Shown: positions 1 through 64,000 of the stretch, piece by piece
Numbering within the stretch: the first letter of the stretch is position 1
Layout: each line of letters starts with the position of its first letter
From: Tepiditoga spiralis
GTDB taxonomy: Bacteria; Thermotogota; Thermotogae; Petrotogales; Petrotogaceae
Direction: 5' to 3'
Length of the DNA stretch: 64,000 bases
Assembly (NCBI RefSeq): GCF_014701195.1
Contig: NZ_AP018712.1
Location: 948,501 to 1,012,500 of the forward strand
Made by a program: the position numbers and the translations under genes
The notes under the pieces: model-generated
Database searches by the model: none
Told to the model about the DNA's origin: nothing
The model's input: only the letters and a program-made list of their open reading frames with translations

Positions 1-955
1 AAGTATCATTTGATAGTGGCTCAATTATTTTATTAATGTATTTATCAAAATTTAAACTTAAACTTTTTTCTAACTTTAATGTTTTTTTATCATAAAAACT
101 TATTTTTTTGTCTGAAAAAATTATTAAGTGTGAATCAATAATTCTGATTGAAGTATTATACTTAACATTTATAATTTTTTTAATGAATCCATGTATGTCA
201 TAAATATATAAGTTATCTTTTCCAAGAATGTACATACTGTTTTCTGAATAAATAATATTTTCTATTTTTAAATTATAAGGTAATTTAAATACAAGATAAG
301 GGTTTTCTTTTTCGTATATTTGTTTATTTTCTTTTAAATTAATAATGGAATAGATTTTATCAAAAGTAAAATTTAATTCACTGCTAATAAATTTATTTTT
401 TTCTTTTTTTAAGGAATTTAAAAAGTATAATAATCCTTCTGCACTAATTAAATACTTACCTATTTCAAACTTTGTTAAATCATTAAAATCCATGCTTATA
501 CTTCCAAAATTTGTACTTATAATACCTTTTTCGATATTTAAATTAAGTTTGTTATAGTTTATTACAGATTTTTTTATATAGATAATATTTTCGTTATTTT
601 TTGAGTTTGAATAAGAAATTAAATCATTTATATTTATATTTAATACGGAATCTGTAGATTTAAAAGTTATAATATCTTTTTTTACTTCAAAAATTGAGTA
701 ATTCCCATATATTTTTATGTTATTTTTTAATAAAATTCCATTTTTAAGCAAATCATTTATGTTATTTCCAATATTAGAAACAAGATTTGTTGGAAATTTT
801 TTTACTTGTCCATTAACTTCTATTTGACATTGAAATTCATTAGCGTATAAAATTTTTCCTTTTATTATAGTATTATTTATAATAAAAAATTCTGAATATA
901 TAGTACTATATAGAGATACAATAAACAAAGTAAATAAAATAAAGTTTTTTTTCAT
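1..955 (-). CDS. Secreted protein of unknown function, 3' part cut by the window edge
   Basis: An open frame of 318 codons runs on the minus strand from an ATG at 955 to the window edge without a stop, so the C-terminus is missing. The N-terminus (MKKNFILFTLFIVSLYSTI) is a signal peptide, so export is expected. The next 45 residues (INNTIIKGKILYANEF...) form a short beta-rich module of the type 'inducible change in G, then V-N-G'. The last 90 residues have evenly spaced strands (MYILGKDNLYIYDIHG, LIIFSDKKISFYDKKT) that resemble beta-propeller blades. I recognise no named family. It is transcribed divergently from the FliD-like gene. A periplasmic or surface protein is the only inference supported. 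Confidence 0.7.
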   Translation of the reverse strand, partial: MKKNFILFTLFIVSLYSTIYSEFFIINNTIIKGKILYANEFQCQIEVNGQVKKFPTNLVSNIGNNINDLLKNGILLKNNIKIYGNYSIFEVKKDIITFKSTDSVLNININDLISYSNSKNNENIIYIKKSVINYNKLNLNIEKGIISTNFGSISMDFNDLTKFEIGKYLISAEGLLYFLNSLKKEKNKFISSELNFTFDKIYSIINLKENKQIYEKENPYLVFKLPYNLKIENIIYSENSMYILGKDNLYIYDIHGFIKKIINVKYNTSIRIIDSHLIIFSDKKISFYDKKTLKLEKSLSLNFDKYINKIIEPLSNDT

Positions 956-1095
956 TTTTTAATCACCATCATTAAAAAAATAAGATTTAAATATATCATG
1001 CATTTAATTATAACACATTGAACTTTATTTAAAAAATGAGAGTCTAATAAATGTATAAAGATATATTATATATTATAAAGAGGTGGTGACTCTTT

Positions 1096-2343
1096 ATGAA
1101 TATCAATGAAATGGCAAATCTTTATTCTTTAGGTGTTTATTCGAGTTATTTTTTAAATGCAATAAATGGTCAAGACAATACGCTTTATTCTCCACCAACA
1201 ATGATGAATATTTTTAATAATTATTATTCAAATCCATCTGATATGATGAACTCTATTACAGATATTCAAAAATCAGCTCAAAACTTATCAGAAGCTGCCG
1301 ATACTCTCTCTTCATATTCATCTAATTCTATATTTGATACTTCAAGCGTAGAAACTAATTCTGATTCAGCTACTGCAACAGCAACAGGAAAAGTGGATAA
1401 AAATAGCTATACTGTAAATGTATCTCAACTTGCAACAAATCAAGTAAATAAAGGAAATACAATCAATGGAAGTAATCTTGATTTTCAATCTGGTCACAAT
1501 TTTTTTACAATAGAAAAAGATGGCCAAAAATATACTTTTGATACATATGTTTATGGTAGTTCAACAAATAAGAGCGTTCTTGAAAATATTGCAAATGATA
1601 TAAACAACAAAGACATTGGATTAACAGCGACATTAAATGAAGATACAAGTGGAAATATTGGACTTTCAATTGTAACGACCGATACAGGTGAAAGTTCTGC
1701 ATTTAATATTTATGATGTTTCTGGAAACATAAACCAAGTTGGAGGTTTTTCTAATACAACTCAAAATGCTCAAAATGCAATATACACTGTAAATAATGGT
1801 AATGAACAAGAAAGTGAATCCAACACTCTACAAATTGATGATAATTTAACTGCAGATGTTACAAAGGCAGGTGCTTTTGAAATAACTGCAACAGCAAATT
1901 CAGAAGGAGTAACTTCTTCTGTTGAAAATTTTGTAAACAAATTAAATGATTACTTAAGTACAGTAGAAAAAAACAGTGAATTTATTTCTCAAAACGTACA
2001 AAATTCGGCACAAAGTATAGAGAGTGTTGCAAGTACATTGAGTGCTATAGGGATAAACTACAATGGAAGTGAATTTGAAATAACTGATAAATTTTATGAT
2101 TTAGCAAAAAATCCAGATAATATAGAATCCACAGTGCAGCCAATAGTAGAGAGTGTTGCAAATGAAGTTAAAACTACAGCAAATACAATTTCAGAATCAT
2201 CAACTTATTCCTTATCTAGTGCATTAAATTCATCTGGAAATTACTTAAATTATACTGGAGGGAGTATTGATTCTTATATTTCAATGTATTTAAATGAAAT
2301 TATTATGAGTTCTATGGGAAATTCCTTTAATGCTTATGGATAA
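1096..2343 (+). CDS. Short FliD-like flagellar cap / hook-associated protein
   Basis: The 415-residue product has no signal peptide or membrane segment and is rich in Asn, Ser and Thr. Residues about 97-120 carry the FliD N-terminal signature YTVNVSQLATNQ, and a flagellin 'IN'-like stretch follows (FFTIEKDGQKYTF, then LENIANDIN and a GLTATLNED strand). The C-terminal part (about 270-415) is predicted helical, as in FliD, which caps the growing filament and helps flagellin fold. FliD proteins are usually 450-700 residues, so this is a short form and the first 40 residues do not look typical. The start is set by AGAGGTGGTGA six bases before the ATG. The gene is alone and ends in a strong hairpin shared with the convergent neighbour. 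It could instead be another filament-associated protein. Confidence 0.6.
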   Translation: MNINEMANLYSLGVYSSYFLNAINGQDNTLYSPPTMMNIFNNYYSNPSDMMNSITDIQKSAQNLSEAADTLSSYSSNSIFDTSSVETNSDSATATATGKVDKNSYTVNVSQLATNQVNKGNTINGSNLDFQSGHNFFTIEKDGQKYTFDTYVYGSSTNKSVLENIANDINNKDIGLTATLNEDTSGNIGLSIVTTDTGESSAFNIYDVSGNINQVGGFSNTTQNAQNAIYTVNNGNEQESESNTLQIDDNLTADVTKAGAFEITATANSEGVTSSVENFVNKLNDYLSTVEKNSEFISQNVQNSAQSIESVASTLSAIGINYNGSEFEITDKFYDLAKNPDNIESTVQPIVESVANEVKTTANTISESSTYSLSSALNSSGNYLNYTGGSIDSYISMYLNEIIMSSMGNSFNAYG

Positions 2344-2352
2344 TTATAAAAT

Positions 2353-2381
2353 AATAAGTATCCTCATTGAGGATACTTATT
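2353..2381. terminator. Bidirectional intrinsic terminator between convergent genes
   Basis: A perfect 14-bp inverted repeat (AATAAGTATCCTCA / TGAGGATACTTATT) with a one-base centre is flanked by A/T runs on both sides. It serves the FliD-like gene on the plus strand and the beta-barrel gene on the minus strand, and touches the latter's stop codon. Confidence 0.85.
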
Positions 2382-3480
2382 ATTTTAATACAAAAAAAAC
2401 AGATATTACAATAAAATTTTTTGTATTTCCATAAGGCCCTTCCCATTTGTCAGATTCAGGTTTTCTTGGATCATTATATGGTGTATTTAAATCAATTTCA
2501 CCTTTTTTATAAAATTCAAATAATAATTTTATATTGAATTTTTTATTTAATATATCTGTACCAAAAAGATATCCTTCCATATCGTTTCCATATTTGAAAC
2601 CCATTGGTATATCTATATCATTATATTTTCCAGTAAATTTTAATAACTCTTGCCAACGATTATACATCCAAGTATAAACTTTATAATATTCTATTTTGGG
2701 AGAAATTAAGAAATTATTTATTTTAAATATGAATCTATTTCCTAAACCATATGCAAAAGCAGTTGGTTTATAGTTTTCTGCTCCTGCTTCTGTTTCAGGA
2801 ACCATATAGTCATCCATAGCAAATTGACAGTACAATTGATAGTTTTTTATAGGGTTAAAAGAAAAATCTACTCCCAACATTGCATTTGAAAAACCTTCTC
2901 CATAAGTGTTGTGAAGTATTCCCATTGGATTTATATCTACTATATCTGGAAGTTTCCCACCAACTAAGTTTAATTCGTTAAAGGATATTCTTATCGTATT
3001 TAAAGGCTTTAATTCTAATCTGTGTATTATTAGAGTTTTATACTTTGAAGTGTATCCTTCAAAACCAACTCTATCTGAATTTTGATCTATACTTCCATTT
3101 TTTTGTATTAATGATTCAGTCGAAGATAAATTTGGTGAAAAAGAATAAACTCCAAATATCATTTTTAAAACTTTAGTATCATATCCTCCCATTATACCAT
3201 TTACATAAGGTAATGAATCAGATAAGTATACACCATGTTCAAGATCTGACCAATTAGTTCTATATTTTCCATAAATAATCCAAAAAGGATTTGTATTTAA
3301 ATAAATATAATTTTTAGTTATTTTTAATTCTTTTTGATTTATTTTTGGATAAGGGGTTATATTTATATAATTATTTCCATAGTATAATTCTTTATATAAG
3401 TAAGTTTTGTCATTTATTATTTCGGAGAAAGTAATTATATATATTATTTCAATTAATATAAAAAAAATAAATTTTTTCAT
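2380..3480 (-). CDS. Outer-membrane beta-barrel protein, paralogue of the upstream gene
   Basis: The 366-residue product begins with a signal peptide (MKKFIFFILIEIIYIITFS). The rest is made of alternating strands ending in an aromatic-rich C-terminal strand (NFIVISVFFVLK), typical of an outer-membrane barrel. It shares landmarks with the preceding gene product: an N-L-x-GGKLP-x-x-x-DI segment, an I-E-YY segment and a GFKYG segment, so the two are diverged paralogues. The barrel layout is reminiscent of Wzi-like or porin families, but I cannot name one. The start overlaps the previous stop as ATGA, which implies translational coupling in one operon with the upstream paralogue and probably the DUF401 gene. 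Confidence 0.6.
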   Translation of the reverse strand: MKKFIFFILIEIIYIITFSEIINDKTYLYKELYYGNNYINITPYPKINQKELKITKNYIYLNTNPFWIIYGKYRTNWSDLEHGVYLSDSLPYVNGIMGGYDTKVLKMIFGVYSFSPNLSSTESLIQKNGSIDQNSDRVGFEGYTSKYKTLIIHRLELKPLNTIRISFNELNLVGGKLPDIVDINPMGILHNTYGEGFSNAMLGVDFSFNPIKNYQLYCQFAMDDYMVPETEAGAENYKPTAFAYGLGNRFIFKINNFLISPKIEYYKVYTWMYNRWQELLKFTGKYNDIDIPMGFKYGNDMEGYLFGTDILNKKFNIKLLFEFYKKGEIDLNTPYNDPRKPESDKWEGPYGNTKNFIVISVFFVLK

Positions 3481-4802
3481 AGTCCCACATCCAATTTTAT
3501 TGTATAATTTATGTTGAATGAAGAAAAAATATTTTCAAAATTTAAGTTTGTATATCCAATTTCTAAGTTTCCATAAAATAAATTTATTTTTATTAAGAAG
3601 TCAAAAGATGTAAGTTGTTTTTCTTCTACATTTCCAAAATCATACTTAATTTTAAAGTACCCTTTTTTGGCACCTAAAATTAAGTTTATAGTTGTTATAT
3701 TGGAGTTTTCTCCGTATTTAAAACCAAAGGGATAATCAAATAATATTCTTGAACCGGGTTTATTTGAAAGAGCTATTGAACGATAAAATAAACTTTTATA
3801 AGGAGTGCTTTTATAAATCCCTTTATTTACAGAATAATATTCTATATATGGTCGTATTTTGAATGAATTAAAATCAAATACTTTATCTATACCTATACCA
3901 AATGAAGAGTTATAGTTTTCATAATTTATTGCATACTCACCATATAAATTAAGGTATCCACTTAATTTACCATTTATAGAAAATAATCCAGTATTTGATT
4001 TAAAAAAGATATCCGTTAATTGAGGAAGTTTTCCTCCTATATGATTTAATGAATTTAAAGAGAATTCAAAGTTGTTATTTTTTAAGTGTAGACTATTAAA
4101 AAAATCATTTCTATACCCTTCTTTTATATTATGATTAAAAAGATATGTATATTCTTCTTTACTCATAAATGGAACAGAAGATAACATACTAAATCTATAA
4201 TAAATATTATTTTGAAAAAAAACTTTTAAACTCATATTGTCATAATATGGAGCATTATTTGATAAAAGTAAATCGTAGTCAAGTGGTCCAGAAGAAAGTT
4301 GAGTTCTTCCAAGTATAAATTCAAAGCTATCTTCTTTTAATGAAAGATATGAAAATCTTGGAAAATCAACAGAAATTTTAGTAAAGTCATCTATGTTATA
4401 AAAATTCATATTTGGGTAAAGAAAATATGAAGTATCTGCCATTATTAAGTCTGGAGCAAACCTTGCAAAAAAAGTATCTTTAAAGGAACTTATAAAGGCA
4501 AATGAAAAAACATCTCCATTTTTTATTATTATATCTCTAAATAAATTTTCTTTTATAGATGAATTTTCATATCTAACTTTTGGCATAAAAAAATCATTTT
4601 TAATTCTATTTTCATATTTAAATGGAAAATAGCAAATGAAGGAGTTTTTTATTCCTTCATTTGTATTATTTGAATAAACGGGTGTATCATATGTATTTAT
4701 ATTATAAAAATAATAATCAAAATTTTTAGATGTAGTTATTCTTGCTGAAGAGAAGTATATTGTTGATATTAATACAAAAAACAAAGGCATTATTTTTTTC
4801 AT
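3477..4802 (-). CDS. Outer-membrane beta-barrel protein, paralogue of the downstream gene
   Basis: The start is placed at the ATG at 4802 because AAGGAG lies six bases upstream and the product then opens with a signal peptide (MKKIMPLFFVLISTIYFSSA). A longer frame beginning at 4850 has neither. The 441-residue protein is strand-rich throughout and shares the L-N-x-x-GGKLP, IEYY and FGFKYG landmarks with the next gene. Both probably sit in the outer membrane, possibly as a hetero-pair. It lies 49 bases downstream of the DUF401 transporter-like gene, and its stop overlaps the next start by four bases. Substrate is unknown. Confidence 0.6.
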   Translation of the reverse strand: MKKIMPLFFVLISTIYFSSARITTSKNFDYYFYNINTYDTPVYSNNTNEGIKNSFICYFPFKYENRIKNDFFMPKVRYENSSIKENLFRDIIIKNGDVFSFAFISSFKDTFFARFAPDLIMADTSYFLYPNMNFYNIDDFTKISVDFPRFSYLSLKEDSFEFILGRTQLSSGPLDYDLLLSNNAPYYDNMSLKVFFQNNIYYRFSMLSSVPFMSKEEYTYLFNHNIKEGYRNDFFNSLHLKNNNFEFSLNSLNHIGGKLPQLTDIFFKSNTGLFSINGKLSGYLNLYGEYAINYENYNSSFGIGIDKVFDFNSFKIRPYIEYYSVNKGIYKSTPYKSLFYRSIALSNKPGSRILFDYPFGFKYGENSNITTINLILGAKKGYFKIKYDFGNVEEKQLTSFDFLIKINLFYGNLEIGYTNLNFENIFSSFNINYTIKLDVGL

Positions 4803-4851
4803 AGATAGCTCCTTAATAATAAAATTATATGAACAATAATATTTTATCATA

Positions 4852-6021
4852 TTACTTTAATAAAATGAACATCATTAGTAAATAACCAAAAGATGAAAAA
4901 ATCATTGGTATTAATATTTTCTTTATCATATTTTCCATTTTAACTTCAAAAAAATCAGAAGTTAAAAGTAAACATAAATGAACAGGAGATAGTAGTACAC
5001 CAACTACAGAAAAATAATAAGTTGTAATTCCGGCAGCCATTAATGGCAAAACACCAGCTGTTACAAGTGAAACTGTAAGAGGCATAGTTACCGCAAAAGC
5101 GGCTTGAGTTATTCCAGTGATCATACCTAATGTTAAGGGAGCTAAAATTATTATCCACCAAGGACTTAATCCCATACTTTGTAGTTCGTTTACAAAAGAT
5201 TTAGATAATCCGGATAATTCAACAAAATTTTTATAAGAAAAGACTAATAATAATAATATTAAGATTTCCCATTTTATTTTCACTAATCCAGAGAAATTTT
5301 TATAATAAATGGCATAAGATATTGAAACAACAAGAACAACTATCCAACCTGGTATACTTAATATGACTCCTATCATAACAGCAATTATTGGAATTAATGA
5401 TTTTAACAGGTTTTTCCAATTTTCTAATGTACCAGAAAACTTTATCTTTCCAACTTTAAAAAAAATCCATCCTCCAATAAAAGCAAAAACTCCTGTTGGT
5501 ATATTTATTAAAAGTATTTTTGTAATCTTTATATTTGTTAAAGAACTAAATAAAATTACAGCTGGATATAATATCCAAAAAAACTCCATTAAGTGTCTAA
5601 ACCAATAATTCATGGATGCTGCAGTTAAATTATCTATGTTTTTTTCTTCTGCTATGTCTTTTACCATTGGAGCAGTAAACATAGCACCGCCAGGCATAGG
5701 CAATAATCCCAAAAACATAGGCATAAAAGCTATTGCCTGCTTACTATTGAATATTGAATGTATATTTTCTGCAAATTTATTTGAATTTTCAGAAATTTTC
5801 ATTGTATCTGATATTAAGTAAATCCCAGTTACTATTATTATTAATTCATAAAAACTTGTACCAGATATAGTTTTTATAAATCCTTCAACAATAAAACTTG
5901 GTTTAAAAAAAATAAAAGCGGTCGTTAATAATGCACTAAATACCCCAATATAAACTTTTTTGAAAAACTTAATGGTTATTATAAGCGATAAAAATCCCAA
6001 CAATATAGACAAAGTAGCCAT
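4852..6021 (-). CDS. DUF401 family integral membrane protein
   Basis: The 389-residue protein has about ten hydrophobic segments and matches the DUF401 pattern. A conserved P-M-P-G-G-A-M-F-T-A-P motif lies near residue 107, and a C-terminal motif (SVVGVLLSPVHLCLLLTSDF) is rich in small residues. DUF401 proteins are distant members of the ion-transporter superfamily found in Thermotogota and archaea, and their substrate is not established. The ATG is preceded by AAAGAGGTG. It heads a likely operon with the two beta-barrel genes downstream, which suggests a joint role in moving a solute across both membranes; that is inference. Confidence 0.75.
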   Translation of the reverse strand: MATLSILLGFLSLIITIKFFKKVYIGVFSALLTTAFIFFKPSFIVEGFIKTISGTSFYELIIIVTGIYLISDTMKISENSNKFAENIHSIFNSKQAIAFMPMFLGLLPMPGGAMFTAPMVKDIAEEKNIDNLTAASMNYWFRHLMEFFWILYPAVILFSSLTNIKITKILLINIPTGVFAFIGGWIFFKVGKIKFSGTLENWKNLLKSLIPIIAVMIGVILSIPGWIVVLVVSISYAIYYKNFSGLVKIKWEILILLLLVFSYKNFVELSGLSKSFVNELQSMGLSPWWIIILAPLTLGMITGITQAAFAVTMPLTVSLVTAGVLPLMAAGITTYYFSVVGVLLSPVHLCLLLTSDFFEVKMENMIKKILIPMIFSSFGYLLMMFILLK

Positions 6022-6116
6022 GTTTTCACCTCTTTAATTAATTAGGAATACTTACTTTATTATATCACGCTAAAATCAAAAAAATTTTTAGAAACACAAA
6101 ATTAAAAAAAATGATG

Positions 6117-6122
6117 TATAAT
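6117..6122 (+). promoter_or_regulatory. -10 box of the chemotaxis receptor gene
   Basis: TATAAT preceded directly by TG lies about 50 bases before the receptor start codon. No convincing -35 hexamer is seen 17 bases further upstream. Confidence 0.5.
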
Positions 6123-6174
6123 ATTAATAAGGTGTATGATTTTAAAAATGTGATTAATAAAAAGGGGTGATTTT

Positions 6175-7866
6175 ATGAAAAAAGGCAGTATACTTTTTAA
6201 ATTAACATTATTAAGTACATTGGGGATTGTCACAGTTGTTATTGCTTTAATAATTCTATCTACTAATTCTTTAAACAAATATGCAAATGCTGTAATAAAT
6301 TCCACAGATCAAATTTTAACAAATGATATTGAAACCAAAAACAAAAAAGATGCTAATTATTTAAAAAGTTATGGAGAAAGTATAGCGGATTATCTTGGGA
6401 AAATATCTGCAGATCCAATTTGGAACTTTAATACAGATCTTTTAAATGGATATGTTGAAAATGTAATTAAACTTCCAAATATTGTATATGCAGTAGTTTA
6501 TGATGATTCTGGAAGCTTACTCGCAGGTGAAAAAAAAGGATCTAATGTAATATCTTATAAAGCAGATATAATGTATGGAGATAAAAAAATAGGAAAGGTT
6601 GAACTTGGATTGGATAAAAATTATTTATTAACTCTCCAAGTTGAAAATAAAAAAACAAAAGAATCATTGTTAAGTAAATTTAATAAAGATTCAAAAGATA
6701 ACATTTCTAAAGCTATGATATATCAATCAATAGTTGCTTTAATAATAGGTGCAATTATTATTATAATAATAGTTTTATTTATTTTAAAAATAGTAAAACC
6801 ACTACAAAAAATGAATGTTCTTGTTAAAGAACTATCAAAAGGAAAGGGTGATTTAACAGTAAGATTAAATATAAAAACTAAAGATGAAATAGGTGTATTG
6901 GCATCTTCTTTCAATGATTTTATTGAGAGCCTTTCTGAATTAGTAAAGATAAATATAAATTCATCAAAAGAAATACAAAACTCTTCTGAATATCTTGCCA
7001 AAACGACATTAGATCAAAGAGAATATATTAAAAATGTTGTTGAAGAGATGAATATAATAAATCAAAATTCTCAAAATATTTCAGCTTCACTTGAAGAATT
7101 AAATGCAGGTGTTGCAGATTTTTCAGAAGGTACACAAACGGTTTCTGAGAGTTCAAAAAACTTATCAAATGAAACTCAAAATGTTCAAAAATTTATAAAA
7201 AATATTGGAAAAACAGTTGAAAAGACAGTAAAAGTTATGAACAATATAAATAAAGAAATGAACAATACTGTAAATAGTATAAATAATGTAAACAAATATG
7301 CGCAAAATATAGAAGATATAGTAAGTACAATTTCATCTATTACAGAGCAAACAAATTTATTAGCATTAAATGCAGCAATAGAAGCAGCAAGAGCTGGAGA
7401 AGCAGGAAAAGGATTTGCCGTGGTAGCAGATGAAATAAGAAAACTTGCAGAAGAATCTAAAGAAGCAACAGATAATATAGCTCAAATACTTGACTCTATA
7501 AAAAATGGTACTCAAGATGCACAAAAAAAAGTGAATGTAGTATTGAAAGATGTTGGAAATGCTGTTGAAACAACCAATGAAATTAGTGGAGAACAAGAAA
7601 AAGTAATTGAATTAGTTTCAAAAATGAGTGATATGGCAAATAGAAATTCTCAAATTTCTCAAGAACAAACTACAGCCTCAAATGAAATGTCTCAAGCAAT
7701 TGGGACTGCTGCTACAAGTGTTTCTGATATAGTTGAAAAATTGGATAAAATCTCAGAAGATTTAAATGAAATAAATAATGAAATTGAAGTTTTGAATAAT
7801 TCAAGTGATAAATTAAAAGAAAATGCAAATATTCTTGTTGAACAAATGAATAACTTTAAAGTTTAG
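6175..7866 (+). CDS. Methyl-accepting chemotaxis protein
   Basis: The 563-residue receptor has a first membrane helix at about 8-29, an extracytoplasmic sensor of about 150 residues, and a second helix at about 182-205. A HAMP linker follows, then a long coiled-coil signalling domain. The sensor carries an ADPIWNFN stretch and a PAS/Cache-like strand pattern. The conserved hairpin tip that contacts CheA and CheW is present at about 384-425 ([38 protein letters not shown]). No C-terminal CheR-binding pentapeptide is visible. The start is supported by a GGGGTGA ribosome site. The ligand cannot be predicted. A second receptor of different sensor size lies at 16142-18451. Confidence 0.93.
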
Positions 7867-7902
7867 TTTTATGAATTTAAAGTAAATAAATAGGGGGATT
7901 TA

Positions 7903-8874
7903 ATGAAAACTTTAATAAAAAAAAGAAAAAAATTATGCTGTGAAAATGGTAATTTAAATTTAGAAACAATTGGATATGAAAAGTATCCACATATTATAAG
8001 TAATTTAAAAGGAATTAGAAAGAAAAGATTTAATTTTTGGACAGTAAAAAATGATATTTTTTTATTTTCTATTGCAATAGTGGATGTTGATTATACAGGA
8101 AAAGGAATATTATTTTTTTATGATAGAGTGAGAAAAGAATACTTTGAAGAAGTAATAGAAGTTCCATTTGCTAAAAATTTTAAGTTATCTGAATTTGTAT
8201 ATGGAAATAGCAGTATGAAAAAAGGAGAGTATCAAATTTCTAATGAATACATTAGAAATAATGCAATATTAAAAGCTGATACTAAGAAATTTAAGGTAGA
8301 CATAGAAGTTAAATATCCTGAAAACGTTGAGAGTTTAAACTTAATTGTACCTTGGAATAATAAAAAATTTCATTTTACTTCAAAACAAAATTGTTTACCT
8401 GCAATGGGAAGAATTAATATTGAAGGTAGAATTTATTCTTTTCATATAAAAAATACACTTGCTTCTTTTGATTATGGAAGAGGAATTTGGCCATACAAAA
8501 CATTTTGGAATTGGGCATCGTTTTCGGGATTTAAAGATGGAGAAAAGTTTGGAATAAATCTTGGTTATGGTTGGACAAAAGGTAGTGGAGTGAATGAAAA
8601 TTGTGTGTTTTATGATAATAAAATGTATAAACTCAATGATGAAGTTGAATTTATTTATGATAAATTAGATAAAGAAGTTATAATAAAATCTTCAGAAGTT
8701 GATATAGTTTTTAAAACAGAATATATCCGAGAAGAAAAAACAAATGTTGTAGTTTTAAAATCAAATTTAAAACAAGCAATTGGAAGTTTTTCTGGAATAA
8801 TTAAATTTAAAAATAAAGAGATTGAATTTAAAGATATTTTTGGAATAATTGAAGAACATAAAGCAAGATGGTAA
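7903..8874 (+). CDS. DUF2804 family protein
   Basis: The 323-residue product carries the family hallmark block near residues 185-225 (DYGRGIWPYKTFWNWASFSG, then GINLGYGW). The rest is mainly beta strands, consistent with a lipocalin-like fold. No signal peptide or membrane segment is seen. Biochemical function is unknown for the family. It follows the chemotaxis receptor by 36 bases with its own GGGGGA site, so it may be cotranscribed. Its last five codons form one arm of the downstream terminator. Confidence 0.85.
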   Translation: MKTLIKKRKKLCCENGNLNLETIGYEKYPHIISNLKGIRKKRFNFWTVKNDIFLFSIAIVDVDYTGKGILFFYDRVRKEYFEEVIEVPFAKNFKLSEFVYGNSSMKKGEYQISNEYIRNNAILKADTKKFKVDIEVKYPENVESLNLIVPWNNKKFHFTSKQNCLPAMGRINIEGRIYSFHIKNTLASFDYGRGIWPYKTFWNWASFSGFKDGEKFGINLGYGWTKGSGVNENCVFYDNKMYKLNDEVEFIYDKLDKEVIIKSSEVDIVFKTEYIREEKTNVVVLKSNLKQAIGSFSGIIKFKNKEIEFKDIFGIIEEHKARW

Positions 8875-8907
8875 AAAGTATATTTATACTTTTTACCATC
8901 TTGCTTT
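8860..8907. terminator. Long bidirectional terminator overlapping coding sequence
   Basis: A perfect 23-bp inverted repeat with a two-base loop covers the last codons and stop of the DUF2804 gene and reaches the stop codon of the convergent MATE gene. Internal A and T runs give a terminator shape in both directions. Confidence 0.85.
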
Positions 8908-10282
8908 ATAAATTTATATCTTTTGATAAAGTTGAATTTGTATTAAACTTTTTCATTTGAAAATAAAATAATATTGAAGTTAATAACGTTGCTAAGAAAT
9001 CAGATATTGGAAATGATATCCAAACTCCGTTTATTCCAAAAAATATTGGCATTATATAAATTAAGGGTATTAAGAAAATTATTTGTCTTGACATAGCTAA
9101 AATTAAAGATGAAAAAGCTTTTCCAATAGCTTGGAACATAGTTGCTCCTATTATTTGAATACCAATTAATGGTAAAAATAATATTATTATTTTTAAAACA
9201 TTTGATGCTGTTAAAATCAAATTTGTATCTGTTGTAAATACACTTAATAATTGTTTTGGGAAAAGTATCAAAATAAAAAATCCAATTGAAGATAATATAG
9301 TTGTTGTAATTATAGAAGCTTTTGTAACATCTTTTACTCTAGAATAATTTTTAGCTCCATAATTAAAACCTGCAATGGGTTGGAATCCTTGAGCTATTCC
9401 AAAAAGTGGCATTAAAACAAACATTAAAAGTCTATTTGTTAATCCATACACTGCGACATAAAGAACTCCACCATAAACCATTAAGATATTATTTAAAATA
9501 ATTGTTAATAAACTACCAGCAGATTGTCTTACGAAAGCAGAAGATCCAATTGCCATTATTTCAGTAATTATACCTGATTTTAATTTAAAATTTTTAAAGT
9601 GTAATTTTATAGAGCTTTTTCCACTCAAAAAATAATAAATTAAATAAAGAGCTGTTGTTGCTTGAGATAAAACAGTTGCAATAGCAGCACCTTTTATTCC
9701 AAGATGTAGTATAAAAATAAAAATTGGATCTAAAATTATATTTAAACCTGCTGAAATTAGCATAGTATACATAGCAGTTTTTGCATTACCTTCAGCTCTA
9801 ACTATATTGTTTGAAGCCATAGAAAAAGAAAAGAAAATAGTACCGAATAAAATAATACTTAAATAATCTTTTGCTGCATTTATAGATACAGAATTTGTTC
9901 CAAGTAAGGATAACAAAGGATTTATAAAAATTAATCCAAGAATAGAAATAGTTGCACTCATTAAAATAACAAGAGTAAAAATATTTCCCATGGTTTTTTC
10001 AGCTTTTTGTGCGTTTTTTTCTCCTAAAGCTCTTGAAATTATAGAAGCTCCACCAATACCTATCATTTGAGCTATTGCCATAACTATCATTTGAACAGGA
10101 AATGAAAGTGTAATTCCTGTAATTCCCAGAGTTCCTACGCCTCTTCCAACAAAGATGGTATCTACCAAATTGTATAAGGCCTGAACCATCATACCTATTG
10201 TTGCTGGTAAAGATAATTTAATTAATAATTTCCAAATTGATTCACTACCAAGTATTTTACTATTTTTATTCACATATATCAC
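8906..10282 (-). CDS. MATE family multidrug/solute antiporter
   Basis: The 458-residue protein has twelve hydrophobic segments and the MATE arrangement of two related six-helix halves. Typical N-terminal residues are LSLPATIGMMVQALYNLVDT, with GIGGASIISRALGE in the first half and GIAQGFQPIAGFNYGA in the second. MATE proteins export organic cations or drugs using Na+ or H+ gradients in the inner membrane. It overlaps the MarR-type regulator by 17 bases, so the two form one operon, and the pump is probably controlled by that regulator. Confidence 0.93.
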   Translation of the reverse strand: MIYVNKNSKILGSESIWKLLIKLSLPATIGMMVQALYNLVDTIFVGRGVGTLGITGITLSFPVQMIVMAIAQMIGIGGASIISRALGEKNAQKAEKTMGNIFTLVILMSATISILGLIFINPLLSLLGTNSVSINAAKDYLSIILFGTIFFSFSMASNNIVRAEGNAKTAMYTMLISAGLNIILDPIFIFILHLGIKGAAIATVLSQATTALYLIYYFLSGKSSIKLHFKNFKLKSGIITEIMAIGSSAFVRQSAGSLLTIILNNILMVYGGVLYVAVYGLTNRLLMFVLMPLFGIAQGFQPIAGFNYGAKNYSRVKDVTKASIITTTILSSIGFFILILFPKQLLSVFTTDTNLILTASNVLKIIILFLPLIGIQIIGATMFQAIGKAFSSLILAMSRQIIFLIPLIYIMPIFFGINGVWISFPISDFLATLLTSILFYFQMKKFNTNSTLSKDINL

Positions 10283-10709
10283 CTTCTTGTATTTTTAATA
10301 AATTTTTATCTACTTTTTCTAAAGTAGATAATACTTGTTCAATTTCTTTTTGAGTAATACCAAAAGTTAACTTTTGGTCTAATTCATTTAAGATTTCTTT
10401 TATTTTTGGTTTTAAATTTAATCCTTTATCAGTTAAATAAACTCTAAAAATTCTTTTATCTTTTTCGTCACGTTTTTTTTCTACGTACCCATTTTCTATT
10501 AATTTTTTTAAAGCCCTTGTTGTATTTGCTTTATCTATATCTAAGAATTTACTTATTTGTTCTTGAGTTAATCCATTTCCTTTTCTGTATAACAACATTA
10601 AAAAATGAATTTGACCTTTACTTATACTATATTTTTCTAAATTTTTATTTAAATACATATACATTTTTTTTGAGATATGAGAAATTGTTTTTCCAAATGA
10701 TTCATTCAT
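10266..10709 (-). CDS. MarR family transcriptional regulator
   Basis: The 147-residue protein has the MarR winged-helix layout. Helix-turn-helix residues are at about 55-80 (LTQEQISKFLDIDKANTTRA) and the wing at about 88-105 (VEKKRDEKDKRIFRVYLTDK). Helices at both ends serve dimerisation. The ATG is preceded by GGAGGCC. It lies directly upstream of the MATE gene and divergent from a HAD hydrolase. Two copies of a 14-bp palindrome in the divergent promoter region fit as its operators, which predicts autorepression and ligand-released control of the pump. Confidence 0.92.
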   Translation of the reverse strand: MNESFGKTISHISKKMYMYLNKNLEKYSISKGQIHFLMLLYRKGNGLTQEQISKFLDIDKANTTRALKKLIENGYVEKKRDEKDKRIFRVYLTDKGLNLKPKIKEILNELDQKLTFGITQKEIEQVLSTLEKVDKNLLKIQEGDICE

Positions 10710-10739
10710 TTTTTGGCCTCCAATTATTTTTATGATTTA

Positions 10740-10769
10740 ATTATATAAAAATAATGTTGCGATAGCAAC
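10740..10769 (-). promoter_or_regulatory. marR-MATE promoter with operator 1
   Basis: On the minus strand a TATAAT box (10740-10745) lies 17 bases from TTGCTA (10763-10768). That -35-like hexamer lies inside the palindrome GTTGCGATAGCAAC (10756-10769), so a bound regulator would block polymerase. Confidence 0.7.
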
Positions 10770-10788
10770 TAAAAAATGTATCTTTTTT

Positions 10789-10821
10789 GTTGCTATCGCA
10801 ACTAAAAAAATATGATATAAT
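10789..10821 (+). promoter_or_regulatory. Divergent HAD-gene promoter with operator 2
   Basis: GTTGCTATCGCAAC (10789-10802) is the exact reverse complement of the first operator, with centres 33 bp apart (about three helical turns). TATAAT lies at 10816-10821 before the HAD gene, so this gene probably belongs to the same regulon. Confidence 0.65.
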
Positions 10822-10839
10822 TTTTTAGAGGTGATTTTT

Positions 10840-11460
10840 ATGAAATACAAAGGATTTATATGGGATTTGGGAGGAACTTTATTTGATACTTATCCTGGAA
10901 TGGTATTTGCTTTTAAAAAAGCGTTGTTAGATTATAACATTGCCGAAAAAGATATTAATATATTAGAAAAAATAAGGATTTCTAAAAAAACAGGCATTGA
11001 ATATTTTAAAAAAAAATATAATTTAAAAAATGAATTTATAAAAAATGTAGAATTATACGAAAAAAAAATAAATTTAAAAGATAGACCTCCTTTTCCATAC
11101 ATAATAGAAGTTTTAAAATATATAAATGAAAATGGAGGAAAAAACTTTATTTTTACACATAGAAATAAAGAATCTGTTTTTCAGCTTTTAAATTTTTATG
11201 ATTTAAAAAAATATTTTTTTGAAATAAAAAGTATAGAAGATGGATTGAAAAGAAAACCTAATAAAGAAGGTTATGAATATTTTAAAAAAAAATATAATTT
11301 AAAATGGATTGCAATTGGAGATAGAGAAATTGATATACAAGCAGGAATAAATTGTAAAATAGATACTGTTTATTTTAATATTTTTGGTGAAAAAAATATT
11401 TTAGCTAAATATTCAATAAAACATTTTAAAGAGTTTTATAGAATCTTAAATGATTTATGA
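10840..11460 (+). CDS. HAD superfamily hydrolase (phosphatase-like)
   Basis: The ATG at 10840 is chosen because AGAGGTGA lies just upstream; an in-frame GTG at 10831 is part of that ribosome site. The 206-residue product has HAD motif I (IWDLGGTLFDT), motif II (FTHRN), a motif III lysine near KRKPNKEG, and motif IV (IGDREIDIQAG), with a helical cap inserted after motif I as in phosphoglycolate-phosphatase-like HADs. The second aspartate of motif I is replaced by glycine, which is seen in some HAD subfamilies and may mean a different or weaker acid-base step. It is divergent from marR and under the second operator. Substrate is unknown. Confidence 0.8.
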   Translation: MKYKGFIWDLGGTLFDTYPGMVFAFKKALLDYNIAEKDINILEKIRISKKTGIEYFKKKYNLKNEFIKNVELYEKKINLKDRPPFPYIIEVLKYINENGGKNFIFTHRNKESVFQLLNFYDLKKYFFEIKSIEDGLKRKPNKEGYEYFKKKYNLKWIAIGDREIDIQAGINCKIDTVYFNIFGEKNILAKYSIKHFKEFYRILNDL

Positions 11461-11531
11461 TATACTTATCGTTATTATTTTAACATTTTTGGTGTATAAT
11501 TATTAATGATTACAGAGAATGGAGGGATATT

Positions 11532-12629
11532 ATGAACAAGGAAATTAGAAAAATAGCACTTTTAACTGGCGGAGGAGACTGTCCGGGGCTCAATGCTGTT
11601 ATTCGTGCTGTAACCAGAACAGCTATATTAAAACATGGTTATGAAGTCATTGGTTACAAATTTGGATACAGAGGTCTTTATAACAACGATTACATACCAA
11701 TGACAACGAAAACGGTTTCCGGAATTCTACACAAAGGGGGTACCATTCTTTATAGTTCTAACAAAGATAACTTATTTGATTATCAAGTAGAAGAAAATGG
11801 GAAAATGGTAAAAAAAGATGTTTCAGATGTTGCCGTTGAAAACTTAAAAAGAGAAGGCGTTGATGTTTTAGTAATAATGGGTGGTGACGGAACATTAACG
11901 AGTGCAAGAGACTTTGCAAGAAAAGGAGTAAATGTTATAGGTATTCCTAAAACTATTGATAATGATTTAGCTGCAACAGATCTTACTTTTGGTTTTCAAT
12001 CCGCAGTTAATGTAGTTACAGAAGCTTTGGATAGATTACATACAACAGCTGAATCTCATCATAGGGTAATGATACTTGAAGTTATGGGAAGAAATGCAGG
12101 ATGGATTGCACTTCATTCAGGTCTTGCAGGATCTGCTGATGTTATATTAATACCAGAAATTCCTTATGATTTAGATAGAGTAGTTAATAAAATAAAACAA
12201 AGAAGTAATTCAGGTAAACAATTTAGTATAATAGTAGTAGCTGAAGGAGCTAAACCAAAAGGCGGAGAAGTAGTGGTAAATAAAGTTGTAAAAGATAGTC
12301 CTGATCCTATAAGACTTGGTGGAATAGGAAATAAACTTGCTGCAGATCTGGAAAAAAGAATTTCTGATCATGAAATAAGATGTACTGTTCTTGGTCATCT
12401 TCAAAGAGGTGGAAATACTAGTGCTTTTGATAGAGTTCTTTCAACAAGATATGGTGTTGCAGCAGTTGATTTAATTCATAATAGAGACTTTGGTAAAATG
12501 GTTGCCTTACAGGGAAATAAAATAGTTAGTGTTTCGCTTGAAGACGTAATTGGAACTACAAAAACAGTTGATCCTAATGGTGAATTAGTAAGAGTAGCTC
12601 AAAGTATAGGTGTTTCATTTGGAGATTAA
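11532..12629 (+). CDS. pfkA: 6-phosphofructokinase
   Basis: The 365-residue enzyme makes fructose 1,6-bisphosphate in glycolysis. Nucleotide-binding GGGDCPG is at residues 13-19, GGDGT at 117-121, and the catalytic loop IPKTIDND at 138-145. In this family the residue after GGD and the one before TIDND correlate with the phosphoryl donor. Here they are Gly and Lys, the 'mixed' group III combination, which is usually ATP-using; pyrophosphate enzymes normally have Asp plus Lys. ATP dependence is therefore likely but not certain. A TATAAT box is at 11495-11500, the ribosome site is GGAGGG, and a terminator follows closely, so the gene is a single transcription unit. Confidence 0.93.
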   Translation: MNKEIRKIALLTGGGDCPGLNAVIRAVTRTAILKHGYEVIGYKFGYRGLYNNDYIPMTTKTVSGILHKGGTILYSSNKDNLFDYQVEENGKMVKKDVSDVAVENLKREGVDVLVIMGGDGTLTSARDFARKGVNVIGIPKTIDNDLAATDLTFGFQSAVNVVTEALDRLHTTAESHHRVMILEVMGRNAGWIALHSGLAGSADVILIPEIPYDLDRVVNKIKQRSNSGKQFSIIVVAEGAKPKGGEVVVNKVVKDSPDPIRLGGIGNKLAADLEKRISDHEIRCTVLGHLQRGGNTSAFDRVLSTRYGVAAVDLIHNRDFGKMVALQGNKIVSVSLEDVIGTTKTVDPNGELVRVAQSIGVSFGD

Positions 12630-12630
12630 T

Positions 12631-12657
12631 AAAAAACGGCTTTTAAAGCCGTTTTTT
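12631..12657 (+). terminator. Intrinsic terminator of pfkA
   Basis: A fully palindromic AAAAAACGGC / GCCGTTTTTT hairpin begins two bases after the stop codon and ends in a T run. Confidence 0.9.
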
Positions 12658-12801
12658 ATTATAAAATAGAACAAAATATATTATAATTAAAAAAAACAAA
12701 GAATTTTAAATATAAACGCATTTATTTGTTGTTAATTGTAATTAATTGATAATAATTGGTGTTGCTAAAATGGTATATTAAATGATAACATAAAAACGTA
12801 A

Positions 12802-12828
12802 TTAGCACTCAAACTTAAAAAGTGCTAA
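12802..12828 (+). promoter_or_regulatory. CIRCE element (HrcA operator)
   Basis: TTAGCACTC-N9-AAGTGCTAA differs from the CIRCE consensus TTAGCACTC-N9-GAGTGCTAA at a single base. It lies 41 bases before groES, so heat-inducible repression by HrcA is expected. hrcA is not in the window. Confidence 0.95.
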
Positions 12829-12868
12829 AAATAAAATCAAAATACTTATTAAGGAGGCGGTTTTTAAA

Positions 12869-13138
12869 ATGATGGTAAAACCTCTCGGTAATAGATTACT
12901 TATTAAACCAGTTGTAGAAGAAAAGAAAACAGCAGGAGGACTTGTACTTCCAGATTCAGCTACTGAAAAGCCACAAAAAGCAGTTATTGTAGAAGTAGGA
13001 ACACTTGATGAAGATTGTACTTTAAAAGTTGGCGACAAAGTTATCTTTGCAAAGTACTCAGGAACTGAAATCAAAATTGAAGATGAAGATCACATCATAA
13101 TAGACGTTGATGATGTGTTGGCAAAAGTAGAAGATTAA
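12869..13138 (+). CDS. groES: Co-chaperonin GroES
   Basis: The 89-residue protein has the GroES pattern: [12 protein letters not shown] at the N-terminus, a mobile loop near residues 17-32 ([15 protein letters not shown]), and [15 protein letters not shown] in the core. It caps the GroEL barrel during ATP-driven folding. Two adjacent ATG codons are possible starts; the first lies 11 bases after AAGGAGG and is preferred. groEL follows after 19 bases, and the CIRCE element lies upstream. Confidence 0.97.
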
Positions 13139-13154
13139 CGAATCGGAGGTGTAA

Positions 13155-14798
<1,644 letters not shown>

Positions 14799-14846
14799 TA
14801 AATAACTCAATGAGTTATTGTGGATTAAAATAAATAAAAAATTAAA

Positions 14847-14878
14847 AAAAAGAGTAGTGCTTTGCACTACTCTTTTTT
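14847..14878. terminator. Bidirectional terminator between groEL and cobT
   Basis: AAAAAAGAGTAGTGC and GCACTACTCTTTTTT pair around a short TTT loop. The hairpin contains the stop codon of cobT on the minus strand and also follows groEL on the plus strand. Confidence 0.9.
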
Positions 14879-15865
14879 GCTAACATTAGCACTTTCAAAA
14901 GTTTCCATTTCATTTATCATTTTTATTGCAGCTTCTATTAAACTAAAAGATAAAACTGCTCCAGTACCTTCACCAAGTCGCATGTTTAAATCTAAAATTG
15001 GATCTAATTCCATACTTTTTAAAATTACTGAGTGACCTTTTACAAGAGATTTATGACCAGCAAATATGAAATTTTTTATTTTAGGATTTATTTTATAGGC
15101 AATCATTGCTGCTGCTGTTGTTGGAAATCCATCTAAAACAACTGGGATTTTATTTTCAGCACATTCAAGTAAAAAGCCAGCCATTTCTCCAAAACAATAA
15201 CTTCCAACCTTTGATAAAACATCTATACTGTCTTTAAAAGGTTTGTGAAGTTCAATAGCTTTTTCAACGGCTCTTTTCTTGTTGTTTAACTGTTCATTTG
15301 TTATTACTGTACCTATATCAATTATATCTTTTAAAGGGATACCAAAAGCACAAGCTATTGCTGTAGCTGTTGTTGTATTTCCAATACCCATATCACCAAT
15401 AGCAGCAAGCTCAACACCATTTACAATTGAATGTCTAGCAATTTCTCTACCGTATTCTATAGATTTTTTTGCTTCTATTATACTCATTGCTCTTTCTTTT
15501 GTAAAATTTTTAGTTCCATATCCTACTTTTTTCTTTATTAAACCTGGATTATCTTTAAAATAAAAATTTACCCCAGCATCAACAACTAAAACATCACTAT
15601 TTGTATGCCTTGAAAAAACATTTATTGCTGCTCCACCATTTAAAAAGTTTAATACCATTTGAGGTGTTACTTCTTTTGGAGAAGCTGATACATCTTCTTC
15701 TACAACTCCATGATCGCCTGCAAAGACATAAACGGCTTTTTTTCTAGGTAATTTTGGTATTCTTCCTTGAATCAATCCCATTTTTAAAGCAATATCTTCT
15801 AATTTTCCCAAACTTCCTTGAGGTTTTGTTAAGCTGTCTAACCTTTTTTGAATTTGTTCTTTCAT
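14867..15865 (-). CDS. cobT: Nicotinate-nucleotide:dimethylbenzimidazole phosphoribosyltransferase
   Basis: The 332-residue enzyme makes alpha-ribazole phosphate for the lower ligand of cobalamin. Recognisable family blocks are LTKPQGSLGKLE (near 12), FAGDHGVVEEDVSASP (near 48), NFLNGGAAINVF, GDMGIGNTTTATAI (near 157) and RLGEGTGAVLSFSLIE near the C-terminus, which includes the general-base glutamate region. A B12 riboswitch lies in the leader, so expression should fall when cobalamin is plentiful. No other B12 biosynthesis genes are nearby, which suits salvage from corrinoid precursors. The start is set by GGAGGGAGAAAG. Confidence 0.96.
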   Translation of the reverse strand: MKEQIQKRLDSLTKPQGSLGKLEDIALKMGLIQGRIPKLPRKKAVYVFAGDHGVVEEDVSASPKEVTPQMVLNFLNGGAAINVFSRHTNSDVLVVDAGVNFYFKDNPGLIKKKVGYGTKNFTKERAMSIIEAKKSIEYGREIARHSIVNGVELAAIGDMGIGNTTTATAIACAFGIPLKDIIDIGTVITNEQLNNKKRAVEKAIELHKPFKDSIDVLSKVGSYCFGEMAGFLLECAENKIPVVLDGFPTTAAAMIAYKINPKIKNFIFAGHKSLVKGHSVILKSMELDPILDLNMRLGEGTGAVLSFSLIEAAIKMINEMETFESANVSKKE

Positions 15866-15879
15866 CTTTCTCCCTCCAT

Positions 15880-16070
15880 AAACTAAAGATTTCTCAATCC
15901 ACTCCTAGAGATTGAGAAGTTACTAAAATTTTGAATAAAGTATCCCGGCTTATACATCATTCTACTATCTATGCCTTCCCTTTCAGTGGCTTTTATAGAG
16001 TTCGTCCGTAATTACGGTGGCTGGTCCGCAATGGAATTTCACCATTTTCCAATATTCAAAACTTTAATAT
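15880..16070 (-). ncRNA. Cobalamin (B12) riboswitch upstream of cobT
   Basis: On the minus strand the leader contains the conserved B12 box (AAGCCACTGAAAGGGAAGGC, near 15974-15993). It also has GGTGAAATTCC and GCGGACCAGCCACCGTAA on the 5' side and GCCGGGATACT on the 3' side. Segments at about 15925-15937 and 16053-16065 pair to close the aptamer. Between the aptamer and cobT a 9-bp hairpin (TTCTCAATC / GATTGAGAA) may be the expression platform; it has no T run, so translational or anti-termination control is more likely than a simple terminator. Confidence 0.93.
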
Positions 16071-16098
16071 TTAATTTTTATATATTTTATTTTACCAT

Positions 16099-16132
16099 AA
16101 AAAAAATCTCCTTGTATAGTATTACAAGGAGA
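16099..16132 (-). terminator. Intrinsic terminator of the large chemotaxis receptor gene
   Basis: TCTCCTTGTA and TACAAGGAGA form a 10-bp stem with a six-base loop, followed on the minus strand by eight T residues. It separates the receptor from the riboswitch-cobT unit. Confidence 0.9.
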
Positions 16133-16141
16133 GAGTATATT

Positions 16142-18451
16142 TTATAATTTAAATTTATTTATTTCTTCTTTTAAATTTTTAGTCACTTCATTTAAAATTT
16201 CTACTTGTTTCATTAGTGAATTAATAGAATTTGTTTCTGATATTATGTCTTGTTTAGTTCTTTCAATTTGTTTTTCAGAACTTTCAGTTTCAATTTTTAT
16301 TTTTTTAGAAATTTCTTTAAAAGTTTCTATTATAGCTTTTTGTTCAGATACTTCAATGTTTAAGTTTTCAACAACACTTCCAAGGTTATTTGAATAAATT
16401 TTTAATTTATCAAATTCATTTTTAAAGTCATAAACTTTTTTGTTTAATATGTTCATATTCTCATTTGAGTTCATTACTTCGTTTATTACATTTTTAAGAT
16501 TTTTATTCACTTTATCCATTTCATAATTTATACCAGTTGCCGTTGTAGATGTTTCTTCAGATAAATTTCTTATTTCTTCTGCTACTACTGCAAATCCTTT
16601 TCCTGCTTCTCCAGCTCTTGCTGCTTCTATTGCTGCATTTAAAGCTAATAAATTTGTTTGATTGGCAATATCCGTTATTTTTTCTATAAAATCAGAAACT
16701 TTATTTACTTCTTTTGAAAAAACTTCAATATTCATTACAGTATCTTTCATAGTTTCAGAAACATTATTTGAAGTTTCTGTTATTGTTTTTACTAAAACTT
16801 CACCATTTTCAGCTAATTTTATTGTATTTAATGAAATTTGATGTATATTAGAGTTTGAAGAACTAATATTTTCGGAGCTTTCTGATAATTTTTCCAAACT
16901 TTCACTCAAATTATCTATAGTATAATTCATAATATTTTCAATTTCTTTTGTTTGTTTTAGCATGTTTTCAAGGCTTTTTTGTGTATTTTTTAATTCAGAC
17001 GATTTTTGATCTACATTGTTTGATGATTCAATTAATTTATTAGAATCTTTTATTAAATTTGTTATTAAATTTTTTAAAGATTTTGCAGTATTTTGAAGTT
17101 CTTTAGCCATTACTCCAAATTCATCTTTGACTTTAAATATTTTTGTATCATCAAAGTGTAAATCTCCATTAGAAATTTTTGTCAATTTTTCAGTTATACT
17201 TTTTACATGATTACCTATATTTTTTCCAAGAAAATATGATATTACTATAGATAGTATAAATATTATTATTAACCACATTATAATGTTTTTAATTATGTTT
17301 TGAATGTTTAAATCAATATTTATTTTTACATCTTTTATTGTAGCTTTTGGAATTTCTATATTTGTCTTCAATGGAATGTTTATTTGAGCTGTTGTTGAAT
17401 TGAATTCTTTTGAAATTTGAATATAAATTCCTCCAAATTCATTTATTTTAGAGTATACAGAACGCATATTTTTATTTAAAATTTTTTCTAAAATATATTT
17501 TTTATTTATTTTTTCTTTTGATATATTTAAAATATCAGAAGGCATATTTGAAAAAATTATATTCATGTTTTTTGAATAAATAGCAATATTTGCATTTAAT
17601 AATTTTGAAACTTCAAGTATTTTTTGATAATTAAATTGATTTAAAATTACGATAAAGCCATTTATTGTACTTTGAGCTATTGGATCAACAATTGGGAAAA
17701 CACCTAAAAAATAAGGTATTTTTTCTATAGTTAAAGTTTTTATTATGGGATATTTGTTATCTGAAGATAAATAGTCTTTAAAAATATCCGTTAAAAAAGT
17801 ATTTAAATTTATATTTTTTATTTTATCGTATCCTGGTAAGTAAGATTCAGCTTTTCTTTGAACTTTATAAACTTTATCTTTAATTTTTATATCAAATCTA
17901 TTTTTTTTAGTTGCAACCTTTGGATTGACTATCCATAATTGAATTCCATTGTATTCAAGGGCATTTATAAATGGAGTTAATATTTTATATCTATCTAATA
18001 TAGAAATACTTTTTTTTGATGTTTTTTCTTTAATTAATTCATTTGAAGATATTAACCTTCCATTTTTTTCAATATTATTTTTTTGTGAAAAGATATAGTT
18101 TGAAAAAACTTTATTTAATGTATCAAGAGAGTTATCAAAAGATTTTTTATAAGAATTTTCGAATTTTAAAGAAATATCTTTTTCTATTTTTTTAGTCTCT
18201 GATTTTATATAATTATTATAATCTGAAATTTGTTTTTTTACAGAGTTGCTATAGGTATCAAAAGATTTTTTATAAGTTTCTTTTAAAGAGTTCACTGATT
18301 GTTTTATAGTGTTTTCACTTTCTTTTGAATTTTGAATTACAGAAAATGAAAAGTACAAAACAGTTATTATTGCAGGTAAAATAGCCATAGATATTAGCAA
18401 TACACCTACTTTTTTTCCAAAACTAAAGTATCTTTTTTTATCCCCTTTCAA
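16142..18451 (-). CDS. Methyl-accepting chemotaxis protein with large sensor domain
   Basis: The start is placed at TTG 18451, five bases after GGGGTGAT; an upstream in-frame GTG at 18460 overlaps that site. The product of about 769 residues has a first membrane helix near 15-37, an unusually large extracytoplasmic sensor (about 350 residues, starting with a long charged coiled coil), and a second helix near 390-412. A HAMP domain follows, then the signalling coiled coil with the conserved tip ([37 protein letters not shown]). Middle parts of the sensor look Cache-like. Ligand is unknown. It is monocistronic with its own terminator. Confidence 0.92.
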
Positions 18452-18502
18452 AACTATCACCCCTTTTTGAAATCGTTTCCAAAATATTTTATCACAAAAT
18501 CA

Positions 18503-19744
18503 CTAAAATTTTACTGTATGTTTTTTTGAAGAGATAAAATAAATATAAAATACTAAAATTAAAGAAGAAAGTATTAAAGGAATTATTTTTTCATTTAAAG
18601 AAATACTAGGAATAAAACAAAATAAAGTTAAAAAGCTTTTTGTTGTAATTGCAATAAAAGAAGCTATTTTACCAACAAATGAAATTGGAAAAATTATTAA
18701 TATAATGTCTAAAAATATTATAATTGCTATTATTGGAGATAATAAAGGAGTTAATAATATTCCTAATAAAGAAAATGAATTAAAATATAAAATAGAAAAT
18801 GGGAGTACTCCAATGAAAGCAGATATTGGTATTAAAAGTTCGTAGTGTTTGGGATTATACTTTAAAGTTAATAGTATCATAAAAGTTGCAGAATAACTCA
18901 TTTGAAACCCTGGATTTAGTATTGATTCGGGAAAAAGTAATAAGTTTAAATAACCAATAAAACTTAAAATATTTAATGGTTCATAATAATAATCAAATAA
19001 TTTAAAAATATTTATTGTTATTAAAAATAAAACTGCTCTAACAGAACTTGGAGAAAATCCAGTAAAGATTAAGTATAATAATAAAAAAGGTAAAACTAAT
19101 AATATTCTTAAATTTCTTTTGTATATTACATGTGATATTAAGAATGAAAAGATAAAATAAATAATATAAACATGCATTCCTGAAACAGCAAATAAGTGGA
19201 GAGTACCCGTTTGTTTAAAGAGATTTTTATTTTTAATTCCTCCCATAAATGAAGAAATTAAAATATCCTGTTCATCTTTATTTGAAACAGCTTTTTGTAT
19301 ATTTTTTATTGCGATATCTTTTAAATGAAAGATTGTAGTTTTGTATCCTGGTGCAATATAATCTACTCTTAATTTATTTTCTAAAGTTCCATGTATATAA
19401 ACATCTTTACCACAATAAATTGGTTCAATTGAAAATTTATTATAATAAAAAGTATATGTTTTTCTTACTTTGTTCCATTTTTTTGTATATATTGAATTTG
19501 TCAATATTGTGTATTGATTGTCTCTTTTGTTTATTATTTTCCCATTTATTCCAACTTCTCCCTTATACTTAAAGGGAGTAAAGAAAAATGCTGGTATTAT
19601 AAATAATAATATTAACTTTCTTCTAAAAGATTTTTTTTCAAGCAAAAAAAGCAAAACAACTGCAATTAAGGCAATTGTTTTGCTTATATATGTAAGTAAT
19701 ATTATTAAAGAGTATAATAAAAAAACATTAAAGAAAAAGGACAT
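18503..19744 (-). CDS. comEC: ComEC/Rec2-type competence membrane protein
   Basis: The product of about 413 residues has an N-terminal soluble OB-like segment between membrane helices and then the polytopic Competence domain. That domain carries the diagnostic HLFAVSGMHVYI near residue 190 and FTGFSPSSVRAVLFL near 235. ComEC forms the inner-membrane channel for single-stranded DNA uptake. The C-terminal metallo-beta-lactamase domain of longer ComEC proteins is absent, as in other short versions. The ATG at 19744 overlaps the ptb stop as TAATG and is favoured over an in-frame GTG at 19759 that lacks a ribosome site. A neighbouring set of secreted nucleic-acid enzymes makes a DNA-uptake role plausible. 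Confidence 0.88.
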   Translation of the reverse strand: MSFFFNVFLLYSLIILLTYISKTIALIAVVLLFLLEKKSFRRKLILLFIIPAFFFTPFKYKGEVGINGKIINKRDNQYTILTNSIYTKKWNKVRKTYTFYYNKFSIEPIYCGKDVYIHGTLENKLRVDYIAPGYKTTIFHLKDIAIKNIQKAVSNKDEQDILISSFMGGIKNKNLFKQTGTLHLFAVSGMHVYIIYFIFSFLISHVIYKRNLRILLVLPFLLLYLIFTGFSPSSVRAVLFLITINIFKLFDYYYEPLNILSFIGYLNLLLFPESILNPGFQMSYSATFMILLTLKYNPKHYELLIPISAFIGVLPFSILYFNSFSLLGILLTPLLSPIIAIIIFLDIILIIFPISFVGKIASFIAITTKSFLTLFCFIPSISLNEKIIPLILSSLILVFYIYFISSKKHTVKF

Positions 19745-20628
19745 TAAATATTTAAACACCCCATGGCAAGAGATGCAAGTTTTGCTTCTGAATTGTCTGC
19801 TCTTGATACAATTACAATAGGAGCTTTTGCACCTAAAACTAATCCAGCTATATTTCCTCCGCCAATATAAATAGCTGATTTTCCAAGAACATTTCCAACC
19901 ATTATATCTGGAGCAACTAAAATATCAGCATGTCCAGCAACTTCACCTGAAACTTTTTTAATCTTTGCTGCTTTTTCACTTAAAGCATTATCAAGAGCTA
20001 AAGGACCATCAACAATACAACCCTTTATTTGACCTCTTCTATTCATTTGAGTTAATATAGCAGCATCCATAGTTGGCTGCATATCTTGATTTACAACTTC
20101 AACGTGTGCCAATATGCCAACCTTTGGAGTTTCAATTCCAAGAGATTTTGCAAGTTTTACAGAGTTATTTATTATAGCTACTTTTTGTTCAAGTGTTGGA
20201 TAAGGGATCATACCGCCATCTGTAACCATTACTAATTTTTCAAGAGCTGGAGTATCAAGAACAGCAACATGAGATAGAACACTACCAGTTCTAAGTCCCC
20301 ATTCTTTATTTAAAGCTGCCTTTAAAAGATAAGCTGTTTTTACAAGACCTTTCATTAAAACATCTGCTGCTCCAGATGAAACTAATCTAACTCCTTTTTC
20401 AGAAGCATCAATATCTCCATTTGCTTCAACTATATCAAAATCTTTTCCAACTTCTTTTAAGTTTGATTTTATCTTTTCAACATTTCCAACGAGAACTGGT
20501 TCTACAAATCCTTCGTCATATGCCATTGAAACAGCTTTAACTGCTTCTAAATCTTCTGCTCCAACAACAACAACTCTTTTTTTACCTTTTGATTTAGCCA
20601 TTGCTATTAATTCTTTAAAATCTTTCAT
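19744..20628 (-). CDS. ptb: Phosphate butyryl/acetyltransferase family enzyme
   Basis: The 294-residue product matches the phosphate acyltransferase family (Pta/Ptb). Key segments are VLMKGLVKTAYLLKAALNKE near residue 90, VTDGGMIPYPTLEQK near 134 and a glycine-rich C-terminal segment (IYIGGGNIAGLVLGAKAPIV). Such enzymes exchange acyl-CoA and acyl phosphate. The compact single-domain size and DGGMIPYP block favour phosphate butyryltransferase over acetyltransferase, but substrate is not proven. The ATG at 20628 is chosen because AAGGAGG lies upstream; the longer frame starts in sequence without one. It is translationally coupled to comEC. No butyrate kinase is in the window. Confidence 0.85.
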   Translation of the reverse strand: MKDFKELIAMAKSKGKKRVVVVGAEDLEAVKAVSMAYDEGFVEPVLVGNVEKIKSNLKEVGKDFDIVEANGDIDASEKGVRLVSSGAADVLMKGLVKTAYLLKAALNKEWGLRTGSVLSHVAVLDTPALEKLVMVTDGGMIPYPTLEQKVAIINNSVKLAKSLGIETPKVGILAHVEVVNQDMQPTMDAAILTQMNRRGQIKGCIVDGPLALDNALSEKAAKIKKVSGEVAGHADILVAPDIMVGNVLGKSAIYIGGGNIAGLVLGAKAPIVIVSRADNSEAKLASLAMGCLNI

Positions 20629-20731
20629 ATAAAGCCTCCTTATAGTTATTCTCATAACTATTTTACACTAAATATGAAAAAATTTTCAATCAGTATAAGA
20701 AGACATTATTGAGAATATTTAAAAATAAATG

Positions 20732-21550
20732 TCAATTTAAAACATTTATCTCAAATTTTGCCCTTCCTAAAATTTCATATTTTGATCCTTCTTTCCAAAC
20801 TTCACCAAAGTATCTTATTTTTTTACCTTTTAATTCATATAAGTTGAAATTTTTAAAAAAAGCATTAAATTCAGCTTGTCTAATAGAAACTACGAAATCA
20901 TTTTCATTTGAATAAATTTTGTAAAAACTTCCAGAGCGTCCAACATTACCAACAGTAAATTCTATCCATCTTATTTTTCCTATATCTTTCTTTGTCAATT
21001 GTTTTGGTGTTTTTATTATGGTATTATCATTATATTTTGAAAAAATACCATTTTTATGTTCAAAAGCATATTCATAAGCTTTTATGAAGATTTCTTTGTT
21101 TTTTGAAGAGTCATCATAAAAAAGAGGCCTTGCCAAACCATTTTTTAAAAGTTCTTCATTTAAAAAATGATATTTTCCATCTTTTTTATAGTAAATGTAT
21201 CCAAGTAGTCTTCCATAATTTCCATATTTATCTTGATCAAAATCCAAGTAAACAACATCTTTACTGTATACTTTTACACATTTTCTTGTATAATAATAAG
21301 CTTCCGTTCCATATTCACCAAGTGGTTTTGAACTAACATGTGTTTCTGGTGTGTCTATTCCTATGAATCTAACACTCGTTGGTTGACCATCATCTAATAC
21401 TTTAATAGTATCTCCATCAGCAATATCTAAAATAGAAAAACTTTCATAACCATTTGGAGTTAAAATTTTTTTATTTTGTTGTTTTGCACAACCAGTAAAA
21501 AGTAATGCAATAACAATTAAAAAAGCAAATATCAAGTTTCTTAATTTCAT
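20732..21550 (-). CDS. Thermonuclease (SNase-like) lipoprotein
   Basis: The 272-residue product has a lipobox signal peptide ending FTGC (Cys at about 20), so it should be lipid-anchored outside the cytoplasm. The staphylococcal-nuclease domain spans about 38-175. Catalytic candidates are the Arg of SVRFIGIDTPET, the Glu of PET and the Arg of YGRLLGYIYY, plus a DQDKYGNYGR segment. The C-terminal 75 residues (IRWIEFTVGNVGRSG ... KIRYFGEVW) look like an added OB fold. The predicted role is extracellular Ca2+-dependent DNA or RNA cleavage. It is divergent from the OB-fold lipoprotein gene and near a 5'-nucleotidase and comEC. Confidence 0.9.
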   Translation of the reverse strand: MKLRNLIFAFLIVIALLFTGCAKQQNKKILTPNGYESFSILDIADGDTIKVLDDGQPTSVRFIGIDTPETHVSSKPLGEYGTEAYYYTRKCVKVYSKDVVYLDFDQDKYGNYGRLLGYIYYKKDGKYHFLNEELLKNGLARPLFYDDSSKNKEIFIKAYEYAFEHKNGIFSKYNDNTIIKTPKQLTKKDIGKIRWIEFTVGNVGRSGSFYKIYSNENDFVVSIRQAEFNAFFKNFNLYELKGKKIRYFGEVWKEGSKYEILGRAKFEINVLN

Positions 21551-21694
21551 TTTTACAACCTCCCAAATTTTTATTCTTTAGAATATCAACTTTATCACAT
21601 TTTTTGAAAAAAAACAAATAAATTAATAAAAAAAGTTGATGTTAATTTTAAATATAAAGTATAAAATTGTAAAAAACATGATTAAAACTAAATA

Positions 21695-21719
21695 TTTGTA
21701 AATAATTAGAATTTACAAA
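21695..21719. promoter_or_regulatory. Palindromic operator candidate between divergent secreted-protein genes
   Basis: TTTGTAAAT and ATTTACAAA form a 9-bp inverted repeat with a seven-base spacer, about 45 bases upstream of the extended -10 box TGTTATAAT (21762-21770) that precedes the OB-fold lipoprotein gene. No T run follows, so an operator is likelier than a terminator. The binding protein is unknown. Confidence 0.4.
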
Positions 21720-21761
21720 CTTTACTTTGCTTAATATTAATTTTAAAAAACTTTTACTTTA

Positions 21762-21770
21762 TGTTATAAT
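21762..21770 (+). promoter_or_regulatory. Extended -10 promoter of the OB-fold lipoprotein gene
   Basis: TGTTATAAT is a perfect extended -10 element 60 bases before the start codon. No strong -35 hexamer is present. Confidence 0.6.
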
Positions 21771-21829
21771 GTACTCCTATGTAAAAATATATAATAATTC
21801 GAACACAATAAAAACTGGGAGGGATTAAC

Positions 21830-23157
21830 GTGAAAAAAGTTTTAACATTATCGGTATTAGTGGTAGCCATATTAATGGTATTTACAGGATGTTTACCAAA
21901 GACAAAATTTGGTACAGCTACTTTAAAAACGATACCTGAACTGAGAACATTAATTATGAATAACAAAGATACTTGGACAGATTTTGATGCAAAAGATAGA
22001 CTTTATGAAACAGAAGGAACCGTAGCTTATGAATATGTTTCGAATTCTGATTCTACTAAAAATTATGTTTATGTTGTTGATGATAAAGGAAATGGTATAA
22101 AATTATCTTATTTACACAAAAATGAATATGAAAATTTATTTAATGTAAATGATAAAATAAAAATAAAAGGTGTTCCATACTACAAAACTTGGGATGATCC
22201 TAATGTTTATGAATTGAGAATGGATATAAGCAACTATGGAACAATAACTGTATTAGAAGCAAATCATGGTATTGTTTTAAGCAGTGCAAAAAATCAAACT
22301 TCATCTTTAACGGGTTCTAATTTTGCAAACTTAATAAAGTTCACTGGAAAGTATGTAGATTCTGATCAATTTCAAAATAAAAACTTTACTTTAGCAAATG
22401 GAGATACTATTGTAATTGATTCCCATTCAACAATAGGTACATTAACTCCAAACTCTACATATACAGTAACAGGTGTAGTTGGCCAAAGTTTTGGTTACAG
22501 GGTATTCACATCAGATGCAAGTTGGACAACTCTTTTAGAAGCAGCACCACCAGCACCAACACCTGAATCAACTTATACAGGAATCGAAAAAGTAAAAAAT
22601 GATTTTTTAACTAATTCTGCAAGTAATACATTTAAAAACATTGAAGGTAAGTTGTTTATATAAAGAGTGGAAAGCCTTACTTAAACGATGATAAAACTGG
22701 TATATATGTGAATTATTCAATTTCTGGAATAAATATTGGAGACAAAATAAAGATAGACGGTGAAATTTATCAAGATACATATAATCATAACTTTAGATTT
22801 AAAAACATAACTTCTCCTTCTACAACAGTAAGTACAGGAAATACAATAAATTATTTTACACTTGACAAAGAATTGTGGAGCAAAAATGATTGGGATACAG
22901 CTGTTGTTTGGGGACAAAGAATAGTTAAAGTAAAAGGTACTTTAAAACCAATTGATGGAGATAATTATAACTATGAATTTACTTATACAACTTCAACTGG
23001 TGATGCAACAATGTTAGCTTATTCAAAATCAATAATAGATGATGCAAATGGAGGAGCTTTAACAACAACTAAAGATGCTACATTAATTGGTATTTTAGAA
23101 AAATACAAAAATCAATGGGAAATCAAACCAAGAACTAAGGATGATGTAGAATTTTAA
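21830..23157 (+). pseudogene. Frameshifted OB-fold repeat lipoprotein
   Basis: Two open frames belong to one gene. The first (21830-22663, 277 residues) starts with a lipobox signal peptide (FTGC) and contains two strand-rich repeats of OB type (VNDKIKIKGVPYY, then YTVTGVVGQSFG). It ends in NIEGKLFI-stop. The second frame, read back from 22708 to 22651, continues sensibly as VVYIKSGKPYLNDDKTGIYV and then GDKIKIDGEIYQ, a third OB-like repeat, ending at 23157. Adding one A to the GGTAAG run near 22648 would join them into about 442 residues. Either a true one-base deletion or a sequence error explains this. OB-fold lipoproteins of this sort may bind nucleic acid. A beta-barrel gene follows after 13 bases. 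Confidence 0.75.
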
Positions 23158-23170
23158 TGGAGGATAAAAA

Positions 23171-24292
23171 ATGAAAAAAACAATTTTATTTTTAATTTTA
23201 ACACTTTTTGTAGTAACGATTTTTGCAAGAGGAACAGTGATGTCTGTTTTGGGATTGTACACTTTGAACTTGGATGACAAAAATACATTTTCAAATCCAT
23301 TTCCAATACTATACTTTAAGTCTGAATTAGCTCCAAATCTTGAATTGAAGTTTGATTATTATTTGGGCCTTTCTCCAAGATATTCATTTAAAGTAGATGA
23401 GAATGGTGAATATGATTTGCCTATACCAAATCATTACTCTTTAAATTATACGACAAGAAATTTATTTTTAACTGTAGGAAATCCAAAGTTTAAAAGTTAT
23501 TCTTATGATTTTATCAAAGAAGATGGTTTTAGAATAGGTGGATTTAAAGATGATTTAGCTACTGGTATTGGTGGATATTTAAAAGCTGGCATTTTAAAGC
23601 TTGGAGGATACTACAACTTAAACTACAGTTACTTTGAAACTGATGAAAGTAGAAAAGATGGTGATGATTCATATGCTTTAATGGTTGGTATGGATTCAAG
23701 ATATCAAAGATTGATGGGATATCTTTCAAAAGATAAGTATGGTAAATTAAACTTGTCTATTGATGGATACCACAGTTTTAAAGTAAATAGAAAAACTAAC
23801 TATCAATTTTATTATGGTGCAGGATATGCTGTAAATGCTACAGATGATATGCAAAATGATTTAACAGAACTTTCAAGTATTATTACTACACCAAAGATTA
23901 TTGCAGGTATGAGAATGTATACAAAACCTGTTTATGTAAAGGGATTATTTTATTATAATTTAGATACAAATGGAAAGAACAATTATCATATACAAGTCGA
24001 TGGTGCAAATGATAGTCCTAATGGAAAAACATGGTTATATGACTTTAAATTTGGATATCAATTACAAAAACCATGGACAATTGAAGGATTTATAAGAGGA
24101 AACTCTAAAGATGAAGGAATATTAACAGATTATATAACTGATTATGGAGCTACATTAATTGGTGATTATTTTTCTATAACCTTTGCAATGAAAGATGCAA
24201 ATGGTAGAACAGATGGAAATCAAAATATTGTAATCTCATTTTCTACTTGGAATGATTTTGCATTTTTAGATGGAGCACTTTTAGGAGATTAA
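23171..24292 (+). CDS. Outer-membrane beta-barrel protein
   Basis: The 373-residue product has a signal peptide (MKKTILFLILTLFVVTIFA). Amphipathic strands then alternate with Gly/Tyr/Asp-rich turns throughout (for example GGYLKAGILKLGGYYNLNYS), and the C-terminal strand region is aromatic. This is a typical Thermotogota outer-membrane barrel with no family name I can assign. It starts 13 bases after the OB-fold lipoprotein gene, with GGAGG, so the two are cotranscribed. A channel for products of the nearby secreted nucleases is a reasonable but untested idea. A hairpin terminator follows. Confidence 0.65.
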   Translation: MKKTILFLILTLFVVTIFARGTVMSVLGLYTLNLDDKNTFSNPFPILYFKSELAPNLELKFDYYLGLSPRYSFKVDENGEYDLPIPNHYSLNYTTRNLFLTVGNPKFKSYSYDFIKEDGFRIGGFKDDLATGIGGYLKAGILKLGGYYNLNYSYFETDESRKDGDDSYALMVGMDSRYQRLMGYLSKDKYGKLNLSIDGYHSFKVNRKTNYQFYYGAGYAVNATDDMQNDLTELSSIITTPKIIAGMRMYTKPVYVKGLFYYNLDTNGKNNYHIQVDGANDSPNGKTWLYDFKFGYQLQKPWTIEGFIRGNSKDEGILTDYITDYGATLIGDYFSITFAMKDANGRTDGNQNIVISFSTWNDFAFLDGALLGD

Positions 24293-24318
24293 TTTAAAAT
24301 ATCGTATATTTAATATTG

Positions 24319-24347
24319 AGTCGTTTGCCAGAGCAAACGACTTTTTT
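24319..24347 (+). terminator. Hairpin terminator placed directly before the next ribosome site
   Basis: AGTCGTTTGC and GCAAACGACT form a 10-bp stem with a four-base loop and a T6 run. The AAGGAGG of the next gene begins only about eight bases later, so no promoter fits between them. Confidence 0.85.
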
Positions 24348-24368
24348 AAACAAAAAGGAGGAACACTT

Positions 24369-25217
24369 TTGAAAAAAATTTTATTATACACTTTTTTTAT
24401 AATTTTAATACTTGTATTATCTTCATGTTTACCGCATTCAAACAATAATGAAGTTTTAACAGGAGATGTATTATTTGACAATGCACACTCACAAACAGCA
24501 GGGAATGCAGACTGGACAATAACAGGAGGTTTTTCTGATTTTGCAAATGATATAAAAAAAATAGGTTTAAATGTACAACAATGGGGTAATGATGAAACAG
24601 GATCTAGTCAAAGAGATGATGATGCACCAATAACCTATGACACATTAAAAAATTTTAAGGTTTATATAATACCAGAACCAAATAAACCTTTCACAAGTCA
24701 AGAACAAGCAGATATAATAAAGTACATAAATGATGGAGGAAGTGTCTTTTTTATAAGCGATCACATAAGAGCAGATAGAAACAATAACGGATGGGATGCA
24801 GTACAAATATTCAATGGTTTTAAACGAGGAACTCATACAATAGAAAATAAAAATAATTATACAGATGATTTTGTAGGGAAATTAGGATTTAGATTTAGGG
24901 AAGTTCAATACAGTCAAGATCCAATAACAAACATGAAAACACATGAAATAACAAACGGAGTAACACAAGTTGGAATGTGGGCTGGTTCAACACTGTATAT
25001 AAAAGATAGCAATATAAATGGATTAGTTTATTTAACAAATGAAAATAGTGGACCATATGTAATAGCGGGAACATATGGAAAAGGAAAGTTTGTTGCAATA
25101 GGAGATAGTTCACCAATAGACGATGGAAGTGGTGCAGACAGTAAATTGTACGATGGATACAATGATTTAGATGATGCTAAACTTTGTATGAATATAATAA
25201 AATGGTTGAATAAATAA
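24369..25217 (+). CDS. Secreted lipoprotein with GATase/IFT52-like fold
   Basis: The start is TTG, seven bases after AAGGAGG. The 282-residue product has a lipobox signal peptide (LVLSSC). The body has an alpha/beta pattern seen in DUF4350/IFT52-like, GATase-like proteins: DVLFDNAHSQ at the start, FKVYIIPEP, then IIKYINDGGSVFFISDH and a late GKGKFVAIGDSSPIDDG. Such domains occur in bacterial secreted proteins alongside nucleases, often with no known catalysis. It lies between the barrel gene and the 5'-nucleotidase, downstream of a terminator with no promoter of its own visible. The function is not established. Confidence 0.65.
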   Translation: MKKILLYTFFIILILVLSSCLPHSNNNEVLTGDVLFDNAHSQTAGNADWTITGGFSDFANDIKKIGLNVQQWGNDETGSSQRDDDAPITYDTLKNFKVYIIPEPNKPFTSQEQADIIKYINDGGSVFFISDHIRADRNNNGWDAVQIFNGFKRGTHTIENKNNYTDDFVGKLGFRFREVQYSQDPITNMKTHEITNGVTQVGMWAGSTLYIKDSNINGLVYLTNENSGPYVIAGTYGKGKFVAIGDSSPIDDGSGADSKLYDGYNDLDDAKLCMNIIKWLNK

Positions 25218-25238
25218 ATTTAATAATAACTATTAAAT

Positions 25239-25267
25239 TTGAATAAAATATTAAAAAGGTGTATAAT
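25239..25267 (+). promoter_or_regulatory. Promoter of the 5'-nucleotidase gene
   Basis: TTGAAT (25239-25244), a 17-base spacer and TATAAT (25262-25267) lie 31 bases before the start codon. This is one of the best housekeeping-type promoters in the window. Confidence 0.8.
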
Positions 25268-25298
25268 TGTTATACCAATATAAAAGGGGGTAGTATAA

Positions 25299-27302
25299 AT
25301 GTTAAGAAAAACACTTGTTTTTATGCTTATCATTATTAGTGTTTTTGTACTGGCAGATGTACAATTACAAATTTTAGCAACGTCAGATTCTCATGGAAGA
25401 TTTTTACCTTATGATTATGCAGTTAACTCAGAAAATAATGCGGGTAGTTTAGCACAGGTTTATACTGTTGTTAAAAAATTAAGAGCAGAAAATCCTAATA
25501 CTATATTGATAGATGTTGGAGATACCATACAAGATAACTCTGCTTCATTATTTATAAATGATGCAGTAAATCCTATGATGCTTGCTTTAAATGAAATAGG
25601 ATACGATGTTTGGGTGCTTGGAAATCATGAATTTAACTATGGAATTCCTGCACTTGAAAAAGTAATGAAACAATTTAAACATCCAGAGAATCTTCTTGGT
25701 GGAAATGTTTATAAACCAGATGGAACAAGATTAGCTAAACCCTATACTATTATAGAAAAAGATGGTATAAAAGTTGGAATTATTGGTATGGTAACTCCAA
25801 ATATAAAAAAATGGGATGCTTCAAACTTAGCTAATTATAAAGTTACAAATCCTATTGATGAAACAAGAGAAGCAATAAAAGAATTAAAGGGAAAGGTTGA
25901 TATTATAATTGCAACAGAACATATGGCTTTAGATGATGAATACGATGTTAAGGGATCTGGTGCTCTTGATGTTATAGCAGCTAATCCTGAAATTAATGTT
26001 TTTGTAGCAGCACATGCTCATGTTAAAATAGCAAATGAATATTATTATAAAGGTAAGTTATACAAGGAAAATGAATTAACAGACGAAATTAAAAATAATG
26101 GTACATTAATTGTTGAACCTTATAAATGGGGAAGAACTATATCTCAAGTTTTAATAAACTTTAAAAAAGAAAATGGGAAGTATGTTGTTGAAAGTAGAAG
26201 TTCGAAAAACATAGATATGAAAGCAAAACATGGTAATGAAGTAGAAGTTGTTCCAGCAGATAAAACTTTAGAAACAGAACTTCAACCATATAATGAAAGA
26301 GCAATTAGCTATGCAGAAAAAGTTTTTGGAGAAATGAAAGGTGGAAACTTAGTACCAGATAACACAATAAAAGGTAGTTGTATTGCAAAATTACAACCAA
26401 ATGCTATGATTGATTTAATAAATAAAACACAAATGAAATATGGAGAAAGAATTGCTGGCAGAAAAATTGATGTAGCTTCAGCTGCGGTTTTTAGAGAAGA
26501 TTCTAATATAAAAGAAGGAAAAATTGCCAATAGTGATATGGCTTTAATTTATAAATATGATAATACATTGTATGTTCTTGAAATTAAAGGTAAACAGTTA
26601 AAAGAATATATGGAATGGTCAGCAGCATATTATAATCAATTTAAAGATGGTGATTTAACTATATCATTTAATCCAGATATAAGAGGATATAATTATGATA
26701 TGTTTAATGGTGTAAAGTATGAAATTGATATATCTAAACCAGCTGGTCATAGAATAGTTAATTTAAGAAAAATGGATGGAACACCAATAAAAGATACAGA
26801 TGTTTTAACCTTAGCTGTAAATAATTATAGAGCTAATTCACAGTTATTAAAACCAGGAGCAATTTTTAAAGATGGTGAAGATTTACCTAAATTATTGGGT
26901 AAATCAACAGATGTTCCAGAATTTGTTGATGGAAGAATAAGAGATCTTTTAAGAAAATATATTAAAGAAGAATTAAATGGTGTTTTAACGCCTAAATATG
27001 ATAATAATTGGAAGATAATAGGATATAAATGGGATCCAAAATATAGAGCAGCTGCAATAAAATTAATAAATGAAGGTAAAATAAATCTAATTGCTGCAGG
27101 TAGATCTTCTTCTAATTCAGTTTCTGTGACTAAGAAAGATGTTGATGCTTTAACAAGTTCTTATATGATAAAAGAAGGAGATACCTTAAGTTCAATTGCA
27201 AAAAAAGTAGGAAGTAATTATATGTATCTTGCAGAATTGAATGGAATTTCAGCACCTTACGTTATTCATGTTTATGATGAACTTTTAATACCTAAAAAAT
27301 AA
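25299..27302 (+). CDS. Secreted 5'-nucleotidase (UshA-like) with C-terminal LysM domain
   Basis: The 667-residue product has a signal peptide (to about residue 19). The calcineurin-like metallophosphatase domain carries ATSDSHGRF, DVGDTIQDN, LGNHEFNYG and AHAHV metal ligands. The 5'-nucleotidase C-terminal substrate domain spans about 330-560. A LysM repeat near 620-667 (MIKEGDTLSSIAKKVGS) would hold the enzyme on peptidoglycan. It would remove phosphate from extracellular nucleotides, allowing nucleoside uptake. It has its own promoter, and it completes a set with the thermonuclease and OB-fold lipoprotein nearby. Length fits the UshA/YhcR nucleotidase class plus LysM. Confidence 0.93.
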   Translation: MLRKTLVFMLIIISVFVLADVQLQILATSDSHGRFLPYDYAVNSENNAGSLAQVYTVVKKLRAENPNTILIDVGDTIQDNSASLFINDAVNPMMLALNEIGYDVWVLGNHEFNYGIPALEKVMKQFKHPENLLGGNVYKPDGTRLAKPYTIIEKDGIKVGIIGMVTPNIKKWDASNLANYKVTNPIDETREAIKELKGKVDIIIATEHMALDDEYDVKGSGALDVIAANPEINVFVAAHAHVKIANEYYYKGKLYKENELTDEIKNNGTLIVEPYKWGRTISQVLINFKKENGKYVVESRSSKNIDMKAKHGNEVEVVPADKTLETELQPYNERAISYAEKVFGEMKGGNLVPDNTIKGSCIAKLQPNAMIDLINKTQMKYGERIAGRKIDVASAAVFREDSNIKEGKIANSDMALIYKYDNTLYVLEIKGKQLKEYMEWSAAYYNQFKDGDLTISFNPDIRGYNYDMFNGVKYEIDISKPAGHRIVNLRKMDGTPIKDTDVLTLAVNNYRANSQLLKPGAIFKDGEDLPKLLGKSTDVPEFVDGRIRDLLRKYIKEELNGVLTPKYDNNWKIIGYKWDPKYRAAAIKLINEGKINLIAAGRSSSNSVSVTKKDVDALTSSYMIKEGDTLSSIAKKVGSNYMYLAELNGISAPYVIHVYDELLIPKK

Positions 27303-27313
27303 ACTATAAATAT

Positions 27314-27339
27314 AACGGGAGCTTTGCTCCCGTTTTTTT
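27314..27339 (+). terminator. Intrinsic terminator abutting the next ribosome site
   Basis: AACGGGAGC and GCTCCCGTT pair around TTT and are followed by T7. The GGAGG of the YibE/F gene starts at the base after the T run. Confidence 0.9.
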
Positions 27340-27348
27340 GGAGGAAAA

Positions 27349-28494
27349 ATGAAAAAAAAACCTGAAATAATAGTTGTTTTATCAGTGTTATTTGTATCTA
27401 TATTTTTAATGTTTTATTCACCATACGAAATTATGGAAAAGAAAAAATATCAAGAAATTACTGATTATAAATATGCAAAAGCAAAAGTTTTAGAGATTAT
27501 AGAAGATACGACTAAAGACAAAGTGAAAAATGATGTTTCTCATATGAGATATCAAAAATTTAAATTAGAAATTCTTACTGGACCACATAAAGGAGAAAAA
27601 TATATAATAAACCATGCAATTGAAATTATAGATGTTTATTATATTCTTGTAAAAGAAAAAGACAGTATAATTATTTCATATACTGAAAATGATAAAAATA
27701 AAATTATGACTATTTCTTTGTATGAAATAAATAGAGAAAAGTATGTGTATGGAATAATTTTAATATTTTTTATTTCATTAATAATTATAGCTAAAATAAA
27801 AGGATTAAAATCATCATTGACGCTATTTTTTACAGCTATAGTAATAATAAAAATACTTTTACCTATGATTTTAATGGGATATAATCCAATAAATTTAACT
27901 ATTATTTTGTGCAGTTTTATAGCTTTAGGTACATTATTGATTATAGGTGGAGTTAATAAAAAATCTTTTTCTGCAATAATAGGAACTATGGGAGGATTAG
28001 CAATATCTGGAATTATAGCTGCTATTATAGGAAATTTATCAAGGGTTTCAGGTCTTGCAGGAGATAGTGCAAGAATGATAAAATTTTTGCACAGAGATTT
28101 ACAATTAGATTTTAAAGGAATATTATTTTCTGCCATATTAATAGGAGCACTTGGAGCTGTAATGGATGTAGGACTTTCAATTGCTTCAGCATTAAATGAA
28201 ATTGTTAGCGTTAAACCAGATATAAGTAATAAAAATTTAATAAAATCTGGTATGAACGTTGGAAAAGATATAGTTGGATCAATGTCAAATACATTAATTT
28301 TAGCTTATGTTGGTGGTGCTTTACAATTACTTATTTTGTTTTTAGCAACTAAAACTCATTATATTCAATTAATAAATATCGAATTAATATCTTCAGAAAT
28401 TATAACTGCAGTTTCTGGAAGTATAGGGTTAATTTGGAGTGTTCCATTAACTATTTTAGCTTTTGTTTTATTGAGAAATAAAAATAAAAAATGA
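27349..28494 (+). CDS. YibE/F family membrane protein
   Basis: The 381-residue protein has an N-terminal membrane anchor, a soluble beta-rich region to about residue 125, then seven or so membrane helices. The YibE/F signature is in the second half: GGLAISGIIAAIIGNLSRVS, a FKGILFSAILIGALGAVMDVG block and SMSNTLILAYVGGALQLLI. The family is widespread in Firmicutes and Thermotogota; its transport or other role is not known. The preceding terminator abuts its ribosome site, so transcription must come by readthrough or from a promoter inside the upstream gene. Confidence 0.88.
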   Translation: MKKKPEIIVVLSVLFVSIFLMFYSPYEIMEKKKYQEITDYKYAKAKVLEIIEDTTKDKVKNDVSHMRYQKFKLEILTGPHKGEKYIINHAIEIIDVYYILVKEKDSIIISYTENDKNKIMTISLYEINREKYVYGIILIFFISLIIIAKIKGLKSSLTLFFTAIVIIKILLPMILMGYNPINLTIILCSFIALGTLLIIGGVNKKSFSAIIGTMGGLAISGIIAAIIGNLSRVSGLAGDSARMIKFLHRDLQLDFKGILFSAILIGALGAVMDVGLSIASALNEIVSVKPDISNKNLIKSGMNVGKDIVGSMSNTLILAYVGGALQLLILFLATKTHYIQLINIELISSEIITAVSGSIGLIWSVPLTILAFVLLRNKNKK

Positions 28495-28498
28495 TAAA

Positions 28499-28526
28499 AA
28501 ATCCCAGTATTGCTGGGGTTTTTTAT
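28499..28526 (+). terminator. Intrinsic terminator of the YibE/F gene
   Basis: ATCCCAG and CTGGGGT pair with one G-T wobble, followed by a T6 run. Confidence 0.8.
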
Positions 28527-28540
28527 TTTTTTAATATATA

Positions 28541-28549
28541 TGTTATAAT
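28541..28549 (+). promoter_or_regulatory. Extended -10 promoter of the AAA/PD-(D/E)XK gene
   Basis: TGTTATAAT lies about 20 bases before the start codon, just after the preceding terminator. No clear -35 box is seen. Confidence 0.6.
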
Positions 28550-28569
28550 AAAAATTAGAGGTGATAAAA

Positions 28570-30108
28570 GTGAAGAAATTGCCAATAGGAGTACAAGACT
28601 TTAAAGAGTTAATAACAGATTATATATACATAGATAAAACAAAATATTTATATGAATTAATAACAAGTGGAAAATTTTATTTTTTATCACGCCCAAGAAG
28701 ATTTGGTAAGAGTTTAACAGTATCAACACTTTACTATCTATTTAAAGGAGAAAAAGAATTATTTAAAGGAACATACATATATGATAAATGGGAGTTTAAA
28801 GAGTATCCAGTAATAAAAATAGATATGTCAGATAATACATTAACAACATATGAAGAATTTATAAAATCATTATATGATAAAATAAATGAATTATATAAAG
28901 AAGAAGAACTGACACCAACAACAGATGATTTGCCAACAATGTTTGGGAATTTAATAAAGAAATTAAGCCAAAAGTATGAAGAAAGAACGGTAATACTAAT
29001 AGATGAATATGAATCTCCAATATTAGAACATCTAAACAACAAAGAAGAAGCAGAAAAAGTAAGAAGATTTTTAAGAGAGTTCTATAAAAAAATAAAATCA
29101 AAAGATGAATACATAAAGTTTGTATTCATGACAGGAATAACAAAGTTTACAAAAACAGGAGTATTTTCAGCATTAAATAACTTGAACGATATATCATTAG
29201 ATAAAACATACTCGCAAATGTTGGGATATACACAAGAAGAATTAGAAGAAAACTTTAAAGAACATATAAAAGAAACAGCAATTGAAATGAAGATGGAAGA
29301 AAAAGAGTTATTAAAAAACTTAAAGATGTACTACAATGGATTTTCATTTGATGGAGAAGATAGTGTATACAATCCATTTTCAATACTACAATTTTTCAAA
29401 AAAAGGAAGTTTCAAAACTATTGGTTTGAAAGTGGATCACCATCATTTTTGTATGAATACATAAAAGGAAAGAAGATAAGATATGAAGACTTAGTGAAGT
29501 ATCCAGTGAGTGAACTCGACTTTTCAACTCGAGAAATAGAAGAAGCAAATGCAAGTATATTCTTTACACAATCAGGATACTTAACTTTTAAAGGAAAAGA
29601 ACAGTATGGAATGGAATATGAATACCTATTAGACTATCCAAATATAGAAGTAAAGAACAGCTTTTCAAAGATGATATTAGAAGCAAACTATGAGCTTGAA
29701 AGAGGAAAAATAAAAGAAATAAACAAAACAGTGTGGAAAGCAATAAAAGAAAAAGACATAGAAGGAATAATAAAAGAAATAAAAAGAATAATAAGTGCAA
29801 TCCCATACAACTTGCATAAAAAAGAAGAAAGCTACTATCATTCATTGATATACACAATACTTGCATCAGCAGGACTGAACGTAACAGCAGAAGAATTAAC
29901 GAACTTAGGAAGAAGCGATATAGTAATAGAAGAAGACGTCATATACATAATGGAAATAAAGATAGACAAAAGTGCAGAAAAAGCTTTAAATCAAATAAAA
30001 GAAATGAAGTACTATGAAAAGTACAAAGAGAAAGAAATTTATATAATAGGAATAAACATAAACTCAGAAAAAAGAAACATAGACGAATACAAAATAGAAA
30101 AGATATAA
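28570..30108 (+). CDS. AAA-ATPase-like / PD-(D/E)XK nuclease family protein
   Basis: The GTG at 28570, four bases after AGAGGTGAT, is the likely start and gives LPIGVQDFKELI close to the N-terminus as in relatives. The product of about 512 residues combines an AAA-ATPase-like domain with a C-terminal PD-(D/E)XK nuclease-like domain (PDDEXK_9 type). ATPase motifs are Walker-A-like RPRRFGKSLTVS near 42 and Walker B ILIDEYESPI near 143. The nuclease region has Asp in GRSDIVIE and E-x-K in IYIMEIKI near 465. These proteins occur in many copies in Marinitoga/Oceanotoga-like genomes and in Bacteroidetes; mobile or defence roles are suggested but unproven. A paralogue lies at the right end of the window. 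Confidence 0.88.
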   Translation: MKKLPIGVQDFKELITDYIYIDKTKYLYELITSGKFYFLSRPRRFGKSLTVSTLYYLFKGEKELFKGTYIYDKWEFKEYPVIKIDMSDNTLTTYEEFIKSLYDKINELYKEEELTPTTDDLPTMFGNLIKKLSQKYEERTVILIDEYESPILEHLNNKEEAEKVRRFLREFYKKIKSKDEYIKFVFMTGITKFTKTGVFSALNNLNDISLDKTYSQMLGYTQEELEENFKEHIKETAIEMKMEEKELLKNLKMYYNGFSFDGEDSVYNPFSILQFFKKRKFQNYWFESGSPSFLYEYIKGKKIRYEDLVKYPVSELDFSTREIEEANASIFFTQSGYLTFKGKEQYGMEYEYLLDYPNIEVKNSFSKMILEANYELERGKIKEINKTVWKAIKEKDIEGIIKEIKRIISAIPYNLHKKEESYYHSLIYTILASAGLNVTAEELTNLGRSDIVIEEDVIYIMEIKIDKSAEKALNQIKEMKYYEKYKEKEIYIIGININSEKRNIDEYKIEKI

Positions 30109-30135
30109 TCCCAGCGGGTGCTGGGATATTTTTTT
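30108..30135 (+). terminator. Intrinsic terminator after the AAA/PD-(D/E)XK gene
   Basis: ATCCCAGC and GCTGGGAT pair around GGGT and run into T8. It overlaps the last base of the stop codon. Confidence 0.9.
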
Positions 30136-30450
30136 ATAAAAAATCGTAAAAAGCGTGAAAATAATGATGGGAAATAGTGAAAAAATAAAACACCGAAATT
30201 TTTGATATTAATATTTCATTAATAATGAAAAGTTAAATTAAAATATTTATAAAAAATTAATATTTAATAAAGTTTCACAAATTTTTATCATGAAAATAAT
30301 TAATAATAACATTATAAAAAATATAAAATTTAAATTCACAAATATTAATAGTTAATATAAAATTAATAACATAAAAAAATGAAACAAACGATATAAATTA
30401 ATCAAAAAAACATTATATTTAGGTAAAAATATTTATTTGTTTAGTAAAAA

Positions 30451-30476
30451 TAGTTGATTTTTTTTTTTGATATAAT
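30451..30476 (+). promoter_or_regulatory. T-tract promoter, copy 1 (T11)
   Basis: TAGTTGA, then 11 T residues (30458-30468), then GATATAAT. This gives an extended -10 (TGATATAAT, 30468-30476) and a potential -35 TTGATT whose spacing to TATAAT equals the T count, here 11, well below the optimum of 17. The start of the peptide gene is 111 bases downstream. Confidence 0.6.
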
Positions 30477-30546
30477 GTTTGTGTAAGTAAAGGAAAAATG
30501 ATTAATTAATTTATCGAATTAAAATAAAAATTATAATATTAAAATA

Positions 30547-30558
30547 TTTGTGCACAAA
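30547..30558. promoter_or_regulatory. Leader palindrome, copy 1
   Basis: The perfect palindrome TTTGTGCACAAA lies 28 bases before the peptide start. Copy 2 has the same arms separated by two extra bases. It may be an operator or an RNA element. Confidence 0.35.
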
Positions 30559-30586
30559 AATACAAATTGGAAAAAGAGGAGTTTGA

Positions 30587-30748
30587 ATGTTTAAATTAGT
30601 AGGAACATTAGGAATTCCAAATTCTGTAGCAGGACTTCTTGCAGGAGGAATAGGGGCTATTGCTACTGAAGGTGGAATGTCTGCATTTATTAATACTGTA
30701 AAAAATATAATTATGAGTAAAGGAAAAGCTGCTGCAATATCTTGGTAA
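30587..30748 (+). CDS. Internally deleted circular-bacteriocin precursor peptide
   Basis: A 53-codon frame starts at ATG after AGAGGAG. It equals the 74-codon precursor at 39847 minus 21 codons: it runs MFKLVGTLGIPNSVAG directly into LLAGGIGAIATEGG and ends GKAAAISW. The 63-bp loss lies between 12-base direct repeats (GTAGCAGGNCTT) in the intact copy, so slipped recombination is the likely cause, and it keeps the frame. The lost stretch holds the SGASW helix region, so an AS-48-like fold with four or five helices is unlikely to survive. Probably non-functional as a bacteriocin, though still expressible. Confidence 0.75.
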   Translation: MFKLVGTLGIPNSVAGLLAGGIGAIATEGGMSAFINTVKNIIMSKGKAAAISW

Positions 30749-30755
30749 TGAATTC

Positions 30756-30785
30756 CCCCATAATATTTATATAAATATTATGGGG
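30756..30785 (+). other. Intergenic hairpin after the peptide gene, copy 1
   Basis: A 14-bp perfect stem (CCCCATAATATTTA / TAAATATTATGGGG) with a two-base loop has no T run. It is likely an mRNA-stabilising or processing hairpin rather than a full terminator, and is conserved in copy 2. Confidence 0.6.
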
Positions 30786-30802
30786 ATTTAAGGAGATTTT
30801 TT

Positions 30803-31027
30803 ATGAATTTAGTAGAATTATTATTAATAAGGTTAAAAAATAGAGTAAAAATACAATTTGTAAAAACATCTAAAATATTTAAGTTATTAGAAAAAAGGTG
30901 CTTTGAAGGTATGAGTATTATTTTTGTTTCACATATGAAAGAAATACAAAAAAATTTTTCTGATAGATTCTTTTATTTTGAAAATAATATTTTGAGGGAG
31001 GAAAAAGAAAATGTTGAACTTTTTTAA
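30803..31027 (+). pseudogene. Fusion remnant: start of membrane-protein gene joined to end of ABC ATPase gene
   Basis: The 74-codon frame begins exactly like the 590-residue membrane protein (MNLVELLLIRLKNR ... SKIFKLL). It then switches to the C-terminal part of the ABC ATPase (EGMSIIFVSHMKEIQKNFSD ... ENVELF). The junction lies near 30890-30900, where both parents have an AAAAAGG run, which points to a short-homology deletion of about 2.7 kb. The joined frame is open by chance and lacks ATP-binding motifs, so it should be inactive. Confidence 0.85.
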
Positions 31028-31229
31028 AGAAAATAAAAATTATATTATTTTCTTTGTTATTTTAACCGTTATTTTTGCAGTACTTTTTTTCATTATTAAA
31101 AATGATATTTATAGACTTTTGTCTTTTATTGTTTATTCTGTTGTTGGAACACTATCTTTTAAATTTTTTTCAACAGCCAAAGCTATTAATACTGTTAAAA
31201 AGGGGGATATAAATGAAAACAAAAAATGA
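31011..31229 (+). CDS. Small two-helix membrane protein, bacteriocin immunity candidate (copy 1)
   Basis: The 72-residue product has two membrane helices (about 12-30 and 35-53) and a lysine-rich C-terminus (KKGDINENKK). It differs from the copy at 43064 at three or four residues only. Small basic two-helix proteins are the usual immunity proteins of circular bacteriocins. It overlaps the preceding remnant by 17 bases and the next gene by 17 bases, the same coupled layout as in copy 2. It has stayed open although the production genes of this copy are broken. Function is inferred from size, charge and position. Confidence 0.6.
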   Translation: MLNFFKENKNYIIFFVILTVIFAVLFFIIKNDIYRLLSFIVYSVVGTLSFKFFSTAKAINTVKKGDINENKK

Positions 31230-31590
31230 TGGATGTTTGACATCTTTTCTTGTGTTTATAATAGTTATTTCTGGTATTGCTCTTCTTATTAATATAATAT
31301 TTATTAATAATCCATCATCAAACTTATCTGTTTCGCATACATTAGTTATGAATAATTTAATTTTAACTTCTCTTCAAATAGTTGCAGCGTTGTTAATGCT
31401 TATGAGAGAAAAGATAGGCGTATATATGTATATATTTATAGGTATTACAAATGCAATTATAACTTTTATATTTGGAAAAAATTTAAAAATGACTTTAATA
31501 TCTATTGCTTTTTTAATGATTCCGTATATAATATTATACTTTTTGCTAAGAAGAAATAAAAAAATGAATAGTGCAAAAAATATTGATTAA
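31213..31590 (+). CDS. Small four-helix membrane protein of the bacteriocin locus (copy 1)
   Basis: The 125-residue product has four hydrophobic segments (about 9-30, 44-63, 68-88, 93-112) and a basic tail (LLRRNKKMNSAKNID). Only two residues differ from the copy at 43266. No family is recognised. Its tight coupling to the 72-residue gene and survival in a degraded locus suggest an immunity or accessory role. The start codon lies just after GGGGGATATAA. Confidence 0.55.
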   Translation: MKTKNDGCLTSFLVFIIVISGIALLINIIFINNPSSNLSVSHTLVMNNLILTSLQIVAALLMLMREKIGVYMYIFIGITNAIITFIFGKNLKMTLISIAFLMIPYIILYFLLRRNKKMNSAKNID

Positions 31591-31615
31591 TGAGTAAGAT
31601 ATTTTTTTATTAAAA

Positions 31616-31673
31616 AATAACTTCAAAGTAATTTGATACTTTTATTAAAGTATTTTTTTACTTTGAAGTTATT
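31616..31673. terminator. Branched bidirectional hairpin between convergent genes
   Basis: AATAACTTCAAAGTA (31616-31630) pairs with TACTTTGAAGTTATT (31659-31673). An inner hairpin (ATACTTT / AAAGTAT) lies in the loop. It can terminate the sugar-permease operon on the minus strand and the bacteriocin copy on the plus strand. Confidence 0.65.
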
Positions 31674-31679
31674 TTAATA

Positions 31680-33014
31680 TTATCCTTTAACAGCACCTGA
31701 AGTTAAACCAGCTACTATTTTCTTTTGGAATACAAGAACCATTATAACGAGTGGTACGGTAATTATAACAGATGCAGCCATTAACTGGCCCCAAGGTACT
31801 TCATATTGAGACTTTCCTGAAAACATTGCTATTGCAACAGGAACAGTATACATATTTGTTTCTGTTATAAAAGTAAATGCAAATAAAAATTCATTCCATG
31901 CAGCTATGAATGTTAATAATCCAGTAGTTACAAATGCAGGAATTGATAATGGAATAACAATTCTCCAAAGCGTCATAAATTTTGAACAGCCATCTATATA
32001 AGCTGATTCTTCTATTGATGCTGGTAAATCTCTAAAAAAGTTTTGTAAAATCCAAGTTGTTAATGGTAAATTTATTGCAATATAAGGTATAATTAATCCC
32101 CAATAATGGTTTATTAAGTTTAGATTTCTTAAAATTTTAAATAAACCTCCAAGGATTGAAATTTGTGGGAACATACTAACAGCAAGTATTAAAGACATTA
32201 TTGCAATCTTTCCTGGAATTTTAAGCCTTGCAACTGAATATCCTGCAAATGCTCCAAAGATTAAGCTCAATATTGTTGTTGTTCCAGCAACTATTATAGA
32301 GTTCCAAATGTATCTTAAAAATGGTCTTTCTGAAAATACTAATATATAATTTGAAAAAGTAAATCTTTTATCGTCTATATCTAAACCTATAATATTTGTT
32401 TTATCCTTTAATTCTTTTACGGAACTTAAATCTGCTTTAATAGGTATAATTTTATTTAATTCTTTAACTTGATAATTAGCATTTTTTGTTTCTTGAATAG
32501 TTTTTACAATGTTTATTAATTTTTCAGAATATTCAAATCTTGCACCGTTTATATATAAAGAGTTTCCCATTTTCATATATTCGATTTCTTTAGTTTCTTT
32601 ATAATCATTTAAAACATCTTTTAAATTAGTAATATAATTTATTTCAATTCCATTTACAACAATAACTCTTATTTTTCTTTTAACTTTAAACTCAACAGGG
32701 TTATTTTTATCAATCTTATTTAATACATTTATTAATTGAGAAGAGTTTTTTATTTTTATTCCATTTACTTCTTTTATTATGTCTTTCATTTTAAAGTTTG
32801 CTTTATTTGCGATAGTATTTCCATGAACACTATTGACAACAGCACCACTTTCAAAGGTGATACCTAAATTTTCTCTAAATAAGTATTTATTAGATGTTAT
32901 TGAACTCAATATTGACCAAACAAAAGGAAAAATATAAAATATTATCATTATAAAAACTAATATATAAAGAAAAGTTTTTTCTATATTTCTTTTTGTTTTC
33001 ATTCCCATTTTCAT
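31680..33014 (-). CDS. Sugar ABC transporter permease (MalG-like) with a PDZ-like insertion
   Basis: The 444-residue protein is the second permease of a carbohydrate ABC importer. Five C-terminal membrane helices include the EAA loop that docks the ATPase (EESAYIDGCSKFMTLWRIVIPLS near 345). It is about 160 residues longer than normal MalG-type permeases. The extra material sits between the first helix (about 12-34) and the second (about 235). It starts with a PDZ-like stretch: ESGAVVNSVHGNTIANKANF, then KMKDIIKEVNGIKIKNSSQL. This loop would face the periplasm and might meet the binding protein or peptides. It is cotranscribed after the MalF-like gene (12-base gap). No ATPase gene is in the cluster. 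Confidence 0.88.
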   Translation of the reverse strand: MKMGMKTKRNIEKTFLYILVFIMIIFYIFPFVWSILSSITSNKYLFRENLGITFESGAVVNSVHGNTIANKANFKMKDIIKEVNGIKIKNSSQLINVLNKIDKNNPVEFKVKRKIRVIVVNGIEINYITNLKDVLNDYKETKEIEYMKMGNSLYINGARFEYSEKLINIVKTIQETKNANYQVKELNKIIPIKADLSSVKELKDKTNIIGLDIDDKRFTFSNYILVFSERPFLRYIWNSIIVAGTTTILSLIFGAFAGYSVARLKIPGKIAIMSLILAVSMFPQISILGGLFKILRNLNLINHYWGLIIPYIAINLPLTTWILQNFFRDLPASIEESAYIDGCSKFMTLWRIVIPLSIPAFVTTGLLTFIAAWNEFLFAFTFITETNMYTVPVAIAMFSGKSQYEVPWGQLMAASVIITVPLVIMVLVFQKKIVAGLTSGAVKG

Positions 33015-33026
33015 AGTATCACCTCC

Positions 33027-33920
33027 TTAATCCATCTTTAATTTCATAGTTTTCATATAAACAAGTGAAAATATTCCAATTATTATAAATATAACAACAG
33101 CAATTGCTGAACCATAACCATAGTAACCTTTTGGACTAAAAATTTTATCCATTAAAACGTGTCTGTTGTATACAGACATTGTTTCTGTTCCAAGAGCTCC
33201 TTTTGTCATTATATATACAACGTCAAAAACTCTTAAAGAATCAAGCGTTCTAAAGATTAAAGCAACAGCAATTGTTGGTCTTAATAATGGAAAGGTGATA
33301 GATGTAAATTGTTTCCATTTGTTTGCTCCATCTATTCTTGCAGATTCATATAATTCTGATGGTATTATTTGTAATCCTGCAAGTAATAATAAAGCCATAA
33401 AAGGTGTTGTTTTCCATATATCAACAGCTATTATTGCATTCATTGCAAGACCAGGAGTTCCTAAAATAGGTGTTCCTTGAGGGATTATGCCTAAGTTATA
33501 CAATAAATGGCTTATAAAACCATATTGGTCTTCATACATCCACTTCCACATTTGAGAAGATATTGCAGTAGGTATTGCCCAAGGAATTAAAATGGCAGCA
33601 CGTACAAGACCTCTTAGTTTAAAACTTGCATTTAAAATTAATGCAGTTATTAAACCAAGAAAAAATTCAAAAGAAACTGCAATTGCAGTAAAATAAAGTG
33701 TATTCCAAAAGGATGCAACAAATCTTTTGTCTTGAAATAATTTTATATAATTTTCTATTCCAACAAATTTTTTAATTGAATCTGGTCTTAAGGAAAACTT
33801 AAAAAAACTATCAATTATAGTTTGTATAAGTGGGAAAAATGCTGTTATTAATATAGCAATTAAAGCAGGAAGTATTAACCAAAATGCAAGTTTAACATCC
33901 TTTTTCTTGTATGAATGCAT
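33027..33920 (-). CDS. Sugar ABC transporter permease (MalF-like)
   Basis: The 297-residue protein has six membrane helices and the EAA motif ESARIDGANKWKQFTSITFPL near residue 195. FWLILPALIAILITAFFPLIQT at the N-terminus is typical of MalF/UgpA-type permeases. It forms the membrane channel with the downstream PDZ-containing permease. It lies 61 bases after the solute-binding protein gene, with GGAGGTG before its start. The large periplasmic P2 loop of enteric MalF is absent. Confidence 0.92.
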   Translation of the reverse strand: MHSYKKKDVKLAFWLILPALIAILITAFFPLIQTIIDSFFKFSLRPDSIKKFVGIENYIKLFQDKRFVASFWNTLYFTAIAVSFEFFLGLITALILNASFKLRGLVRAAILIPWAIPTAISSQMWKWMYEDQYGFISHLLYNLGIIPQGTPILGTPGLAMNAIIAVDIWKTTPFMALLLLAGLQIIPSELYESARIDGANKWKQFTSITFPLLRPTIAVALIFRTLDSLRVFDVVYIMTKGALGTETMSVYNRHVLMDKIFSPKGYYGYGSAIAVVIFIIIGIFSLVYMKTMKLKMD

Positions 33921-33981
33921 AATACACCTCCATCATAAAAATCAAGAGGGACGAAACTCGCCCCTCAAGTTTATTAATTTT

Positions 33982-35220
33982 TTAATAATTAATTATGTCT
34001 CTTAATTCGTCTGATAATTCTTTTAGAGCTGTTCTTGCAGATTTTACGCCAGTTAATACGTCATATACATGTCTTTGAATAGCATCTGAAACTTCTGAAT
34101 AAACAGGAGTTACAGGTCTTGGTTCAGCATTTATGAATACATCGTATAAATTAACCATGAAAGGATTTGCTTCTTTTATTTTAGAATCAGAATATGCAGC
34201 TTTTAATGTAGGGTTTTGACCAGAATTAACTGCTTTATAAACTTGTTGATCATAGCTTGTTAAGAATTTTATGAATTTTTTTGCAGCCATTACTTCATCA
34301 TCAGTTGCATATTTATTTATAGCAAGATTCCATCCACCTAAAGTTGCTGAATGTCTTCCGTTTGGAGCCATAGGTAATGGCATAACTCCAACTTTCCCTT
34401 TTATAACTGAGTCATCAGCATTTGCAAGAGACCAAGCATATGGCCAGTTTCTCATGAATACAGCATCACCATTTTGAAAAATTCTTCTTGATTCTTCTTC
34501 TGCATAAGTTGTAACACCTTTTGGTGTAACTCCTTCATCGATTAAACCTTTCATGAACCACAATGCTTGTGTTGCTTTTTTTAGATTATCAGGATCATCA
34601 AGAACAACTTTTCCGTTTTCTATTACTTCAGCACCAAAAGAATGAATATATTCCATAGCATCACAAACTAAACCTTCATATCTTTTTCCTTGCCATACGA
34701 ATCCATTTATATTTTCTTTATCTGAAATGTTTTTAGCAATAGTTAAAAGTTCATACCAAGTCTTTGGTGGTTTATAGCCATATTTTTCAAGTAAGTCTTT
34801 TCTATAATATAAAAGACCAGCATCTGTAAACCAAGGTATACCAACTAATCTTCCATTAACGGTATTTGATTTAACTGTACCAGGAAGAAATTTATCAATA
34901 TTAAAGTAATCTTTATCGTTTGTTAGATCTACAAAGAATGGAGCAAATTCTGCTGGCCATACAACATCAACCATAAATATTGTAGGTGTTTTTACTTTTG
35001 CAGCAAGCCAATTTGCATAATTATCATGTCTTGAATCAGATTCATTTTGTAGAGGAATGATCTTAATGTTAATATCTGGGTTAGCTTTTTCAAAAACTGC
35101 TATTTGTGCATTTAAAACTTCAAGTTCTTTTCCAACGGCTCCAGCAGCCATAGTTACTGTTGTTGAAAAAGCACTGACAACTAAAACAAGAATGAAAATA
35201 AATGACAACGTTTTCCTCAT
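33982..35220 (-). CDS. Extracellular sugar-binding protein of an ABC importer
   Basis: The ATG at 35220, six bases after GGGAGGTG, opens a signal peptide (MRKTLSFIFILVLVVSAFST); a GTG three codons upstream is less likely. The mature protein of about 390 residues fits solute-binding family 1: NPDINIKIIPLQNESD, then NWLAAKVKTPTIFMVDVVWP, KDLLEKYGYKPPKTWYEL and MRNWPYAWSLAN. It captures a sugar or sugar polymer in the periplasm for the two permeases downstream. Divergent sucrose-type enzymes suggest a sucrose-, glucosylglycerate- or trehalose-like substrate, but that is inference. Confidence 0.93.
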   Translation of the reverse strand: MRKTLSFIFILVLVVSAFSTTVTMAAGAVGKELEVLNAQIAVFEKANPDINIKIIPLQNESDSRHDNYANWLAAKVKTPTIFMVDVVWPAEFAPFFVDLTNDKDYFNIDKFLPGTVKSNTVNGRLVGIPWFTDAGLLYYRKDLLEKYGYKPPKTWYELLTIAKNISDKENINGFVWQGKRYEGLVCDAMEYIHSFGAEVIENGKVVLDDPDNLKKATQALWFMKGLIDEGVTPKGVTTYAEEESRRIFQNGDAVFMRNWPYAWSLANADDSVIKGKVGVMPLPMAPNGRHSATLGGWNLAINKYATDDEVMAAKKFIKFLTSYDQQVYKAVNSGQNPTLKAAYSDSKIKEANPFMVNLYDVFINAEPRPVTPVYSEVSDAIQRHVYDVLTGVKSARTALKELSDELRDIINY

Positions 35221-35445
35221 GAAGTACACCTCCCTAATTTTTTACTACGGTTATATTATAATATGGTAATTTCTTTTTTACATTTATATTATACAGTTAT
35301 TAATAATGGTTAATAGAAAATATTTAATATTATAGTCAATTATATTAATATTTCTTTATTAAATTATTGTATTCTTAAAAATATACTTCGAATATTGATA
35401 TTATGTTGGTATATAATTAATACAAATAAAAAAGAGGTGATTGTA

Positions 35446-36357
35446 TTGGATATAATATCTTGTGGTGAAATATTAATAGATATGATTTCTAAAACGTATG
35501 AAAGTTCTTTGAGAAATGTAAAAGATTATGAAGTTCATATTGGAGGTTCTCCATCAAATATTGCAATTAATTTATCTAAGCAAGGATTTAAATCATCTAT
35601 TATAAGTAAAATTGGAAATGATTTTTTTGGTAGGTTTATAAAAGAAAATTTAGAAAAAAATGGTGTTGAAACTTCTTTATTATCAGTTGATGAAAACGTT
35701 AACACTGATATAGTTTTTGTATTGAAATCAAAAAAATCTCCTGATTTTTATCCATATAGGTCAGCTACACTTAATATGATTGACCATAATTTACCAAGAA
35801 CAAAAATTTTTCATTTTTCATTTTGGGCTTTATCTACAGAAAAAAATTTAAAAAATACCATTAAAATTTTAAATGAAAGTAAAAATGCTTTTATAGGTTT
35901 TGATCCAAATTATAGAAAAATATTAGATAAAACAAATAAAAGCATAATAGATATATTAAAAACAATACTTCCAAAGGTTAATATAATAAAACCATCAGAA
36001 GATGATGCTGAAAGTATATTTGGGAAAATGAATACCAAAGATTATATAAAAAAGTTTCATGAACTTGGAGCAAAAAATATTATTTTAACTCTTGGAAAAG
36101 ATGGATATATAATTTCTAATGGTAAGAAAGAGAAAAAATATACTTCTTATGCAAAAGAAGTTATTGATACAACGGGAGCGGGAGATGCTTTTTGGTCTGG
36201 TTTTTATATTGGTATATTAAACAATTTAAATATTTTTGAAGCTTCAAAATTAGGGAATGCTTTTTCAGCTGAAAAAATAAAAAAAGTTGGAGCAGTAATT
36301 GATTTGAAAAGTTATAAAGAAATAGCAAAAGAATATGAGATAGGAGGGATTTTATGA
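35446..36357 (+). CDS. PfkB family carbohydrate kinase (fructokinase-like)
   Basis: The start is TTG, five bases after AGAGGTGA, giving MDIISCGEILIDMISK; longer frames have no ribosome site. The 303-residue enzyme has the PfkB signatures GGSPSNIAINLSKQG near residue 35 and DTTGAGDAFWSGFYIG near 243, including the catalytic Asp of TGAGD. The sequence resembles fructokinases or 2-keto-3-deoxygluconate kinases. It overlaps the glycosyltransferase gene by four bases, so it belongs to the sucrose-type operon, which favours fructose as substrate. A TATAAT box is at 35412-35417. Confidence 0.88.
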   Translation: MDIISCGEILIDMISKTYESSLRNVKDYEVHIGGSPSNIAINLSKQGFKSSIISKIGNDFFGRFIKENLEKNGVETSLLSVDENVNTDIVFVLKSKKSPDFYPYRSATLNMIDHNLPRTKIFHFSFWALSTEKNLKNTIKILNESKNAFIGFDPNYRKILDKTNKSIIDILKTILPKVNIIKPSEDDAESIFGKMNTKDYIKKFHELGAKNIILTLGKDGYIISNGKKEKKYTSYAKEVIDTTGAGDAFWSGFYIGILNNLNIFEASKLGNAFSAEKIKKVGAVIDLKSYKEIAKEYEIGGIL

Positions 36358-37748
36358 GAGTGGCATTTTTAAACCCACAAGGAAATTTTGATGAAAAAGA
36401 TTCTCATTTAACAGAACATTCGGATTTTGGTGGACAATTAATTTATGTAAAAGAAGTGGCAATGGCTTTATCAAAGATGGGAATTGATGTTGATATAATA
36501 ACAAGAAAGATTGAAGATGAAGAATGGCCTGAATTTTCTAAATCTATTGATAGATATGAAGGATATAATAAATTAAGAATTATAAGATTGCCTTTTGGTG
36601 GAAAAAAGTTTTTAAATAAGGAACAGCTTTGGGATTATATTCCACAATATGTAGATGAAATAATAAAATTTTATGGAAATAAAATGCCAGATTTTTTTAC
36701 AGCTCATTATGGTGATGGTGGATATGCTGGTGTATTATTAAAACAAAAAACAGGAATAAATTTTTCTTTCACTGGACATTCACTTGGAGCTCAAAAATTA
36801 GAAAAATTGGGTATGAATATGAAAAATTTTGAAACTATGGATAAAAAATATCATTTTTCAAAAAGAATTTCTGCTGAAAGATATAGTATGAAATATGCTT
36901 CTAAAATAATTACTTCAACAAATCAAGAAAGATCTGAACAGTATTCACATTATTTATATAGAGATAGTATAAATGTGGAAGATAAAAAGTTTAAAATAAT
37001 TCCTCCGGGAGTAAATTTAAAAATTTTTAATACTGAATTAGAAAGTTTAAATTTAAAATTAAAGGATAAAAAACCTCATATAATTCTTTCAAGCAGATTA
37101 GATGAAAAGAAAAATCATTTAAATGTTGTAAAGGCTTATGCGAGTTCAAAAAAATTGCAAGATCTTTCTAATTTATCAATTTTTTTAAGAAATATAGAAA
37201 ATCCATATGATTTAAAAAATATTTCAGAAAAGGAGAGAAATATTCTTGAACCAATTATAAGTATAATTAGGGAAAATAATATAGAAGATAAAGTTTTTTT
37301 CTTTGATCTTAAATCTCAAAAAGATTTAGCTGGAGCTTATAGATACTTTGCACAATTGAATTCTGTTTTTTCTTTAACAGCATTTTATGAACCATTTGGG
37401 TTGGCTCCAATAGAAGCCGCAGCTTGTGGTTTAGCTATTGTTGCAACTAAAAATGGTGGGCCTTCAGAAATATTTGAAGATGGTTCAGGTGTTTTAGTTG
37501 ATCCGTTTGATGTTGAAGATATTAAAATAGGTTTATTAAATGGTATAAAAAATGCAGAAAAATATAAAGAACTTGGTAGAAAGAGAGTATTAGAAAATTA
37601 TACGTGGGAGAAAACAGCAAAAAATTATCTTATAGCTATTGAAGAAGGCATGAAAGAAAATATAAATATAAATGATCAACTTGAGCTTAATTCATATAGT
37701 TTAATAAAAAGTTTTTTAAAATTAAAAATGGAGGAAAATAATGAATAA
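36354..37748 (+). CDS. Sucrose-phosphate synthase-like glycosyltransferase (GT4)
   Basis: The 464-residue enzyme matches the glycosyltransferase domain of sucrose-phosphate synthase. It has an N-terminal glycine-rich loop (EHSDFGGQLIYVKEVAMAL), FTGHSLGAQKLEKLG near residue 138, SSRLDEKKNHLNVVKAY near 243 and the donor-binding block EPFGLAPIEAAACG near 346. It would join UDP- or ADP-glucose to fructose 6-phosphate or a related acceptor. No sucrose-phosphate phosphatase domain is present or adjacent. It is translationally coupled to the kinase before (four-base overlap) and the GH13 gene after (eight-base overlap). Confidence 0.87.
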   Translation: MRVAFLNPQGNFDEKDSHLTEHSDFGGQLIYVKEVAMALSKMGIDVDIITRKIEDEEWPEFSKSIDRYEGYNKLRIIRLPFGGKKFLNKEQLWDYIPQYVDEIIKFYGNKMPDFFTAHYGDGGYAGVLLKQKTGINFSFTGHSLGAQKLEKLGMNMKNFETMDKKYHFSKRISAERYSMKYASKIITSTNQERSEQYSHYLYRDSINVEDKKFKIIPPGVNLKIFNTELESLNLKLKDKKPHIILSSRLDEKKNHLNVVKAYASSKKLQDLSNLSIFLRNIENPYDLKNISEKERNILEPIISIIRENNIEDKVFFFDLKSQKDLAGAYRYFAQLNSVFSLTAFYEPFGLAPIEAAACGLAIVATKNGGPSEIFEDGSGVLVDPFDVEDIKIGLLNGIKNAEKYKELGRKRVLENYTWEKTAKNYLIAIEEGMKENININDQLELNSYSLIKSFLKLKMEENNE

Positions 37749-39282
37749 GATAAAAGACCTTTGGAAAGGTATTTATCAGAGTATAGATGGATTTGATGAA
37801 TTAGAAAATTTTCTTAATAATGAAAAAAAGAAAAAAATAAAACCAATAATTTGGGATGAAAACTTAGTCATGTACTCATTATATGTTGATTTATTTTCAA
37901 AAGATTTTAATGGAATGATAGAAAAATTAAATTATTTTGAAGAACTTGGAATAAATGTTCTTTGGATATTACCTATTTTAAGTTCTCCCATGAATGATCA
38001 AGGGTTTGATATATCTGATTTTAAATATATTAGAAAAGATTTAGGAGGAAATGAATCTTTTATAGAATTTATAAAAAAAGCTCACGAGAAAAATATAAAG
38101 ATTATTTTTGATGTAGCAATAAATCATACTTCTATAGAACATTATTGGTTTAAAGAAGCAAGAAAATCAAAAACTTCAAAATACAGAAATTATTATATCT
38201 GGAATTCTAATACAAACAAGTATACCAAAGCAAGATTGTTATTTGAAGGTATGGAAAGTAGTAATTGGACTTATAATGAGAATACAAAAGATTATTATTT
38301 TCATAGATTTTATAAGTTTCAACCAGATTTAAATTATAAAAATCCTAAAGTTTTAATAGAAATGATAAAAAATTTAATGTATTGGAGAGAAAAAGGTGTT
38401 GATGGATTTAGAATGGATGCGGCACCATTTTTATGGAAAGAAGAAGGAACTTTATGTGAAAACCTTCCTCAAACTCATGAAATTTTAAAAATATTTAGAA
38501 GATCATTTGATTATGTAACTGAAGGGACAAAATTTATAGCTGAAGCAAACCTTGAACCTAAAAGTGTTATAGAATACTTTGGGGATGGTGATGAATGTAA
38601 TATGGCTTATAATTTTCCATTAATGCCAAAATTTTATTTAGCTATAAAAGAGTCAAATGGAAATTATATAATTGATTCTTTAAAAGAACTTCCAAATATA
38701 CCTAAAGGTTGTAAATGGCTGAATTTTTTAAGGTGTCATGATGAATTAACTCTTGAATTTTCTTCGGAGTTAGAAAGGAAAAAAATGAATAAGTATTTTT
38801 TAAAAGAAGATCTTTGGAAGTTTAGAAAGGGTTTGGGTATTGCAGGAAGAATATATAATATGTTTGATGGAGATGTAAAAAAAATACTACTTATTCATTC
38901 ATTAATGTTTTCTATTGATGGAGTTCCTATTATTTATTATGGTGATGAAATAGGTCAAGAAAATGATTTAGATTTTTATAATAAAATGCAAAATAAAACA
39001 GGATATGCGGATGCAAGATACTTGAATAGAGGAATGTTGAATACTGAAAAATTAAATTTATTGAAAGATAAAGAAAGTGATAGTTATAAAATATTTAATG
39101 GAATAAAAAATTTAATAAAATTAAAAAAATATTCAGATGTAGTTTTAAGGTATAATTTTAAAGATGGAGTCTTTATTTCAGAAATGAATAATATTATATC
39201 ATACAATAATCTTACAAATAAAAAGGTTAGTATAAATGGTATTAAACTTAATGAATATGAGTATAGATGGATAAAAAAATAA
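37741..39282 (+). CDS. GH13 alpha-amylase family enzyme (sucrose/trehalose-active type)
   Basis: The 513-residue enzyme has the GH13 barrel: DVAINHTS near 123 (region I), GFRMDAAPF near 222 with the nucleophile Asp, IAEANLEP near 266 with the acid Glu, and LRCHDELTLEF near 329 with the third Asp. HDELTLE resembles trehalose synthase, while the N-terminal 40 residues before the barrel resemble amylosucrase-type proteins. The coupled SPS-like and kinase genes suggest action on sucrose or a glucosyl compound. Exact specificity (hydrolase, isomerase or glucosyltransferase) cannot be read from the sequence. It is the last gene of the operon. Confidence 0.85.
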   Translation: MNKIKDLWKGIYQSIDGFDELENFLNNEKKKKIKPIIWDENLVMYSLYVDLFSKDFNGMIEKLNYFEELGINVLWILPILSSPMNDQGFDISDFKYIRKDLGGNESFIEFIKKAHEKNIKIIFDVAINHTSIEHYWFKEARKSKTSKYRNYYIWNSNTNKYTKARLLFEGMESSNWTYNENTKDYYFHRFYKFQPDLNYKNPKVLIEMIKNLMYWREKGVDGFRMDAAPFLWKEEGTLCENLPQTHEILKIFRRSFDYVTEGTKFIAEANLEPKSVIEYFGDGDECNMAYNFPLMPKFYLAIKESNGNYIIDSLKELPNIPKGCKWLNFLRCHDELTLEFSSELERKKMNKYFLKEDLWKFRKGLGIAGRIYNMFDGDVKKILLIHSLMFSIDGVPIIYYGDEIGQENDLDFYNKMQNKTGYADARYLNRGMLNTEKLNLLKDKESDSYKIFNGIKNLIKLKKYSDVVLRYNFKDGVFISEMNNIISYNNLTNKKVSINGIKLNEYEYRWIKK

Positions 39283-39373
39283 TAAAAAAAACAATAATTT
39301 TGAAATGTACCCGAAGTAAGTATTGGGTAAAAAAGAGGAAAAAGAGAAAAACAAAAAAATAAGAATGTAAAAA

Positions 39374-39405
39374 ATGATTCCTGTATTAACAGGAGTCATT
39401 TTTTT
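39374..39405 (+). terminator. Intrinsic terminator after the GH13 gene
   Basis: ATGATTCCTGT and ACAGGAGTCAT pair with one wobble around ATTA and are followed by T7. The 90 bases between the stop codon and this hairpin contain no recognisable feature. Confidence 0.8.
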
Positions 39406-39695
39406 AAATCACATTAAGGTTTAAAATAAATGTAAAAAATTCAAACTTTTGAAATTGATATTGTGTTAATAATAAAAAGTTAAAACGAAATGTTTATAAA
39501 AAATAAATATTTAATATAATTTCACAAACTTTTATAATGAAAATAATTAATAATAACATTAGAAAAAATATAAAGATTAAATTCACAAATATTATTAGTT
39601 AATATGAAATTAATAACATAAAAATGTAAAAGCAATGATATAAAATAAACAAATTATATTTCAGTTTAGTAAAAATGTTTGTTATTTTATAAAAA

Positions 39696-39733
39696 TAGTT
39701 GATTTTTTTTTTTTTTTTTTTTTTTGATATAAT
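39696..39733 (+). promoter_or_regulatory. T-tract promoter, copy 2 (T23)
   Basis: TAGTTGA, then 23 T residues (39703-39725), then GATATAAT. The extended -10 TGATATAAT (39725-39733) is the same as in copy 1. The possible -35 TTGATT would be 23 bases from TATAAT. The precursor start codon is 114 bases downstream. Confidence 0.6.
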
Positions 39734-39805
39734 TTTTATGTAAAAAAAGAAAAATGATTATTGAATTTATTGAATTAAAACGAATAAAAATTATAATATT
39801 GAAAT

Positions 39806-39821
39806 ATTTGTGTGCACAAAT
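39806..39821. promoter_or_regulatory. Leader palindrome, copy 2
   Basis: ATTTGTG-TG-CACAAAT lies 26 bases before the precursor start. The arms match copy 1 but with a two-base spacer. Confidence 0.35.
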
Positions 39822-39846
39822 ATAAATTGAAAAAGGAGGAGTTTGA

Positions 39847-40071
39847 ATGTTTAAATTAGTAGGGACATTAGGAATTCCAAATTCTGTAGCAGGGCTTGTT
39901 GTTGGTATAATTTCTGGTGCAAGCTGGACATTTTTAATAATAAGTCTTGTAGCAGGACTTCTTGCAGGAGGAATAGGTGCTATTGCTACTGAAGGTGGAA
40001 TGTCTGCATTTATTAATACTGTAAAAAATATAATTATGAGTAAAGGAAAAGCTGCTGCAATATCTTGGTAA
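39847..40071 (+). CDS. Circular bacteriocin precursor, AS-48 / leucocyclicin-like
   Basis: The 74-residue peptide starts after AGGAGG. A leader of three residues (MFK) followed by a mature part LVGTLGIPNSVAG ... IIMSKGKAAAISW is predicted. Circular bacteriocins of this class start the mature chain with Leu/Val/Met near a short GI motif, are very hydrophobic, end in a Lys-rich helix and an aromatic residue, and are head-to-tail joined. The GIP-x-x-VAG opening recalls AS-48, and the GKAAAIxW end recalls leucocyclicin/lactocyclicin. The mature ring would be 71 residues with Leu1 joined to Trp71. Downstream genes match those of circular-bacteriocin clusters in type and order. Leader length and circularisation are inferred. 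Confidence 0.85.
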   Translation: MFKLVGTLGIPNSVAGLVVGIISGASWTFLIISLVAGLLAGGIGAIATEGGMSAFINTVKNIIMSKGKAAAISW

Positions 40072-40078
40072 TAAAATC

Positions 40079-40108
40079 CCCCATAATATTTATTTAAATA
40101 TTATGGGG
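40079..40108 (+). other. Intergenic hairpin after the precursor gene, copy 2
   Basis: A 14-bp stem (CCCCATAATATTTA / TAAATATTATGGGG) with a two-base loop and no T run separates the precursor from the maturation genes. It could protect the short precursor mRNA and lower expression of the downstream genes. Confidence 0.6.
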
Positions 40109-40125
40109 ATTTAAGGAGATTTTTT

Positions 40126-41898
40126 ATGAATTTAGTAGAATTATTATTAATAAGATTAAAAAATAGAGTAAAAATACAATTTGTAAAAACATCTAAAATA
40201 TTTAAGTTATTAGCAAAAAAAGGTTCTTTTTTTGCTTTTTTTATGATAATTTTATTTAAAATAATAATTTCAATATCTATGTCTTTATTTTTATATAAAA
40301 CTTTTTATTATGAAACTCATAAAGTATATTGGACTTCATTCATTTTTTTAGGTTTATATTTTAATGCTATAGTATATGGAATGGTATCTTATAAAAGAAC
40401 ATATTTTCCTATAGATATATCTATTTTAAAAAGTTCACCATTGGAAGATAGAAACATTTATTTGTTTGTTTTAATAGAAGAATATGTTTGGCATTGTTTA
40501 AATTCAATAGAATTTTATTTGTCATCTTTTCTTTTTTTACTTTTTATTAATTTGCACCATTTATTATTTTTTACATATATTTTTATTTTAGGTTTATCAA
40601 GTTCTTTTTTTATTTTTGTTTTTTTTAATATTTTATATGGTAACTATAAAATTTCTCTTATAAAAAATCCAATAGGAATTTTTAGATTTATTTTATATGG
40701 TATAAATTCAGTTTTATTTTTTGAATTTGGTGTAATTTTAACAAAATTCATATATGTACCTACAATGCTATATAAAAAAATTTTATTTCCGAACAATAAG
40801 TTAAGTTTATCAGATAATACTCTTAAAATTCTTGAAAATTCTTTAATAAATGATTGGCTTAATCCAATTAAAGAATACTTTTTTTATTTATTTAATTCAA
40901 CAATTGACATAAGTAAAGAATTCTACAATTTTATTTCATTGAGATATTTAATTTTTTTGATATTTGGAATAATATTGTTTTTTATGATAAAAATTTTTTC
41001 ACCAAAATATAATAAAAATATTTTTATAAAGTCTGTAGAAATAAATAAAAAAGATTTTTTATTTATTTATGTATTAACATTAAAAAAAGTGAATTCAGTT
41101 TTTAATAATAAAAATTTTTTGGTTGAAAAAGAGTTAAATATAATAAAAAATAGTCGATGGCTTGTATCTCCTTCATTTTACTCTAAAATTATTGCAAATT
41201 ATGACTTTTATTTTATGACAGGGGTTATTATAACAAATTTCAAATATATAAATAGTATTGGATATATTATAAGCTTAATATTATTGTTCAATGTATTACT
41301 GATTTTTAATCAAGTAACCGAATTAAGACGTGACCATTTGTTTATTTATACACTTTCATCAGAGAAAAGAAATATAAATTTAGTAAAACTTTCTGGTAAT
41401 TCAATTGATATTGTTTATAAATCAAAATTAAATTTAATGAGATTAAACTTATTAGTTCCATCAATAATTACCTTTTTTATAAGTTTATACTTAACTATAG
41501 AAAAAATAAATTTTATGAATTATAATTTTTATTTATGTATTATTACTTCAATATTTACTTTAGTTTATATGATTTGGTTTGCTCCAATATCTGTACTATA
41601 TATAGAACCGATGTTTTCAAGATTTGATTATAAAAATACAGAAGAGCTTATAGATAAAAGAATTGAAGAAAATATTTATGAAAAGATATTAAAAATCCCA
41701 AGATTAATTTTATTCACTCCAGTTTTATTAATTCTATATTTCAATGTGTTTTTTAATTATCTTGATAAAATTAAAAATTTTTTTCCATTTATTTTTTTAA
41801 TTTATTTTGTTATAATAAGTGTAACCTTCAATTATTTTTTTAATTATATAAAAGAAAAAGGTATAAAAAAGGTAGATGGTGAAAATATTTATGTTTAA
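40126..41898 (+). CDS. Large multi-pass membrane protein of the bacteriocin cluster (As-48B-like by position)
   Basis: The 590-residue protein has about ten to twelve hydrophobic segments, a basic N-terminus (LLIRLKNRVKIQFVKTSKIF) and a charged soluble region near 335-385. Circular-bacteriocin clusters carry a large membrane protein of this size directly after the precursor gene (As-48B, CirB and relatives), thought to take part in maturation or export. I recognise no catalytic motif. The start is set by AAGGAGATTTTTT. The end overlaps the likely start of the SpoIIM-like gene by eight bases. In copy 1 only its first 29 codons remain. Confidence 0.7.
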   Translation: MNLVELLLIRLKNRVKIQFVKTSKIFKLLAKKGSFFAFFMIILFKIIISISMSLFLYKTFYYETHKVYWTSFIFLGLYFNAIVYGMVSYKRTYFPIDISILKSSPLEDRNIYLFVLIEEYVWHCLNSIEFYLSSFLFLLFINLHHLLFFTYIFILGLSSSFFIFVFFNILYGNYKISLIKNPIGIFRFILYGINSVLFFEFGVILTKFIYVPTMLYKKILFPNNKLSLSDNTLKILENSLINDWLNPIKEYFFYLFNSTIDISKEFYNFISLRYLIFLIFGIILFFMIKIFSPKYNKNIFIKSVEINKKDFLFIYVLTLKKVNSVFNNKNFLVEKELNIIKNSRWLVSPSFYSKIIANYDFYFMTGVIITNFKYINSIGYIISLILLFNVLLIFNQVTELRRDHLFIYTLSSEKRNINLVKLSGNSIDIVYKSKLNLMRLNLLVPSIITFFISLYLTIEKINFMNYNFYLCIITSIFTLVYMIWFAPISVLYIEPMFSRFDYKNTEELIDKRIEENIYEKILKIPRLILFTPVLLILYFNVFFNYLDKIKNFFPFIFLIYFVIISVTFNYFFNYIKEKGIKKVDGENIYV

Positions 41899-42406
41899 TA
41901 TTTTTAAAATTTAAAAAAATAAAATAAAAGTTCTTTATCTATGTTTTATTATTTATACTTTAGGTATAATTATAGGATTGTTTTCTAAAATAAATTATAA
42001 TACAAATATTGATCCAAAAAAGCTTTTTATTATGGATGTATTTGTTCATAATATTTTTAATTTGAGTTTAATTTTAATATTTGGATTAATTACTTTTGGA
42101 ATTGTTAGTAGTTTAATGCTTTTAATAAATGGAATATATTTTGGTGTTACCATACATTTTATTTTTTTAAAGTACAGTTTTTCACTTTTATTTAAAGGGA
42201 CTTTTTTTCATTTATTTTTTGAATTGACTGCAATATTCATGACAACAGCTATATCTTTTTCTTTTTGGGATTTTTTTAAAAAAAAAGAAAAAGATAAGAA
42301 AGTTGTGTTATCAGAAATTATTATTGTTTTTTTGATATCAATTTTATTATTATTTATTTCTGCAATAATTGAGTGTAAAATTTCATCAGTTCTAGTGAGG
42401 AGTTGA
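41891..42406 (+). pseudogene. SpoIIM/DUF95-like membrane protein with in-frame TAA at codon 8
   Basis: The readable frame from about 41978 encodes membrane helices typical of stage II sporulation M-like proteins found in circular-bacteriocin clusters (NLSLILIFGLITFGIVSSLM, NGIYFGVTIHFIFL). Reading upstream in frame adds a credible first helix (VLYLCFIIYTLGIIIG) that reaches back to a TAA at 41912. Seven codons before that stop is an ATG (41891, MFNIFKI) with a GGTGA site, overlapping the previous gene as is normal in this operon. The likely original gene therefore carries a nonsense codon. A TTG at 41978 would restart after the first helix. A sequence error, real inactivation or an unusual start are all possible. 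Confidence 0.65.
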
Positions 42407-42411
42407 AAAGT

Positions 42412-43080
42412 GTGTTACCAAAATTAGAAGTTGAAAATTTAAGTTTTTCATATGATAATAAAACTTTTATTTTAAAAAATATAAATTTAAAAGTATATCC
42501 AGGAGAATCAATTTGTATAAAAGGAGTTAATGGATGTGGAAAAACGACATTTCTAAAAATATTATCAGGATTAATAAATACAAAAAATATTATTAAATTC
42601 AATGGAAAAGAAATAAAAAATTTCAAAACATATAAAAAGAAAATTTCTTACATTCCAGATAAACCGTACTTATATGAAGAACTCACTGGAAAAGAAAATA
42701 TAAATATGATAATGCATTTATGGAATGAAAACAAAAAAGAATATTTAAAAAAAATTTCTTTTTTATCAAATATGTTTGAAATACAAAAAGATTTGAATAC
42801 TATAGTAAAAAATTATTCTTTAGGTATGAAAAGTAAATTATACTTAATTGCGATGCTTGCTAGAAATACAGAATTGATGCTTTTAGATGAACCTTTAACT
42901 ACATTAGATATTAAAAGTAGAAAAAATATAGAAAATATTCTCTATAATAAGAAAAAGGAAGGTATGAGTATTATTTTTGTTTCACATATGAAAGAAATAC
43001 AAAAAAATTTTTCTGATAGATTCTTTTATTTTGAAAATAAAATTTTGAGGGAGGAAAAAGAAAATGTTGAACTTTTTTAA
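42412..43080 (+). CDS. ABC transporter ATP-binding protein of the bacteriocin cluster
   Basis: The GTG at 42412, nine bases after GAGGAG, is preferred over a TTG at 42403 that touches the ribosome site. The product of about 222 residues has Walker A GVNGCGKTTFLKIL near 36, the signature NYSLGMKSKLYLIA near 135 (LGMKS in place of LSGGQ), Walker B LMLLDEPLTTLD near 155 and the switch histidine in IFVSHMKE. It resembles As-48D and related ATPases that work with the SpoIIM-like and large membrane proteins in production and immunity. It overlaps the 72-residue gene by 17 bases. Copy 1 keeps only its last 40 or so codons. Confidence 0.9.
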   Translation: MLPKLEVENLSFSYDNKTFILKNINLKVYPGESICIKGVNGCGKTTFLKILSGLINTKNIIKFNGKEIKNFKTYKKKISYIPDKPYLYEELTGKENINMIMHLWNENKKEYLKKISFLSNMFEIQKDLNTIVKNYSLGMKSKLYLIAMLARNTELMLLDEPLTTLDIKSRKNIENILYNKKKEGMSIIFVSHMKEIQKNFSDRFFYFENKILREEKENVELF

Positions 43081-43282
43081 AGAAAATAAAAAATATACTA
43101 TTTTCTTTGTTATTTTAACCGTTATTTTTGCAGTGCTTTTTTTCATTATTAAAAATGATATTTATAGATTTTTGTCTTTTATTGTTTATTCTGTTGTTGG
43201 AACACTATCTTTTAAGTTTTTTTCAACAGCCAAAGCTATTAACACTGTTAAAAAGGGGGATATAAATGAAAACAAAAAATGA
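43064..43282 (+). CDS. Small two-helix membrane protein, bacteriocin immunity candidate (copy 2)
   Basis: The 72-residue product has helices at about 12-30 and 35-53, an N-terminal cluster of charges (FKENKKY) and a lysine-rich tail. Size, basic charge and position after the ATPase fit the immunity protein of circular-bacteriocin clusters, which protects the producer membrane. It is coupled by overlap to genes on both sides. Differences from copy 1 are conservative. Confidence 0.65.
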   Translation: MLNFFKENKKYTIFFVILTVIFAVLFFIIKNDIYRFLSFIVYSVVGTLSFKFFSTAKAINTVKKGDINENKK

Positions 43283-43643
43283 TGGTTGTTTAACTTCTTT
43301 TCTTGTGTTTATAATAGTTATTTCTGGTATTGCTCTTCTTATTAATATAATATTTATTAATAATCCATCATTAAATTTATCTGTTTCGCATACATTAGTT
43401 ATGAATAATTTAATTTTAACTTCTCTTCAAATAGTTGCAGCATTATTAATGCTTATGAGCGAAAAGATAGGCGTATATATGTATATATTTATAGGTATTA
43501 CAAATGCAATTATAACTTTTATATTTGGAAAAAATTTAAAAATGACTTTAATATCTATTGCTTTTTTAATGATTCCGTATATCATATTATACTTTTTACT
43601 AAGAAGAAATAAAAAAATGAATAGTGCAAAAAATATTGATTAA
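43266..43643 (+). CDS. Small four-helix membrane protein of the bacteriocin locus (copy 2)
   Basis: The 125-residue protein has four hydrophobic segments and a basic C-terminus. It differs from copy 1 at two residues (SLN for SSN, MSE for MRE). No named family is recognised. It is the last gene of the locus, overlapping the 72-residue gene by 17 bases, which suggests a shared immunity or accessory task. Confidence 0.55.
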   Translation: MKTKNDGCLTSFLVFIIVISGIALLINIIFINNPSLNLSVSHTLVMNNLILTSLQIVAALLMLMSEKIGVYMYIFIGITNAIITFIFGKNLKMTLISIAFLMIPYIILYFLLRRNKKMNSAKNID

Positions 43644-43689
43644 TGAGTAAAATGTTTTTTTTATTAATAAAAAAAGTAATCCAAGAATA

Positions 43690-43870
43690 AAATTGAAAAA
43701 TGGGAAAGGAAGGAAACACACACTCTTTTTAAGTGATAAGATAATACATAGAAAATCCCTTTGAAGAGGAATGTTTAGTATGGTCGGAGAGAAGTTCTTT
43801 TTGTTATATAAATTTTGTTCAAAAAACATCCATTCAACAAATCCTCGTCCCCTCAAAGTGGCATTTTTTA
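43690..43870. other. Unassigned, comparatively GC-rich intergenic block, possible structured RNA or element remnant
   Basis: The 508-base gap 43644-44151 contains a stretch clearly richer in G and C than its surroundings. CCCTTTGAAGAGGA (near 43755) can pair with TCCTC and CCCTCAAAGTGG (near 43840-43862) to close a long hairpin, and a T6 run follows on the plus strand. A 93-codon minus-strand frame crosses it but runs into the previous gene's end and has no coding character. No transposase, CRISPR or known riboswitch pattern was recognised. Confidence 0.35.
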
Positions 43871-44008
43871 ACTTAAACATTATATTATAATATACTCCTC
43901 TTATAGAACTATTGTATTCCTTTTATGAAAAAATTATTGAAAAACTAAAAAATAGAATATATACATTAAATTTTATAATTTTTAATTAAATTATTTGGCT
44001 ACTTGACA

Positions 44009-44038
44009 TGGATCAGTTCATAATGATCCTTGTTTTTT
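44009..44038 (+). terminator. Terminator-like hairpin before the export operon
   Basis: GGATCA and TGATCC form a 6-bp stem with an eight-base loop, followed by TTG and T7. It may end the transcript of the bacteriocin locus or the GC-rich block. Confidence 0.5.
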
Positions 44039-44065
44039 TATGTAACTTTTAAATGAAAATTTTAA

Positions 44066-44122
44066 ATTATGTGATTTTTCACATAATTATTTAAGAAATA
44101 ATTAAGTAAAAAATGATATAAT
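44066..44122 (+). promoter_or_regulatory. Promoter of the TolC/MacAB-like operon with two palindromes
   Basis: An extended -10 box TGATATAAT is at 44114-44122. Upstream lie ATTATGTGA-TTTT-TCACATAAT (44066-44087) and TAATTATTT-AAG-AAATAATTA (44084-44104), two perfect 9-bp inverted repeats that share four bases and cover the -35 region. They look like operators; the cognate regulator is not in the operon. Confidence 0.55.
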
Positions 44123-44151
44123 TAAATGATTTTTATTAAAGGAGGATTTAT

Positions 44152-45153
44152 ATGAAAAAAGTATTTAGTTTTTTTGTTATTTTTTTAGTTTCTCTAATGA
44201 CTTTTTCTATTGGAATAAGTGATTTATTTATCGAAGCTCAAAAAACATTGGGTGATTATAAAATTTCAGTAATGGATTTTGAACTTGCCAATATGGATTT
44301 TGAAAGGTCAAAGATAGAATCAATTAATAAAAAAACAGAGTTAATGGGTAATTTAAATTATTTTAATGCAACTTCTTCTTATTTGAATTCTTTAAATAAA
44401 TTTTATACGGATGTTAGTAATAGATTATTTAATGTAATTAATAGTGAATTATCTGTATCTATGAGTGAAGTTCAAAAAAACAATGCAGAGATTGATTATA
44501 AAAATAATAAAGCTTTGTTTGAAAAAGGATTGATAACAGAAGATACATTAACTCAATCAAAAATATCTTTAAATGATGTAGAGATAGATTTACAAAATAA
44601 AAATTTAAACTTTGAAAATGCAATGAATGATTTTACAGAAGCATCTTCTATGGATTATAAATCAATTGAAGTTAAATTGTATGATCCTAAAAAAATTTTT
44701 AAAACGGATGAAGAGTATTTAAGTAATAATTATTCTTTAAAAACAACAAAAATTTCCCTTGAAATAGCACAATATGACTTAGATAATCTTCCATCTAATG
44801 CTTCTGAATATGATAAAAAGAGCTATCAAATAAAGGTTGAAAAAAACAAAATAAACTTAAATAGTTTAAAAAATACATTAATAAAAACACATAAAAATAC
44901 AAAAAATAGTATTACATCTACTTACAACACCTTAAATAACTTAAAAGAAAAAATGAAGTTAAAAGAAAATGATTTTATGGATGCTCAAAGTAGATACAAT
45001 AAAGGGTTAATTTCTGAAAAGGAATTGAATACATCAAAAATATCTTTCTTAAGTTCAAAATCTTCTTATTATAATACTTTAAAGAATTATTATAATTTGA
45101 TAATAAATTATATTTTAGATTTCAATGAAAAACCGGAGGAGGTTTTAAATTGA
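44152..45153 (+). CDS. TolC-like outer-membrane efflux protein (short, helical)
   Basis: The 333-residue product has a signal peptide (MKKVFSFFVIFLVSLMTFS) and long amphipathic helices. It has the two internal repeats typical of the TolC/OEP family: ALFEKGLITEDTLTQSKISL near 125 and SRYNKGLISEKELNTSKISF near 283. It is shorter than usual TolC proteins (about 430-490) and its strand regions are weak. It may form a periplasmic helical duct or pair with the next gene product. Their overlap is four bases (ATGA). AAAGGAGG precedes the start. Confidence 0.75.
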   Translation: MKKVFSFFVIFLVSLMTFSIGISDLFIEAQKTLGDYKISVMDFELANMDFERSKIESINKKTELMGNLNYFNATSSYLNSLNKFYTDVSNRLFNVINSELSVSMSEVQKNNAEIDYKNNKALFEKGLITEDTLTQSKISLNDVEIDLQNKNLNFENAMNDFTEASSMDYKSIEVKLYDPKKIFKTDEEYLSNNYSLKTTKISLEIAQYDLDNLPSNASEYDKKSYQIKVEKNKINLNSLKNTLIKTHKNTKNSITSTYNTLNNLKEKMKLKENDFMDAQSRYNKGLISEKELNTSKISFLSSKSSYYNTLKNYYNLIINYILDFNEKPEEVLN

Positions 45154-46430
45154 AAGTAAAATTAACTTTATTGATAATTTCTCTTTTAACAGTTTTATCT
45201 TTTTCTAACTTTAATGATTTATATTTAAGGAACTTAAACACTTCTACTTACTTAAAAAGTAAAGAATCATTAGATGTATCCATACTTTCTTTAAATAAAA
45301 AAGAAAACTTTTGGAGTCCTTATTTATCATTAAATACAGGATTTGGTGGAATATCTTTTGATAAAGATGGGCTAAATAAAATGAACTTTTCAATAAAAGC
45401 AAACTTTTTAGAACTTTATGGAAGTACAATTGGATTAACTCTTCCATTTTCAATAGATGCAAAAGATAATTGGAAGTTTGATTCTGATTTAAAAAACTTA
45501 TCTTTAAGCTTTACACGTAGTTTGGCAAAAGAGCCAGAAGTTGAAATGTTGAATGCAAAATCAAATTATTATAATTCACTTTATTCTTTTAATAATTATA
45601 AAACATCTATTTTTATAAAAACTATAAAAGATATTTTTTCAAAATACTATATAATTAATAGTTTAAAGTTAAATAAAGAAGAACTTCAAATTCAAAAAAA
45701 TAAATATAATTTTGAAACTGATGAAGATAAAAAGGAAAGTTTGAATATTCAAATTCTTCAAAGAGAGAAAATAATTAATTCTTATGAAGTTCAGCTTAAA
45801 TCACTTTCTGAAATAGATGAATCTTTGTATGAAAGTACTAAAAAATATGTTGGAAATTTAGTTGAAAATTCAAAAGAATCAACAATAGTGAATAGATATG
45901 ATTTAAAGGCTATAAAGTTATCAACAAAAGCAAAAGAACTTCAAAAAAATAATTGGTTCTTACCTTATTTACCAGATATGAGCATAAATATAAGTATTTC
46001 TGATATTAATAATTTTAACTGGAGTATAAGTATTTCATTTGATTATAGTATTTTTGATAGGGGTGAAAGATTAATAGCAATAAATTCAAGAAAAATAAAT
46101 TCAAATGAATACTCTTATGAAGAAGCTTTAACTACAATAAATAATAATATAAATACCTTAAAAGATTCAATAATTAATTCTGAAATAGATATTCAAATTT
46201 CTAAAATAAATATAAAAAATGCTCTTGAAGATTATAATAATAAGAAAAAATTATCTGAAAAAGGATTTATATCTAAGGATGATTTTAATTTATTTAAAGT
46301 TGAATATGAATTGAAAAAATTAGATTTAGAAAAAGTTAATAATGATATGTTGATAAATAAATTAAATCTTTTAAAAGAATATGGGTACTTTCAAAATTCA
46401 GAGGTGATAAAAGTTGAAAAAATCGATTAA
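45150..46430 (+). CDS. TolC-like outer-membrane efflux protein
   Basis: The 426-residue product has a signal peptide and the outer-membrane efflux layout. Strand segments (SPYLSLNTGFGGISF, SINISFSDYS-like SISISFDYSIF near 295) are set between long helices, and the second repeat includes KKLSEKGFISKDDFNLFKVE near 370. It would form the outer-membrane exit duct for the MacA/MacB-like pump encoded downstream. It overlaps both neighbours (4 and 17 bases), so the five genes are one operon. Trimers could contain one or both OEP-like proteins. Confidence 0.8.
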   Translation: MKVKLTLLIISLLTVLSFSNFNDLYLRNLNTSTYLKSKESLDVSILSLNKKENFWSPYLSLNTGFGGISFDKDGLNKMNFSIKANFLELYGSTIGLTLPFSIDAKDNWKFDSDLKNLSLSFTRSLAKEPEVEMLNAKSNYYNSLYSFNNYKTSIFIKTIKDIFSKYYIINSLKLNKEELQIQKNKYNFETDEDKKESLNIQILQREKIINSYEVQLKSLSEIDESLYESTKKYVGNLVENSKESTIVNRYDLKAIKLSTKAKELQKNNWFLPYLPDMSINISISDINNFNWSISISFDYSIFDRGERLIAINSRKINSNEYSYEEALTTINNNINTLKDSIINSEIDIQISKINIKNALEDYNNKKKLSEKGFISKDDFNLFKVEYELKKLDLEKVNNDMLINKLNLLKEYGYFQNSEVIKVEKID

Positions 46431-47466
46431 ATGGTTAATTATAATAGTAACTTTAGTGGTATTAATATTTTTAATAATAAATGCCTTAAATATAAAAAAA
46501 GAATCTGGAAATGTGCAAACAGATAAAGTTTCTACAGCGCTAAATAATATTTCTGTTGAATACAAAGTAAAGAAAGACAATATAGGAGATTATATTGAAG
46601 TGAGTGGTAATGTAACTGCAGAAACAAGAAGAATAATTTCTGAGGTTTCTGGTGAGGTTATGGATGTTTATGTTGAAAATGGAGAAAAAATAAAGAAAGA
46701 TCAAAAGATGGCTAAGTTTGAAGATATAGATTATAGAATAAATTATTTGAATAAATTGAATACTTATGAACTAGCTGTGAATGATGGAGAAAAAATAAAA
46801 GAAATAAAAAAATTACAATTAGATCAAGCAAAAAAAGACTTAGATAATACAATTTTAAAGTCTCCTGTTGAAGGAATTATAAGTAGTGTTAATATAAGTG
46901 TTGGAGATGTTATATCAAGAAACTTTGTATCATTTACAGTTGTAGATAATAATAGTTTAAAGATAGAGGCTTCTATAGATGAGATTGATTTACCAAAAAT
47001 AAAGGTTGGAATGAAGGCTTATGTTGAATTTGAGCAATTACATGTAAAAATTCCTGCTAAAGTGAGCTTGATAAATCCCGTTGCAGTAAATGCAGGTGGA
47101 ATAGTTGTAATACCTATAGAGTTAAAGTTTGAAGATAATCCATTAAAATATGGAATAATATCTGGTTTAACTTGTAATGTAAAATTAATAACTATGGAAT
47201 TAGATAATTCTATTGTTATTCCAGTAAATTCTTTAATAAAAGGTAAAGATGGAAATGAATATGTTTTTAAGAAAACATCAGAAGGACGCGAAAAAGTTCC
47301 AGTTATAACTGGTCAAAAAACTGAAAAGTTTGTTGAAATAAAAAATGGTTTATCTGAAGGAGATACAGTTTTAATAATGCCAAGTAAAGAAGAAATAAAT
47401 AGATTAAAAGAAAAGTATGCGACACCTAATATAAGAATAGGTACTGGGAAGAGGCCAAAGAAATGA
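46414..47466 (+). CDS. Periplasmic adaptor (membrane fusion) protein, MacA/HlyD-like
   Basis: The start is TTG after GAGGTGATAAAAG. The 350-residue protein has one N-terminal membrane anchor (about 5-25) and a lipoyl/barrel-sandwich half (ISEVSGEVMDVYVENGEKIKKDQKMAKFED) with its partner (LDNTILKSPVEGIISSVNISVGDVIS). Between them is a hairpin only about 45 residues long; beta-barrel strands follow. Such adaptors connect an inner-membrane ABC exporter to a TolC duct. The hairpin is short for MacA, which may match the unusual pair of OEP proteins. It overlaps the ATPase gene by four bases. Confidence 0.9.
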   Translation: MKKSIKWLIIIVTLVVLIFLIINALNIKKESGNVQTDKVSTALNNISVEYKVKKDNIGDYIEVSGNVTAETRRIISEVSGEVMDVYVENGEKIKKDQKMAKFEDIDYRINYLNKLNTYELAVNDGEKIKEIKKLQLDQAKKDLDNTILKSPVEGIISSVNISVGDVISRNFVSFTVVDNNSLKIEASIDEIDLPKIKVGMKAYVEFEQLHVKIPAKVSLINPVAVNAGGIVVIPIELKFEDNPLKYGIISGLTCNVKLITMELDNSIVIPVNSLIKGKDGNEYVFKKTSEGREKVPVITGQKTEKFVEIKNGLSEGDTVLIMPSKEEINRLKEKYATPNIRIGTGKRPKK

Positions 47467-48170
47467 AAGTAATGCATTTAAAAGATATATGGAAAATTTA
47501 TCAAATGGGAAAAATAGAAGTTAATGCATTGAGAGGAGTTTCACTTGAGGTAAATGATGGAGATTTTGCAATAATAATTGGCCCTTCTGGAAGTGGAAAG
47601 TCTACATTACTTCATATTTTAGGATGTTTGGATAGGCCAACAAAAGGAAATGTTTTTGTAGAAGATAAAGAAGTTTCAAAAATGACAGACTCTCAACTTG
47701 CAAAAATTAGAAATCAAAAAATAGGGTTTGTTTTTCAAAAGTTTAATCTTTTAGGAAGCATGAGTGCACTTGAAAATGTTGAACTTCCAATGATTTATGC
47801 TGGTAAGCATTTAAAGGAAAGAAAAAAGAAAGCAAAAGAATTATTGGAACTTGTGGGACTTGGAGATAGGTTGAATCATAAACCAAATGAACTTTCTGGA
47901 GGACAACAGCAAAGGGTTGCAATAGCAAGAGCTTTAGCAAATGATCCATCTTTTTTACTTGCAGATGAGCCTACTGGGAATTTAGATTCAAAAAGTGGGG
48001 AAGAAATATTAGAAATATTTCATACCTTGCATAAAATGGGAAAAACTCTTGTAATAGTAACGCATGATCCGGAAATGGTTTATGAAGGTAATAAAACAAT
48101 AAAGCTTTTTGATGGACAAATAGAAAAAGCAGAGGTGAGAGATTTTGGAAATATTAAGAGAAACATATAG
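47463..48170 (+). CDS. MacB/LolD-type ABC ATPase
   Basis: The 235-residue protein has Walker A GPSGSGKSTLLHILG near 40, the MacB/LolD-type Q-loop QKFNLLGSMSALENVELPM, signature LSGGQQQRVAIARAL near 145, Walker B FLLADEPTGNLDSKSG near 165 and the switch histidine in VIVTHDPEM. It energises the FtsX-type permease encoded next, with which it overlaps by 26 bases. ABC ATPases of this class power substrate expulsion from the periplasm through TolC, and also occur as the G component of AS-48 accessory transporters. Confidence 0.95.
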   Translation: MKVMHLKDIWKIYQMGKIEVNALRGVSLEVNDGDFAIIIGPSGSGKSTLLHILGCLDRPTKGNVFVEDKEVSKMTDSQLAKIRNQKIGFVFQKFNLLGSMSALENVELPMIYAGKHLKERKKKAKELLELVGLGDRLNHKPNELSGGQQQRVAIARALANDPSFLLADEPTGNLDSKSGEEILEIFHTLHKMGKTLVIVTHDPEMVYEGNKTIKLFDGQIEKAEVRDFGNIKRNI

Positions 48171-49371
48171 ATCTCTATTCTCCAATAAACTCCGAACATT
48201 TCTTTCAATGCTTGGAATAATAATTGGAATAACTTCAGTAATAACAGTTATGGCACTGGGAGCTGGTACAACTGAAAATATAACAAATAGTGTATCTTCT
48301 CTTGGATCTAATGTTATGATAATTTTTCCAGGATATTCAGGAGGACGTGGTGGAAAAGTTGCAAGTTCTATGAATTATCTTGAAAAATCAGATGCAGAAA
48401 ATATAGCTAATTATGCAGAAGATGTTATAAGAGCAACGCCTGTTTTACAGTCTAATTTTTTAGTACAAAATGGAAATTTAAATATAACTTCAACAATAAT
48501 GGCAGGTAATCCTGAATTATTTAATATTTTGAATTTAAATATTGATTCTGGAAGAAGTTTTGTTGAAGACGATTATGCAAATGTAAAAAATTATGCAATT
48601 ATAGGATATACTACTGCAGAATCTTTATTTGAAGGAAAAAATCCAATTGGGGAAAAAATATATTTAATACAGAAAAATTCAAAATTATTTAGAAAAATTC
48701 CTTTTGAAGTTATAGGTGTTTTAAAAAAAGCAGGAAGTACTTTAATGTTTAATACAGATAAGACAATTTTTATTCCATATAGTACAGCAGATGCAAGACT
48801 CTTTAAAACAAATGGAAAAGCATCTATGATATTGGCTTCAGGTGTTTCAAGTGAAAAATCTTTAGAAGCACAAATGGAAGTTGATTTTATATTAAACAAT
48901 AAATTTGGAGATGATACATCTTATCAAATAATGAGTCAAGATTCGATGTTAGAAGTAATAGGGCAAATAACTGGAGTAATGAATTTTATATTAATTGCCA
49001 TAGCAGCTATTTCTTTGGTGGTTGGTGGAATAGGAATTATGAATATAATGCTTGTATCTGTTTCAGAAAGGACAAGAGAAATTGGAGTTAAGATGGCACT
49101 GGGAGCAGGGAGAAAAAGAATACTTCTTGAGTTTTTAACTGAAAGTATTGCTATAACTTTTATTGCAGGATTAATAGGAATAATTTTAGGAAGTCTTTTA
49201 TCCGCTGGAATATCATCACTTGCTGCAAATTTAAATTTAAAAGCAATAATTAGTTTAAAATCAATATTAATAGCCTTTGGTGTTTCAGCATCTGTTGGAT
49301 TATTCTTTGGAATATATCCAGCAAATAAAGCTTCAAAATTGAGTCCAATAGAAGCATTGAGATATGAATAA
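48145..49371 (+). CDS. MacB/FtsX-type ABC permease
   Basis: The start is TTG, five bases after GAGGTGA. The 408-residue protein has the MacB order: first helix near 20-42 (LSMLGIIIGITSVITVMALG), a periplasmic MacB_PCD domain of about 220 residues, then three helices in the C-terminal FtsX domain (GGIGIMNIMLVSVSERTREIG near 290). It is predicted to form a mechanotransmission exporter with the preceding ATPase and adaptor. Substrates of MacAB-like pumps are peptides, macrolides or lipids. Its closeness to the bacteriocin locus makes peptide export or immunity possible. Confidence 0.94.
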   Translation: MEILRETYRSLFSNKLRTFLSMLGIIIGITSVITVMALGAGTTENITNSVSSLGSNVMIIFPGYSGGRGGKVASSMNYLEKSDAENIANYAEDVIRATPVLQSNFLVQNGNLNITSTIMAGNPELFNILNLNIDSGRSFVEDDYANVKNYAIIGYTTAESLFEGKNPIGEKIYLIQKNSKLFRKIPFEVIGVLKKAGSTLMFNTDKTIFIPYSTADARLFKTNGKASMILASGVSSEKSLEAQMEVDFILNNKFGDDTSYQIMSQDSMLEVIGQITGVMNFILIAIAAISLVVGGIGIMNIMLVSVSERTREIGVKMALGAGRKRILLEFLTESIAITFIAGLIGIILGSLLSAGISSLAANLNLKAIISLKSILIAFGVSASVGLFFGIYPANKASKLSPIEALRYE

Positions 49372-49373
49372 AA

Positions 49374-49400
49374 AAAAGAGCGATTTAATCGCTCTTTTTT
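49374..49400. terminator. Terminator after the export operon
   Basis: AAAAGAGCGA and TCGCTCTTTT pair around TTTAA and run into T8. It also stands at the 3' end of the convergent ferredoxin gene. Confidence 0.88.
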
Positions 49401-49408
49401 TTATTTTA

Positions 49409-49654
<246 letters not shown>

Positions 49655-49659
49655 TCAAA

Positions 49660-50580
49660 TTATTTTATTGCTTTAACCAATCTATCAACTAAGTCCATTC
49701 CGACTCTCCATTGTGCTTCTTTTGTAGTTGCTCCAATATGAGGAGTTGCTACAACATTAAAATTCATTAATTTTTCATATAGAAAACCCTTTGGTGGTTC
49801 ATTTTCATAAACATCTAACCCAGCACCAAAAACTTTTCCATTTTCAAGATATTTTAACAATGCTTCTTCATCTACAATGCCACCTCTTGCAGCATTTATT
49901 ATTACAACTCCATCTTTCATAGCTTCAAATTGTTTGCTTGAAATCATATGGTATGTTTTATCATTTTTAGGCACGTGCAATGAAATTATATCAGCATTTT
50001 TATAAATTTCTTCAAGACTAACTTTTTCAACATTGTATTCTTTTAAAACTTCTTCTGGAATATCAAAAACATCAAAAACAAGTACCTTTACTCCAAATCC
50101 AGAAACTAATTTTGAAAGTAATTTTCCAATGTTTCCAAATCCAACTATTCCAAGTGTTTTACCTGTTAATTCAAGTCCTTTTAATTGTTTCTTTTCCCAT
50201 TTACCTTCTTTAATGCCTTGAGTTCCTCTTGGTGTATATCTATACAATGACAAAATCATTCCAACAACTAATTCAGCAACAGATAATGAATTAGCTCCAG
50301 GTGTATTGATAACTTGTATATTTTTTGATTTAGCTGTTTCTAAATCTATATTATCAAGTCCCATACCAGCTCTACCTATTATTTTTAACTTTGGTGCTGC
50401 TTCTATTATATCTTTTGTTACTTTTGTGGCACTTCTTACAACTAAAACATCCATTTCAGTGGCTTTTTCTTTTAAAACTTCTGGTTCATAGTGTTCAACA
50501 GTTATTTTAATTTCTGGAAGAAGTTCTTTTAATTTATCTGTAGCATCTTGTGCAAGAGGATCGTTTATGTGAAGCCACAT
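49660..50580 (-). CDS. serA: D-3-phosphoglycerate dehydrogenase (short form)
   Basis: The 306-residue enzyme begins at the ATG at 50580, two bases after the aminotransferase stop. The NAD-binding GFGNIGKLLSKLVSGFG is near 145, the D-2-hydroxyacid signature VIINAARGGIVDEEALLKYL near 223, and the catalytic His in ATPHIGATTKEAQ near 282. The C-terminal ACT domain of longer SerA proteins is missing, so serine feedback through ACT is not expected. Coupling to the class V aminotransferase mirrors the Thermotoga serine pair. It oxidises 3-phosphoglycerate to phosphohydroxypyruvate. Confidence 0.92.
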   Translation of the reverse strand: MWLHINDPLAQDATDKLKELLPEIKITVEHYEPEVLKEKATEMDVLVVRSATKVTKDIIEAAPKLKIIGRAGMGLDNIDLETAKSKNIQVINTPGANSLSVAELVVGMILSLYRYTPRGTQGIKEGKWEKKQLKGLELTGKTLGIVGFGNIGKLLSKLVSGFGVKVLVFDVFDIPEEVLKEYNVEKVSLEEIYKNADIISLHVPKNDKTYHMISSKQFEAMKDGVVIINAARGGIVDEEALLKYLENGKVFGAGLDVYENEPPKGFLYEKLMNFNVVATPHIGATTKEAQWRVGMDLVDRLVKAIK

Positions 50581-50581
50581 A

Positions 50582-51730
50582 TTAAACACCAGCCTTTAAA
50601 AATACTTCTTCAGCTGCTTTTACAGCAGATCCTAATTCAACATTATATCCAGCTTTTTTAAATGCCATTTCAAGGGCACTTAATCCAACTATAACATCAA
50701 ATTGAGACATGTATCCAAGATGAGCTATTCTGATTATTTTTCCTTTAACGTGGTCTTGACCACCTGCAAATGTAACTCCCCAATTATCTCTTAAATCTTT
50801 TACAAGTTTTGCACCGTCAATACCTTCGGGAACTTTAACAGATGTTAAAACATTTCCAGGTCTTTTTGCAAATAATTCAAGTCCCATTGCTTTTACTCCA
50901 GCTCTTGTTGCATCAGCCATTAAAGCATGTCTTTCCCAAATATTTTCAATACCTTCTTCGTTCAACATTTCAACAGCTTTTTTAAGTTGATAACCAAGGT
51001 TAACTGGTGGTGTGTATGGTGAATCTGGATATTTTTTTATGTAAGCATTTAAGTCAAAGTAGTATCTTGGACTCTTACAGTTTTTAATTACTTCTTCAGC
51101 TTTCTTACTAACTGATATTAAAGCAACACCTGGAGGCATCATGAAACCCTTTTGAACACCTGTAACGACAACATCAATATTCCATTCGTCCATTTTCAAA
51201 GGTTGTGCCAAAAGTCCAGAGATTGTATCAACAACCATTACAGCCTTTGTATCTTTTACTATTTCTGCAATTTCTTTTACTGGATGTACAACTCCTGTTG
51301 AAGTTTCACTCAATGTAGTAAATACAGCCTTTACATCAGGATTTGCATCTAATACTTCTTTAATTTGTTCTGGAGCTACAGCTTCTCCCCAGTTTAATTT
51401 TATTTCAATCATATTAGATTCAAATTTTTTACATAAAAGAGCCCATCTTTCACCAAATTTACCAGCGCTAACAACAATTACTTTATCACCTTTTTCAACT
51501 AAGTTAGCAACTGCTGCCTCCATTGCTCCAGTACCAGATGAAGAAAGTAACATTACATTATTTTCAGTTACAAATAATTTTTTTGCACCTTCTAAAGCTT
51601 CTTTTTGTATAGAAACATATTGAGGTGTTCTGTGATGAATTGTATCTTGTGCACCTGCAAGAAGAACATCAAAAGGTACAGGTGTAGGTCCTGGTGCCAT
51701 TAAGTAGTTTTTTCTTATCATTTTAGCCAT
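50582..51730 (-). CDS. Class V aminotransferase (serine/alanine-glyoxylate type)
   Basis: The 382-residue PLP enzyme has the N-terminal [12 protein letters not shown], a [16 protein letters not shown] substrate/PLP block near 62, [21 protein letters not shown] near 170 and the PLP lysine in [19 protein letters not shown] near 195. It belongs to the serine-pyruvate/alanine-glyoxylate group that replaces SerC in Thermotogota. The next gene is serA, so formation of phosphoserine or serine from the hydroxypyruvate product is the likely role. A clear AGGAGGT precedes the ATG. No serB is in the window. Confidence 0.92.
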
Positions 51731-51852
51731 ATTTAATACCTCCTAAGAAATATTTTTCATACTCATATTCTACAATATATATTAATAAAATAAAAGTTAG
51801 ATTATACGAGAAATAAAGAGTTTTTAGTATTTAATTGCTTTTATTTCACTAT

Positions 51853-51884
51853 AAAAAATAAATGCCGTAAGGCATTTATTTTTT
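51853..51884. terminator. Terminator overlapping the end of the diguanylate cyclase gene
   Basis: AAAAAATAAATGCC and GGCATTTATTTTTT form a 14-bp stem around GTAA, covering the stop codon of the minus-strand gene at 51876. It can act in both directions. Confidence 0.85.
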
Positions 51885-53303
51885 ATAATAATTAGTTTGA
51901 TTTTTCCCATTTTTTTTCGATATATACATTGCTTTATCAGATTCTTCAATAGTTTCTTGAAAATTTTCTTGTTCGATATACTCAGTTATTCCTATACTAA
52001 CGGTTACTTTTACATTATCCTTTAATTTTAATTTTTCAATATCTTTTCTAATTCTTTCTGCTACTTTATAAGTTTCCTCTTTTTTTGTTGAAGGTAATAT
52101 TATTAAAAATTCTTCTCCACCATACCTAAAAGGCAAATCATAATTTCTAATATTTTCTTTAATTATTGAACCTATGTTTTTTAAAACATAATTACCAAAG
52201 TTGTGACCATAAGTGTCATTTATTATTTTAAAGTTATCTATATCCATCATTATTAATGAAAATAATTCTTTACCTCTCTTTGCTTTTGACATTAGTCCAT
52301 CTGTTATTCTTATTAATTTTTTAAAAGTAAATAATCCAGTCAATTCATCAAGTTCGCTTTCATTTCGTAATTCTATTAAATTTACTAAAAACATGAATAA
52401 TATGGAAAATGATGTATTTAAACCACTTAATTTATCAAGTTCCATTTTTGAAAATTTTTCATAGTTTTCTAATACTATAAAAGAAGAATTTTTTTCATTT
52501 TTGTATATGTAAGAATTTTCTATATTTATTTTATCTTTTGAATTTTTATCTACAGTTCCATAAAAACTATATCCAGAAGGTATTATTGGTTTTTCTAATA
52601 TAGTGCTTATTTTATTTTTTAAATATTCATTTGAAAAATTCTTTTTCTTTGAATTTACAAGAAATGTTCCCATATTTTGAGTACTTGAATATAGTATTAT
52701 AGATTCTAAATTTATTATGTTATTAAAATAAAAAAATAATTGTTTATTAAAACTAGAAAAATCAAGTATATATTTAAATAGTTCCATAAATCTTATTTCA
52801 ATTACACTATTAATGAGAAGTCCTTCCATTAACTTTGAAACTAAATGAAGTGCATCAGATTCATCTATTATTCTTTGATTAGCTCCTTCAAGTGCATATT
52901 TTTTATTTTTTGAAATTTTATCCATGTTTTTTTCTAAGAATTTGTATATATTTTTTTCTATATCTGAATTTTTAGATAAAAATTCACTTGCACCAGATTC
53001 ATGTGCCCAAAATTTATCTAAATTTTCATTTATTCCTGTTAGAATTACTATAGGTGTATTTGAAAAAAGTTCATTTTCTCTTAAAAGTCTACACAAAACA
53101 TATCCGCTTATTCCAGGCATTATTACGTCAGTAATTATTAAATCTGGTAAAAATTGAAAGGCTAAGTTATAACCAATAGTTCCATTTTCTGCTGTTTGAA
53201 CAAGAAATTCATTTTTTTCAAAAATATCACTTAGTATAGTTCTCCAAGTTCTTGAGTCATCTATTATTAATACTTTTTTTTTATTCAGATTGGAAATCAA
53301 CAT
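51876..53303 (-). CDS. Response regulator with diguanylate cyclase output
   Basis: The ATG at 53303 follows GGGGGTGA closely. The product of about 475 residues has an N-terminal receiver domain (KKKVLIIDDSRTW, phosphoacceptor Asp in LIITDVIMPGISGY near 56, TGI and a late switch Lys in FLSK). A middle region of about 150 residues is of unknown fold, and a C-terminal GGDEF domain follows. The active site is FRYGGEEF near 403, and R-N-Y-D five residues before it matches the inhibitory I-site, so product inhibition by c-di-GMP is expected. No partner kinase lies beside it. It probably couples a phosphorelay to c-di-GMP. Confidence 0.93.
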   Translation of the reverse strand: MLISNLNKKKVLIIDDSRTWRTILSDIFEKNEFLVQTAENGTIGYNLAFQFLPDLIITDVIMPGISGYVLCRLLRENELFSNTPIVILTGINENLDKFWAHESGASEFLSKNSDIEKNIYKFLEKNMDKISKNKKYALEGANQRIIDESDALHLVSKLMEGLLINSVIEIRFMELFKYILDFSSFNKQLFFYFNNIINLESIILYSSTQNMGTFLVNSKKKNFSNEYLKNKISTILEKPIIPSGYSFYGTVDKNSKDKINIENSYIYKNEKNSSFIVLENYEKFSKMELDKLSGLNTSFSILFMFLVNLIELRNESELDELTGLFTFKKLIRITDGLMSKAKRGKELFSLIMMDIDNFKIINDTYGHNFGNYVLKNIGSIIKENIRNYDLPFRYGGEEFLIILPSTKKEETYKVAERIRKDIEKLKLKDNVKVTVSIGITEYIEQENFQETIEESDKAMYISKKNGKNQTNYYKK

Positions 53304-53354
53304 ATTCACCCCCTACTATATTTTATCATAAAAAAATATTTTTTATAAAAAAAA

Positions 53355-53380
53355 AAAGCAATCTTAAAAAAGATTGCTTT
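53355..53380 (-). terminator. Terminator of tRNA-Trp
   Basis: AAAGCAATCTT and AAGATTGCTTT pair around a short A loop, with a T run downstream on the minus strand. Confidence 0.9.
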
Positions 53381-53382
53381 TA

Positions 53383-53458
53383 TGGCACGCCCGGAGGGAG
53401 TCGAACCCCCAGCCTACGATTTTGGAGACCGTCGCTCTACCAATTGAGCTACAGGCGT
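53383..53458 (-). tRNA. trnW: tRNA-Trp (anticodon CCA)
   Basis: The minus-strand sequence folds as a tRNA: acceptor ACGCCTG / CGGGCGT, anticodon stem ACGGT / ATCGT with loop CTCCAAA (anticodon complement at 53423-53425), T stem GGGGG / CCCTC with loop TTCGACT, discriminator G and an encoded CCA end. Length is 76 bases. No secE or nusG follows as in many bacteria. Confidence 0.97.
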
Positions 53459-53478
53459 ACATACTCATAACGAAATTG

Positions 53479-53507
53479 ATTATACCATATAGATAAAAAA
53501 AATTCAA
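53479..53507 (-). promoter_or_regulatory. Promoter of tRNA-Trp
   Basis: On the minus strand TTGAAT (53502-53507) and TATAAT (53479-53484) are separated by exactly 17 bases, about 20 bases before the tRNA. Confidence 0.85.
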
Positions 53508-53518
53508 GAAAATTAATG

Positions 53519-53890
53519 TTACTCTTTCGTTAATGTGTCTGATTTCTTTTTATCCAATGTCTTTTTTTCATAATAAAGGATAAAAATAGAAAAAGTTCCA
53601 AATAAAATTATTCCAATATTTAAAGCTGGTGGGGCATTTCCTGTTAATACACCTAACCATCCAAACCCATATTTAAGAAGTTCATAACCACCTAAAATAA
53701 TGCCTATTAAGGAACTTACTATTATATGAGATGATTTATGATACCATAATTTTATGTTTGAAAAAAATCCATAAAATCCAGTTAATGCAACTACTAACAT
53801 TGAAATAAAGTAAAAAGTATCATTTGAAAAGTTTATTATTGAAATAAATATTGAAAGTATTATTATTAAAAAAAGTAATGAGTTTTTCAT
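53519..53890 (-). CDS. Small membrane protein coupled to feoB
   Basis: The 123-residue product has four hydrophobic segments (about 5-22, 27-45, 58-75, 88-107) and a lysine-rich C-terminal tail. No family is recognised. Its start overlaps the feoB stop as ATGA, so it is translated from the feo operon and may assist iron transport, but nothing in the sequence proves this. Confidence 0.65.
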   Translation of the reverse strand: MKNSLLFLIIILSIFISIINFSNDTFYFISMLVVALTGFYGFFSNIKLWYHKSSHIIVSSLIGIILGGYELLKYGFGWLGVLTGNAPPALNIGIILFGTFSIFILYYEKKTLDKKKSDTLTKE

Positions 53891-55848
53891 AATATCATTC
53901 CTCCAACAAAGTAAACAAAGTTAGCAAGTATGTAAGCAACTATTGTTGTATAAAAAAAAGCAAATATTGGCCATTTATAACTATTCGTTTCAGCTTTAAT
54001 AGTTCCCAAAGTTGCAAAACAAGGAACATAACCAAGAATAAAAAATAATAATGAAATAGCAGAACGAGGAGTTAAAATAGCACTTAATGAGTTAGTTAAA
54101 GTTTCAGAATTAGAATTTAACAAAGTTGTATATGTTGAAACAACAACTTCTTTTGCAGCAACTCCAAATAAAAGAGCTGTATTGGTTATCCAATTCCATC
54201 CTAAATGCAAAGTTACTGGTTCAAAAAATCTACCGATAGAAGCAGCAAAACTTTTGTTTATATCAACTCCATTATTTGGAAAATAAGATAAAAACCATAT
54301 AAATATTGATGCAATTAATATAATTCCTCCAGCTTTTTCTAAAAAATGTTTACCTTTATGCCAAGTATAAAAAGTTAGATTTTTCATTGTTGGCATTCTA
54401 AAACGTGGTAATTCAATAGTAAAAGGAATATCTTTACTTTGAGTTACAAATACTTGTAATATTTTTGCAGATATTAATACCAAAAGTATACTTGATGAAT
54501 ATAAAAGTAGCATCACTTCAGCTGCATGTTTTGAAAAAAATGCACTTATTAATACAACATAAACAGGAAGTCTAGCACTACACGAAGCAAATGGAATACT
54601 TAAAATTAATGACAATCTTTCTTTTTTATTAGATATAGTTTTTGTAGACATTATTGCAGGTACACTACATCCAAAACCAAGAATTATAGACATAAAAGAT
54701 CTTCCACTTAAACCAAATTTTCTTACTAATTTATCTACAAGAAAAGCTGCTCTTGGCAAGTATCCAGTTTCTTCTAAAAATCCCATAAAGAAAAATAAAG
54801 CAAATATTTGAGGTATAAATACAAGTACTCCGCCTACTCCACCAATAATTCCATCAGATATTAAAGAAGATAACCAAGGTATTTTTATAAAATTTCTTGT
54901 TAAATCACTCAACCAACTAATTGCTAAATCCATTAAATCTGATAAAGGAGCTGCTACATTAAAGGTTAATGAAAACACTAAAAATAAAGCAAGAACATAT
55001 ATCATCAATCCAAGAACTCTATGGGTTAAAACATGGTCTAGTATATCCCTTGTTGACCAAGTACGACCATTAGATACTATACAATCTTTAATTAACGAAG
55101 ATATAAAATTGAACTTCCAATTGTTATACTCTTCTTTTAGATTTTTTAAATTAAATTCTTTTTTTAAAGAGTTTAACAATTCTTTAGGATAGTTAAAATT
55201 TTCTCCAGAAAATTCAATAAAATTTACTGCAAGCCATGAAGAAGTGTATGAATTATACTCGTGATATTTACTTATTTTATTTTTAAATGAATATATAAAA
55301 TCATTTATATTTTTTGTATAATTGAGTTCAAAACGTATGTTTTTTGTATTTTCTGAAACTTTATGTATTTCTTGTAATAACTTTGTTATACCTTTGACTT
55401 TTTTTGCTGAAGTTAATACAACAGGAATATTCAATGTTTTTGATATTATTTCTGGATTTATTATTTTTCCTTTTTCTTCTGCTTCATCTATAGAATTTAT
55501 TGCAAGTATAACTGGTTTATTCATTTCTATTAATTGCATTAATAGAAACATAGAACGTTCTAAATTTAAAGCATCTGCAACGACTACTATTGCATCTGGT
55601 GCTTCATTCAAAAAATAATCTCTTGCAACCCTTTCATCTTCACTTTGTGCTGACAATGTATATATACCTGGTAAGTCAATCAATCTAAATTCGTGATTTT
55701 GAAATTTGTATGAGCCTATTTTTTTTTCTACTGTAACTCCTGGCCAATTTGCTACATACTGTTTTGTACCAGTTAATAAATTAAATATAGAAGTTTTTCC
55801 AACATTTGGATTACCTATTATGGAAACTTCAAAGGCCACAGCCACCAC
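53887..55848 (-). CDS. feoB: Ferrous iron transporter FeoB
   Basis: The 653-residue protein has the N-terminal G domain: G1 GNPNVGKTSIFNLL, G3 DLPGIYTL, and an N-S-I-D in place of the usual NxxD. A helical dissociation-inhibitor region follows, then the polytopic membrane domain with two Gate motifs (one containing CSVPAIMSTK, the other CFATLGTIKAE). It imports Fe2+ across the inner membrane. The start is one of three nearby GTG codons inside the end of feoC; the longest is given. The operon order is feoA-feoC-like-feoB plus a small membrane gene, under a DtxR-like operator. Confidence 0.95.
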   Translation of the reverse strand: MVAVAFEVSIIGNPNVGKTSIFNLLTGTKQYVANWPGVTVEKKIGSYKFQNHEFRLIDLPGIYTLSAQSEDERVARDYFLNEAPDAIVVVADALNLERSMFLLMQLIEMNKPVILAINSIDEAEEKGKIINPEIISKTLNIPVVLTSAKKVKGITKLLQEIHKVSENTKNIRFELNYTKNINDFIYSFKNKISKYHEYNSYTSSWLAVNFIEFSGENFNYPKELLNSLKKEFNLKNLKEEYNNWKFNFISSLIKDCIVSNGRTWSTRDILDHVLTHRVLGLMIYVLALFLVFSLTFNVAAPLSDLMDLAISWLSDLTRNFIKIPWLSSLISDGIIGGVGGVLVFIPQIFALFFFMGFLEETGYLPRAAFLVDKLVRKFGLSGRSFMSIILGFGCSVPAIMSTKTISNKKERLSLILSIPFASCSARLPVYVVLISAFFSKHAAEVMLLLYSSSILLVLISAKILQVFVTQSKDIPFTIELPRFRMPTMKNLTFYTWHKGKHFLEKAGGIILIASIFIWFLSYFPNNGVDINKSFAASIGRFFEPVTLHLGWNWITNTALLFGVAAKEVVVSTYTTLLNSNSETLTNSLSAILTPRSAISLLFFILGYVPCFATLGTIKAETNSYKWPIFAFFYTTIVAYILANFVYFVGGMIL

Positions 55849-56065
55849 CGCCTTTTTCTTTATTTTTAGAGCATTTGTTTGCTAAAGGACATTCTGAACA
55901 AACTGATTTAACCTTATCTATACTTGAAAAATTAATTCCATTTGATATTAAAAATGGTATAATTATTTCTATTTCAGAATTTTTTAAATTAAATTTTTCT
56001 GAAATTTGATATAAGCTATTTACTTTTTTTTCTTTTATATAAGATATTACTTTGTTTATATCCAT
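55829..56065 (-). CDS. FeoC-like winged-helix protein with cysteine cluster
   Basis: The 78-residue protein has a winged-helix-like N-terminal part (VISYIKEKKVNSLYQISEKF, then SEIEIIIPFLISNGI). A C-terminal motif CSECPLANKC plus a glycine-rich CGL end matches FeoC-like Fe-S or iron-sensing proteins. It is placed between feoA and feoB, and overlaps the feoB start by 20 bases, with a two-base gap to feoA. It probably regulates FeoB stability or activity. Confidence 0.82.
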   Translation of the reverse strand: MDINKVISYIKEKKVNSLYQISEKFNLKNSEIEIIIPFLISNGINFSSIDKVKSVCSECPLANKCSKNKEKGGGGCGL

Positions 56066-56067
56066 TT

Positions 56068-56520
56068 TTAACCTTCTTTTTTACATATTATTTTTTTTGC
56101 TTGCCCTTTTCCTATGATAAAAATTTTATCTAAAGATTTTATAGTTATTTTCCCTTTGTTTTCTAAAACTTCAATTTCATTACCTGGTTCTATACCATTA
56201 TTTTTCATTTTATTTAAGAAAAATGGTCCGCCATTGCAAGATAAAACTTTATATTTTCCACATTTTGCATTTAAAAGAGGTATAATTTCTTCTGAAATTT
56301 CAACATATATTTTTGAAGCTTCACTCTTTCTAAGCATTATTTTATTGTCTTCAATTTTATAAACAAAAGGATCATTAAAAGGAGAAATATGTACTAATTC
56401 TATTTCCTTTCCTATGATTAATCCCATTGATATTAATCTTTCTTTTGTATCTTCATCTAGTTCATATCTTACAATTTTTCCACTGCACCCTTGTGTCATG
56501 CTACTTAAAGGTATAATCAT
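56068..56520 (-). CDS. feoA: FeoA protein with two FeoA domains
   Basis: The 150-residue product is twice the usual FeoA length. The first SH3-like FeoA domain (residues 1-75: SSMTQGCSGKIVRYEL, ERLISMGLIIGKEIELV, MLRKSEASKIYV) is followed by a second, more diverged one (KCGKYKVLSCNGGP, GIEPGNEIEVLENKG, IIGKGQAKKII). FeoA assists FeoB at the membrane. Ribosome site AAGGAGAG. The promoter and palindrome upstream suggest iron-responsive repression. Confidence 0.9.
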   Translation of the reverse strand: MIIPLSSMTQGCSGKIVRYELDEDTKERLISMGLIIGKEIELVHISPFNDPFVYKIEDNKIMLRKSEASKIYVEISEEIIPLLNAKCGKYKVLSCNGGPFFLNKMKNNGIEPGNEIEVLENKGKITIKSLDKIFIIGKGQAKKIICKKEG

Positions 56521-56566
56521 AAATATTCTCTCCTTAAAATTTTTTTATAATTAATACGTTAAATAT

Positions 56567-56601
56567 ATTTTATCACACTTAAAAAAATTAGTCAAGACTA
56601 A
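56567..56601 (-). promoter_or_regulatory. feo promoter with DtxR-like operator
   Basis: On the minus strand TTGACT (56590-56595) and TAAAAT (56567-56572) are 17 bases apart. The perfect palindrome TTAGTC-AA-GACTAA (56588-56601) covers the -35 box. Its TTAG...CTAA ends resemble DtxR/IdeR-family sites. Confidence 0.65.
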
Positions 56602-56619
56602 ACTTTTAAAAAATAAAAA

Positions 56620-56692
56620 AATAAAAAAATAAGGATGAGAAAAAGTCTCATCCTCGTATCGGGTGAAGGGGGATATCTTCAAAGAAATAATA
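56620..56692 (-). ncRNA. Candidate C-rich small RNA or 3' UTR with terminator
   Basis: On the minus strand a TATTAT box (56687-56692, preceded by TGTGA) is followed by about 30 bases containing CCCCCTTCACCC. A terminator with stem AGGATGAGA / TCTCATCCT (56632-56654) and a T7 run come next. The transcript would be about 55 bases. The C-rich part can pair with GGGGGAT-type ribosome sites. It may equally be the 3' end of the flavoprotein transcript. Confidence 0.35.
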
Positions 56693-56745
56693 TCACATTT
56701 TTTTTTAAAATTTGTATGATAAAAGTCATATTTTAATAAATAAAA

Positions 56746-58110
56746 TTATTTTTTTTCAATAAATTTTTTAATAACTTCTTCAACTCTTGGTTTACAAAAT
56801 GCACCTTGACATCTCCCCATTCCAGCTCTTGTTCGCATTTTTATAGCTTTTACAGTTTTAATTGGGATATTACGATTTAAAGTATCTAAAATTTCTCCTT
56901 CAGTTACTTGTTCGCATCTACAAATTATTTTTTCATTAGATGATTTTATATTTATTAAATTTTTAAGTTCTTTAGGGGTTAAAGTTTTTTGTTTTATAAT
57001 AGGTTTCCTATAAGGATTAAAATTTTTCTTTTTTTCTAAATGTATACTTTTTTTAAGTATTTCTAAAACATATTTAGCTATTGCAGGTGAAGACGTTAAT
57101 CCGGGAGATTCTATACCAGCTACATTTATAAATCTTTCTTTTGATTCTTCTATTATAAAATCACCCGTGTTTGGTGTTGGGCGTATACCAGAAAAAGTTT
57201 TTAGCTTTTTTTTCATATCAAAAAAGGGTACAGATTTTTTTGCTGTTTCTATTATATAAGTGAGCATTTCTTCAGAGGTCTTTGTATTTTCTTTATTTTC
57301 AACTTCCTCTGCATTAGGTCCTATCATTAAATTTCCATGATAGGTAGAAGTTACAAGTATACCTTTACCTTTTTTGGTTGGAACTTGAAATATTACATTG
57401 TTTACTATGCTTCCTGTTCCCTTTTCAAATAAAATATACTCACCTTTTCTTGGAATTATTTTAAATGTGTTTATTCCAAGCATTGAAGAAATTTTGTCTG
57501 CATAAACACCAGCAGCATTTATTAAATATTTTGTTTTAAAAGTTTTATTTTTGGTAATTACTTCAAAATGATCTTTGTACTCTTTAATAGCTAATACTTC
57601 AGAATTTAAAAATAATTCAGTTCCATTTTCAATAGCATTTTCAGCAAGAGCGATTGTGTATTCGTATGGAGAGGTAACTCCAACATCGGGACAATATAAA
57701 GCAAACATAACTTCTTTATTTATATTTGGTTCAATTTTTAATATTTCTTTTTTTTCTAATATTTTTAAGTTTTTAAGACCAAATTTTTTTCCATTTTCAA
57801 ATAAATTATTTAATTCTTTTAATTCATTCGCGTTAAAAGCTAATACTAAACCTCCTGTTTTTCTATATCCAAAGTTTAGTTCTTCGTTTAAACTTTTAAA
57901 CATTTGATTTCCTAAAAAACACAAATTACCTTTTAAGGATCCGAATTTTGCAGCATATCCTCCATGAACTATTCCACTATTTGCTTTTGATGCACCGTTA
58001 CTGACATCATCTGTTTTTTCTAAAATACAAGTATTTACATTATATTTACTCAATTCTCTAGCTATAGATGTTCCAATTACTCCAGCACCTATTATTAAAA
58101 AATCATACAT
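56746..58110 (-). CDS. FAD-dependent glycerol-3-phosphate dehydrogenase-like oxidoreductase with BFD domain
   Basis: The ATG at 58110 follows GGAGGTG. The 454-residue protein has the N-terminal FAD dinucleotide fold (FLIIGAGVIGTSIARELSK), ASKANSGIVHGGY near 46, a DAO core ending with FSGIRPTPNTGDFIIEES near 325, and a C-terminal BFD-like [2Fe-2S] domain with Cys residues in IICRCEQ and MGRCQGAFC. This layout is that of anaerobic GlpA-like or Thermotoga G3P-dehydrogenase flavoproteins. Partner genes glpB/glpC or an FAD/NAD oxidoreductase are not adjacent. L-2-hydroxyglutarate oxidase-type activity is an alternative. Confidence 0.88.
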   Translation of the reverse strand: MYDFLIIGAGVIGTSIARELSKYNVNTCILEKTDDVSNGASKANSGIVHGGYAAKFGSLKGNLCFLGNQMFKSLNEELNFGYRKTGGLVLAFNANELKELNNLFENGKKFGLKNLKILEKKEILKIEPNINKEVMFALYCPDVGVTSPYEYTIALAENAIENGTELFLNSEVLAIKEYKDHFEVITKNKTFKTKYLINAAGVYADKISSMLGINTFKIIPRKGEYILFEKGTGSIVNNVIFQVPTKKGKGILVTSTYHGNLMIGPNAEEVENKENTKTSEEMLTYIIETAKKSVPFFDMKKKLKTFSGIRPTPNTGDFIIEESKERFINVAGIESPGLTSSPAIAKYVLEILKKSIHLEKKKNFNPYRKPIIKQKTLTPKELKNLINIKSSNEKIICRCEQVTEGEILDTLNRNIPIKTVKAIKMRTRAGMGRCQGAFCKPRVEEVIKKFIEKK

Positions 58111-58198
58111 AAAAAACACCTCCAAATATATAATACCATAATATTAAGGTTGCATTTCATTTTTGATGAGAGTATAATAGTTCTTTAGGGGGGATAAA

Positions 58199-59482
58199 AT
58201 GAAAGAAATAATTGTAATGATTACGTTTTTTGTTGTAATGTATACTATAATAACTCATAAAATAAATAGAACTATTTCAGCAATGCTTGGAGCATTGTTT
58301 TTATTAATAATAAAAATTTTTCCAGATCAACTTATGGCAATAGAACATTATATTGACTACAATACTATATTTTTATTAATTGGAATGATGCTTTTTGTTA
58401 GTGTTATAAAAAAAAGTGGAATTTTTTCTTATATTGGAATACAAACATTAAAAATATTTGGTAAAAATGGTTATATGCTTTTTATTTCTTTAACGATACT
58501 TGTTGGACTTATTTCAGCATTTATAGATAATGTAACTACGATACTTGTTTTTATACCTATTACTTTTGCTATAACTGATGCTCTTAAAATAAATTATATG
58601 CCTTTTATACTTGGTGAAATATTTGCATCAAATATTGGAGGAACAGCCACTATAATTGGTGATCCACCAAATATAATGATTGCTTCTGCATCTGGCATGT
58701 CTTTTATAGAATTTTTAGGATCTCAAATGCCTATATCTGTAATAAATTTAATTGTAGCAGATATTTTTTTATTGATTGTGTTTAAAAAGGATTTATCAAA
58801 AAAGATAGATCATGATTTTGTAAAAAAATTTAATCCTAATGAATCTATACAAAATAAAATGCATTTTTTTATTTCGTCAGTTCTATTTTTAATTGTTGTT
58901 GTTTCTTTTTCTTTTCAACATCAAATTGATATAGAAAGTTCTATAATAGCATTGAGTGCTGGCTTTATTGCTTTAGTTACTATGGAAGAAAAAAATACAG
59001 AAGAAATTTTAAAGGAAATAGAATGGGAGAGTATATTATTTTTTATGGGGTTATTTTTAATAACTGGAGCTATGGAAGAGGTTGGTTTATTAGAAGATTT
59101 TTCTAAAATTTTAATAAGTTTTGCGGGACATTCAAGTAGAATGTTTGCTTCTTTCATGTTAGCTATTTCTGGATTGTTTTCAGGTTTTGTAGATAATATA
59201 CCATTTACTGCAACTATGATACCAGTTGTAAGAGATCTTCCAACAATGAATCCAGAAGTTTTTAAAAATTTGGATCCAATATGGTTTTCGCTTGCATTAG
59301 GTTCATGTTTGGGAGGTAACTTTACTCCAATAGGAGCTTCTGCAAATATATTAGGACTTGCAATGATAAAGCAGTTTAAAAAAGAAGAAGTAAAATTTTC
59401 ACATTTTATGTTGTATGGTGGAGCAATAGTACTTATGAATATAATTTTTTCTGAAATATACATAAATTTGAGATATTATTAA
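58199..59482 (+). CDS. ArsB/NhaD-type (ion transporter superfamily) permease
   Basis: The 427-residue protein has eleven or twelve hydrophobic segments and the two internally related halves of the ArsB/NhaD group. Motifs are ISAFIDNVTTILVFIPITFA near 100, SNIGGTATIIGDPPNIMI near 140, and repeat-side GFVDNIPFTATMIP near 320 with GGNFTPIGASANI near 378. Such proteins exchange Na+/H+ or export oxyanions; specificity is not evident. The ribosome site is the strong AGGGGGGAT. Its stop overlaps the convergent gene's stop by four bases. Confidence 0.9.
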   Translation: MKEIIVMITFFVVMYTIITHKINRTISAMLGALFLLIIKIFPDQLMAIEHYIDYNTIFLLIGMMLFVSVIKKSGIFSYIGIQTLKIFGKNGYMLFISLTILVGLISAFIDNVTTILVFIPITFAITDALKINYMPFILGEIFASNIGGTATIIGDPPNIMIASASGMSFIEFLGSQMPISVINLIVADIFLLIVFKKDLSKKIDHDFVKKFNPNESIQNKMHFFISSVLFLIVVVSFSFQHQIDIESSIIALSAGFIALVTMEEKNTEEILKEIEWESILFFMGLFLITGAMEEVGLLEDFSKILISFAGHSSRMFASFMLAISGLFSGFVDNIPFTATMIPVVRDLPTMNPEVFKNLDPIWFSLALGSCLGGNFTPIGASANILGLAMIKQFKKEEVKFSHFMLYGGAIVLMNIIFSEIYINLRYY

Positions 59483-59739
59483 TTTTCTTTTTTTAATTGT
59501 TCTAATACTTCTACAATAGTTTTTGTTACTTCGGTTTTGAATGATTGCGAAAGGATGGGGAGTTTTAATCTAATTTCTTCATCTTTTGTTTTTGCATACA
59601 AAGGTTTCCATTTTTTTACTACATTTTCAATTATTATTTTTCTTTGTTTAGTATCAATTGGATTAAATATCATAAATTCCTCAAAAATATCTATTATTAT
59701 ATCTTCCATTATATTGTGTTTTTTGTCATTACTTTCCAT
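59479..59739 (-). CDS. Small hypothetical protein
   Basis: The ATG at 59739, nine bases after GGAG, gives an 86-residue, charged, helix-rich protein (IDIFEEFMIFNPID, VVKKWKPLYAKTKDEEIRLK, TIVEVLEQLKKEN) without membrane segments or cysteines. No family recognised. A longer frame to 59787 lacks a ribosome site. It ends tail-to-tail with the permease gene. Confidence 0.5.
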   Translation of the reverse strand: MESNDKKHNIMEDIIIDIFEEFMIFNPIDTKQRKIIIENVVKKWKPLYAKTKDEEIRLKLPILSQSFKTEVTKTIVEVLEQLKKEN

Positions 59740-59862
59740 TTTTACAACTCCAATTATATTATACATAATTAATGATGATTTTAACAATACTTAATATATT
59801 TTAAAAAAAAATATGATAAAGTTTATGTACCTTAATAGGGTATATAAAAGAGAGGTGAAATA

Positions 59863-60117
59863 ATGAAATTTGTATTATATACTAATGATACTTGTGGAGT
59901 TTGTAAATCTTTAAAACCAAAAATAAAAGCTCTTTCTGAAGAAAAAAACATACCCCTTGAAGTTGTAAACGTAGAAGAAGAAAGAGAAAGAGCATCACAA
60001 AAATTAATATTCACAATTCCTGTACTTGCTTTTGAACACGAAAATAAAGAATATCAAAGATGGGTTAGAGTTTTTTCTGTTAATGACGTAAAAAATTATC
60101 TTGATAGAATACTATAA
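59863..60117 (+). CDS. Small thioredoxin/glutaredoxin-like protein
   Basis: The 84-residue protein has the thioredoxin-fold start FVLYTNDTCGVCKSLKPKIKAL with a C-G-V-C redox centre at about 11-14, and the cis-proline in FTIPVLAFEH near 52. It is a compact domain like NrdH or archaeal mini-thioredoxins and would reduce disulfides in the cytoplasm. The start follows AGAGGTG. The stop codon is within the terminator hairpin. Confidence 0.88.
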   Translation: MKFVLYTNDTCGVCKSLKPKIKALSEEKNIPLEVVNVEEERERASQKLIFTIPVLAFEHENKEYQRWVRVFSVNDVKNYLDRIL

Positions 60118-60150
60118 CAAATGGATAAGTATCCATTTGTTATTTTTTTG
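60114..60150. terminator. Bidirectional terminator overlapping two stop codons
   Basis: ATAACAAATGGATA and TATCCATTTGTTAT form a 14-bp stem with a two-base loop and a T7 run. It includes the stop of the thioredoxin gene and the stop of the convergent glycosylase gene. Confidence 0.9.
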
Positions 60151-60742
60151 ATACGAACTTATTTTCTTCAATATAAAATCTCCACAATTTATTTTTGTAT
60201 TCTTCAGCATAATCTATATTTATTCTTTTACTCTCTTTAATTTTGTTTGAAATACTTCCATCTATTATGAATAATTCTTTTCCTTTTATAAGATCATATC
60301 CATCAAAAGTTTTATCTATATTTAAAGCTTTACAGAGTTTTCCAGGTCCATTTGTTAAATCATATATTCTTTTTGATTTTATTTTTCTAAAAGTTTTAAT
60401 TGTGTTTAAATAATTTAAAGGTTCAACAGCTCGAATTAAAACAGCTTGTGGGATATCTTTTTTGTTGACTACTATATTTAAACAATTATACATTCCATAA
60501 ATTAAATAAACATATGAACATCCACCTTCTTTAAACATAGTTTCTGTTCTCTTTGTTCTTTTATTATTGTAAGCATGACTTGCTTTATCTTCTGGTCCCA
60601 TATAAGCTTCTGTTTCTACTATTTTACAAAGTATATATTTATTATTTATTTTTCTTACTAGTATTTTTCCAAGTAAGCTTTTAGAAACCGTTATACCATC
60701 TTGCATATAAAAACTTTTATCTAAAGGCTTATACAATATCAT
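60140..60742 (-). CDS. DNA-3-methyladenine glycosylase (AAG/MPG family)
   Basis: The 200-residue enzyme matches the AAG family: VSKSLLGKILVRK near 20, the catalytic Glu region KIVETEAYMGPEDKASHAY near 42, SYVYLIYGMYNCLNIV near 76 and LTNGPGKLCKALNI near 128. It removes alkylated purines such as 3-methyladenine in base-excision repair. The start overlaps the ComM-like gene by 14 bases, so they form an operon. Confidence 0.94.
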   Translation of the reverse strand: MILYKPLDKSFYMQDGITVSKSLLGKILVRKINNKYILCKIVETEAYMGPEDKASHAYNNKRTKRTETMFKEGGCSYVYLIYGMYNCLNIVVNKKDIPQAVLIRAVEPLNYLNTIKTFRKIKSKRIYDLTNGPGKLCKALNIDKTFDGYDLIKGKELFIIDGSISNKIKESKRINIDYAEEYKNKLWRFYIEENKFVSKK

Positions 60743-62222
60743 TCCCCCTATAATTTAAAGCTTCAGATATATGAGATATTTCTATTGTTTTTGATTCAAA
60801 GGAATCTGCTACAGTTCTTGAAACTCTTAGTACTCTATTGACAGATCTTGCAGTTAATTTGAGTTTTAGTGCAGAATTTTTTAAAAAATCTTCTGCTTTT
60901 TCAGATATATTTAAAAATTGTTTTAGTTCGGAATTAGAAAGCTTACCATTTAACTTTCCTTGTCTATTAATTTGTATTTTTGAAGTTCTTGAAACTCTTT
61001 CTTTTATTTTTTTAGAACTTTCAGAATAAGATTTTGACATTAGTTCACTTATTTTAACTCTTGGAACATTTATTTTTAAATCTATTCTATCTAATATTGG
61101 ACCTGATATTTTTTTATTATAGTTTAAAATTTGAACCATTGAACATGTACATTCTTTTTCTTTATCACCATAATAACCACATGGACATGGATTTTGTGCA
61201 GCTACTAACATAAATTTTGCTGGATATTTTGCTACTCCTTTGGAACGGGTTATTGTAACAAAACCATCCTCTAAAGGTTGTCTTAATCCTTCTATAACAT
61301 TGCTTTTAAATTCTGGAAATTCATCCATGAACAAAACTCCATTGTGTGAAAGACTTATTTCTCCTGGTTTGGGATTAGAACCTCCACCTATTATTGAAAC
61401 ATCAGATGCCGTATGATGTGGTGACCTAAAAGGTCTATTATTTATAACTGTATTCATATAGCCAGATACTGAGTATATTTTTGTAGATTCAATTATTTCA
61501 GATTTAGTCATTTCTGGTAAAATAGAAGGAATTCGTCTTGCTATCATTGTTTTACCAGAACCTGGAGAGCCAATCATTAATATATTATGAAATCCACTTG
61601 CGGCTATTTCAGCTGCTCTTTTAACCAACATTTGACCTTTTATTTCAGAAAAATCTAATTCATGTTTTTTGATGCTATTTTTAGTGATTTTTGGGATATA
61701 AGTTTCTGGAGAATTGTATAAGCGTTCAATATCATTCAAATGATCTATTGTAAAAACATCGTTTTTTATAAAAGAACTTTCTTCTTGATTTTTTCTGGGG
61801 ATTATAAATTTAGCATTTTTGTTTTTTTCCTTTATTGACATTAAAAATAATGTTATACCCATGACAGGTCTTATTTCTCCATTTAAACCTAATTCTCCAA
61901 ATAAGTAAAAATTTTCATCTAATTTTTTTATTTGAGAAGAAGCTTCTAATAAAGAAACTGCAATTGGTAAATCAAAATGAGTTCCTTCTTTTCTTATGTT
62001 AGAAGGAGAGAGATTTGAAACTATTTTTCCATTTGGAACATTATAACCTGAATTTCTTATTGCACTTATTACTCGTTTTTCGCTTTCTAAAATAGAAGTT
62101 GTAGGCATTCCAACTATTTTAAAAGTTTGAATAGTAGATCTAGAGTTTATATCAATTTCAACCAAAGTTTCTTCGACATTAAATCCATTTACACTTCCTG
62201 TTTTTATTTTTGAGTACTTCAC
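60729..62222 (-). CDS. comM: YifB/ComM family Mg-chelatase-like AAA+ ATPase
   Basis: The GTG at 62222, five bases after GAGGTGG, gives a 497-residue protein. The N-terminal lon-protease-like domain (VNGFNVEETLVEIDINS, IVSNLSPSNIRKEGTHFDLP) precedes the AAA+ module: Walker A MIGSPGSGKTMIARRIPSIL near 215, FRSPHHTASDVSIIGGGSNP, Walker B GVLFMDEFPEF near 290 and a zinc-like CPCGYYGDKEKECTC. In ComM this hexameric helicase promotes branch migration during natural transformation. A comEC homologue is in the window, which makes natural transformation possible. It is cotranscribed with the glycosylase gene. Confidence 0.93.
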   Translation of the reverse strand: MKYSKIKTGSVNGFNVEETLVEIDINSRSTIQTFKIVGMPTTSILESEKRVISAIRNSGYNVPNGKIVSNLSPSNIRKEGTHFDLPIAVSLLEASSQIKKLDENFYLFGELGLNGEIRPVMGITLFLMSIKEKNKNAKFIIPRKNQEESSFIKNDVFTIDHLNDIERLYNSPETYIPKITKNSIKKHELDFSEIKGQMLVKRAAEIAASGFHNILMIGSPGSGKTMIARRIPSILPEMTKSEIIESTKIYSVSGYMNTVINNRPFRSPHHTASDVSIIGGGSNPKPGEISLSHNGVLFMDEFPEFKSNVIEGLRQPLEDGFVTITRSKGVAKYPAKFMLVAAQNPCPCGYYGDKEKECTCSMVQILNYNKKISGPILDRIDLKINVPRVKISELMSKSYSESSKKIKERVSRTSKIQINRQGKLNGKLSNSELKQFLNISEKAEDFLKNSALKLKLTARSVNRVLRVSRTVADSFESKTIEISHISEALNYRGNDIV

Positions 62223-62312
62223 AAAAACCACCTCAATTATAATAAATAATAAGATTTGTTGTTTAGATTTTACTATATAAAACTTAGTTTATTATATTAT
62301 TTATTGAAAGAA

Positions 62313-64000
62313 CTATTTAATATTTTTAATTTTTTCTACTGAAATGCCTGTTAATTCAGAAATCATATTCACATCTAATCCTTTTTTAAGCATGTTCTTT
62401 GCTACTTTTTCTATCTCTGTTAATTCAACATCTTTATCCAAATTACTAACAATTTCAACCTCTTTTTTATCAAAAGCTATTGAAACTTTTATTATATCAT
62501 TTATTCCATAATTTTTTATATCTTCTTCATACCTTTTTTCATTTATTTGTTTTAATCCATTTTTAGCACTATTTAATAGTGTTTTTTCGTTTTTATAAAA
62601 CTTTTTAAACTCTATTATTATTCCTTTGTCTGTTTTATCTTTTGGAATTAAAATAACATCAGCTCTTCCAAGTCCTGTTTCTCTATTACTCTTTATTATG
62701 TACTTTTCTTTTAAACCAACACTCATTCCAAGTATTAATCCATGATAAAATCTTTCTGGTTCTTCTCCACTAACGTCAAAATAACTCAATGTATTCATAG
62801 TTAGTTTTTGAAAGTCTTCTTTAAACTCTTCTATATGTCCATTTATTAAATTTATTAATATATTATTGAGCTTTATTCTTTCTTCTTCAAGCATAGATAC
62901 TACAGTTTTATTATAAAATATTTTTACTTCTTTATTTGGTATCTTTAAAGTATATCTTTCATAATCATGATTTATATTTTTTGTCCATTTTAAATATCCG
63001 CTGAATAAAAATAATGTCCATACAGACTCTTCTAAGTTGTTATTTAAGTCACCATAAACCATAGTTTCATTTATTGTACTTTCAATTTCTTCACCATTTA
63101 TTAGTTTTTCTATTTTATCTTTTAATTCAGCACTTCCTTGTTTTATTAATTGTTTAACTAAGTAGTTTCCACTCGTATTCATCCAATATGGTCTTATTTT
63201 ACCTTTATTCTTTGCAAGAGTTACTATAGAAAAAGGATTGTAAATTTCAACACCACCAAAATTATAACCATTGTACCAATCTATAACTTCACTTTCTTCA
63301 TATTCAAGTTCATAATACTTCAATGTTTCTTCAACTTCTTCTTTAGTTAAACCATACTTATCATTGAATAGTTCATTCAATACAGTAGAAACTTCTAAGT
63401 TATTCACACCAGTAAAGATACTTTCTTTAGAAACTCTTGTTATACCAGTAAGAACTGCTTTTTCAAGGTATACATTATCTTTTAATGCCATTCCAAATAA
63501 GTTACCAATTAAAGATATTATTTCATCATAGTATCCGTGTAAGTAAGCTTGTTGAATGGGAGTATCGTATTCATCTATTAATATTATTACCTTTTTACCA
63601 TAGTATCTTTCCATATATTCAGATAAACTTCTTATAGAATTTTCATAATCAGCATCTAAAGCTTCTCTACCCATTATTTTATCATATATAATTTTTTCTT
63701 CATTATCTAAAACTTCTAAAACATACTTATGCTTTAAATACAACCTTGAAAGCTCCATGGTTAATAAAGCATGCATCTTTTTTAAGTTATTAGACTTTAA
63801 ATCTTTAAAGGTGATGTATATAACTGGATGTTTATTTAAATGTTTTTCTATTATATTTTTTTCTTTATATATTTTTAAGTTTTTAAAGAGGTATTCGTTA
63901 TTTTGAGTAATATCAAAAAAGTACTTCATCATAGATTGACTGAGAGTTTTCCCAAACCTTCTTGGTCTTGTTATTAATAAAACATTCCCACCTTCAATAA
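62313..64000 (-). CDS. AAA-ATPase-like / PD-(D/E)XK protein, 5' end beyond the window
   Basis: The frame continues upstream of the first internal ATG (63932) to the window edge, adding NVLLITRPRRFGKTLSQS, the Walker-A-like region expected in this family. Walker B is in IILIDEYDTPIQQAY. The C-terminal nuclease-like part has Asp in LGRADVILIPK and E-x-K in GIIIEFKKF. A short helix-turn-helix-like end (MLKKGLDVNMISELTGISVE) resembles the tail of Rpn-type PD-(D/E)XK proteins. It is a diverged paralogue of 28570-30108. Cellular role is unknown. Confidence 0.85.
   Translation of the reverse strand, partial: IEGGNVLLITRPRRFGKTLSQSMMKYFFDITQNNEYLFKNLKIYKEKNIIEKHLNKHPVIYITFKDLKSNNLKKMHALLTMELSRLYLKHKYVLEVLDNEEKIIYDKIMGREALDADYENSIRSLSEYMERYYGKKVIILIDEYDTPIQQAYLHGYYDEIISLIGNLFGMALKDNVYLEKAVLTGITRVSKESIFTGVNNLEVSTVLNELFNDKYGLTKEEVEETLKYYELEYEESEVIDWYNGYNFGGVEIYNPFSIVTLAKNKGKIRPYWMNTSGNYLVKQLIKQGSAELKDKIEKLINGEEIESTINETMVYGDLNNNLEESVWTLFLFSGYLKWTKNINHDYERYTLKIPNKEVKIFYNKTVVSMLEEERIKLNNILINLINGHIEEFKEDFQKLTMNTLSYFDVSGEEPERFYHGLILGMSVGLKEKYIIKSNRETGLGRADVILIPKDKTDKGIIIEFKKFYKNEKTLLNSAKNGLKQINEKRYEEDIKNYGINDIIKVSIAFDKKEVEIVSNLDKDVELTEIEKVAKNMLKKGLDVNMISELTGISVEKIKNIK

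Follow-up and report, generated by a model that had tools for sequence, protein, structure and literature searches.

A predicted circular-bacteriocin operon occupies positions 39847-43643 of the window, the 64,000-nucleotide stretch of Tepiditoga spiralis DNA that was analysed. The genome of the type strain sy52T is a single contig of 2,502,404 bp, and the Thermotogota host proposed earlier from the letters alone is borne out. All genes and promoter elements given here with window coordinates are on the forward strand. In the operon the precursor comes first, then a 590-aa protein, a SpoIIM domain and an ABC ATPase; two small, basic membrane proteins are encoded last. The precursor gene (39847..40071, 74 aa) passes the curated thresholds of two circular-bacteriocin profiles, TIGR03651 (57.4 bits, cut-off 30.7) and PF09221 (37.2 bits, cut-off 23.6), and its residues 8-74 match AS-48 (E 4.4e-7). 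These profile matches far exceed chance. The region 39847-43643 can be said, with hardly any doubt, to encode a bacteriocin of the circular class. The earlier note had named both the 74-codon precursor and its class, and had proposed comparison with circular-bacteriocin families; both identifications hold on the profile and AS-48 matches and on synteny. The nearest precursors among named genomes are those of Geobacillus and Anoxybacillus, thermophilic Bacillaceae, with 43-48% identity. A scan of the genome collection with the single precursor peptide as query gave no matches; with a pairwise precursor alignment as query it found four thermophilic Bacillaceae.

Precursor and accessory genes follow one another as the earlier note had described: precursor, 590-aa protein, SpoIIM/DUF95, ATPase, small basic protein. 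The 590-aa product (40126..41898) is an As-48B-like polytopic membrane protein. By tblastn it matches the circular-bacteriocin clusters of Enterococcus faecalis pPD1 and a Listeria innocua plasmid, where its counterparts sit between precursor and SpoIIM, and it aligns over its full length with a Bacillota homologue (phmmer 1.8e-37); Pfam and NCBIfam gave no family for it. The 590-residue membrane protein that had been proposed is confirmed. In the gap between the precursor and 590-aa genes there is a 14-bp hairpin (40078..40109), the stem of which is conserved in a second copy of the unit; it is a possible RNA processing or attenuation element. The ABC transporter ATPase (42403..43080) lies after the SpoIIM domain, as claimed; it is recognized by a profile match and groups with the ATPases of Bacillota circular-bacteriocin clusters. 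Thus the large membrane protein and the ATPase of the cluster type are both present. The gene for the small basic protein (43064..43282, 72 aa) overlaps the ATPase gene. In size, pI (9.9) and position the product is as expected of a small cationic hydrophobic immunity protein; similarity to As-48D1 was sought and none was found. A sixth gene (43266..43643), which the earlier note did not list, encodes a 125-aa membrane protein that might be a second immunity protein; the other 102 Thermotogota genomes yielded no homologue of it. Neither small protein matched a known immunity protein.

The SpoIIM/DUF95 gene (41891..42406) departs from the expected pattern. Its domain matches PF01944 with 68.7 bits and covers profile positions 2-162 of 163. 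The frame, however, begins at an ATG (41891) that overlaps the stop of the preceding gene, reads MFNIFKI and then meets an in-frame TAA at codon 8 (41912-41914), leaving only 41915-42403 open. The sole standard start before the body of the domain is a TTG at 41978, the use of which would remove the first membrane helix; the domain is complete, yet has no standard start for its full length. How did this arrangement arise? SpoIIM genes of Geobacillus and Anoxybacillus also overlap the upstream gene, and a short N-terminal tail precedes their first helix, so a recent nonsense mutation appears to be the simplest reading of the TAA. A homopolymer indel was ruled out by hand inspection, as the frame is the same on either side of the stop and the upstream ATG is found only in that frame. 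The 172-codon SpoIIM/DUF95-like protein of the earlier note therefore stands as a domain and not as an uninterrupted frame from its ATG, and the ‘standard accessory set’ stands in its types, by profile, homology and synteny, and not in its completeness.

The unit extends from 39443 to 43674, close to the interval 39440-43668 first marked out, and it has a decayed duplicate 9 kb upstream, at 30196-31617. This duplicate is an addition to the earlier account. Coding parts of the two copies are 97% identical and the 5' regions 83%. The decayed copy starts with its own promoter module (30196..30586). Its precursor gene (30587..30748) has a 63-bp in-frame deletion, bounded by direct repeats, which leaves 53 aa; outside the deletion the two precursor genes differ by synonymous changes only. 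Beyond it, about 2.7 kb are missing, a stretch that opens early in the 590-aa gene and closes late in the ATPase gene. The remnant (30803..31027) fuses the opening codons of the former to the tail of the latter, with SpoIIM lost. The genes for the 72-aa (31011..31229) and 125-aa (31213..31590) proteins are intact by alignment. Between copies, these two genes show 5 nonsynonymous and 11 synonymous changes, against a neutral expectation of 12.4 nonsynonymous (P 5e-5), with dN 0.011 and dS 0.096. If the second copy alone were neutral, a rough division of the synonymous changes between the two lines gives about 18 nonsynonymous changes, against the 5 seen, and both copies of the putative immunity genes therefore look to be under constraint. 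Such intact second copies fit either retention of immunity genes after loss of production or a very recent deletion.

Could the whole locus then be a relic? It might be a decaying acquisition from which nothing is made, with the early stop in SpoIIM and the deletions in the second copy as steps of one process, and with the immunity genes alone retained, against a ring made by other strains. The TAA at SpoIIM codon 8 speaks for this, as do the decayed copy with its intact, constrained putative immunity genes and the scarcity of such clusters, found in only four of 103 Thermotogota genomes. On the other hand, the frames of the 590-aa protein, the ATPase and the SpoIIM domain stay open for hundreds of codons at 19% G+C, from which it follows that the SpoIIM nonsense change is recent or tolerated, and the precursor copies, deletion aside, differ synonymously only. 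Decay as a full explanation is thus a serious contender, though we regard it as somewhat unlikely. The reading preferred here, that of a horizontally acquired operon that was duplicated and stands under a promoter that might be switchable, is very probably the best overall explanation.

What does the distribution of the cluster say about its origin? The four Thermotogota genomes with the precursor family are T. spiralis and three of a genus of the same family, here termed g5 (G043, G044 and G045). The g5 clusters occupy three different sites, and one seems broken. They resemble that of T. spiralis in host phylum and in the relative order of precursor, ABC ATPase and polytopic membrane proteins, but their hydrophobic leader is longer, at about 28 aa, their ATPase is of another lineage and their genomic sites are different. 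The T. spiralis ATPase groups with the Bacillota circular-bacteriocin ATPases (support 97/96), apart from those of g5; a single Thermotogota ATPase clade has an AU p of 0.08, so that a common origin of the T. spiralis and g5 clusters is disfavoured by these trees, not rejected. In genome G039, an alpha-amylase-family gene lies near a counterpart of the OEP-MacAB operon that follows the T. spiralis cluster, with a DAHP-synthase-like gene between them and the bacteriocin cluster absent; the T. spiralis cluster therefore looks inserted at its site. The closest known systems are those of the circularin A/uberolysin class in thermophilic Bacillaceae (TIGR03651), which share the order precursor, large membrane protein, SpoIIM and ABC ATPase. 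T. spiralis differs from the Geobacillus and Anoxybacillus clusters in its diderm host, interrupted SpoIIM gene, two extra small membrane proteins, duplicated unit and module promoter. AS-48-type clusters (pPD1, the Listeria innocua plasmid) have a homologue of the 590-aa protein at the As-48B position and a small basic gene overlapping the ATPase gene; unlike them, T. spiralis has no long leader and no linked EFGH-type transporter, and its immunity candidate is without sequence similarity to theirs.

The earlier note had placed such clusters mainly in the Firmicutes and named none characterised in an outer-membrane bacterium; that none is known outside the Firmicutes is not supported, in view of the three g5 clusters and of published predictions. 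Xin et al. (2020) predicted one Thermotogae precursor (PMC8534725), a match that may represent the same T. spiralis genome. One Novosphingobium cluster was predicted by van Heel et al. (2017; PMC5695211), and two Chloroflexi loci were predicted via DUF95 (PMC4289311). The T. spiralis genome paper does not mention bacteriocins. The operon is thus a further predicted circular bacteriocin in a phylum with an earlier prediction, and it is one more piece of evidence that diderm thermophiles acquired these clusters from Bacillota, perhaps on several occasions.

The main new result, and the part that would surprise a specialist, concerns the 5' region. Its conservation between the two copies of the bacteriocin unit led to recognition of a 404-bp module before the intact operon (39443..39846). 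A DNA search of the T. spiralis genome finds 12 near-complete copies, 82-93% identical to copy 2 (copy 1, 82%); in relatives the same search gives short, weak matches, and near-complete copies are in the T. spiralis genome only. Within the module of the intact operon is a TTGATT - T tract - TATAAT promoter (39699..39733) with a spacing of 23 between the hexamers; its T23 tract is at 39703-39725. The decayed copy has a T11 tract and a spacing of 11. An operator-like palindrome, ATTTGTGTGCACAAAT (39806..39821), is situated between the -10 and the Shine-Dalgarno sequence; an exact search of the genome for ATTTGTGNNCACAAAT gives five sites, against none for the reversed control pattern. At the other palindrome sites the repeat often extends over the entire 390-bp region.

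All 12 modules carry TTGA, a T tract and TATAAT in that order. Without the T spacer, the 11 full-length copies measure 268-270 nt from module start to the end of the -10; one copy begins 12 nt late. The spacers between TTGATT and TATAAT are 7, 11, 13, 16, 16, 16, 17, 18, 18, 18, 19 and 23 nt, a range of 7-23 that is between paralogous copies in one assembly and is different from variation within a clone. The tract lengths come from one genome and one 454 + MiSeq assembly, where homopolymer lengths can be wrong. Sigma-70-type promoters have an optimum -35/-10 spacing of about 17 bp, and eight of the 12 spacings are 16-19. The two bacteriocin copies, at 23 and 11, both lie away from this optimum. 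T-runs of at least 13 nt number nine in 212.5 kb of T. spiralis sequence, and eight of these are inside modules. Homology among modules ends near the start codon of the downstream secreted or peptide-processing operon; in two copies it stops soon after the -10.

The cargoes of the modules are mostly peptide-antibiotic-like operons, both circular-bacteriocin copies among them. Others encode radical SAM/SPASM proteins, nearest in sequence to RiPP maturases; in front of one of these is a 35-aa Cys-containing peptide that has its own ribosome-binding site. A PqqD-like protein occurs with ABC exporters, C39 peptidases occur with a CN-hydrolase protein, and a 95-aa secreted peptide accompanies one of the CPBP proteases; further cargoes are lipoproteins. 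Upstream, one gene family recurs. A protein with AAA-ATPase_like (PF09820) and PDDEXK_9 (PF08011) domains is encoded at 28561..30108, 5' of the module at 30196, and members of this AAA/PD-(D/E)XK family precede eight other modules, so that recombination among them may have spread the module.

Is the module then a passive downstream flank of the PF09820/PF08011 genes, spread by recombination, with neutral drift in its T tract? The position of nine of the 12 modules, 87-336 bp past a family member, and the presence of about 20 close family copies are consistent with this. However, three modules have no such neighbour, and roughly every second close family member lacks a full module. Nor would a passive flank be expected to have every length constrained except that of the T tract, eight spacings at 16-19, and homology that ends near start codons or, in two copies, soon after the -10. 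A passive flank is therefore rather unlikely, and the module is likely to be a real shared promoter. Whether the T tract also switches expression of the downstream operons is a more even matter, with the chances about equally divided.

Under the preferred explanation, transcription would start at a module copied before a dozen mostly peptide-antibiotic-like operons. The poly-T tract would set the -35/-10 spacing, and strand slippage could act as a stochastic on/off switch, separate for each operon. The 74-aa precursor would shed a short leader (MFK); a membrane complex of the 590-aa protein, the SpoIIM protein and the ATPase would join the core head to tail; and the ring would be exported over the inner membrane and permeabilize competitors, the 72- and 125-aa proteins shielding the producer. 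Cyclization, antimicrobial activity and the immunity roles are here predictions. The sequenced strain probably has the intact operon in a silent state, given a spacing of 23 where about 17 is optimal and an early nonsense codon in the SpoIIM gene, and we lean towards the view that the type strain as sequenced does not produce the ring. In the leucocyclicin Q system the mature ring stays trapped in cells that have lost the DUF95 protein (PMC6131525), and a ring confined to the cells would accordingly be in keeping with a lost SpoIIM. The larger picture, in which about a dozen chemically different peptide-antibiotic operons under slipping copies of one poly-T promoter make a clone a mosaic of producers, is put forward tentatively, as somewhat short of an even prospect.

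There are partial precedents. The vlp genes of Mycoplasma hyorhinis have poly-A promoter tracts and undergo slippage-based phase variation (PMC10502178). As in T. spiralis, where 12 conserved promoter copies carry a homopolymer between -35 and -10, each vlp member has its copy of one promoter with a homopolymer tract in the promoter region. The vlp cargoes, however, are surface lipoprotein paralogues, whereas those in T. spiralis are unrelated peptide operons and their switching is putative. In Neisseria, phase variation by tracts in the coding frame has been proposed for the nap genes, which encode bacteriocin-like peptides (PMC11798529). The literature searched contained no report of a homopolymer promoter shared across RiPP operons, nor of one in Thermotogota. 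Phase variation via the T tract, if it takes place, would make antibiotic-peptide production a stochastic switch set operon by operon, which would explain why a culture may yield no product, and would give this outer-membrane bacterium an arsenal of phase-variable RiPPs.

How would the ring leave a cell with two membranes? Downstream and on the same strand, an operon at 44152-49371 encodes two OEP proteins, a MacA-like adaptor, a MacB-type ATPase and a permease. Its adjacency, together with the adaptor, ATPase and permease genes of As-48-type clusters, might suggest a diderm counterpart of As-48EFGH that takes the ring through both membranes. But the operon is found in the same order in the six relatives inspected, five of which have no circular bacteriocin; in G039 it is near the same alpha-amylase-family gene with the cluster absent; and it has its own upstream region. 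Transporter genes of the As-48EFGH kind specific to the bacteriocin cluster were not found, the adjacent operon occurring also without it. Since relatives lacking the cluster carry it, a dedicated diderm export operon was rejected and this role is improbable: the gene comparisons point to a core operon of the family and offer no sign of a dedicated route across the outer membrane.

The peptide itself can be described further. Its core aligns with Bacillota precursors from L4, and one of these starts with MLK, comparable to MFK, which makes a three-residue leader plausible. For the saposin-like helix bundle expected of the class, an AlphaFold model of the core gives a mostly helical chain, but at a pLDDT of 50 from an input alignment of 5 rows; that of the 590-aa protein has a pLDDT of 40 from 4 rows, and both values are too low for a confident structure. 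An ordinary small membrane protein, e.g. one like MscL, is an extremely unlikely identity for the 74-aa peptide, its weak MscL match (E 0.056) being refuted for practical purposes by the far stronger, full-length circular-bacteriocin match and the complete neighbourhood. With MFK as the putative leader, the 71-aa core would have calculated circular masses of 6918.85 Da (monoisotopic) and 6923.2 Da (average).

The 390-bp promoter module occurs in 12 copies on the Tepiditoga spiralis contig (positions 33895, 43418, 50460, 555656, 978696, 987943, 1212978, 1404181, 1445836, 1465663, 2240147 and 2382642), and these copies, in the window and at loci L143-L147, L107 and L110-L112, differ in the length of the poly-T spacer. 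The cargo 3' of the 12 modules consists mostly of RiPP-like or secreted-peptide operons. Several module-type peptide operons have the palindrome ATTTGTGNNCACAAAT upstream, exact copies of which are found at contig positions 988306, 1445852, 1752604, 2119444 and 2240501; it is probably the operator of some regulator.

At L145, a 35-aa Cys-containing peptide, MKVIIKAEKSDKGAYVPMGCGPCSHLGPCRKVIDR, lies about 190 nt 3' of the -10 of module 555656 and is followed by genes for a radical SAM/SPASM protein and for ABC exporters. It is a candidate radical-SAM RiPP precursor. The operons at L143 (43418) and L146 (1212978) are almost identical to each other and encode a C39 peptidase, a CN_hydrolase protein (apolipoprotein N-acyltransferase-like) and a secreted protein of about 200 aa with a double-glycine-like motif (MSDSQMSAVVGG).

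The PF09820+PF08011 genes (AAA-ATPase-like plus PD-(D/E)XK; window 28561-30108 and 62313-63932) belong to one gene family, a mobile or multicopy element with 44 matches in the T. spiralis genome, about 20 of them close. The bacteriocin cluster of a genus-g5 genome (G044, locus L010) looks broken: the large membrane protein is in two pieces, and the stretch from there to the ATPase gene lacks a SpoIIM gene. The window also carries a cobalamin riboswitch (15917-16074, minus strand; Rfam RF00174, 61.9 bits).
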